A stretch of DNA of 33,540 nucleotides from Candidatus Parcubacteria bacterium (GTDB lineage: Bacteria; Patescibacteriota; Minisyncoccia; JAHIHE01; JAGLIN01). The stretch is from positions 1 to 33,540 of the forward strand of contig JAGLXN010000039.1 of NCBI GenBank assembly GCA_023132875.1, in the 5' to 3' direction. This document shows positions 1 to 33,540 of the stretch, one piece after another (the stretch's first letter is position 1; every line of letters starts with the position of its first letter). The position numbers and the translations under genes were made by a program. The notes beneath the pieces were generated by a model, which was not told where the DNA came from, searched no databases, and saw nothing but the letters and a program-made list of their open reading frames with translations.

Positions 1-9
1 AAAATAGAA

Positions 10-3000
10 TTGCAAAAAAAATATTGGGTAAAGAATTATTTTACGGTTGATCTTAAAGATTACTTGGAAGATTCTTTAGGACATTATATTTTGACTTTTT
101 CGCATCCTGATTACAGGCAGCGCTGGGGAAAAAAAGAACGGATATATGAAAGAACATATTTAACTGTTACGAATTTGGGAATTGTGGAAAAAAGAGTTGA
201 GATAAGAAATAGCGGAACTAATCAAGAAGTTAATTTAAACAGTGAACAGCAAGCTAAATTAAAGAATATCTATTGGGTAACTAATTTGAAAAGCGCTAAT
301 CCAATTGAAGGAGCTGGGGTTCAGCTTTTTGAAGGCGTTAAAGAAGGATCTGGAGTCAAGATGAAAAAATTGTCTTCATATGTTACAAACAGATCGGGCA
401 TTGTTGAGACGGCGGTCGCTAATAATTTGCATGGAGTTGTTGTTACGAACGGAAGCGATAGCGCTTTAATTTCTCGCTACGACAATAAGCTTGGCCATGG
501 AAGCATCGCCAGAACCGCCCAAAAAATATATTCATATACGGATCGTCCGATCTATAAGCCTGGACAAGAGGTTTATATAAAAGGGCTTTATAGAATAGGA
601 TATGATGGTGATTATGAAATTTTTAGGGAGAAAAAAATTCCGCTGAAAATTTATAATAGCAAGAACGAAGAAATATTGAATCAAGAATTAGAAGTAAACG
701 ATTTCGGCACTTTCAACACAAAATTGATCTTAGACGCAAAAGCTCCGTTGGGCCGGTATAGAATTGACGCCAAAGGAGTGAATACTTATTTTGAAGTTGA
801 GGAATATGTTCCGGCTCCGTTTAAAGTTGAATCGAAGATAGACAAAGAAGAATATATTTCGGGCGATGTTTTCAATATGGAAATTGACGCCAGTTATTAT
901 TTTGGAGCGTCTGTTGAAGGCGGAGAGGTTGAATATAGCATTGGAAGCCAGAATTATTATTTTGACAAATATAAGGATGAATATTTTAATTTTGGATCAT
1001 CGTGGTATTACTGTTATGACTGCAGTTATGGGGATAAATTTATTTTGAGAAATAAAACTGAATTAGACAGTTCCGGCAAAGCGAAAATATCGCATAAGCT
1101 TGATCTGAATAAATTATTTGAAGGAAACGAGAATATAAAAAGCAAAATATTTGTTGTTTATCTGACTATCAAAAATTCCAACGGTCAGGCTGTTTCCGCG
1201 CAAAAATCGTTTATTGTTCATAGGGGAGAATATTATCTCGGGCTGAAAACTGATAAATATTTCTTGAGTAAAAATGAATCTTTCAAAGCTAAAGTAAAAT
1301 CAGTTGATACTGAAGGAAAAGAAGTTTCTGTTCAAAATATTAAACTGCAAGTCAATAAAATAAAATGGGTTCAGAATAAAAGGAAAGAGGTTGATGGCGG
1401 ATATTATTATAAATGGGAAAAAGAACTGGAATTGATCCAAGAAAAAACAATTAGCACTGATCAAAACGGTGATTGGAGCGGAAATTTTTCTTTGGGCAGG
1501 GAGGGAGAATATGAATTAAAGGCGGCAGGCAAAGATAATAGAGGAAATGTGATCACAAGTAGCTATAATATTTATGTTTATGGGGGCGCTCAAGTTGATA
1601 TTAGAAGAACAAATGACACGGAACTGGAAATAGTTGTTGATAAAAACAATTTAAAGACAGGCGATAAGGCGAAGATCATTATTAAATCTCCGTACAAAAA
1701 GGCCAAAGCGCTGATTAGTATTGAAAGAGGAAGAGTTTTTAAGTATGAAATCGTTGATATTAATCAAAATCTTTATGACTATACTTTTACGGTATTGTCG
1801 GATTATACTCCTAACTTCTATGTCTCGGTAATTTTGCTTTCTTCAGATTCAAATCCGGAAGTTAAATTTGGTCAAGTTCAATTTAAAGTTGATACAGAAA
1901 GGAAGGAATTGGATATTTCTGTCCAATCTGACAAAAAAACATATTTGCCGGGAGAAGAAGTTGTTTTGAATCTTGAGACAAAAGATTACGCGGGCAATCC
2001 CGTGGAGACGGAATTTTCAGTGGCTGTTGCCGATTTGAGCGTTTTGGCGCTGAAAGGAAATCCAAAGAAAAATCCGCTTGTGTTCTTTTATGGCGGATTT
2101 CCTCTGACAATTTCAACTTCCAGTAATTTGGAAAATATTCTTTATGAAGTCGATATTGCCAGTGAAACCAAGGGAGGAGGCGGAGCAGAGTCGGAAGATC
2201 TGGCGAAGAAAAAGAGAGGAATTTTCAAAGATACCGCTTTATGGCAAGCAGTCGTTAGGACGGATCAAAATGGACAAGCGGAAATAAAATTTACTTTGCC
2301 TGATAATTTAACCACTTGGCAGATCGAATCAATTGGAATTAGTAAAGATACAAAATTAGGCGTTGATTATCAGGACTTTATCGCGCGCAAGAACGTAATG
2401 CTTGTTCCGCTAAAGCCGCGTTTCATAGTTCCTGGAGATGAATTTTATTTAGGTGCGAAAATTTTCAATCAGACCAATAAGAGGCAAAGTTTGAAAGTTG
2501 AATTTTCAAGCGGGACATTATCCTTGAAAAATGATCAAAGAAATAAAAGCGTTCAAATAGAAGCAAACGAATCAAAAACTGTTTACTTTAACGTTGTAGC
2601 TGATTCATCTCAGCAAAAAGGTTCGCATAGTTTTGTTTTATCCGCTAAAAACAGCGCTTATGAAGATACCGTAGAAAACACGATCAAGATAACCAGAAAT
2701 GATACTTATGAAGCAACAGCTACGGCAGGATATTCAAGCGTGGCTCTTGTCAAGGAATTTGTTTATTTGCCTGAAAATATTGTCGGAGACAGGGGCGGAC
2801 TGACTATTCAAAGCAGCGCCACTTTAGCTGTTTTTCTGTCAGACGCTTTAAATTATTTAATGGCTTATCCTTATGGATGCAGCGAGCAAATTGCCAGCAA
2901 GCTTAATTCGATCGCGATTGTAAAAAAAGGATTAAACTTAGAAAATATCGGCGATAAGTTTGAATTGGAAGATATTGAATTTGACGGGCGAAAATGGACA

Positions 3001-4416
3001 ATAGACGAGGTTGTGGAAATCGGGTTAGCAAGGATCTATGAAAATCAAAAATCTAACGGAGGATTTGCTTATTATCCAGACGGAGATCCGAGTATATATT
3101 TAACATTGCATATAACTAATACTTTAAAGGATTTGAAGGACGCGGGATATGAAATAAATGATAACAGTTTAAAGCGAGCTTTTGTTTATATCAATAATAG
3201 GGTGAGTTACAATAAAAATTTACAAAAAAACAAGGACTTAGTTATTCTGGCAACTAATTCTTTGTTGGAAATTAGAGATTATGGAAAGATCAATCCTGGT
3301 TTAACAAGCTATATAAAAAGACTAAGAAACGACAAACTGTTTCTTAATGAGCAGATTAGCAATACTTCTCTTGCTGTTTTGGCCGTAATGTTAAGCGAGA
3401 ATGAAAATATTTTTGGCAAGGAATACAAAAATGAAGTATTCAATATTTTAGAAAATAGAATTGACATTGATTCTCGCGGGGCATTTCTGCCATCCGGCAA
3501 AAATATGATTTGGCAATATTACGGCACGCAAACCAAAGATACCGCCTTGTTGCTTAAAGCTTTATCAAAAGACGAGAGAGATAATGAAATTCTAGACAAG
3601 ATCCTGCGCTGGCTGCTGAGAAGCCGCAACAAAGACGGATCATGGGGTTCAACAAATAATACAATTTCCGTTATTGACGCGATGACTGATTATCTTATTT
3701 GGCAAAGGGAAACTGAGTCGGAATTTACATTAAAAGTTCTGCTTGACGGCAAGGAAAAACAGTCTTTTGATTATAACGCGCAGACGATTCTTGATCAAAA
3801 TAGTCTGGAAATTCCAGTGAGCGAGATAGGACTGGGATCGTTTAGCTCCTTAACCTTTGAAAAAGAAAATCACAATGATTTGAATAATAATTTTTATTAT
3901 GACATTTCATTGAAATACTTTTTGCCGATTGATACAATTCCGCCGCGTGATGAAGGGTTTTCAATTACGCGTGAATTTTATAGTCTGGAAGATAAAGATG
4001 GAGAAAACCCGGTAACGCAGGCAAGTCCCGGTGATGTTTTGCGCGGGCGAATCAAAGTGCTTGTACCAGAAGGTAGAAACTTTGTCGCGGTGGAAGATTT
4101 CATTCCCGCGGGAGTGGAACTAATTAACTTCAATTTAGCGACAGAGAACAAAGCGCTTTTAGTAGAAGAACAAAATGATTACGACTGGTGGCATAATTAT
4201 TACAATAACAAAAAATTGCGTCCAAATATGAAAGAATTGAGAGATGACCGCTTGTTTCTTTTCAAAGAAAATCTTCCTGCTGGAGAATATGAGTATGACT
4301 ATTTCGTTCGCGTCCTGATTCCCGGCAAATTCCACCATCTCCCCGCTATTGTCTCTGAAATGTACTTCCCTGAAAATTTCGCCAGAACAAGCGGGAGGTA
4401 TTTTGAAGTGAAATAG
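10..4416 (+). CDS. Bacterial alpha-2-macroglobulin family protein (5' end probably outside window)
   Basis: MG-domain style beta-rich protein; thioester motif YPYGCSEQ (CxEQ); A2M bait/TED region 'LPDNLTTWQIESIGISKDTKLG'. ORF is open to base 1 and the listed start is TTG, so the N-terminus is likely truncated. Confidence 0.93.
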   Translation: MQKKYWVKNYFTVDLKDYLEDSLGHYILTFSHPDYRQRWGKKERIYERTYLTVTNLGIVEKRVEIRNSGTNQEVNLNSEQQAKLKNIYWVTNLKSANPIEGAGVQLFEGVKEGSGVKMKKLSSYVTNRSGIVETAVANNLHGVVVTNGSDSALISRYDNKLGHGSIARTAQKIYSYTDRPIYKPGQEVYIKGLYRIGYDGDYEIFREKKIPLKIYNSKNEEILNQELEVNDFGTFNTKLILDAKAPLGRYRIDAKGVNTYFEVEEYVPAPFKVESKIDKEEYISGDVFNMEIDASYYFGASVEGGEVEYSIGSQNYYFDKYKDEYFNFGSSWYYCYDCSYGDKFILRNKTELDSSGKAKISHKLDLNKLFEGNENIKSKIFVVYLTIKNSNGQAVSAQKSFIVHRGEYYLGLKTDKYFLSKNESFKAKVKSVDTEGKEVSVQNIKLQVNKIKWVQNKRKEVDGGYYYKWEKELELIQEKTISTDQNGDWSGNFSLGREGEYELKAAGKDNRGNVITSSYNIYVYGGAQVDIRRTNDTELEIVVDKNNLKTGDKAKIIIKSPYKKAKALISIERGRVFKYEIVDINQNLYDYTFTVLSDYTPNFYVSVILLSSDSNPEVKFGQVQFKVDTERKELDISVQSDKKTYLPGEEVVLNLETKDYAGNPVETEFSVAVADLSVLALKGNPKKNPLVFFYGGFPLTISTSSNLENILYEVDIASETKGGGGAESEDLAKKKRGIFKDTALWQAVVRTDQNGQAEIKFTLPDNLTTWQIESIGISKDTKLGVDYQDFIARKNVMLVPLKPRFIVPGDEFYLGAKIFNQTNKRQSLKVEFSSGTLSLKNDQRNKSVQIEANESKTVYFNVVADSSQQKGSHSFVLSAKNSAYEDTVENTIKITRNDTYEATATAGYSSVALVKEFVYLPENIVGDRGGLTIQSSATLAVFLSDALNYLMAYPYGCSEQIASKLNSIAIVKKGLNLENIGDKFELEDIEFDGRKWTIDEVVEIGLARIYENQKSNGGFAYYPDGDPSIYLTLHITNTLKDLKDAGYEINDNSLKRAFVYINNRVSYNKNLQKNKDLVILATNSLLEIRDYGKINPGLTSYIKRLRNDKLFLNEQISNTSLAVLAVMLSENENIFGKEYKNEVFNILENRIDIDSRGAFLPSGKNMIWQYYGTQTKDTALLLKALSKDERDNEILDKILRWLLRSRNKDGSWGSTNNTISVIDAMTDYLIWQRETESEFTLKVLLDGKEKQSFDYNAQTILDQNSLEIPVSEIGLGSFSSLTFEKENHNDLNNNFYYDISLKYFLPIDTIPPRDEGFSITREFYSLEDKDGENPVTQASPGDVLRGRIKVLVPEGRNFVAVEDFIPAGVELINFNLATENKALLVEEQNDYDWWHNYYNNKKLRPNMKELRDDRLFLFKENLPAGEYEYDYFVRVLIPGKFHHLPAIVSEMYFPENFARTSGRYFEVK

Positions 4417-4465
4417 GGAATGGAATCTAGAATCTAGAATCTAAAATTATGAATTATAAGTATTA

Positions 4466-6562
4466 TTATTCCTCCTCCTTCACAAAAATTTTTACAACTT
4501 CTTCTTTGCTGTTTTCATCGAGAGCTTTGATTTTGTAGATTCCGGAATTTTCTATGTCAAGAATAATTTCTTTTTCTTCTCCGAAAAACTTATTATTAAC
4601 ATACCACCAGACCTCTTTTTTCGCTCGTAGGAGAATTTGTGTGTTTTCTTCCAGTAAGAAAATATCGCCGTTGTGCGGGTTGAGGATCAAGCTGTTGTCT
4701 TGAAGCAGATTTTTGTTCTCTTCATAATCATCTTCAAACAATCCGTACTCAATATTTTCACTTTCATAAAACTCCTGAATTAGATCAAATTCAAAAGGAG
4801 TTTTTTTGTTGTATTCGGAATTGATCAGCAGATTCATTGCTTCATTCCAAATTTTGCCCGCTCCGCTTTGTCCGGAAATCCCATTCATTGGCGTATTATC
4901 GCTGTTGCCGACCCATACGCCTACTAGGAAATCAGGAGTATAGCCGATCGTCCAGCTGTCGTGAAATTCTCTGGAAGTCCCGGTTTTTACGGCATAATTG
5001 TCTTGAAATAAATTCAGATTACTGTTCATCCCGAACTGTTCTATCCCTGTTTTTCTGTCGGAAAGAACTTTATTTATAAGCTGAATATATTTTTCATCAG
5101 CAATTTTTTTGTTTTGCAAAAAATTTGTATTTAGACTATAAGAAAAATCATTTTTATTTCTGTATATTTTAAGAGGATTTAATTTTCCTTCAGATGGAAA
5201 AATAGTGAAATAATACGACAAGCTTAGCAAGTCCATTTCCAATCCTCCCAGCGCGATTCCGAGCTGATAATTCTCTATATCTTGAACAGGATTGAATTCC
5301 AAGTCTTCAAGCAAAAAGCTATAAAAGTCATCCAAGCCTGCGTATTCCAGCACTTTAACCGTTGGAACATTCAGACTATTGGTAAGAGAATAATGCAGGT
5401 TAACTTCTCCCCTATATTCGTAGTCATAATTTTTTGGATAAAAAGAAAAACCTGTTCCTATTGTGTATTTATATTCTTTATCTTCAACGATTGTATATGG
5501 CCTCAGTCCTTTTTCAAATCCTTTTAAATAAATAAATGGCTTTACGGCAGATCCGATCGGTCTTGTTTTTTTTGCCATATTTATCTGATACCCATAAGAT
5601 GAAATTTTGGGATCCGGAGAGCCAATGACCGAAAGAATTTCATTCTCCGGCAATTTAATAACTACGACTGATCCGTTCGTTACATCTTTTTCGTTCATTA
5701 AAAGTAAATTTCTTTTCAATATTTCTCTTAAATTTTCACTAAGTTCTTTATCTACAGTAAGCGCGCAATTTTTTTCACAGTCTATTTTTAAAGAATCTAA
5801 TTCAAAATAGCTGTCACTTTTTGCGTAATTATTAAATTTCACTCTTTTTTCTATAATCTCTTTTTTAGTAAGAGGTTTTATCTTTTTGCAATTCTCGTTG
5901 AGTTTTTCGCATAATAGTTTTGACGATGCAGCATTGTTTGTCGCAAAAGGATGACGCGTAGAAGGACTGCTTAGCGTTGCTAGAAGCTGTAAATTTTGTT
6001 CTTTATCAAGCAGAGCAGGAGTTGATTCAAAATAAAGCCTGCTGGCGTTGTCTATGCCTTGTATTTTATTGCCAAGATAAATTGAATTAACATACATTTT
6101 TAAGATCTCTTCTTTGTTTGTATGCGTTTCCATGCTTATGGCATAAATTGTTTCAGTAACTTTGTTTTTGAGGTTCCTATCTAATTCATTTTGAAGCAGA
6201 ATTTTAACAAGCTGTTGCGTTATCGTGCTTGAAGCTAAATTTTTTTTGCCGGTTAAAAAATTATAAAACGCGCGCAAACTGCTAACCGGATTTATGCCAA
6301 GATGATAATAAAAATATTTATCTTCTTTTTTTATAAGGAGTTTTTTAAATTGTGCGGGAACTTCATCGGAATATTCCGCGTAATATCCGAGATGATTCGG
6401 TTTTATAAAAATATTTTCATTATTTCTGTCTTTGATAGATATAGATCGGTTATTTTTATAAGCAACCAGCAATTCATTTTTAAATTTAAGGCTTAATAAA
6501 AAACCGCCTAAAATCAGGGGGATGGTTATTGTCGTTATAATCAGTATGAATTTTCTTTTCAT
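4466..6562 (-). CDS. pbpC: Penicillin-binding protein 1C-like bifunctional transglycosylase/transpeptidase
   Basis: GT51 motifs (KKEDKYFYYHLGINPVSSLRAF, ASSTITQQLVK) and transpeptidase motifs (GSAVKPFIYL, VKTGTSREFHDSWTIGYTPDFLVGVWVGN). Confidence 0.92.
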   Translation of the reverse strand: MKRKFILIITTITIPLILGGFLLSLKFKNELLVAYKNNRSISIKDRNNENIFIKPNHLGYYAEYSDEVPAQFKKLLIKKEDKYFYYHLGINPVSSLRAFYNFLTGKKNLASSTITQQLVKILLQNELDRNLKNKVTETIYAISMETHTNKEEILKMYVNSIYLGNKIQGIDNASRLYFESTPALLDKEQNLQLLATLSSPSTRHPFATNNAASSKLLCEKLNENCKKIKPLTKKEIIEKRVKFNNYAKSDSYFELDSLKIDCEKNCALTVDKELSENLREILKRNLLLMNEKDVTNGSVVVIKLPENEILSVIGSPDPKISSYGYQINMAKKTRPIGSAVKPFIYLKGFEKGLRPYTIVEDKEYKYTIGTGFSFYPKNYDYEYRGEVNLHYSLTNSLNVPTVKVLEYAGLDDFYSFLLEDLEFNPVQDIENYQLGIALGGLEMDLLSLSYYFTIFPSEGKLNPLKIYRNKNDFSYSLNTNFLQNKKIADEKYIQLINKVLSDRKTGIEQFGMNSNLNLFQDNYAVKTGTSREFHDSWTIGYTPDFLVGVWVGNSDNTPMNGISGQSGAGKIWNEAMNLLINSEYNKKTPFEFDLIQEFYESENIEYGLFEDDYEENKNLLQDNSLILNPHNGDIFLLEENTQILLRAKKEVWWYVNNKFFGEEKEIILDIENSGIYKIKALDENSKEEVVKIFVKEEE

Positions 6563-6622
6563 AATAATGATATCAAACTCATTAGATTTATATTATAGGA
6601 ACCTCTGAAAAACGCAGTTTTT

Positions 6623-6825
6623 GTCATCCTGAACTTGTTTCAGGATCTTCTATCTATTATGCTATTTTATCCTATAAATCACTAGCCATTTGAATAAGTT
6701 GATAATACAATGATTGTATTCTTATAATAAAGATAATAGCATTTTCGCTTTAGATGAAAGATAATATTAAATAGAATAAATTAAAACATAAAATAACAAA
6801 GATTCTGAAACAAGTTCAGAATGAC
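6623..6825. repeat. MITE-like palindromic element GTCATCCTGAACTTGTTTCAGGATCTT...AAGATTCTGAAACAAGTTCAGAATGAC
   Basis: 27-bp imperfect inverted termini; same family as 18060-18217. Confidence 0.85.
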
Positions 6826-6916
6826 AGGTTTTCGATGATGACACTATTCTGTCAGTGAATCAGTAAACATTTGCAGGAATGACAATATAACAATATAACA
6901 ATACAACAATGTAATA

Positions 6917-7504
6917 TTACTCATCCCTATCTCTAAAAATAAATCTGTCGCTTTCTTTCGCGTGCGTGTAAAGTTTAATAATTTCTCTTCTGACCGTTAT
7001 TGGGTGTGGAACTGATTTTAGCTCAAATTTATGCTCTTCGGCGGCGGTTTGAATGTGGATATTTCCAAAACCGAACATAGTAGGAAATATCCCGTGAACC
7101 TTGCTTGTTATATCCTGAATTCTTTTTAAGTCCAACTCAGAAACAACGCGATTAAAAAATCCTATCTGTTCTATATCAAGCAAACGCTGGTTTGTTATAA
7201 TCCAGATGTCCAGATAATAATCTACCCAGATAATAAAAGCTAAGATCCAGATAAAACCATAATATATAATAGAAAAAAGAATAAAAACTTTATTATAAGG
7301 GTCTTCTAAAAAAGCGGGAAATACCATAGGAACAACAAAAATATAAAATATGACAGGTAAAAAAATCAGCGCTAGAAGATGCAAGACATAACCGAGAAGA
7401 GTCAACTTGTGTTTTCTTAGAATAAGAACAATATCTTCATTGTGGTGCTGTCCCGGAAAACTATATTTTTCTCTCTTGTATAAATTTATTGATTTTTTTC
7501 TCAT
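6917..7504 (-). CDS. PH (bPH2/YdbS-like) domain membrane protein
   Basis: Two TM segments followed by 'WIITNQRLLDIEQIGFFNRVVSELDLKRIQDITSKVHGIFPTMFGFGNIHIQTAA', typical of bacterial PH domain proteins. Confidence 0.8.
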   Translation of the reverse strand: MRKKSINLYKREKYSFPGQHHNEDIVLILRKHKLTLLGYVLHLLALIFLPVIFYIFVVPMVFPAFLEDPYNKVFILFSIIYYGFIWILAFIIWVDYYLDIWIITNQRLLDIEQIGFFNRVVSELDLKRIQDITSKVHGIFPTMFGFGNIHIQTAAEEHKFELKSVPHPITVRREIIKLYTHAKESDRFIFRDRDE

Positions 7505-7509
7505 AGTAT

Positions 7510-7755
7510 TTATATATTTGACTTTTTCATGAAATCAATTGGATTTACACTATTCCAGTCTATAGTAAAAAAAGTTATTATTATTGCTAAGGAAATTAAA
7601 AACAAAACTGCCACAAAAAAATATGCGGTGTTTTTTGTTGAATCTCCTTTTACTCCATATTTTTTAAGGTGATAAAAAATAACCCATCCAAAAAGAAAAA
7701 AAAGTCCAAGGGGAATAAATACAAACGCTAAAAAATCTACAAAAGGGAAAGACAT
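7510..7755 (-). CDS. Small hypothetical membrane protein
   Basis: 81-aa ORF with two hydrophobic segments, directly upstream of the PH-domain gene on the same strand. Confidence 0.6.
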   Translation of the reverse strand: MSFPFVDFLAFVFIPLGLFFLFGWVIFYHLKKYGVKGDSTKNTAYFFVAVLFLISLAIIITFFTIDWNSVNPIDFMKKSNI

Positions 7756-7779
7756 GGATTAGAATTATGAATTTAGAAT

Positions 7780-7810
7780 GCCAGCCCAAGGCTGGTCCGC
7801 CTTGGGCGGA
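7780..7810. repeat. Twin-hairpin repeat (GCCAGCCCAAGGCTGGTCCGCCTTGGGCGGA)
   Basis: Reverse complement of the unit at 26259-26332; related copies at 31284-31313 and 31331-31360. Confidence 0.85.
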
Positions 7811-7851
7811 AATTATGAATCAAGATTATTCACTTGGTGTTTCTGATTCTA

Positions 7852-8865
7852 TTATAACAAAGTATTTTTATTATCTTCTGGACATTCAATTCCTAAATGC
7901 TCATAAGCCAGCTTAGTTGCTTTTCTTCCGCGCGGAGTTCTTTCTATAAACCCCAGCTGAAGAAGGTAGGGCTCATATACATATTCAATTGTGTCTTCTT
8001 GATCTGAAAGGCTTGCAGCCAAGGTTGAAACGCCAACTGGACCGCCACTAAACTTTTTGATAATAACTTCCAAAATTTTTCGGTCAGTATGTTCCAATCC
8101 ATGACAGTCTATTTCCAAATATCTAAAAGTTTCATCCACTATATTTTCGTTAATAATCCCGTCTCCTTTTACTTGAGCGAAATCGCGAACTCTTTTTAAA
8201 AGGCGATTAGAGATTCTGGGGGTCTGTCTTGAGCTTTGCGCTATTTTTTTAGCTCCGGCAGAATCAGTCTCTATCCCTAAAATTTTACTCGATCTTTTTA
8301 TTATATGTTCAATTTCTCTATTGTCATAAAAATCAAGTCTTGGTGAAATTCCGAAACGATTCAAAAGAGGAGAAGAAATAAGATCTATTCTTGTTGTTGC
8401 TCCAATAAGCGTGAATTTTGGAAGGTCTAGTCTTATGGTTCTGGCAGATGGTCCTTTTCCTACTATTATATCAAGCATATAATCTTCCATCGCCGGGTAA
8501 AGGATTTCTTCAATTAATTTGTTTAGTCTGTGAATTTCGTCTATAAACAGAATATCTCCATCTTCCATATTAGTAAGTATTGCTCCAAGATCACCGACTT
8601 TTTCAATTGCTGGACCTGAAGTTATTCTAATGTTTTTGCCCATCTCATTCGCGATCAAATGAGATAATGTTGTTTTCCCGAGTCCGCTTGAACCATGGAA
8701 TAATATATGTTCAATTGTTTCATTTCTTTTCTGTGCGGCTTTTATTAGAATCTCAAGGTTCTTTTTAATTTTTTCTTGTCCAACAAAATCATCAAGGCAA
8801 TTTGGCCTTAAAGATAATTCAAAATTTGTATCTTCTTCTTTTTCTTTTGAGTCAGTTATTTTCAT
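7852..8865 (-). CDS. ruvB: Holliday junction branch migration DNA helicase RuvB
   Basis: '[21 protein letters not shown]', Walker [14 protein letters not shown], Walker [12 protein letters not shown], '[22 protein letters not shown]', '[12 protein letters not shown]'. Confidence 0.97.
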
Positions 8866-8976
8866 GATATCATACTAACATCTTAACATATTAACATTTT
8901 AACATATAACTAAGATTTTAGGTAATGTTAATAATGTTTATATGTTATTATGTTAAAATGTTAAAATGCGATGGGG

Positions 8977-9005
8977 TTGACAAGATTAAGTTTATCTGTT
9001 AAACT
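8977..9005 (+). promoter_or_regulatory. Sigma70-type promoter for the ncRNA candidate
   Basis: TTGACA (8977-8982), 17-nt spacer, TAAACT (9000-9005) with extended -10 TGn. Confidence 0.65.
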
Positions 9006-9011
9006 GTTTTG

Positions 9012-9187
9012 TTAGGTTAAAAGCGTTTAACAATTTGTAGACAGTTGGGGATATTATCCCAGACACGGGTAGTTTGGGTTCCTGTATTGGAATTTTCTGG
9101 TCTATTCCTCGGAAATTTCTCCACCCTTATTCTTTTAGAAGTTGAGGATCTAGCTGTCTGCAAATTGTTGAACGCTTTATTTTTTTA
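9012..9187 (+). ncRNA. Structured small RNA candidate (6S-like size, family not assigned)
   Basis: 25-bp closing stem (9020-9044 with 9154-9178, two G.U pairs), internal hairpins, U7 tract at 9180-9186, consensus promoter just upstream, no convincing ORF. Confidence 0.6.
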
Positions 9188-9287
9188 CCTGAAATGATAT
9201 ACTGGAATTAAATTGTTGTATTGCTCTATTGCTCTATTGCTAAATTGTTTAGTTATTGAATTTTGTAATTGTTAAAATGTTAAATCT

Positions 9288-10229
9288 ATGACTGTAAAAG
9301 AAACTTTGAGTAAAGAAAGAAAAATAATAATAATTGCGGTTTTTATTATGTTTTTACTACTGACTTTATTTTACAAATGGCAGCTTATAACTTCAAGCGG
9401 ATATTTATTTCTCGGGAACGAAAGCTATAAAAGTAAAGATTATGATGAATCTCTGAAAAACTATAAATACGCGGCAGCTATTGATGGTAATAGGAATACA
9501 ACATACCTAGCCAAGCTAAAAAGGTCAGAAATATTTTATTCGCATGGACTGCTAGACGAAGCAGAAAAAGAATTAAAAATGGCAATAAAAGAAATAAAAA
9601 ATGATTTCAAGGCATACGAAGTTATGGGCGATGTTTATTACGCAAAAAGAGATATTTCTGATTCCATAAGCTGTTATGAAAAAGCTATTGAGCTGAAAGA
9701 TAAAGAAGAAATAAACATTAAATTGGCAAAAAGTTTTATGGCGGAAGGAAATATCGGCAAGGCTAATGATATTTTTTTAAAGTTATATTCAGAAAACAAT
9801 CACAACATTGCAATTTCGTATTATTTGGGACTTCTTGACTTTTATAGAAATGAATCTTATAATGATTATTTTCAAGAGGTTGAAAAAGTCAATGACGCGA
9901 ATTATAAAGAAAAAATCAATAAAATTAAAGAGTATTTGGATAATTATGGCAATATAAAAAATGAAGTTTATAGTAATATTTTAATTGCGGATTTGTATAA
10001 CACAATAAATGAACCATATTTGGCTATTGGGAAAAGCGAACTGGCAATAAATGAAAGTCCAGATTATAGGGACGCTTTTATCGTGCTAGGCAAGTCTAAT
10101 TTTATAATAGGGGATTATAAAAAATCTTATGAAAGTTTTAATAAAGCGTTTGAGCTTGACAGCCACAATCCAGAGATAAGTTTTTGGCTAGGAAGTGTTT
10201 ATGAAAAATTAGACCCCGTCCATAAATAA
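9288..10229 (+). CDS. TPR-repeat membrane-anchored protein, 3' end altered by an inserted palindromic element
   Basis: N-terminal TM, repeated TPR signatures; last residues DPVHK are encoded by the inserted element (10212-10366). Confidence 0.85.
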   Translation: MTVKETLSKERKIIIIAVFIMFLLLTLFYKWQLITSSGYLFLGNESYKSKDYDESLKNYKYAAAIDGNRNTTYLAKLKRSEIFYSHGLLDEAEKELKMAIKEIKNDFKAYEVMGDVYYAKRDISDSISCYEKAIELKDKEEINIKLAKSFMAEGNIGKANDIFLKLYSENNHNIAISYYLGLLDFYRNESYNDYFQEVEKVNDANYKEKINKIKEYLDNYGNIKNEVYSNILIADLYNTINEPYLAIGKSELAINESPDYRDAFIVLGKSNFIIGDYKKSYESFNKAFELDSHNPEISFWLGSVYEKLDPVHK

Positions 10230-10366
10230 CATTCTCAAGTTTACTCAGATTTGCGTCAGATTGGTTTGAAAAAAAATGAAGAATATTGCTATATACTGAA
10301 AGTTTTTTCAAACCAAGATGGCGTGAAGATGAGATGAAATTGTGGAGGTTATTTATGGACGGGGTC
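10212..10366. mobile_element. 155-bp MITE-like element with 19-bp perfect TIRs and TTA target duplication
   Basis: GACCCCGTCCATAAATAAC (10212-10230) and reverse complement (10348-10366); TTA on both sides; inner inverted repeat TTGGTTTGAAAAAA/TTTTTTCAAACCAA. Confidence 0.85.
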
Positions 10367-10506
10367 TTAGGCAATGATTTAAAAGCCCATGAATTTATGG
10401 ACAAATATAGAACATTGGCAAATGAATTATGAATTATGAATTAAGAATAAATATATAGTGCGTTGAAATAAAACTTTGCATAGGGCAAAGTCTTTTTAAT
10501 TTTTTT

Positions 10507-10621
10507 GTCATTCTGAGGAGGGACGACGAAGAATCCCGAATCTATTCTCACAAAATCTTCTATTACATAATATGAAATTTCTTACGGGATCTTTCAATCG
10601 CTATCGCTCTCTCAGGATGAC
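10507..10621. repeat. Palindromic repeat GTCATTCTGAGGAGG...CTCAGGATGAC
   Basis: Termini match the copies at 27452-27568 and 29463-29580; internal CTTCTATTACATAAT shared with the copy near 29515. Confidence 0.85.
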
Positions 10622-10661
10622 AGAATAATAAAAAGCGTATAAGTCATAAACTCCATAATTA

Positions 10662-10700
10662 AACAAAAAGGTTCAAGCCACGGGCATTGAACCTTTTGTT
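10662..10700. terminator. Bidirectional Rho-independent terminator
   Basis: AACAAAAAGGTTCAA-GCCACGGGCA-TTGAACCTTTTGTT hairpin between convergent genes. Confidence 0.75.
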
Positions 10701-10740
10701 CATAATTCATAATTCCTGATTCTTAATTCCTATCTTATCT

Positions 10741-12450
10741 CTATCCTTTCCTGCTAAAAATCTCTCCCGTAACTCTTCTTATTTCTTCAAGCGAAGTTAA
10801 GCCTTCCAGAGCTTTTAATACCCCATCTTCTTTTATGGAGATCATTCCATCTTCTCTAATTGCTGACATAATGTCTGAAGAGGACGTATCTTTTAAAATA
10901 ATTTTTTCTATGTTCGATGTCATGGGAAACATTTCATAGATTCCAATTCGTCCGGAATAGCCGATAAAATTGCATTTAGAACATCCGCTGCTTCTGTAAA
11001 TGACTTTTATTTCGTTTGGAATTTTTATGCCATTATTTCTTGGTATATTTGAAAGCACCTCTTTTATTTTATCTATAGTTTCTTGAGCTGGAACATATTC
11101 TTCTTTGCAATGCGGGCAAAGCTTTCTAACAAGTCTTTGGGCGATAACAAGATTAATGGCTGGAGCAATTAACGCGGGATTGACTTTTAGATGAAGCAGC
11201 CGCGGTATTGCTCCTGCCGCGTTATTTGTGTGAAGGGTTGAAAGCACCATATGGCCGGTTAAAGCTGCTTGAATAGAAATTTCCGCTGTTTCAGGATCTC
11301 TTACTTCTCCAACCATTATAATGTCTGGATCTTGCCGCACGACTGCTTTTAATCCGTCAGCAAAACTCATTTCCTTGTCTTCCCCGACTTCAGTTTGAGA
11401 TATTCCTTCCACTCTGTATTCTACTGGATTTTCTAGAGTTATAATTTTTATGCTTGGCTGGTTTATTCTGCGGATAAAAGAATATAAAGTGGTTGTTTTT
11501 CCGCTTCCGGTTGGTCCTGTAGTTAATATCATTCCGGTTGGTTTTATAATTTGTTCCTCAACTTTCTCAAGATAATATTGGTTGAACCCCAGTTCATCCA
11601 GCTTGAGTCCTGTTATGCTATCTGATAAAATTCTTAAAACTATGCTTTCTCCAAAACTGCTGGGAAGGATAGAAGACCGTACATTTATTTGAGTATTTTC
11701 CAAGTTAATGCCAAAATGTCCGTCTTGCGGGATGTTAGAAATATTCAATTTCATTTTTGAAAGCATTTTTACTCTTGAAACTATGATTCTGTGGACTTTC
11801 TTGGGCAGTTTGACAATATCTTGAAGAACTCCATCAACTCTATATCTCAGCCTTATATAGTCTAAATTAGGTTCAATGTGAACATCGCTAGATTTTGTTT
11901 TTATGGCGCCAGCCATAATTATGTTAAATATTTCAGTCGTGTTTATTTCTGAAACTCTTTTTTTTAGGTCAATAATGCTGTTTATTCCTTTTTCAAATTC
12001 AGTCAGATCTTCTTTTTTTAATGATACACCGCTATCTTCAAATTTTTCCGTAACTGTTCCAATTTTATAACTTGTCCAAGCCTTCTTAAGACTGTCTTGC
12101 GAGACTATGACCAAATTATAATTTATTCCTTCTTCTTTTTTTATTTTTTCAAGAAGCTTTTTTGTCTCATATTTTTCCGGATCGATTACTGCTATCTGGA
12201 ATTTTTTACCTACTTTATAAATAACAGCCACATCAGCCTTTCGAGCATCTTCTTCCGGAATTGAATTTACAATTTCGGCTTCAACGGGGATCAGGTTCAA
12301 ATCCACATATGGCAGATTAAATTTGTTCGCGATAGCCGTTGCTCTTTCCTCTTCGCTTTTGTGATATAATCTTTTTATTGTTTCATCTTGAATTTTCTCT
12401 CGCAGTTCTTTTTTTTGGTTTTTATCATTTGTTTTAGTTACGCGTTGCAT
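10741..12450 (-). CDS. pilB: Type IV pilus assembly/type II secretion ATPase PilB/GspE
   Basis: Walker A GPTGSGKTTTLYSFI, 'VRQDPDIIMVGEVRDPETAEISIQAALTGHMVLSTLHTNNA', zinc motif CPHC...CSKC. Confidence 0.96.
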   Translation of the reverse strand: MQRVTKTNDKNQKKELREKIQDETIKRLYHKSEEERATAIANKFNLPYVDLNLIPVEAEIVNSIPEEDARKADVAVIYKVGKKFQIAVIDPEKYETKKLLEKIKKEEGINYNLVIVSQDSLKKAWTSYKIGTVTEKFEDSGVSLKKEDLTEFEKGINSIIDLKKRVSEINTTEIFNIIMAGAIKTKSSDVHIEPNLDYIRLRYRVDGVLQDIVKLPKKVHRIIVSRVKMLSKMKLNISNIPQDGHFGINLENTQINVRSSILPSSFGESIVLRILSDSITGLKLDELGFNQYYLEKVEEQIIKPTGMILTTGPTGSGKTTTLYSFIRRINQPSIKIITLENPVEYRVEGISQTEVGEDKEMSFADGLKAVVRQDPDIIMVGEVRDPETAEISIQAALTGHMVLSTLHTNNAAGAIPRLLHLKVNPALIAPAINLVIAQRLVRKLCPHCKEEYVPAQETIDKIKEVLSNIPRNNGIKIPNEIKVIYRSSGCSKCNFIGYSGRIGIYEMFPMTSNIEKIILKDTSSSDIMSAIREDGMISIKEDGVLKALEGLTSLEEIRRVTGEIFSRKG

Positions 12451-12624
12451 ATTATTATAATATTATTGGTTATCACTACTTATATATTACTAAATAGGCG
12501 CGGAGTTGGCAATACAATTTCAATTTCTAATTTTCAATTTCTAATTTTCAATTTCTATTAAATTTTTAATAAACCAATTTTTGATTAATGTTTTTGAATA
12601 GTTTATTTATAGTCAAAACAAAAA

Positions 12625-12642
12625 AACGGGTTACAACCCGTT
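12625..12642 (-). terminator. Rho-independent terminator
   Basis: AACGGGTTACAACCCGTT hairpin followed by T-run on the minus strand, downstream of the DHH gene. Confidence 0.75.
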
Positions 12643-12675
12643 CCTATAAAAATACTTAATACTAAATACTTAATA

Positions 12676-13815
12676 CTAAATACTCATTCCGTCTTTCCAT
12701 CCTTTAATTTTTTTCAAAGTTTCTTTTTCTGCTAGATCAATCACTGTTTCATTTGAAATAAAAATAATTTGATTATCTTGTATTGTTCCATTGAGCAATT
12801 TTACAAGCTCACCAACTTCCAGTTTTTCAGAAAAATTAATAATCCCATTAACTTTGCCGTTATTTTTATATAAAAGAAGCATCATATCAAATTCGGGAGA
12901 ACTGTTAGCTAGTTCGCTTACGACTAAATTAAGATTTTCGGAGGTCGTATTTGTTCTTTCAAGGTCATTCTTATTTATAACGGACCAGCCTAATTTATAT
13001 TGGCTGTTATATTTTAAAGTGGACATAATTGTTCCCATAAGTTTTATAACTGATATTGATTTTGTTTTGTACAAATATCTGATAATATCTTCTTTATTGG
13101 CTCCTTTTGTAATGAGAGAGGCTGCGGTTAAAAATGCTTTTGGGGTAGTGTTTTTGTTTTGAAAGCTGTCTGTTTTTGAAACTATCCCAGTTAGTAAATT
13201 TGTCGCGATTTGCTCGTCGAATAGTTTTTCATCAAGATCAGAAATAAGGTTGTGGACTATTTCTGAAGTTGATGATATTGTGACATCCACTAGATTTATT
13301 TTTCCAAAATATTCATTTGAGGGATTGTTGTCAATATTGATTACAGGAGCTTCATAAAAAAGTTCAGGGTTGTCGTCATAAACATTACCAAGATCTTCCA
13401 AGTCTGAAGTTCCAAGGATTATTATTAAATCATATTTAAATTTAGAAGATTCAAGCGCCACGTTTTTCTCATTCAAATCTCCACTTTTAGCCGTTATGAA
13501 TATTTTCAATTTATTATCTTGAACCTCATATCTTAATTGTTGAAGCTTATCTTTTTCAATGTTTACAGTGAATATATAGTCACGGGCTCCTTCAAGTTTG
13601 TGAGTTATCAGATTTGAAGAAGGCAAAAAGGAATATTTTTCCAAAACAGCCGTCGGACTTACGACATCTGTTTTTTTACCTAGTTTTTTCAAAGCCAGAT
13701 AAAAACCCAAAGCAGCGCCCAAAGCGTCTCCATTTGGATTTTTACTGACACAAAGCAAAATAGCCTCACTTTTAGTTATTTGATCTATTATTTGTTCTTT
13801 TGGAGATAGTCCCAT
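12676..13815 (-). CDS. DHH-superfamily (NrnA/RecJ-like fold) protein, catalytic motifs degenerate
   Basis: 'SKNPNGDALGAALGFYLALKKLGK', 'INIDNNPSNEYFGKINLVDVTISSTSEIV', 'LLTGIVSKTDSFQNKNTTPKAF' align with DHH motifs but lack the key His/Asp residues. Confidence 0.8.
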   Translation of the reverse strand: MGLSPKEQIIDQITKSEAILLCVSKNPNGDALGAALGFYLALKKLGKKTDVVSPTAVLEKYSFLPSSNLITHKLEGARDYIFTVNIEKDKLQQLRYEVQDNKLKIFITAKSGDLNEKNVALESSKFKYDLIIILGTSDLEDLGNVYDDNPELFYEAPVINIDNNPSNEYFGKINLVDVTISSTSEIVHNLISDLDEKLFDEQIATNLLTGIVSKTDSFQNKNTTPKAFLTAASLITKGANKEDIIRYLYKTKSISVIKLMGTIMSTLKYNSQYKLGWSVINKNDLERTNTTSENLNLVVSELANSSPEFDMMLLLYKNNGKVNGIINFSEKLEVGELVKLLNGTIQDNQIIFISNETVIDLAEKETLKKIKGWKDGMSI

Positions 13816-13873
13816 TTTTTAGCGATTTAAATAATTTTGAATTACAAAACTCTTATTAATTCGTTTGCTTAGC

Positions 13874-13931
13874 GTAAATATTAGTTTTATTAGTGTTTAT
13901 TATAGGAAACACCAATAAAACTAATATTTAC
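13874..13931. repeat. 58-bp inverted repeat (25-bp arms, one mismatch)
   Basis: GTAAATATTAGTTTTATTAGTGTTT-attatagg-AAACACCAATAAAACTAATATTTAC; related element at 25273-25334. Confidence 0.85.
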
Positions 13932-14188
13932 ACGAAGATAACTAAAAATAGAATTTCGTGATCCAAGGAAATGAGATATTAGTGTTGATTAGTTAATTTA
14001 CCATAACTAAAAATGTTGTCAAGCCTATATCATTCTAACATTTTAACATACTAACATTTTAACATGCTAACAAAATGCGTGTTGATTAATACTACATACT
14101 ACATACTAAATACTAGATTATATTTTGTTTAGAGAGTATAATGGAAATATAAAATCATAAAAAATATAATTCTTGTTATAAATTTAAT

Positions 14189-14647
14189 ATGCCTAAAAAT
14201 CAAATAACAACAAAAAACCCTGAAGAAACGAAAGAATTTGCGAGAGTGTTGTTAAAAGAGTGGCTTGAAGTAAATAAAAATAAAAATTCCAATTGGCTGG
14301 TTTGTCTTTATGGCGGTTTAGGAGGAGGAAAAACAACTTTTGTTCAAGGGTTGACTGAAGGGTTATTGGTTAAAGAAACAGTGAACAGTCCGACATTTTT
14401 AATTATGAAAAAATATAATTCTTCCCAAAAAACGAATAAAAAATACACTTTATATCATTTTGACTGCTATCGTATTTCTGATTATAAAGAGATTTTAGAT
14501 TTAGGATGGGACGATATAATTGGCGGGAAAAATAATATTATAGTTATTGAATGGCCGGAAGAAATTGAGAAGATTCTGCCGAAGAAAAGATTGAATTTGA
14601 AATTTGAGTTTGTGGATGAAAATTCAAGGAAAATAAAATATGGATAA
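14189..14647 (+). CDS. tsaE: tRNA threonylcarbamoyladenosine biosynthesis ATPase TsaE
   Basis: 'LYGGLGGGKTTFVQGL', 'NSPTFLIMKKY', 'LYHFDCYRI', 'IIVIEWPEEI'. Confidence 0.93.
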   Translation: MPKNQITTKNPEETKEFARVLLKEWLEVNKNKNSNWLVCLYGGLGGGKTTFVQGLTEGLLVKETVNSPTFLIMKKYNSSQKTNKKYTLYHFDCYRISDYKEILDLGWDDIIGGKNNIIVIEWPEEIEKILPKKRLNLKFEFVDENSRKIKYG

Positions 14648-14763
14648 TATAGAACGCTAATTGAAATTGATTTTAAAATAATTATTCCATTGTTCTATTG
14701 CTGTATTGTTATGGTATAGCAGTTTGACAATATAACAATTTAACAATGTAACAATAGAATACT

Positions 14764-15072
14764 ATGATCACAAAAACACAACTTGATATAAAATTAAAAC
14801 AGCTGGAAGAGAGCTTGAAAAAAAGAATTGATATGAAAGATAACAGGCAAACTCAGGAAATAAATGCTGAAATTGCGGAGCTGAAAAATACTCTCGGATT
14901 ATTAGAAGAAAAAATTGCGGAGAATAGAGATATGATAGAGAACTATTTAAAAGAGCATAATAATGTTAAAATTGAATTAGAGAAGTTGAAAAGAAAAGTT
15001 GATGGGATTGAGAAAGAATTGGGTATTAAATCAGACAAAAATAAAAACAATGCAATTACTTCAGATTTTTGA
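14764..15072 (+). CDS. Hypothetical coiled-coil protein
   Basis: 102-aa charged, heptad-rich ORF between tsaE and polA. Confidence 0.6.
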   Translation: MITKTQLDIKLKQLEESLKKRIDMKDNRQTQEINAEIAELKNTLGLLEEKIAENRDMIENYLKEHNNVKIELEKLKRKVDGIEKELGIKSDKNKNNAITSDF

Positions 15073-15115
15073 TCAAGATAGGATTTTCTCGTCTTAACTC
15101 GTCTACGAAATTTTT

Positions 15116-15142
15116 GTCATCCCGAACTTGTTTCAGGATGAC
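15116..15142. repeat. Minimal GTCATCC...GGATGAC hairpin repeat
   Basis: GTCATCCCGAACTTGTTTCAGGATGAC; matches the arm of the 6623-6825 element and looks like an internally deleted copy. Confidence 0.7.
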
Positions 15143-15165
15143 AAATTTTAAGTAAAGAATTAAAA

Positions 15166-17997
15166 ATGAATAAACCTAAAAAACTAATCCTAATTGACGC
15201 GAATGCGCTTATGCATAGGGCGTATCATGCTTTGCCGCCGCTAACGACAAAAAAGGGCGAGATGGTCAACGCTGTTTACGGATTTACCTCCGTGCTTTTA
15301 AAAGTGATTAAAGACTTGAAGCCGGACTATATGATTTGCGCTTTTGATGTTGCTGGAGGAACTTTTCGCGACAAGATTTACGATGAATATAAAGCAGGCA
15401 GAGCAAAGCCTGATCAAGAATTTTATGATCAGATTCCAAAAATAAAAGAAGTGGTAAATGTTCTTAATATTCCAATTATAGAAAAAAAAGGGTTTGAGGC
15501 CGATGATATAATTGGCACGCTTGCAAGTAGAAATTGGAAATTGGAAATTGGAAATTGGAAAACGATCATTGTAACAGGCGATTTAGACGCTTTGCAATTG
15601 ATTGATAAGGGTACGGAAGTTTACACTTTGCGGAAAGGAATAAAAGATACCGTAATCTATGACGAGAAGGCTGTTCAAGAAAGATATGGCTTGAAGCCAA
15701 ATCAAATTATTGATTTTAAAGGATTACGCGGTGATCCGTCTGACAATATTCCCGGAATTAAGGGTATCGGCGAAAAAGGAGCGATAGATCTTTTGCAGAA
15801 ATTTGGTTCTATAGAAAAAATTTATCAAGCGGTTGAAAAAGATAAAGCAGGTGATTTAATAAAACCAAAAATTAAAGAAAAATTGATTGCGCAAAAAAAA
15901 GAAGCGTTAATGAGCAAGGAGCTGGCAACTATAAAGCGCGATATGGACATAAAATTAGATTTGGAAGATTGTGTCTGGGGGGATTATGATAGATCTGAGT
16001 TGATTAGATTATTCAGAGAGCTGGAATTTTATAGTTTGATAAAAAGGGTTGAAGAAGCAAACAACAATAAGAATAATGAATCAAGAATTAAGGATCAAGA
16101 AAGCGGCAAAAAATATATTAAATATATAATTTTAGATGCGGACGAGAAGGTGGATAAGTTTTTGGCGGAATTAAAAAAGCAAAAAAGATTTGTTTTTCAG
16201 ACGAGAAGCAGCGAGGATAATGTGAGCCAGATAGATTTGACTGGAATGGTTTTTATGTGGAAAACAAGTCCAATGTATTATGTGCCACTGGTTCTTAAAG
16301 ATAACAAACCGAATTTGTTCAATACTTCTGTCTTAGCAGTGAACTCTTCTCTTGAAAAGCTAAAGCCTATTTTAGAAAATGAAAGATATAAAAAAATAGG
16401 GTATTTTTTCAAACGCGATATAGAAGCGCTTTACAACCACAATATAGACATAAAAGGGCTTGATTTCGATATGATGTTAGCTGCATATTTGCTTGATCCG
16501 GGGAAAAGGGATTATAGTAAAGATAAAATAATTTTTGATTATTTAGGGCATAGAGGAAATATAGAGATTGAAGATGAAAACGAAATTAGAGAAAAGATAA
16601 AAAATGCCAGTGAGGTTGCAAAACTCAGCCACTTTTTTGAACTTTATGAGATTCTCAAGAAAAAGCTGAAAAAATCGGAAATGGAGGATCTATTTTATAA
16701 AATTGAAATGCCTCTTGTAAAAATACTGGTAAAGATGGAAATGAAAGGTATTAATTTAGACGTGAAACTTTTAAAAGTTCTCTCAGATGAATTGTCAAAC
16801 AAGATTTTTGAATTGGAAGAAAAAATTCATACTCTTTCTGGTGATAAAAGCTTTAATATAAATTCCTCTCAACAATTATCACAGGTTTTATTTGGAAAGA
16901 TGAAATTATCTACGAAAGAAATTAAAAAGACCCAGACGGGATATTCGGTTGCCGCTACGGAACTTGAAAAACTTAAAGAAGAACACATTATAATAAGTTT
17001 TATTTCTGAATATAAAGAGCTTGTAAAACTAAAAAATACTTATGTTGATGCTTTGCCAAAACTTGTAAGTAAAAAAACTGGCAGGCTTCACACAACATTT
17101 AATCAAACTGTAACAGCTACAGGACGGCTTTCATCTTCAAATCCTAATTTGCAGAATATTCCAATTAGAACTGAAATTGGCAGGAAGATTAGAAAAGCTT
17201 TTATCGCGGAGACTGGCAGAAAGCTTGTTTCCGCGGATTATTCGCAAATTGAGCTTCGCGTTATAGCTATGGTCGCGGATGACAAGAAAATGAAGGAAAT
17301 ATTCAATAAAGGATTAGATATTCATGCCGCAACGGCTGCTGAAGTAAATCAAGTTCCACTTGAAGAAGTAACTTCTCAAATGAGAAGATCTGCCAAAGCG
17401 TTAAATTTTGGCGTAATCTATGGGATGGGTGTTTTTGGATTTGCGCGGTCTGCTGGAATTGAGAGAGATAAAGCTAAGGAATTTATAGAAAATTATATGA
17501 AAAAATTTTCCGGTGTTGCCGAGTATATAGAAAAATCCAAAGAAGACGCGAGGAAAATCGGATATGCTCAAACAATTTGGGGCCGCAGAAGGTATCTTCC
17601 AGAGCTAAATTCATCAAATGCTATGGTAAAAAATTCGGCAGAAAGAATGGCAATCAATATGCCGATTCAGGGAGCCGCAGCTGATGTTATAAAAATAGCA
17701 ATGCTTAAAATTGATAAATGGATTGATGAATATAATAATAAGAATAAAGGTATTGAAGAAACTGAGCTTCCAATTGAAAGCTCAGTTTCTGATGATGCTA
17801 TAAAACTTCTCTTGCAAGTCCATGATGAATTATTATTTTCTGTAAAGGAAGAAAATGTTTCTAAAGTTGCAGAAAATATCAGAGAAATTATGGAAAATTG
17901 TCATCTGAGCCTAGACGGCAAAAAAATAGATTTTCCAGTGCCGATTATAGTTGATATAAAAGCAGGGGATAATTGGGAGGAGATGACGAGCATTTAA
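15166..17997 (+). CDS. polA: DNA polymerase I
   Basis: N-terminal 5' nuclease domain ('IDANALMHRAYHALPPLTT'), C-terminal family A polymerase ('SADYSQIELRVIAMVADD', 'RRSAKALNFGVIYGMG', 'LLQVHDELLFSV'). Confidence 0.97.
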   Translation: MNKPKKLILIDANALMHRAYHALPPLTTKKGEMVNAVYGFTSVLLKVIKDLKPDYMICAFDVAGGTFRDKIYDEYKAGRAKPDQEFYDQIPKIKEVVNVLNIPIIEKKGFEADDIIGTLASRNWKLEIGNWKTIIVTGDLDALQLIDKGTEVYTLRKGIKDTVIYDEKAVQERYGLKPNQIIDFKGLRGDPSDNIPGIKGIGEKGAIDLLQKFGSIEKIYQAVEKDKAGDLIKPKIKEKLIAQKKEALMSKELATIKRDMDIKLDLEDCVWGDYDRSELIRLFRELEFYSLIKRVEEANNNKNNESRIKDQESGKKYIKYIILDADEKVDKFLAELKKQKRFVFQTRSSEDNVSQIDLTGMVFMWKTSPMYYVPLVLKDNKPNLFNTSVLAVNSSLEKLKPILENERYKKIGYFFKRDIEALYNHNIDIKGLDFDMMLAAYLLDPGKRDYSKDKIIFDYLGHRGNIEIEDENEIREKIKNASEVAKLSHFFELYEILKKKLKKSEMEDLFYKIEMPLVKILVKMEMKGINLDVKLLKVLSDELSNKIFELEEKIHTLSGDKSFNINSSQQLSQVLFGKMKLSTKEIKKTQTGYSVAATELEKLKEEHIIISFISEYKELVKLKNTYVDALPKLVSKKTGRLHTTFNQTVTATGRLSSSNPNLQNIPIRTEIGRKIRKAFIAETGRKLVSADYSQIELRVIAMVADDKKMKEIFNKGLDIHAATAAEVNQVPLEEVTSQMRRSAKALNFGVIYGMGVFGFARSAGIERDKAKEFIENYMKKFSGVAEYIEKSKEDARKIGYAQTIWGRRRYLPELNSSNAMVKNSAERMAINMPIQGAAADVIKIAMLKIDKWIDEYNNKNKGIEETELPIESSVSDDAIKLLLQVHDELLFSVKEENVSKVAENIREIMENCHLSLDGKKIDFPVPIIVDIKAGDNWEEMTSI
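15531..15558 (+). repeat. 4 x AAATTGG heptamer array inside polA
   Basis: Four perfect tandem copies; encodes NWKLEIGNW. Confidence 0.95.
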
Positions 17998-18059
17998 ACA
18001 TTTTAACATACTAACATTTTAACAATTTCTAATTTTTAAATAAGAGATGCGGAGCGTCT

Positions 18060-18217
18060 GTCATCCTGAATTTATTTCAGAATCTTCTATTTATTACGAT
18101 AAACTAACCTATAAATCTTTAAAATTTTAGATTAAGCTAAAACGAAAGAGCAAGTTTATTGAGTATAATATAAATCAATGTAGCATGCGATAGATCCTGA
18201 AATAAATTCAGGATGAC
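18060..18217. repeat. MITE-like palindromic element GTCATCCTGAATTTATTTCAG...CTGAAATAAATTCAGGATGAC
   Basis: About 25-bp inverted termini; internal CTATTTATTACG...CCTATAAATC resembles the 6623-6825 copy. Confidence 0.85.
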
Positions 18218-18274
18218 ATCTCTAAAATTGCGTAATTTAAAGTTATTTTAAATAAATACTAATTAGCATTAATT

Positions 18275-19369
18275 ATGATTGAAATAGATAAATTAAACAA
18301 AAAGCAAAAACTTTACGCGGTAATAATCGCAATAATTTTAATTGTTGCCGCGATTTTTATTGCGGGCAATGCTAAAAATTTATTAGGCGGCAGAACTATA
18401 ACAATAGAAAATGAAAATAATGATGAAGTTGCAAAAAATGATTTCGAAAATAAGAATAATGAAGAAGAAAACGAAGAAAAAGAAAGAAATTTAATAAATG
18501 GAATACGATGCGAAAACGCAAAAGGAAGACCGTTCGCGGTTATGCTTGCCGGGGATTTAGAGGCATGGCCATTGAGCGGTATATCAGAAGCGGATTTAGT
18601 TATTGAAATGCCAGTGGTTACGAATGGCATCACGCGCTATATGGCAATTTATGTCTGCGGTGAGCCGGCGGAAATCGGAAGCATTAGAAGTTCGCGGCAC
18701 GATTTTATTCCTTTGGCAATGGGCTTTGACGCAATTTACGCGCATTGGGGAGGATCTTATCATGCTTTAGACAAGCTGAATAATAAAATTATGGATAATG
18801 TAAACGCTTTATATTTAGATGGAAGCGTATTTTATAGAAAACCGGGACTTCCAAAACCGCACGACGGATTTACGACTATAAAAAGATTAAAAGAATATTC
18901 TGAACGTATTGGCTATCGGTTGGAAAATGAATTTGAAGGTTATGAATTTTATGATGAAGAAAGTCCAATAGATAAAAATGGAGAGCTTAGCATTAAATAT
19001 CCTTCAATTTATAAAGTTGAATATAAATATAATGCTGAAACAAATTCTTATTTAAGGTCTAAAGGAGACAAGGAAGATAAAGATAAATTAACGTCAGAGC
19101 AAATAAGCACAAAGAATATTGTAATAATGTTCGCCGCTTCAAGACAAATAGAAGGACAGTATAATGATATGGACATTGAAGGCGAAGGCGACGCAATTGT
19201 GTATCAAAACGGTTGGGAAATCAAGGGAAAATGGAGAAAAGACAAATCAGATATGAAATCGAAATTGTATTTTTATAACGAGGCGGGAGAGGAAATAAAG
19301 TTTGTGCCGGGTAAGATATGGATTCAGGTTGTTCAGCCAAATCAGAAAGTTGAGTGGGAAATAGAATAG
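18275..19369 (+). CDS. DUF3048 (YerB-like) domain protein
   Basis: N-terminal TM; 'RPFAVMLAGDLEAWPLSGISEADLVIEMPVVTNGITRYMAIY...IGSIRSSRHDFIPLAMGFDAIYAHWGGS'. Confidence 0.88.
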   Translation: MIEIDKLNKKQKLYAVIIAIILIVAAIFIAGNAKNLLGGRTITIENENNDEVAKNDFENKNNEEENEEKERNLINGIRCENAKGRPFAVMLAGDLEAWPLSGISEADLVIEMPVVTNGITRYMAIYVCGEPAEIGSIRSSRHDFIPLAMGFDAIYAHWGGSYHALDKLNNKIMDNVNALYLDGSVFYRKPGLPKPHDGFTTIKRLKEYSERIGYRLENEFEGYEFYDEESPIDKNGELSIKYPSIYKVEYKYNAETNSYLRSKGDKEDKDKLTSEQISTKNIVIMFAASRQIEGQYNDMDIEGEGDAIVYQNGWEIKGKWRKDKSDMKSKLYFYNEAGEEIKFVPGKIWIQVVQPNQKVEWEIE

Positions 19370-19502
19370 GGAATTATGAATTATGAATTATGAATCAAGA
19401 GCTATTTAAGATGGTTTATTTATCATTTCCTTGGAAAAGGGAATCTAGAAGAAGTATTTTTGAACAATAATTTTCAAACAGCTTTTCGCTAAAAATAAAA
19501 AA

Positions 19503-19528
19503 ACGGCTAAGAATAATACTTAGTCCGT
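19503..19528 (-). terminator. Rho-independent terminator overlapping the end of the 19520-19846 ORF
   Basis: ACGGCTAAG...CTTAGTCCGT hairpin with T-run on the minus strand. Confidence 0.65.
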
Positions 19529-19846
19529 TACTTCAATAACATTGTATATTGAAGATTGTAAAATTTCTGTTACCGTATCATCTTCAATAATGATAGGATA
19601 TTTTGAATTTTTTACCCAGTTCTTTGTTGCTTTTCCATAAGGATAAGAAGCGGCCATAAACGCTTGTAGAATTAGTTCATCTTTTTCAACTATGAGTATT
19701 TCCCATAGTTCAGGACATTTATAGAATTTTAGCACTCCTATAGAAACTTTCTTTGTTATCCAGTTATATTGGACAACAAGTAATCTTTTTTCCAATAACT
19801 TTTCCATTGTTTGTCTTAGTCGTCCATGATATTTGCTTTTATTCAT
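19520..19846 (-). CDS. Hypothetical protein (108 aa)
   Basis: Globular-looking composition, own terminator, ORF spans the intergenic gap; no family recognised. Confidence 0.6.
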   Translation of the reverse strand: MNKSKYHGRLRQTMEKLLEKRLLVVQYNWITKKVSIGVLKFYKCPELWEILIVEKDELILQAFMAASYPYGKATKNWVKNSKYPIIIEDDTVTEILQSSIYNVIEVTD

Positions 19847-19902
19847 TTTGCTCTTCTCCTTATTCTTGTATTTCTAACATAACTTCAGTTTAATTAAAAA
19901 AT

Positions 19903-20982
19903 ATGAAGATGTCAAACAACAAAAACATTCATTTATACTTCGGTGATGACGATTTTACTGTTACTGAGAAGATAAGAGAAGAAAAAGAGGCTTTTGAGAA
20001 AAAGGGCGGAAGTATTAATATTCATGAAATTGACTGGAATAATCAAGCTTTAGGCAAAGATGAGAAACTAGGTAAACTTCAGGATGCATTGATGTCAGGC
20101 TCTCTTTTTAGTTCGGATAAATTGCTGATTATAAAAAATAGTTTATTTTCTTTGAATAAGAAAAAAAAAGAAGATAAGAATGAAGAAGAAAATAAAAATA
20201 ATATTGACGAAAAAGAGAAGCTAATCTTAAAATATCTTGAAAATCCGCAGAAAGAAATAAAAATATTTTTTATTGAAGAAGAGTTGGATAAAAGAAAAAA
20301 GATATATAAGGAATTAGTTAAGCTTGAAAAATCTGGTTTGGCAGAAATCAAAGAATTTTTTATTCCTTCTGATTTTAAATTTGAAATCTGGCTAAAAGAT
20401 AGGATAGAAAGTTTTGGGGGGAGCATAAAAAAAGACGCTCTCAATGTTTTTGCTATTTCTTTAGGGAAAGGACTTGCGCAAAAAGATAAAAGCGGAAAAA
20501 TGAATCAAGCTTATAATTTGTGGGAAGCTAGCAATGAGATTGAAAAGCTCATAAATTATTGCAATGGAAGAGAGATTCAAAAGAAAGATATAGAGCTTTT
20601 GGTCAAATCAAAGGTGGATATGAATATATTTAATCTTATAGACAGTATAAGCTCTAAAAATAAAAATAAAGCCGTTCTTTTGCTGAATAAGCAGCTTGAG
20701 GAAGGATTGAACGAAAATTATATTCTAACTATGTTTGTTTATCAGTTTCGTAATCTGATAAAAATAAAAAGCTTGTTAGATCAAGGACTTGTAAACCAAC
20801 AAATTGTCTCGCAGACAAAAATGCATCCTTATGTTGTTCAAAAAAGCGTTCAACAGTGCCAAAAATTTGATGCGCAAACTTTGAAAAAAATATATAAAAA
20901 GCTTTTTGATGCTGATTTGGCGATGAAAACAGGTAAAATGAACGCAAGGCTGGTTTTGGATTTGATTGTGGTATCAGTGTAG
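19903..20982 (+). CDS. holA: DNA polymerase III delta subunit
   Basis: 'IHLYFGDDDFTVTEKIREEK', 'LIIKNSLF', 'NIFNLIDSISSKNKNKAVLLLNKQLEEGLNENYILTMFVYQFRNLIKIKSLL', 'YVVQKSVQQCQKF'. Confidence 0.9.
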   Translation: MKMSNNKNIHLYFGDDDFTVTEKIREEKEAFEKKGGSINIHEIDWNNQALGKDEKLGKLQDALMSGSLFSSDKLLIIKNSLFSLNKKKKEDKNEEENKNNIDEKEKLILKYLENPQKEIKIFFIEEELDKRKKIYKELVKLEKSGLAEIKEFFIPSDFKFEIWLKDRIESFGGSIKKDALNVFAISLGKGLAQKDKSGKMNQAYNLWEASNEIEKLINYCNGREIQKKDIELLVKSKVDMNIFNLIDSISSKNKNKAVLLLNKQLEEGLNENYILTMFVYQFRNLIKIKSLLDQGLVNQQIVSQTKMHPYVVQKSVQQCQKFDAQTLKKIYKKLFDADLAMKTGKMNARLVLDLIVVSV

Positions 20983-21168
20983 ATTGATGGTTAATATTGG
21001 CATGAAAGTGAAACATTTAAATCTTAATTTCATTGATAACAAAAACAAGAGCCAACGCAGTGTCAAATTGTCAAACTGTTAAATTGTCACGCGTTTTCTT
21101 CGCCTCTGGCAATTTGGCAATTTAACAATTTGACAATAAAAAAATATTCCGCAAAATTTTTATCACAC

Positions 21169-21205
21169 AAAATAAACCACCCTATAACACTGGGTGGTTT
21201 ATTTT
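21169..21205. terminator. Bidirectional terminator between holA and rpsT
   Basis: AAAATAAACCACCC-TATAACACT-GGGTGGTTTATTTT. Confidence 0.85.
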
Positions 21206-21278
21206 GGTCTATTTCTCGTTTTTGTTTTGTCGCTTTTTTGTTTCTAACTACTTATGCTAGATGCGTTATTTTAAAAAT

Positions 21279-21590
21279 TTATTTCTTTAATTTTTTCTGT
21301 TGTAGGGAATTTATTTTTTTTGCCAACTTAGACTTTTTTCTTGAGGCCGTGTTTTTCTTGATAATTCCTCTTTTAGCGGTTTTATCTATTTGCTTGTAAG
21401 CATTTTTAAGAATTTCTTCAATTCCTTTCATCTTGTCGTCAGTGACTTTTTCTGTTTTTTTCTCTAATGTTCGCGCAAGCTCATTCAAGTCCTTTATAAT
21501 TTTTTTCATTTTAATTTTAGATCTTGTGTTTATGATCTTCTTTCTCTCGCTTTTTTTCAGAGATTTCTTTGCTGAAGTAGAATTTGACAT
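21279..21590 (-). CDS. rpsT: 30S ribosomal protein S20
   Basis: 'SAKKSLKKSERKKIINTRSKIKMKKIIKDL', 'AYKQIDKTAKRGIIKKNTASRKKSKLAKKIN'. Confidence 0.93.
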   Translation of the reverse strand: MSNSTSAKKSLKKSERKKIINTRSKIKMKKIIKDLNELARTLEKKTEKVTDDKMKGIEEILKNAYKQIDKTAKRGIIKKNTASRKKSKLAKKINSLQQKKLKK

Positions 21591-21755
21591 AGTTGTATAA
21601 AATAATGAATAATGAATTATGATTAAATACTATTACAGTTTGCAGAAAATGTCAAATAGGATTATTATAAATGTGTAACGTATAGCGTATAACGTGTAAC
21701 GTAAGTTGCGCAAATCGTGTATACGTTACACGTTATACGTTACACGTTACATGAT

Positions 21756-22337
21756 ATGATTTCTCACATCAAAGGAAAGGTAATTTTAAAAAGCGAGAAC
21801 TTTATAATAGTATCAACTGGAAATGTCGGGTACAAGGTTTTTATTGTGTCTGATTTAGGAAAGATTGGCGAGGATGTTGAATTGTTTACCCATCTAAATG
21901 TCAGAGAAGACGCGCTTGTTTTGTATGGATTTTTGGAATATAAAGAGCTTGAACTTTTTGAACTTTTAATTTCTATTTCAGGAATCGGGCCAAAAGCAGG
22001 AATGGGAATTCTTTCCTTAGCTGATCCGGAAACGGTAAAAATTGCGATTGCGAAAGGGGACTCAAGCATTCTTACGAAAGTTTCAGGAATCGGAAAAAAA
22101 ACAGCGGAGAGGGTTATATTGGAACTCCGAAATAAATTTTCTATTTCCGATGTTGAGAACATAGAAGAAAAAACTAAGGAAATAGGAGACCATTCTGATG
22201 CGGTAGAAGCTTTGGTTAGCTTAGGGTATAGTTCTGCCGAAGCAAAAATGTCGTTATCAAATATTTCTCCAGAAATTAAAGATGTTAGCGAAAGAATTAA
22301 AATGGCATTGAAGGAGTTGGGGAGGAGGCAAAAATAA
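21756..22337 (+). CDS. ruvA: Holliday junction branch migration protein RuvA (start trimmed from listed 21717)
   Basis: 'MISHIKGKVILKSENFIIVSTGNVGYKVFI', HhH 'ISISGIGPKAGMGILS', 'VSGIGKKTAERVILELRNK'. Residues before this Met are read from a repeat array. Confidence 0.95.
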   Translation: MISHIKGKVILKSENFIIVSTGNVGYKVFIVSDLGKIGEDVELFTHLNVREDALVLYGFLEYKELELFELLISISGIGPKAGMGILSLADPETVKIAIAKGDSSILTKVSGIGKKTAERVILELRNKFSISDVENIEEKTKEIGDHSDAVEALVSLGYSSAEAKMSLSNISPEIKDVSERIKMALKELGRRQK

Positions 22338-22558
22338 ATTTCTAATTTCTAATTTTTATTGAATGATCAATTCTCAATTTTCAGATTCTATTGCGGGAGC
22401 AGGTTTGCAATCTGTTCTAAATGTTTCCCATTTTACGCTGAACTTGAATAATCAACAAAAATCAGAATAAACGAATAAATCGAAATTTAAAAACATAAGA
22501 AACTTGTTGCGAACCAGTTCTTGCGAGCTTAATATAATTTTATTGAAATCACAAAAGA

Positions 22559-22577
22559 CTCCATACGGAGTATGGAG
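22559..22577. repeat. CTCCATACGGAGTATGGAG hairpin repeat
   Basis: Perfect arms CTCCATAC/GTATGGAG, followed by CCAACG; flanks also seen in the CAP gene (30771-30820). Confidence 0.75.
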
Positions 22578-22636
22578 CCAACGAAATGATTGAAATTATT
22601 AAACAACAATTTAACAATAGAACAATGTAATGTGTA

Positions 22637-23212
22637 TTATCTTTTTGAAACAAACTTATTATCTTTAATATAAAATCTCAACAGCCTGTCTTTCCAAATT
22701 CCAGCATAATCCACGCCGACGCGCTTGGATTTTTTTATTCGGATTGGTTTTATTTTTTCTTTGTTTTCAATCCATAATTTTCTGCCGAGTGTTAGATTAT
22801 ATCCGTTTAATTCTCTATCTATTTCAAATTCCCTGCATAATTTTGCAGGTCCGTTTAACGGTCTTGTAGAGACGCGATTAATCGCGTCTCTACGTCCTAT
22901 CGGTTCCAACGCTCTAATCAAAACCGCGCAAGGATTATTTTCTTCTTCCGTCACAACATTAAAACAATGATACATTCCATAAATAAAATAAATATAAGCA
23001 TGGCCGGCAGGTCCGAACATAATTTTATTTCTTTCCGTTATTCCTTTTGATGTATGGCAAGCCAAATCTTTTTCTCCGAGATATGCTTCTGTTTCAACTA
23101 TTTTTCCTATATATAATTTATTATTTATTTTCCGGCACAAAAATTTGCCAAGCAATTCTCTGGCAACTTTTTCTGTCGGCTGGCTGTAAAATGATTTTTT
23201 TAATATCTTCAT
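22637..23212 (-). CDS. mpg: 3-methyladenine DNA glycosylase (AAG/Mpg family)
   Basis: 'VARELLGKFLCRK', 'GKIVETEAYLGEKDLACHTSKGITERNKIMFGPAGHAYIYFIYGMYHCFNVVTEEENNPCAVLIRALEP', 'NGPAKLCREFEID'. Confidence 0.95.
   Translation of the reverse strand: MKILKKSFYSQPTEKVARELLGKFLCRKINNKLYIGKIVETEAYLGEKDLACHTSKGITERNKIMFGPAGHAYIYFIYGMYHCFNVVTEEENNPCAVLIRALEPIGRRDAINRVSTRPLNGPAKLCREFEIDRELNGYNLTLGRKLWIENKEKIKPIRIKKSKRVGVDYAGIWKDRLLRFYIKDNKFVSKR
22866..22893. repeat. Perfect 28-bp palindrome within mpg
   Basis: GTAGAGACGCGATTAATCGCGTCTCTAC equals its own reverse complement. Confidence 0.97.
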
Positions 23213-23343
23213 TTATTGTGGAAAAATTATTTATAAATCAGACAATATAAAATTCATTATAGCAATTGTCGTAAGCAGAAAAATAGTTAAAGTTATGTAT
23301 AATTTTTCTTTTCTTTTCATAAAAGTATTTTTAATTATAAATT

Positions 23344-23467
23344 GTCATTCTGGAGCGATAGCGATAGAATCCCGTAATTTATATTACAAGACCTTATATT
23401 GCGTTTCGTGTGCATAAATTCGGGATTCTATCACTGCACTTGCTCCACTTGCTTGTTCCAGAATAGC
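23344..23467. repeat. Palindromic repeat GTCATTCTGGAGCGATAGCGATAGAATCCCG...CCAGAATAGC
   Basis: Inverted termini; CGGGATTCTATC matches GATAGAATCCCG. Confidence 0.75.
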
Positions 23468-23604
23468 AGGAAAAGCTTATCTCGGTCTTATTGCATTCTA
23501 TATATTTTATTTGTAAATAGCAAAATATCTGTTATCATAAAGTCATAAGTTGACAATTTATAAAAAATATGTAATAGTGCAATGATTTATTATAAATAAA
23601 AAAA

Positions 23605-24939
23605 ATGAGAAATTGGAAAAAATTTACATTAATTAGCTTTATAATTTTTATGTCTATAGTTTATGCTTCGCAAGCATTAGCTTCTATTCAATTTGCAAAT
23701 ATTCAGGTTTATGATATAGAAAACGGAGTTGCTAAGGTTAAGTGGTTTACGCCAAGCCATCAAACAAAAGGAATTATTTATTTTGGAGAAAGCTCTGACA
23801 ATTTGAATAGATATACTGGGTATAGTCTGTATAATTATTATCACGAGTCTAGTCTTACTGGTTTAAGGAAGAATAAAAAATACTATTTCAAAATCGTGGC
23901 AATTGATAGATTGAACAATGAGAAAGAATCATTTATTCAAAGTTTTTCAACAAAAGGTATGAAAAAAGATGATTTTACTGAGCCAGAATTTAAAGAACAA
24001 AGAATTTTACAGATTACTAATAACGCAGTAGCGCTATCATGGACAACTGACGAAGAGACAAACGCGGTTGTTTATTATGGCATTACAGGAAAAGATCTGA
24101 ATAAAACTGCTAGAGTCAAAAGTTTCAAAAAAGAACACGAACTTTTAATATATAAGCTAAAGCCAGGAACAAGATATAATTTGAAAATTGTAGCTAAAAA
24201 TAAAGCGGGAAATAAAGTTAGCGGCAAATATTTTGTTTTCAATACCAATGATTATGAAGGAAAATGTCCCGATTTATTTATTAAAAACATTAAGCCTCTT
24301 AGTTTTAACGAAAAACTAATTTTTTCCAGAAGAATTACAGTTAATTTTAAAACAAACCTGGTTGCCAAAAGCACAATTCAGTACGGTACTGTGCCGAGAA
24401 AATATAAATATAAAACAGTTGTTTCAAAATCGCGCCAGCTAAATCATCAGGCCGTATTAACAAGTCTTGAGCCGGACACTACTTACTATTACAAGATAAC
24501 AGCTCATAGCAGTTTTTATAAGAAGAAAAAAATCACTCCGGAAATGACCTTTAAAACCAAGCCTTTGGCGAAAAAAATTCCAAATGGCTCGCTTGTCAAA
24601 GGTTTCGGATATAAAGTGTATGTTATAAACGGTAATGAAAAATTTTGGATTGAAAGCGCGGATGTGTTCAACAAATTGGGGTATAAGTGGGGCTGGATTC
24701 AAACAATAGATAATGTTTTTTTGAATGAATATAAAGAAGGGAAGAGTATAAAAAAAACAACATCTCATTCTGACGGTACTTTGATAAAGTATTCTAATTC
24801 TCACGCAGTTTATTTGATTGAGAATAGAAAAAAGAGGCCTTTTTCTTCAGCGGAAGCGTTTGTAAGAAGAGGATATGATTGGAATAGAATTATTACAATA
24901 TCAAAAAAAGAGAGATATAAAACAGGGGAGTATTTATAA
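23605..24939 (+). CDS. Secreted fibronectin type III / purple-acid-phosphatase-N-like repeat protein
   Basis: Signal peptide; repeated Fn3-like 'AVALSWTTDEETNAVVYYGITG...LKPGTRYNLKIVAKNKAGN' and 'LEPDTTYYYKITAHSS'. Confidence 0.85.
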   Translation: MRNWKKFTLISFIIFMSIVYASQALASIQFANIQVYDIENGVAKVKWFTPSHQTKGIIYFGESSDNLNRYTGYSLYNYYHESSLTGLRKNKKYYFKIVAIDRLNNEKESFIQSFSTKGMKKDDFTEPEFKEQRILQITNNAVALSWTTDEETNAVVYYGITGKDLNKTARVKSFKKEHELLIYKLKPGTRYNLKIVAKNKAGNKVSGKYFVFNTNDYEGKCPDLFIKNIKPLSFNEKLIFSRRITVNFKTNLVAKSTIQYGTVPRKYKYKTVVSKSRQLNHQAVLTSLEPDTTYYYKITAHSSFYKKKKITPEMTFKTKPLAKKIPNGSLVKGFGYKVYVINGNEKFWIESADVFNKLGYKWGWIQTIDNVFLNEYKEGKSIKKTTSHSDGTLIKYSNSHAVYLIENRKKRPFSSAEAFVRRGYDWNRIITISKKERYKTGEYL

Positions 24940-24965
24940 AAATATTTGTTTTCCAATTTATAAAT

Positions 24966-24990
24966 AAAATGCGGGCTTATCCCGCATTTT
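24966..24990. terminator. Bidirectional terminator
   Basis: AAAATGCGGG-CTTAT-CCCGCATTTT between the Fn3 gene and the tRNA. Confidence 0.8.
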
Positions 24991-24996
24991 AATTTG

Positions 24997-25068
24997 TAGC
25001 CTCAAGGGGAATCGAACCCCTGTTACCAGGATGAAAACCTGGTGTCCTAACCACTAGACGATGAGGCC
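24997..25068 (-). tRNA. tRNA-Glu (anticodon TTC)
   Basis: Minus strand GGCCTCATCGTCTAGTGGTTAGGACACCAGGTTTTCATCCTGGTAACAGGGGTTCGATTCCCCTTGAGGCTA; cloverleaf with loop TTTTCAT; no encoded CCA. Confidence 0.96.
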
Positions 25069-25272
25069 AGATCGTATAACGCACAACGTATAACGCATAA
25101 CATACAGTATGTAACATATAGTCTATAACGCATATTTTTTTATTTAGTTTTGCGTTACACGTTACACGCTATAAGTTACACATTACCACATATTATCCAT
25201 TTGTAAAGAGCGGGAATGTGTTGTATTGTTAAGTTGTCTTAATTTGCGGAATTAACGATTTTAGTTTTCTTC

Positions 25273-25334
25273 GTGTAAACATTAGTTTTTTTGATGTCTC
25301 TATAAACAAACACCAATTGAACTAATATTCACAC
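25273..25334. repeat. Inverted repeat, family of 13874-13931
   Basis: GTGTAAACATTAGTTTTTTTGATGTC...AACACCAATTGAACTAATATTCACAC. Confidence 0.7.
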
Positions 25335-25358
25335 TAAATAAACTAATTTTAGAAAAGT

Positions 25359-26666
25359 ATGATAATTGTAGCGATAGAGACATCGTGCGATGAAACAGCG
25401 GTTGCTATAGTAAAATTTAGTAGGAATAGGGCAGAAGTTTTATCTAATATTATTTCATCTCAAGTAAAGGCGCACAGCAAATATGGCGGGGTTGTGCCGT
25501 CTTTGGCGTCAAGAATGCATTTAAAAAATATGGTTCCGGTTTTGAAAAGGGCATTTAAGCAAGCTGAGAAACACACCCCTGCCCCTCTCAAGAGGGGAAT
25601 TCATTTCGACAAAAATAAAATTGATTATGTTGCAGTGACTAATGGACCTGGTTTAATCCCAGCATTAATGATTGGAGTTAATACAGCTAAATCATTGTCT
25701 TACGCGCTAAACAAACCATTAGTCGGCATTCATCATATTGAAGGGCATATATACGCGAATTGGTTGAAAAAGAATCTGGAATCTGGAATCTGGAATCTGG
25801 AAAATAAGAAACAAAAAGTGAAAAATGAAAAATTGAAGATGCAAAAGTTAGAAGATTCCAAATTCCAAAATTACGATCTATGGAAACCGGAATTTCCAAT
25901 TTTATGCCTTACAGTATCGGGCGGGCATACGCAATTAATTTTAATGAAGAAAGATTTGAATTATAAAATAATAGGTGAGACCATGGACGATGCGGCTGGC
26001 GAAGCGTTTGATAAAATTGCCAAGCTTTTAAATCTTGGTTATCCAGGCGGACCGCTGGTTGAAAAAATGGCTAAGAAGGGAGATAGGAATAAATTCAAGT
26101 TTACAAGACCTATGATAAACAGTAAGGATTATAATTTTAGTTTTTCTGGACTTAAGACAGCGGTTTTATATGAGGTTAGATCGCGGCAAACTTTTTCTCA
26201 CCTCGATTCCTGCCTGCCGGACAGGCAAGCTCTCCCAGAAGGAGAGAGAGTTAATTCCAAATTCTCCGCCCGAGGCGGACCAGCCTTGGGCTGGCAAATT
26301 CTCCGCCCGAGGCGGACCAGCCTTGGGCTGGCAAATTCCAAGTTCAAATCTGACATTGCAGCATCTTTCCAGCAGGCAGTAATTGATGTTTTAGTTTTTA
26401 AAACTATAAAAGCGGCGAAACAATATAAAGCAAAAAATATTATTCTCGGCGGCGGAGTGTCGGCGAATAGAGAATTACAGAAGCAATTTAAAAAAGCCAT
26501 AAATAAAGAATTACCAAATACTGAATACCAAATACTGAATACTAATCTATCAACCGACAATGCTTTTATGATTGCGATTGCGGCATATTATCGCATAAAA
26601 AATGATAAGGGAATTGGAAATTGGAAGAATATTAAGGCGGACGCGAATCTAAAAATAGAATCATGA
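25359..26666 (+). CDS. tsaD: tRNA N6-adenosine threonylcarbamoyltransferase TsaD, with repeat-derived in-frame inserts
   Basis: 'AIETSCDETAVAIV', 'VAVTNGPGLIPALMIGVNTAKSLSYALNKPLVGIHHIEGHIYAN', 'CLTVSGGHTQLILM', 'GGGVSANRELQ'. Confidence 0.96.
   Translation: MIIVAIETSCDETAVAIVKFSRNRAEVLSNIISSQVKAHSKYGGVVPSLASRMHLKNMVPVLKRAFKQAEKHTPAPLKRGIHFDKNKIDYVAVTNGPGLIPALMIGVNTAKSLSYALNKPLVGIHHIEGHIYANWLKKNLESGIWNLENKKQKVKNEKLKMQKLEDSKFQNYDLWKPEFPILCLTVSGGHTQLILMKKDLNYKIIGETMDDAAGEAFDKIAKLLNLGYPGGPLVEKMAKKGDRNKFKFTRPMINSKDYNFSFSGLKTAVLYEVRSRQTFSHLDSCLPDRQALPEGERVNSKFSARGGPALGWQILRPRRTSLGLANSKFKSDIAASFQQAVIDVLVFKTIKAAKQYKAKNIILGGGVSANRELQKQFKKAINKELPNTEYQILNTNLSTDNAFMIAIAAYYRIKNDKGIGNWKNIKADANLKIES
25773..25800 (+). 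repeat. 4 x AATCTGG heptamer array inside tsaD
   Basis: Four perfect tandem copies. Confidence 0.95.
26259..26332. repeat. Two identical tandem 37-bp twin-hairpin units inside tsaD
   Basis: aaattctCCGCCCGAGGCGGACCAGCCTTGGGCTGGc repeated exactly twice. Confidence 0.95.
26514..26541 (+). repeat. Heptamer array (CCAAATA CTGAATA)x2 inside tsaD
   Basis: Four 7-nt units alternating between two variants. Confidence 0.9.
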
Positions 26667-28033
26667 ATTATAAACAACATAATTCTATGGAAATAATTAA
26701 TGTCGGCGAAGAACAAAAAGAAATATGGAATAAATTCATAGCTGAAAACAATTCAGAAAGTTTTTTGCAGTCTTGGGAATGGGGAGAGTTTCAGAGCAAA
26801 ATTGGACGTAAGGTATGGAGAATCGGAATTGCTAATGATGATTTATCTGATGAAAATAGAACAAAAGTATCAAGTATCAAGTATCAAGTATCAAGCGACA
26901 ATTTGGTTGTCGTGGCTTTGATCGTAAAACACGATTTGCCGTTTGGACAGAGTTATTTGTATTGTCCTCGCGGACCAGTCATAGAAAAATCAAAAATCAA
27001 AAATCAAAAATCAAAATTTTTTGATGTTTTATTTGACGAAATTAAAAAAATTACTGAAGAAGAAAAAAGTTTGTTTTTGAAAATTGATCCGCCGATTAAA
27101 ATGAATCAGGAATCAGGAATCAGGAATCATGAATATTTTACTAATTTCAAAAAATCATCATCAGAAATTCAGCCGAGAGATACTTTAATTTTGGATATTA
27201 CAAAATCGGAAGAAGAATTATTGAAAGACATGAAGCAGAAGACAAGGTATAATATTCGGCTGGCAGGAAAGAAAGAGTTACGAATTACGAATTACGAGCT
27301 ACGAACGGATAATAAAAAAGTTTTTAAGGAAAAGTTTGAAAAATTTTGGGATTTGATCAAGGAGACTTCTAGGCGCGACAAGTTTGTTTCTCACAGCAAG
27401 GATTATTATTGGAAAATGTTTGAGAGCTTAAACAATAATTATTCTAAGAATGTCATTCTGAGGAGGAACGACGAAGAATCCCGAAGCTATACACACAAAA
27501 CTGTGGTACAAAATTATACAGTGTTAAATTCGGGATCCTTCGACTCGCTATCGCTTGCTCAGGATGACAGTACGCGTATCGGTAACAATTCTAATTTAAT
27601 TGCGAGATTATATCTCGCTGAATATGACAATAAAATCATCGCAGCAAACCTTGTCTTGTTTTTTGGAGATATGGCGGTCTATCTTCACGGAGCATCGTCT
27701 AATGAATATAGGAATGTGATGGCGCCGTATTCATTGCAATGGCGGCAGATTCTAGACGCAAAAGAGGCTGGATGCAAAAAGTATGACTTTTGGGGTGTGT
27801 CGGCAACGGTTCGACAGGCTCACCATGACATTCATCGACAGGCTCACTGTGACAATGGTGTCATCCTGAGCTTGTCGAAGGATAAAAAAGATACTTGGAG
27901 CGGCATTACAAGATTTAAAAAAGGGTTTGGCGGTTATGAGAAAAATTATATTGGCGCGTACGACCTGATTTTTAGCAATATCGGATATCGGATATATGGG
28001 TTTTTAAAGAGGATAAAGGATATTGTAACTTAA
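26663..28033 (+). CDS. FemAB-like peptidyltransferase (peptidoglycan bridge formation family) with multiple repeat-derived in-frame inserts
   Basis: 'ESFLQSWEWGEFQSKIGRKVWRIG', 'MKQKTRYNIRLAGKK', 'FFGDMAVYLHGASSNEYRNVMAPYSLQWRQILDAKEAGCKKYDFWG', 'GITRFKKGFGG'. Start may be 26687. Confidence 0.92.
   Translation: MNYKQHNSMEIINVGEEQKEIWNKFIAENNSESFLQSWEWGEFQSKIGRKVWRIGIANDDLSDENRTKVSSIKYQVSSDNLVVVALIVKHDLPFGQSYLYCPRGPVIEKSKIKNQKSKFFDVLFDEIKKITEEEKSLFLKIDPPIKMNQESGIRNHEYFTNFKKSSSEIQPRDTLILDITKSEEELLKDMKQKTRYNIRLAGKKELRITNYELRTDNKKVFKEKFEKFWDLIKETSRRDKFVSHSKDYYWKMFESLNNNYSKNVILRRNDEESRSYTHKTVVQNYTVLNSGSFDSLSLAQDDSTRIGNNSNLIARLYLAEYDNKIIAANLVLFFGDMAVYLHGASSNEYRNVMAPYSLQWRQILDAKEAGCKKYDFWGVSATVRQAHHDIHRQAHCDNGVILSLSKDKKDTWSGITRFKKGFGGYEKNYIGAYDLIFSNIGYRIYGFLKRIKDIVT
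26865..26892 (+). repeat. 4 x AAGTATC heptamer array in femAB-like gene
   Basis: Four perfect copies. Confidence 0.95.
26985..27012 (+). repeat. 4 x AAAAATC heptamer array in femAB-like gene
   Basis: Four perfect copies. Confidence 0.95.
27104..27131 (+). repeat. Heptamer array (AATCAGG x3 + AATCATG) in femAB-like gene
   Basis: Four units, the last with changes. Confidence 0.9.
27278..27305 (+). repeat. Heptamer array (TTACGAA x2, TTACGAG, CTACGAA) in femAB-like gene
   Basis: Four 7-nt units. Confidence 0.9.
27452..27568. repeat. 117-bp palindromic element inside femAB-like gene
   Basis: GTCATTCTGAGGAGGAACGACGAAGAATCCCG...CGGGATCCTTCGACTCGCTATCGCTTGCTCAGGATGAC, same family as 10507-10621. 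Confidence 0.93.
27807..27882. repeat. Second palindromic repeat cluster inside femAB-like gene
   Basis: GGTTCGACAGGCTCACCATGAC / TCGACAGGCTCACTGTGAC / GTCATCCTGAGCTTGTCGAAGGA inverted units. Boundaries approximate. Confidence 0.85.
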
Positions 28034-28046
28034 AGTATTTAGACAT

Positions 28047-28180
28047 TTATCTCCCTCTTCCTGCGGGAGAGGGTTAGGGTGAGGGGGAAAGTGGGTAGAA
28101 TACTAATGATCAATAATCTAAAGTATGTGCGTGATTATTGTATTTACCCCCTTACCTGTCCTCTCCCGCGGGGAGAGGGA
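28047..28180. repeat. Inverted pair of CTCTCCC...GGGAGAG hairpin repeats
   Basis: CCCTCTTCCTGCGGGAGAGGGTTAGGGTGAGGGGG and CCCCCTTACCTGTCCTCTCCCGCGGGGAGAGGG. Confidence 0.75.
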
Positions 28181-28208
28181 CGTGTTAAGCAAGTTCTACG
28201 CGAATAAT

Positions 28209-28238
28209 AAAAAAACAGGAAATAAATCCTGTTTTTTT
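28209..28238. terminator. Rho-independent terminator (bidirectional)
   Basis: AAAAAAACAGGA-AATAAA-TCCTGTTTTTTT. Confidence 0.85.
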
Positions 28239-28251
28239 GTTATCTATTTTC

Positions 28252-28692
28252 CTATAAATTTTCCAGTAAAATTATTAAAAATATGGTTAATACAAATCCA
28301 AGCATAGATCCAATTAAAACTTCCAAAGGTTTGTGTCCTACTCTTTCTCGCAGTATTGGATAATCTTCTTTTTTAACCTCTGGTATTTCTCTTATGAGTT
28401 TGTTTATTATTTTACCATTATATCCTATATTTGTTCGGATTTTCAAAGCATCATAAATAACAATGTATGCGAGAACAAAACTTACGGTAAAAGTTGTTGA
28501 AAATATACCGTCAAAAAAGACTATTACAGTTGCTAATGAAACAACAAAAGCTGAATGAGCTGAAGGCATATGTCCCGAAATTAGTAGAAATTTCAGCTCT
28601 ATTTTTTTATGCTTTGTTATAGACAATAAAAATTTTATTGATTGTGCTATGCAACCGACTATAATTGGAATTATAACGATTGGGTAAACCAT
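28252..28692 (-). CDS. Divergent PAP2 family (DUF212) protein
   Basis: 'SGHMPSAHSAFVVSLATVI', 'FVLAYIVIYDALKIRTNIGYNGKIINKL', 'RVGHKPLEVLIGSMLG'. Confidence 0.92.
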   Translation of the reverse strand: MVYPIVIIPIIVGCIAQSIKFLLSITKHKKIELKFLLISGHMPSAHSAFVVSLATVIVFFDGIFSTTFTVSFVLAYIVIYDALKIRTNIGYNGKIINKLIREIPEVKKEDYPILRERVGHKPLEVLIGSMLGFVLTIFLIILLENL

Positions 28693-28813
28693 ACTAACAT
28701 TTTAACATTTTAACATACTAACATTTTAACATATATATATATATTAGTGAAATAACAGCATGTTTTTAATTTTTGATTTGTATATATTCCGAATTTGTTG
28801 TAAAATAGAATTT

Positions 28814-29044
28814 ATGAGCAATGCGAATACTAACTATATATCACTTAATGAAGCAGCAAAACTGACCAACTATTCTCAGGATTATATTAGTCTGCTTTGC
28901 CGACAGAAAAAACTAAAAGGGATAAAAATAGGAAGAAATTGGGTGACGACTAGAGAGTGGGTTGAAGATTACATAAATAAAACAAAAGGAAGCGGACAAA
29001 ATATTGTTCCCGTTAGAGTAGAAAATAAAAATATTTATTTATAA
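28814..29044 (+). CDS. MerR/excisionase-like helix-turn-helix DNA-binding protein
   Basis: 'YISLNEAAKLTNYSQDYISLLCRQKKLKGIKIGRNWVTTREWVEDYI'. Confidence 0.85.
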   Translation: MSNANTNYISLNEAAKLTNYSQDYISLLCRQKKLKGIKIGRNWVTTREWVEDYINKTKGSGQNIVPVRVENKNIYL

Positions 29045-29090
29045 AAACATAAGATTCTGAAACAATTTAACAATTCAGTAATCTAATAAT

Positions 29091-29429
29091 ATGAAATTTA
29101 AATTAAAAATTAAAATTATCGGCAATAAAGCAAGCGTATTTTTATTAGACAAAGAAAGAAATATTATTTCTAAATCAGTTTGGACCGATGAACGAAATTT
29201 ATCTGAAAAACTTCTTAAAAAAATAGATTTGATGTTGGGAAAAAATAAACTTGCTATAAAAGATATTGAGAAAGTTGATTTTGAATGCGATTCACCATAT
29301 TTTGAAAGCAGAGGCGGGAATATTTCTTTAGAAGATGATTTATCTTCAAAAAATAAATGTGGATTTACTTCATGGCAGATAGGGGAAATAACGGCGAAGG
29401 TTTTGAATTTAGCAAGCAAGTCATTCTGA
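29091..29429 (+). CDS. Hypothetical protein (ends inside a palindromic repeat)
   Basis: 112-aa ORF following the HTH gene; the final codons and stop lie in GTCATTCTGA of the repeat. Confidence 0.6.
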   Translation: MKFKLKIKIIGNKASVFLLDKERNIISKSVWTDERNLSEKLLKKIDLMLGKNKLAIKDIEKVDFECDSPYFESRGGNISLEDDLSSKNKCGFTSWQIGEITAKVLNLASKSF

Positions 29430-29627
29430 GCAGAACGAAGAATCCCGAGCTTGTTCCGCACTGTTATTCTGAGGAGGGACGACGAAGAATCTCGTTATTA
29501 AACTCATAAAAACTTTCTATTACATAATGCGAAACTAAACATGGGATCCTTCGTTTCGCTATCGCTACGTTCAGGATAACGGTGATGCCAGACTTCTGCG
29601 GGATCCTTCACTACCATTAAGGATGAC
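29420..29627. repeat. Nested palindromic element (inner copy 29463-29580)
   Basis: Outer GTCATTCTGAGC...TTAAGGATGAC encloses inner GTTATTCTGAGGAGG...TCAGGATAAC. Confidence 0.85.
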
Positions 29628-29666
29628 GGTGTAGAAATCGCAAATAAATTTCTCATCTGATTACCA

Positions 29667-29695
29667 TTGACGAAAGTTAAAAATTAGTGTATACT
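29667..29695 (+). promoter_or_regulatory. Sigma70-type promoter
   Basis: TTGACG, 17-nt spacer, TATACT. Confidence 0.55.
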
Positions 29696-29721
29696 GTAAG
29701 TACAACAATTGAATAAATAAT

Positions 29722-29750
29722 AAAAAAGGGTGAATTATCACTCCTTTTTT
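29722..29750 (+). terminator. Rho-independent terminator
   Basis: AAAAAAGGGTGA-ATTA-TCACTCCTTTTTT. Confidence 0.75.
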
Positions 29751-30113
29751 ATTTATCTGTTGTAGATATTATATGCTCTGGTAACAAGGTATAGTTGAGT
29801 AGATATGGATGGATGGGAGTATACTTTAGATAGAATTTTTAAATTTTGTAATTTTTAAATTTTTAAAATAAATCTTAATTTTTAATTTTTAAACACGAAA
29901 TTAAAATGTTTATTAAATTAAGTAATAGATTAGATGCGACAATTTAAAGATACTAATCCGTCAGCTGGCGGACAGCATGACAGATACTCCGTATTTCATA
30001 ATTAAAAATTTAGTCATTAGAAATTATTTAAAAATTACAAAATTAAAAATTACAAAATTAATTTTGCTTGCAAATAAAAATAAAAAGGGTGGCCTTAAAA
30101 TTAAAGGTCAAAA

Positions 30114-31244
30114 ATGGAGACAAAAATAAAAAATAAAAATAAAAGTATAAATAAAATAAGTTTTATTATAGCTTTATTTTTCGCGTTGGCGCAATTAAGC
30201 CAAACGAATGTTGTTTTAGGCGCTTCCATTTCTGCGGGAGAAATGATAAATTTGACTAACGAGTCTAGGGTTGGAGCAGGGCTTCCATCCCTTTTAGTAA
30301 GTAAAAAACTAACAGAGGCAGCGAGGAAGAAGGCTGATGATATGTTTGCAAATCAATATTTTGATCATAGTAGCCCGAGTGGATTAACGCCGTGGGATTT
30401 TATAAAATCAGCGGAATATGATTACAGATATGCCGGTGAAAATTTGGCGATAGATTTTGTGACTGCTAACGGTGCCCATAAAGCCTTGATGGAAAGTTCT
30501 TCGCATAGAGAAAATATTTTGAATTCAAATTATATTGAGATTGGGATTGCGGCAGTGGAAGGAATATTTGATGGGAATAAAAGCATTATTATTGTAGAAG
30601 AATTCGGAACGCCTTTGGAGGAAAAGGCAGTCATGGATTATGATCTGAATGAAAATATTGAACTTATTATTGGGGAAAAGATGAATGAGATTAGTAATTT
30701 GAAAGATAATAATAAAGAGGAAAAGGAATTAGAAGAATTTCCACAAGCAGTCCTGCCTGCCAGACAGGCGGACTCCATACAAGCTTGCCTGCTGGATGGT
30801 CAGGAGCATGGAGCCAACGGACTAAAAGAAGAAGGTGTTAATGAACAAAATGATAATTTATCGTTAGGTGATTTAAATATCTATTATTCTGGACGCCTGG
30901 CGTTTTTATGGACATCTAGTGCGGAATATGCGCGCGCTGATAAGTTTGATTTAGAAAATTTATGTTGCTCAAAAAGCAATGAGACTATTATTGAACATAA
31001 GCCAATATTGCTTGCAGGAAATCTAAATAATGAAAAGGTTATGGGCTTAGTGAATAAAGCTTATGCGAAAGGTGAATATATAAGAAAATATGATTATCAG
31101 CAAAAATCGATTGGGCTGATAGTGGATCACTATTCTCAAAACGAATTTATTGGGCGTGTTTTGTTGTTCTATGCCATATTGGCGGTTTTGTTGATTTTTG
31201 ATTTTGTAATGGTTGTTTATCTTTATAGAAAAAGAGAAGAATAA
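30114..31244 (+). CDS. CAP/SCP (YkwD-like) domain protein with C-terminal TM
   Basis: 'MINLTNESRVGAGLPSLLVSKKLTEAARKKADDMFANQYFDHSSPSGLTPWDFIKSAEYDYRYAGENLAIDF...SSSHRENILNSNYIEIGIA'. Confidence 0.93.
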   Translation: METKIKNKNKSINKISFIIALFFALAQLSQTNVVLGASISAGEMINLTNESRVGAGLPSLLVSKKLTEAARKKADDMFANQYFDHSSPSGLTPWDFIKSAEYDYRYAGENLAIDFVTANGAHKALMESSSHRENILNSNYIEIGIAAVEGIFDGNKSIIIVEEFGTPLEEKAVMDYDLNENIELIIGEKMNEISNLKDNNKEEKELEEFPQAVLPARQADSIQACLLDGQEHGANGLKEEGVNEQNDNLSLGDLNIYYSGRLAFLWTSSAEYARADKFDLENLCCSKSNETIIEHKPILLAGNLNNEKVMGLVNKAYAKGEYIRKYDYQQKSIGLIVDHYSQNEFIGRVLLFYAILAVLLIFDFVMVVYLYRKREE

Positions 31245-31283
31245 AATTGTTAGACAGAAAATAAATCACAAATTCAAAATTAT

Positions 31284-31360
31284 CCTCCCGAGGCGGACCA
31301 GCCTCGGGCTGGCAAATTCCAAATAAATTCTCAGCCCAAGGCTGATCCGCCTCGGGCGGA
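31284..31360. repeat. Inverted pair of twin-hairpin units
   Basis: CCTCCCGAGGCGGACCAGCCTCGGGCTGGC and TCAGCCCAAGGCTGATCCGCCTCGGGCGGA. Confidence 0.85.
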
Positions 31361-31671
31361 AAAATTCAAATATTCAAAATTTTAAACTGTTTATAGTTTT
31401 GAACATTTGAATTTATTTTTTTTGTCATCCTTGTGAATACGGAGATCCAGAATAAATATCATCTAAATCTATATTACAATTTTATGAAACTGACTGGATT
31501 CCCGCCGGAGTTTATGCTGAATTCAGTTCAGTGCGGGAATGACAACACGCGCTTGTTAAAACTAACGGGATTCCATTTTTCAAGGGAATGACAAATAGGT
31601 TTAAACATTAAGTTATTAGAAATTAAAACATTCAATCATAATTCAAATATTCAAAATTCTATGCGGTATGC

Positions 31672-31700
31672 TAGACTTGATAGCGATAATGGGTTATAAT
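31672..31700 (+). promoter_or_regulatory. Promoter upstream of the GT3 gene
   Basis: TAGACT, 17-nt spacer, TATAAT; 33 bp before the ATG. Confidence 0.55.
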
Positions 31701-31733
31701 CTCAGTATAAGTATAAAAACTAAAATGTAAAAA

Positions 31734-33533
31734 ATGAAAAAAAACACGAAACCAAAAGCTGATATGCTTTTTGAAATTTCATGGGAGGTCTGCAATAAAG
31801 TCGGAGGTATTTTTACGGTTTTAAGTTCAAAAGCAAGACATATGCAAAAGCGCTATAGGAACGGATATTATCTTGTCGGCCCGTATTTTGAAGAAAAAAG
31901 CAGAGCTGTTTTTAAGGAAGAGCATGTTCCGGAAAAATACAAAAATATTTGCGAACAATTGAAAAAAGAAGGCATAATCTGTCATTTCGGGTTTTGGCTT
32001 ATTAAAGGAGAGCCGAAAGTTATTTTAATTGATTTTAAAGATTTATGGCCCAAGATCGATAATATAAAAAAAGAATTATGGGAAAGCTTTAAGCTTGATT
32101 CCTTGAATAGTCCGTACGATTTTGATGAGCCTGTTCTATGGAGCTGGGCGGTCGGAAATTTGATAGAGAGATTGAGCGAGGTTCATAACGATAAAAAAAT
32201 AGTCGTCCAGGCGCATGAATGGCTTTCCGGTCCGGCAATTTTGTATTTGAAAAAGAATAATTCAAAAGTGTCCACGGTATTTACAACTCACGCGACTACT
32301 CTCGGAAGAACTCTTGCTGGGCATGGCGCGGATCTTTATTCTATTATAGAGAAAATAAATCCAGATGAAGAAGCGCATAAATATGGAGTACAGGCAAAAC
32401 ATAGTATGGAAAAAATATCTGCCGTATCGGCTGATGTATTTACAACTGTTAGTCAAGTTACGGCCATGGAAGCGGAATATATTTTAGGAAAAAAGGCTGA
32501 TGTTATATTGCCAAACGGTCTTGATATGACGAAATTCCCAAGCTTTGAAGAAACTGCCTTTAAACATAAAAAATATAGGAATAAACTGCGTCAGTTTGTT
32601 TTGTATTACTTCTTTCCTTACTACAAGATTGATCTTGAAAATACTTTATTTTATTTTACCGCAAGCAGATACGAATTTCATAACAAGGGCCTTGACATTT
32701 TTATAGACTCTTTGAGCAAATTAAACGATAAAATGAAAAAGAATAAAAGCAAAAAAACTGTAGTTGTCTTTTTCTTTATTCCAACAGGGATAGCCGGCAT
32801 AAATCCTGAAATAACAGAAGCAAGAGAAGCTTTTAGGGATGTGAAAGATTTATTGGAAGAAGAAGAGGATGACATTAAAGAAAATTTGCTTTATGCTGTC
32901 GCTTCAGGAGAGAGAATAAGCGAAAAATCTATTTTTGACAAGGGTTTTATTTTTGAAATAAAAAGAAAACTTTTGAGATTAAAATCTAAAAGCGGAGTTG
33001 CTCCGCTTTCAACGCATAAAATTTTAGATATTGAAAATGATCCTATAATAAAAGCTTTTAAAAAAGCGGGCTTAGAAAATAAAGAGGAAGATAAAGTCAA
33101 AGTTATATTCTATCCGATATATCTAACTGGCGCTGACGGGCTTGGAGATCTTGATTATTACCAGAGTATTCAGGCTTGCCATCTCGGTATTTTCCCTTCA
33201 TATTATGAGCCTTGGGGCTATACTCCTCTTGAAACTGCCGCTTTGGGAGTTGCGTCTTTAACCAGCAATCTATCCGGTTTTGGAAAATATTTTTATGATG
33301 ATTTGCACAATAAAAAAGTCCCGGGAATCTATATATTGGACATAGAAAATCAAAAAAAAGAAAAAATGATTAAAGATTTTATTGATATTATCTATAAATA
33401 TACTTTGTTTACAAAAAAGAAAAGGATTGACAATAAAATCCAGGCTCGCAAAGTTGCTTTTATGGCAGATTGGAAAAATTTTGTAATTAATTATGTTGAA
33501 GCACATAATTTGGCGATAGAGAAGAATAAATAG
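31734..33533 (+). CDS. GT3 family (eukaryotic-type) glycogen/starch synthase
   Basis: 'LFEISWEVCNKVGGIFTVLSSKA', 'TTHATTLGRTLAGHG', 'LPNGLDMTKFPSFEE', 'YEFHNKGLDIFIDSLSKLN', 'FPSYYEPWGYTPLETAALGVASLTSNLSGFG'. Confidence 0.92.
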   Translation: MKKNTKPKADMLFEISWEVCNKVGGIFTVLSSKARHMQKRYRNGYYLVGPYFEEKSRAVFKEEHVPEKYKNICEQLKKEGIICHFGFWLIKGEPKVILIDFKDLWPKIDNIKKELWESFKLDSLNSPYDFDEPVLWSWAVGNLIERLSEVHNDKKIVVQAHEWLSGPAILYLKKNNSKVSTVFTTHATTLGRTLAGHGADLYSIIEKINPDEEAHKYGVQAKHSMEKISAVSADVFTTVSQVTAMEAEYILGKKADVILPNGLDMTKFPSFEETAFKHKKYRNKLRQFVLYYFFPYYKIDLENTLFYFTASRYEFHNKGLDIFIDSLSKLNDKMKKNKSKKTVVVFFFIPTGIAGINPEITEAREAFRDVKDLLEEEEDDIKENLLYAVASGERISEKSIFDKGFIFEIKRKLLRLKSKSGVAPLSTHKILDIENDPIIKAFKKAGLENKEEDKVKVIFYPIYLTGADGLGDLDYYQSIQACHLGIFPSYYEPWGYTPLETAALGVASLTSNLSGFGKYFYDDLHNKKVPGIYILDIENQKKEKMIKDFIDIIYKYTLFTKKKRIDNKIQARKVAFMADWKNFVINYVEAHNLAIEKNK

Positions 33534-33540
33534 AATTTTT

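Follow-up and report, generated by a model that had tools for sequence, protein, structure and literature searches.

A predicted free-standing structured RNA beside ruvB in a Parcubacteria-type class of Patescibacteria

Introduction

Patescibacteria represent a very large, mostly uncultured share of bacterial diversity and have severely reduced genomes. In one of them, a Candidatus Parcubacteria bacterium, a gap between ruvB and a TPR-protein gene raises the question of what a bacterium of this kind encodes there. The gap lies in a stretch of 33,540 nt (contig JAGLXN010000039.1, positions 1 to 33,540), here called the window. The initial annotation, made from the window alone, had proposed a structured non-coding RNA with its own promoter, resembling 6S RNA in size and layout; it would be a housekeeping RNA that had diverged, or else a new family. 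We asked whether such an RNA is present, how widely it is kept, to which family it belongs and what it might do.

The locus and its transcription signals

An RNA of about 170 nt was predicted at 9012–9187 on the + strand of the window. The features recognized in and around it were:

7852–8865, − strand: ruvB, divergent neighbour, conserved synteny
8977–9005, + strand: sigma70-type promoter, with the −35 box TTGACA at 8977–8982, a 17-nt spacer and an extended −10
8997–8998 (TG) and 9000–9005 (TAAACT), + strand: extended −10, TGtTAAACT
9012–9019, + strand: predicted 5' leader and transcription start, placed by the distance to the −10; its length varies in relatives
9020–9044, + strand: P1 closing stem, 5' strand, AAAGCGTTTAACAATTTGTAGACAG (fold, covariation)
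9047–9062, + strand: P2 arm, 5' strand, lower part, GGGGATATTATCCCAG (GGGATnTTATCTTAG as the class consensus)
9067–9077, + strand: P2 arm, 5' strand, upper part, GGGTAGTTTGG, preceded by a 4-nt bulge
9079–9092, + strand: apical hairpin specific to this family; elsewhere in the class mostly a UNCG-capped loop
9097–9122, + strand: P2 arm, 3' strand, containing the most conserved stretch, CTGGTCTATTCCTCGGAA (9097–9114)
9125–9147, + strand: P3 hairpin, 3' of the junction; three pairs with changes on both sides
9154–9178, + strand: P1 closing stem, 3' strand, CTGTCTGCAAATTGTTGAACGCTTT (fold, covariation)
9180–9186, + strand: U7 run, an intrinsic-terminator-like 3' end, separated from P1 by a single A
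9288–10229, + strand: TPR-protein gene that separates the RNA from pilB, a feature of this family alone
10741–12450, − strand: pilB-type type IV pilus ATPase gene, convergent neighbour, conserved synteny

The strong promoter of the initial annotation, TTGACA-17 nt-TGtTAAACT, was located in the window and recurs in homologs. TTGACA and the TGnTA of the −10 were invariant in 14/14 family homologs in a strand-corrected alignment. Class-wide, an exact TTGACA with a 16–17 nt spacer and a −10 preceded 39 of 50 representative copies, counted against a mononucleotide shuffle as control. The U7 ending is likewise matched by a U-run 3' of P1 in close relatives. The RNA would be transcribed constitutively from its own sigma70-type promoter, and P1 together with the U-run would probably end transcription.

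Between ruvB and the promoter, at 8879–8968 of the window, there was an AT-rich inverted repeat with TGTTAAAATG-type repeats. Similar tracts were found upstream in some close relatives.

Fold, conservation and covariation

P1 paired at 25 of 25 positions with two G.U pairs, as the initial annotation had described; the same repeat was listed as inverted repeat I4. The folding energy was −67.4 kcal/mol, compared with −37.5 ± 3.8 kcal/mol for dinucleotide shuffles (z = −7.9), none of 200 shuffles being equally stable. The consensus structure had P1, an optional 5' hairpin, P2 and the P3 hairpin. The optional hairpin, 5' of the junction, was present in many class members, and the apical loops of P2 were mostly UNCG tetraloops with a U-A or C-G closing pair. 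From the interior hairpins originally proposed, TTCT/AGAA was retained as part of the conserved P3. GGGAT/ATCCC and GGAATTTTC/GGAAATTTC showed little covariation in the family and were replaced in the consensus by one long arm, P2.

Searched with the DNA sequence, 14 of 15 relatives from the same taxonomic family had a homolog, at 75–94% identity. The 15th genome had no ruvB match either, so the RNA region may be missing from it altogether. In the strand-corrected family alignment the P1 core AATTTGTAGACAG and the arm CTGGTCTATTCCTCGGAA were invariant or nearly so, the latter being identical in all 14 homologs. Class-wide, CUAUUCCUCGGAA in P2 was nearly invariant. Indels of one or two bases distinguish the loops within the family, a pattern that speaks against protein coding.

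Both P1 and the P2 arm covaried strongly, and the closing stem was kept in the homologs. On the close-family alignment (A3), 96% of the cells in P1, P2 and P3 were paired and 10 pairs had changed on both sides; all five measures for this structure exceeded all 500 shuffles and all slid controls. The P2-P3 core was aligned for 40 diverse class-wide copies. Here 15 of the 24 P2 pairs had changed on both sides, a number reached by 0/500 shuffles. For the inner ten P1 pairs, 55 class-wide stems had double changes at nine positions; the near-complete pairing of these stems is partly by construction, since they were found by complementarity. Two G.U wobbles in P2 (columns 32-74 and 40-66 of alignment A7) were conserved in 39/40 and 38/40. 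Read on the + strand, the P2 cells had 252 G.U against 29 A.C, and this excess fixes the transcribed strand.

Distribution and gene neighbourhood

Two covariance models were used to follow the RNA across the class: R1, for the close-family structure, and R2, for the P2-P3 core. R1 matched 62 of 387 class genomes, almost always once per genome, and R2 matched 200 of the 387 under strict filters. There was one match per genome, apart from an antisense echo and one double at a contig end. In a sample of 382 genomes from the phylum, R2 gave 13 matches, all inside the same class, and none of the genomes sampled outside the class had a match. A gapped core pattern searched against GTDB species representatives recovered 31 loci, in MAGs titled Patescibacteria, Paceibacterota, Parcubacteria, Moraniibacteriota, Yanofsky-, Nealson-, Portnoy- and Azambacteria, and in one case "bacterium". 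As far as sampled, these searches suggest that the RNA family is restricted to one Parcubacteria-type class of Patescibacteria.

We also considered 28 class genomes without a strict model match. A long stem beside ruvB, exceeding all shuffles, was found in 25 of these, several times with a promoter and the same P1 motif, although unrelated repeats may account for one of the 25 stems (L130) and perhaps for more. Most class members probably carry the RNA, which evolves fast. Some members seem to have none; at locus L147, for example, the gap between pilB and ruvB is 63 nt. That a few members seemingly do without the RNA indicates that it is not strictly essential.

In 35/36 distant loci from the first set, the RNA was flanked by divergent ruvB and convergent pilB. 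Most later loci had the same arrangement; the exceptions among them often lay at contig ends or retained one neighbour. The covariance model was made independently of these neighbours. With ruvB divergent and pilB convergent, a cis-regulatory leader or riboswitch was ruled out. The same-strand TPR gene, found in the window's family only, begins beyond the U7 run. The synteny is probably inherited gene order and not a functional link, because pilB and ruvB stay adjacent at L147, with a gap that could not accommodate the RNA.

Two 31-nt inverted repeats (AGACCCCGTCCATAAATAAC...; 87% complementary) lie 95 nt apart in the window, at 10211–10241 and 10337–10367, overlapping the 3' end of the TPR gene. 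The arm occurs only there in the own-genome sequence searched, and the small element looks MITE-like or terminator-like.

Since the stem is followed by U7 and could terminate transcription, we considered whether the locus might be no more than a long terminator, a palindromic repeat or an IS end. Most homologs have their own promoter upstream of the stem, and the 100-nt interior is conserved and covarying, neither of which fits a terminator or a repeat. A single copy per genome at a fixed place also speaks against a repeat or an IS end; when R2 was run on about 1.04 Mb of the own genome, it matched once. The end of a mobile element was rejected, given one copy per class genome and fixed neighbours. 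With promoter, covarying interior and copy number taken together, these readings are extremely unlikely.

Elsewhere in the window, palindromic repeat-like in-frame insertions were seen at about 26190–26340 in the tsaD ORF (25359–26666) and at about 27790–27900 in the ORF at 26663–28033. Their sequences include CTGCCTGCCGGACAGGCA, and GACAGGCTCACCATGACA...CATCCTGAGCTTGTCGAAGGAT. These insertions in conserved genes recall repeated palindromic elements.

Comparison with known RNA families

A comparison with Rfam by cmscan, suggested in the initial annotation, assigned neither the locus nor its homologs to a family. At the locus, Rfam 15 gave no match at the gathering score and chance matches alone at E ≤ 10, and 16 homolog loci scanned at lax thresholds had no Rfam family beyond chance matches. 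The 6S model (RF00013) had no match at E ≤ 10 in the organism's own genome, at the locus or in the 16 homolog loci. A motif scan of the own genome, incomplete as contig C89 was half covered, revealed no recognisable 6S. Among 289 class genomes, RF00013 matched eight. In three of the eight the scores were 51.3 bits in G174 (above the cut-off), and 39.9 bits in G207 and 33.1 bits in G057 (both below it). In these three genomes the RF00013 match and the RNA of interest were on different contigs, and the 6S loci were without ruvB and pilB.

Four loci from G174, G207, G057 and G116 (L154, L155, L156 and L157) are Parcubacteria 6S RNAs, one of them above the Rfam threshold, and several have a GGGCACCCACCTGG-like core in common. 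In this class the Rfam model seems to miss some 6S RNAs.

SRP RNA was rejected as an identity for the locus, RF00169 having no match in 54 genomes and RF01854 none in 21. The Ffh M-domain (PF02978) was absent in 21/21 genomes and found in 14/14 controls, in agreement with a report of Parcubacteria without SRP RNA and Ffh (PMC4508563). The RNA here is like bacterial SRP RNA in being a housekeeping-type structured RNA, and differs in matching neither model and in occurring where the Ffh M-domain was not found in the genomes searched. A tmRNA was rejected as well, as the genome's tmRNA is elsewhere (126 bits), and so was RNase P RNA, with no match at the locus at E ≤ 10. L219 (about 8308–8860) may hold a diverged RNase P RNA into which AT-rich repeats have inserted; the match there is weak, partial and far below the Rfam threshold.

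No description of the RNA was found in the open-access papers searched, and it could have been named earlier in published candidate-RNA lists outside Rfam. No known family fits, and we regard the RNA family as new, while its general kind, a free-standing structured bacterial RNA, is familiar. Conservation of the RNA, its promoter and its gene neighbourhood, together with covariation and the lack of an Rfam match, bears out the initial proposal of a free-standing structured RNA that is a diverged housekeeping RNA or else founds a new family.

The raiA-motif RNA and other orphan structured ncRNAs are broadly conserved and free-standing, with unclear function. By description, the RNA reported here resembles them as a broadly conserved free-standing structured RNA, and differs in having no Rfam match and in its taxa and context.

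Possible function

Sequence comparison shows the promoter, the structure with P1, junction, P2 and P3, the strand, the single copy, the synteny and the retention across the class. We consider it reasonably probable (about 0.6) that 9012–9187 (+) is the gene for a stand-alone, trans-acting structured RNA that serves as a protein-binding scaffold or mimic in an RNP. The RNA would act in trans. The P2 arm, with its internal loops, wobbles and tetraloop, would form a protein-binding platform with the junction and the inner P1, whose sequence is conserved. A scaffold role is suggested because the conserved sequence sits in and around helices (the P2 internal loops, the G.U wobbles and the inner P1), and because very reduced genomes have each retained a single copy of the RNA. 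Such conservation, being outside open single strands suited to pairing, favours a scaffold over mRNA pairing.

Several other functions were weighed against the scaffold. A regulatory sRNA that base-pairs with the mRNAs of pilB, ruvB or other genes would suit the conserved place beside pilB and ruvB; the conserved stretches are in covarying helices, however, and the synteny survives at L147 with a gap too short for the RNA, so that it need not be functional. We regard such pairing as unlikely. Two further alternatives involve RNA polymerase. One is a diverged 6S RNA, a rod-like promoter mimic that binds the RNA polymerase holoenzyme and templates pRNAs. The RNA shares with 6S a length of about 150–190 nt, a single copy, a long closing stem, a 3'-side hairpin and a strong sigma70 promoter, and no 6S was recognisable in the incompletely scanned own genome. 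Against this, RF00013 matches neither the RNA nor its homologs, and G174, G207 and G057 carry this RNA in addition to RF00013 matches away from ruvB and pilB. The architecture also differs. P2 pairing starts a few nt past P1, leaving no single-stranded central bubble as in 6S. In place of the open bubble there is a junction of three or four helices, with an extra 5' hairpin in many members, and the conserved sequences are different. The 6S resemblance of the initial annotation does not extend to homology, which is already largely refuted by the silence of RF00013 and the separate 6S locus in class members, and a diverged 6S is very unlikely.

The other is an RNA of non-6S descent that nevertheless binds RNA polymerase, like Ms1 of mycobacteria, a precedent for a second structured RNA with this partner that is unrelated to 6S (PMC4191392). 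Both Ms1 and the RNA here are stand-alone structured bacterial RNAs unrelated to 6S. Ms1 comes from an unrelated phylum, and the two are set side by side by description. Known RNA polymerase partners include structured RNAs that are present once per genome behind a strong promoter. On this reading, a genome with a 6S RNA as well would carry two RNAs that bind RNA polymerase, and we find an Ms1-like role doubtful. A task in co-translational protein targeting, or another ribosome-linked task, could compensate for the lost SRP. The lack of SRP RNA in 54 genomes and of the Ffh M-domain in 21, consistent with PMC4508563, would agree with this, as would the same broad class-level distribution of the RNA. 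No SRP-like helix 8 motif is present, though, and the agreement is a correlation from one lineage, which makes compensation for SRP improbable. Both RNA polymerase binding and compensation for SRP, if correct, would be special cases of the RNP scaffold.

Returning to the scaffold, the RNA is probably an unrecognised housekeeping RNA of Parcubacteria/Patescibacteria. More tentatively, it may be the core of an undescribed housekeeping RNP in most of the class, possibly one that replaces a lost machine, e.g., SRP.

Significance

The alignments and models allow the RNA to be tested in metatranscriptomes and in enrichments containing Parcubacteria. A structured RNA kept at one place class-wide, in bacteria that have apparently lost SRP RNA, hints at an unrecognised core function.

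Follow-up and report, generated by a model that had tools for sequence, protein, structure and literature searches.

Reviews of bacterial MITEs describe extensive base pairing of their transcripts as a general feature, with an orientation-dependent RNA effect in ERIC and RNase III processing in Correia elements (PMC2229807; PMC10969869). Several described systems resemble the 155-bp element reported here. ERIC/IRU (127 bp, Enterobacteriaceae) is likewise a small, intergenic, imperfect palindrome forming a single long hairpin, with an AT-containing target duplication and no known partner transposase. Correia/NEMIS elements of Neisseria are comparable in size (107-155 bp), in having terminal inverted repeats (TIRs) and a target-site duplication (TSD), and in their stem-loop transcripts (PMC2229807), but differ, by description alone, in their TA-type ends, the IHF site of their 155-bp form, and their host. 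REPINs of the REP-RAYT system are non-autonomous long hairpins with compensatory stem changes (PMC3116915), whereas our element has no GTAG foot, paired REP sequences, or linked Y1 gene, and does have a 3-bp duplication. Rickettsia palindromic elements (RPEs) are ~150-bp palindromes that lie within protein genes and alter the product (PMC10969869); whereas an RPE leaves the reading frame open and codes for a peptide, the element described here stops its gene after five codons, and almost all of its copies lie between genes. Our literature searches turned up no report of a MITE family in Patescibacteria/CPR and no description of the 155-bp element family.

We consider it likely that this palindrome represents a young copy of a MITE that is non-autonomous, folds into a hairpin, has so far turned up in a single Ca. 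Paceibacterota family, is mobilised by a DDE transposase, and is selected through its folded + strand. It extends long-hairpin MITEs of the ERIC-like type to a new phylum and works like ERIC without being an ERIC, because sequence, length, and target duplication differ: it measures 155 bp, duplicates TWA (3 bp) where ERIC duplicates TA, is confined so far to one Paceibacterota family, and has no detected sequence relationship with ERIC. The MITE entered a TTA close to where a TPR gene ends, duplicating three bases, and its terminal repeat brought in an in-frame stop, so that the last 20 residues of the TPR protein were swapped for DPVHK. In the mechanism we propose, it would have been mobilised in trans by an IS5-superfamily DDE transposase now lost from the genome or missing in the assembly, and its folded + strand would be under selection, more likely as a transcript than as single-stranded DNA.

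The stretch of DNA analysed (the window, 33,540 nucleotides) is contig C33 of genome G000 (1.13 Mb). The features of the locus, with the basis for each where one applies, are:

9288-10229, + strand: TPR-repeat protein gene as now read, 313 aa, the last five codons (DPVHK) and stop being element-derived (ORF list; Pfam TPR_2/TPR_11; orthologues)
10209-10211, + strand: target duplication TTA, left copy (sequence; TSD concordance across copies)
10212-10366, + strand (family orientation +): palindromic mobile element, 155 bp (covariance-model score 186 bits, top of the family)
10212-10230, + strand: left TIR GACCCCGTCCATAAATAAC, comprising a copy-variable tip and the family-conserved AAATAAC box (10224-10230)
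10250-10261, + strand: upper stem, conserved left side, which includes a tandem G-A internal loop as well as tandem U-G/G-U pairs and has its partner at ~10317-10329 (fold, conserved columns)
10261-10316, + strand: apical hairpin, arms 10261-10274 and 10303-10316 plus loop stem (fold)
10348-10366, - strand: right TIR, exact reverse complement of the left GACCCCGTCCATAAATAAC
10367-10369, + strand: target duplication TTA, right copy (sequence)
10370-10432, + strand: TPR gene, displaced 3' end (GNDLKAHEFMDKYRTLANEL*), now untranslated as part of the TPR protein (flank joining, orthologues, G002 empty site)

A preliminary description had proposed a 155-bp MITE-like palindrome with 19-bp perfect TIRs, flanked by TTA on both sides and forming a long imperfect hairpin, and the sequence and repeat analyses bear this out. 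The inner arms were located (TTGGTTTGAAAAAA at 10261-10274, TTTTTTCAAACCAA at 10303-10316), and the + strand folds as RNA at -78.9 kcal/mol, compared with -29.6 +/- 3.8 in dinucleotide shuffles (z = -13). The palindrome is far above chance, its core recurring ~30 times in five genomes. It holds no transposase ORF, and, as had been reported for the window, none was seen among the window ORFs (10 ORFs by Pfam, the remainder by eye). Rfam returned nothing at gathering score for the element, the low scorers being generic hairpins (e.g. a miRNA precursor at 40 bits versus a cut-off of 230), and a known RNA family was therefore rejected as its identity. A promoter search inside the element gave weak consensus matches alone, near chance level. 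At the right end of the window copy, a Shine-Dalgarno-like GGAGG lies 6 nt 5' of an ATG in frame with the displaced tail; it is not kept among copies, and we take this apparent translation start to be a coincidence.

The TPR reading frame now ends ...YEKL-DPVHK*, the stop being supplied by the terminal repeat (GAC CCC GTC CAT AAA TAA), so the element-encoded ending recognised earlier stands. When the element and one TTA are removed in silico, the frame continues to ...YEKLGNDLKAHEFMDKYRTLANEL*, with 20 further residues before the stop. Ten close orthologues of the TPR protein (46-55% identity) were found within the same family, none with the element, and no orthologue was found in G004. Five of them (G002, G006, G008, G009, and G011) have tails alignable to the displaced tail, GNDLKAHEFMDKYRTLANEL corresponding to GDDLKAKEFLEKIDLLEIRN in G002 and GNNLKAEGFFGKYEALSPRK in G011. 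In G002 the empty site can be read in the DNA, as ...GTTTATGAAAAAATTGGTGATGATTTAAAG... compared with ...GTTTATGAAAAATTA[element]TTAGGCAATGATTTAAAA... in the window, and a second empty site, that of the G004:C56 copy, was found in G008. Given the other copies, the tail-bearing orthologues without the element, and the G002 empty site, the palindrome is an insertion of a MITE-like element; the earlier proposal that it replaced the TPR C-terminus, and that excision restores a natural one, is thus upheld by the in-frame join, the five matching tails, and the empty site. Here a MITE has cleanly truncated a gene, and relatives still preserve the empty site. The TPR proteins of the g8 genomes and G003 naturally stop near the insertion point, and loss of the tail is therefore probably tolerated.

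DNA and covariance-model searches recovered about 30 distinct copies, the further copies for which a search had been suggested, in five genomes of one Ca. Paceibacterota family (nine in G000, twelve in G004, three in G008, five in G010, and one in G011). The element was not found in the other nine genomes of this family, in four of other families in the order, or in 19 more of the class; a degenerate element pattern matched 2-3 times among 85,462 public species genomes, exclusively in Ca. Paceibacterota MAGs, and viral contigs (IMG/VR) gave no match. With the exception of the window copy and G004:C44, where the upstream ORF ends inside the element, the copies are intergenic. The element thus has the characters of prokaryotic MITEs: it is short, non-coding, and dispersed in multiple copies, with TIRs and a TSD. 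Three copies (G000:C9, C26, and C30) constitute a divergent subfamily with ends GGGCTTAAG-AAAAATAAC; its core is clearly distinct from that of the main group, and it retains the tandem U-G/G-U step and the second tandem G-A loop.

The window copy is young: its TTA repeats are identical and its TIRs perfect, the displaced tail is still open, and the insertion is absent from the orthologues found, none of which ends in DPVHK. No other copy comes as near to a hand-made consensus (94%) or scores as high with the covariance model (186 bits). The family is another matter, as G000:C67 and G004:C29 have both flanks in common (~80% identity) and are one insertion, older than the split of two genera; the element family is therefore old though the window copy is young. 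The suggestion of a recent insertion accordingly holds for this copy, with its intact repeats and open tail, and not for the family.

Individual copies also show local peculiarities. In G004:C92 and G004:C56 a short palindrome of the CCTGCCTGCCGACAGGCAGG type is nested in the right arm of the element core, at one and the same position in both copies. The G004:C95 copy immediately precedes a SAM riboswitch (Rfam RF00162), and the G004:C17 copy lies between a similar leader and a gene with a metK-like start. Host DNA beyond the G000:C24 copy is palindromic, with AAAAATACAGTC on both sides at equal distance, and adjoins a tRNA-like sequence; these flanks may have arisen by duplication or may be a hairpin that was there before the insertion.

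In a mechanical reading of the alignment, TTA or TAA stands on both sides of 22 of the 25 better-preserved copies, and the two sides usually agree (TTA/TTA 9, TAA/TAA 9, mixed 4; Fisher p = 0.009). Concordant duplications in 18/25 better-preserved copies, together with the empty sites, establish a 3-bp TWA duplication. HUH transposition is not known to make a target duplication. The concordant TWA duplications therefore indicate a staggered double-strand cut in the style of a DDE transposase and disfavour HUH (Y1) transposition. This bears on the possibility of a REPIN-like element whose folded strand a Y1 (RAYT/HUH) transposase would recognise and move as single-stranded DNA, a mechanism that would directly account for the arm covariation and strand bias described below. 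Y1/RAYT-type genes occur in 13 of the 14 family genomes, including all five hosts, and REPINs commonly show compensatory changes across the hairpin (PMC3116915). We nonetheless judge this mechanism improbable: concordant TTA/TTA and TAA/TAA duplications are not expected of it, Y1 genes are present also in genomes without the element, and the Y1 genes examined have beside them short GTAG-foot REPs of their own or other unrelated short palindromes, and not the element. A search of 34 loci with Y1 or DDE genes using the element model returned an unrelated 67-nt hairpin as top match, and linkage of the element to Y1/RAYT genes was rejected. Several independent REP/RAYT pairs per genome were seen in passing (G004:C35, G010:C81, and G004:C65), each with distinct short REPs, for example GTAGGGACAGGTTT...AAACCTGTCCCTAC.

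The autonomous IS with the same TIRs that the preliminary description had led us to look for was not found in the genomes searched, either by end pattern or by transposase family. DDE_Tnp_1, DDE_Tnp_4, and the NCBIfam IS5 model NF033580 gave no match in any of the five hosts, and scanning the genomes searched for AGGG-n-AAATAAC ends revealed neither ends pairing around a gene nor unexplained paired ends. DDE_Tnp_4 was found only in other genomes of the class, in elements of ~1 kb assigned by NCBIfam, below cut-off, to the IS5 family. These IS5-family (ISL2-like) elements of Paceibacteria and their derived MITEs resemble our element in their ends, AG..(C)TGT...(A)AATAAC, more than shuffles do: among IS5-type ends compared with the element tip profile, such as AGACCTGTTGCTTAATAAC in G009 (same family) and AGACCTCTTGCAAAATAAC in G301, the best two were matched by 0/2000 and 5/2000 shuffles and four others gave 0.02-0.07. 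They share no internal sequence with the element, however, and none occurs in the host genomes. Where their two ends are readable the target duplication appears to be ANT, not TWA, so that they would at best be cousins of the likely partner. Mobilisation by an IS5-type transposase is accordingly a tentative attribution, to which we give a little less than even credence.

The ends of the copies follow TWA-(G)GGnnnGTnnAnAAATAAC, in which the n positions vary between copies and are complementary within a copy. The match between tips is 0.86 within copies and 0.54 between copies (0 of 10,000 permutations), and several paired columns use three or all four Watson-Crick pair types. Tips that differ between copies and match within them, and the palindromic flanks of G000:C24, might be taken to mean that the element targets the middle of palindromes already present in the host, terminators for example, the copy-specific tips being host sequence. 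This is very nearly untenable, as AGGG, GT, and AAATAAC are conserved within the tips across copies; for two copies it is refuted outright, their empty sites (in the TPR gene and in G008) being without tips.

Pairing is also biased towards one strand. In family orientation, the core of the better-preserved copies contains 142 G-U and 13 A-C cells and their tips 24 and 10, whereas four degraded copies show no such bias (20 G-U, 30 A-C), it being important to note that these counts treat related copies as independent and that the division into preserved and degraded was made post hoc, with the data already seen. Comparison of nearest-neighbour copies, which lessens but does not abolish the effect of kinship, gave 117 one-sided differences to G-U and 34 to A-C. 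The inequality argues against strand-symmetric processes (template switching, neutral decay of a DNA palindrome), which predict equality. Correction of quasi-palindromes by template switching is an established mechanism in bacteria, and, acting within the palindrome during replication, it could keep the arms complementary with no structural selection; perfectly complementary tips in several copies (C33, C41, C67, C95, C26, and C30) would be in keeping with it. Being strand-symmetric, however, it cannot yield a G-U excess, and the tips of the C67/C29 pair have diverged independently on the two sides, without concert, which leaves this account very improbable.

As the tips match within copies and the core allows G-U but not A-C, we infer selection on one folded strand, the + strand, probably as RNA and with an RNA transcript more likely than single-stranded DNA. 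The + strand RNA folds more stably than the - strand in 25 of 30 copies, and the tandem UG/GU and tandem GA steps of the upper stem are kept across subfamilies. The same observations, with the G-U bias of core and tips and its absence from the four degraded copies, would suit a different emphasis, in which the hairpin is a functional RNA under selection (a processed read-through transcript or a movement intermediate), its DNA ends are secondary, and the whole is a mobile structured RNA rather than a decayed IS. We hold this to be a serious reading, though a doubtful one. The promoter search gave none; copies have no preferential co-orientation with neighbouring genes (8 sense, 16 antisense), so a role in host mRNA is not favoured; and ERIC copies show a milder stability asymmetry, which may arise as a by-product in MITEs of this kind generally.

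That comparison takes as its yardstick six ERIC copies drawn from plasmid records of enterobacteria. In all six, one strand has the better fold, by 5-16 kcal/mol; G-U pairs stand at 20 versus 10; and the outer stems vary with compensation (ACTC/GAGT, ACCC/GGGT, ACGC/GCGT). ERIC has the traits of our element in milder form, the G-U asymmetry per copy being 4-13 versus 0-4 in preserved copies of the element and 2-4 versus 0-3 in ERIC. We know of no established mechanism for the movement of ERIC. The 30 copies, preserved and decayed, offer a natural data set on whether selection in ERIC-type elements acts on folded RNA or single-stranded DNA or on double-stranded terminal repeats.

The behaviour of the tips deserves attention. 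Tip identity between paralogues averages ~0.50-0.58 for cores from 55% to nearly 90% alike, while the vertically inherited pair C67/C29 retains a tip identity of 0.86-0.93. It is conceivable, though in our estimate unlikely, that the unit both selected and mobilised is the folded single strand (an RNA hairpin or single-stranded DNA), with tips renewed as matched pairs on movement; if so, tip switching would allow one core to ride successive transposases. The data favour, short of showing, that these elements are selected as folded single strands.

Other repeats are present in the window. Another family of palindromic repeats, TGTCATCCTGAA...TTCAGGATGACA, whose inverted ends are separated by 100-200 bp, occurs in at least three places (6622-6826, 10506-10627, and 18059-18218), one copy lying ~140 bp downstream of the 155-bp element. 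A 37-bp unit (CAAATTCTCCGCCCGAGGCGGACCAGCCTTGGGCTGG, 2.2 repeats, 26258-26338) lies inside the tsaD ORF (25359-26666) and leaves the frame unbroken, and a related palindrome recurs at 31272-31371. Tandem arrays of a 7-bp unit, with at least 4 copies each, are located within polA-like, tsaD, and FemAB-like ORFs (15530-15561, 25772-25802, 26865-26895, 26985-27016, and 27103-27134); as 7 is not a multiple of 3, changes in array copy number would shift the frame.
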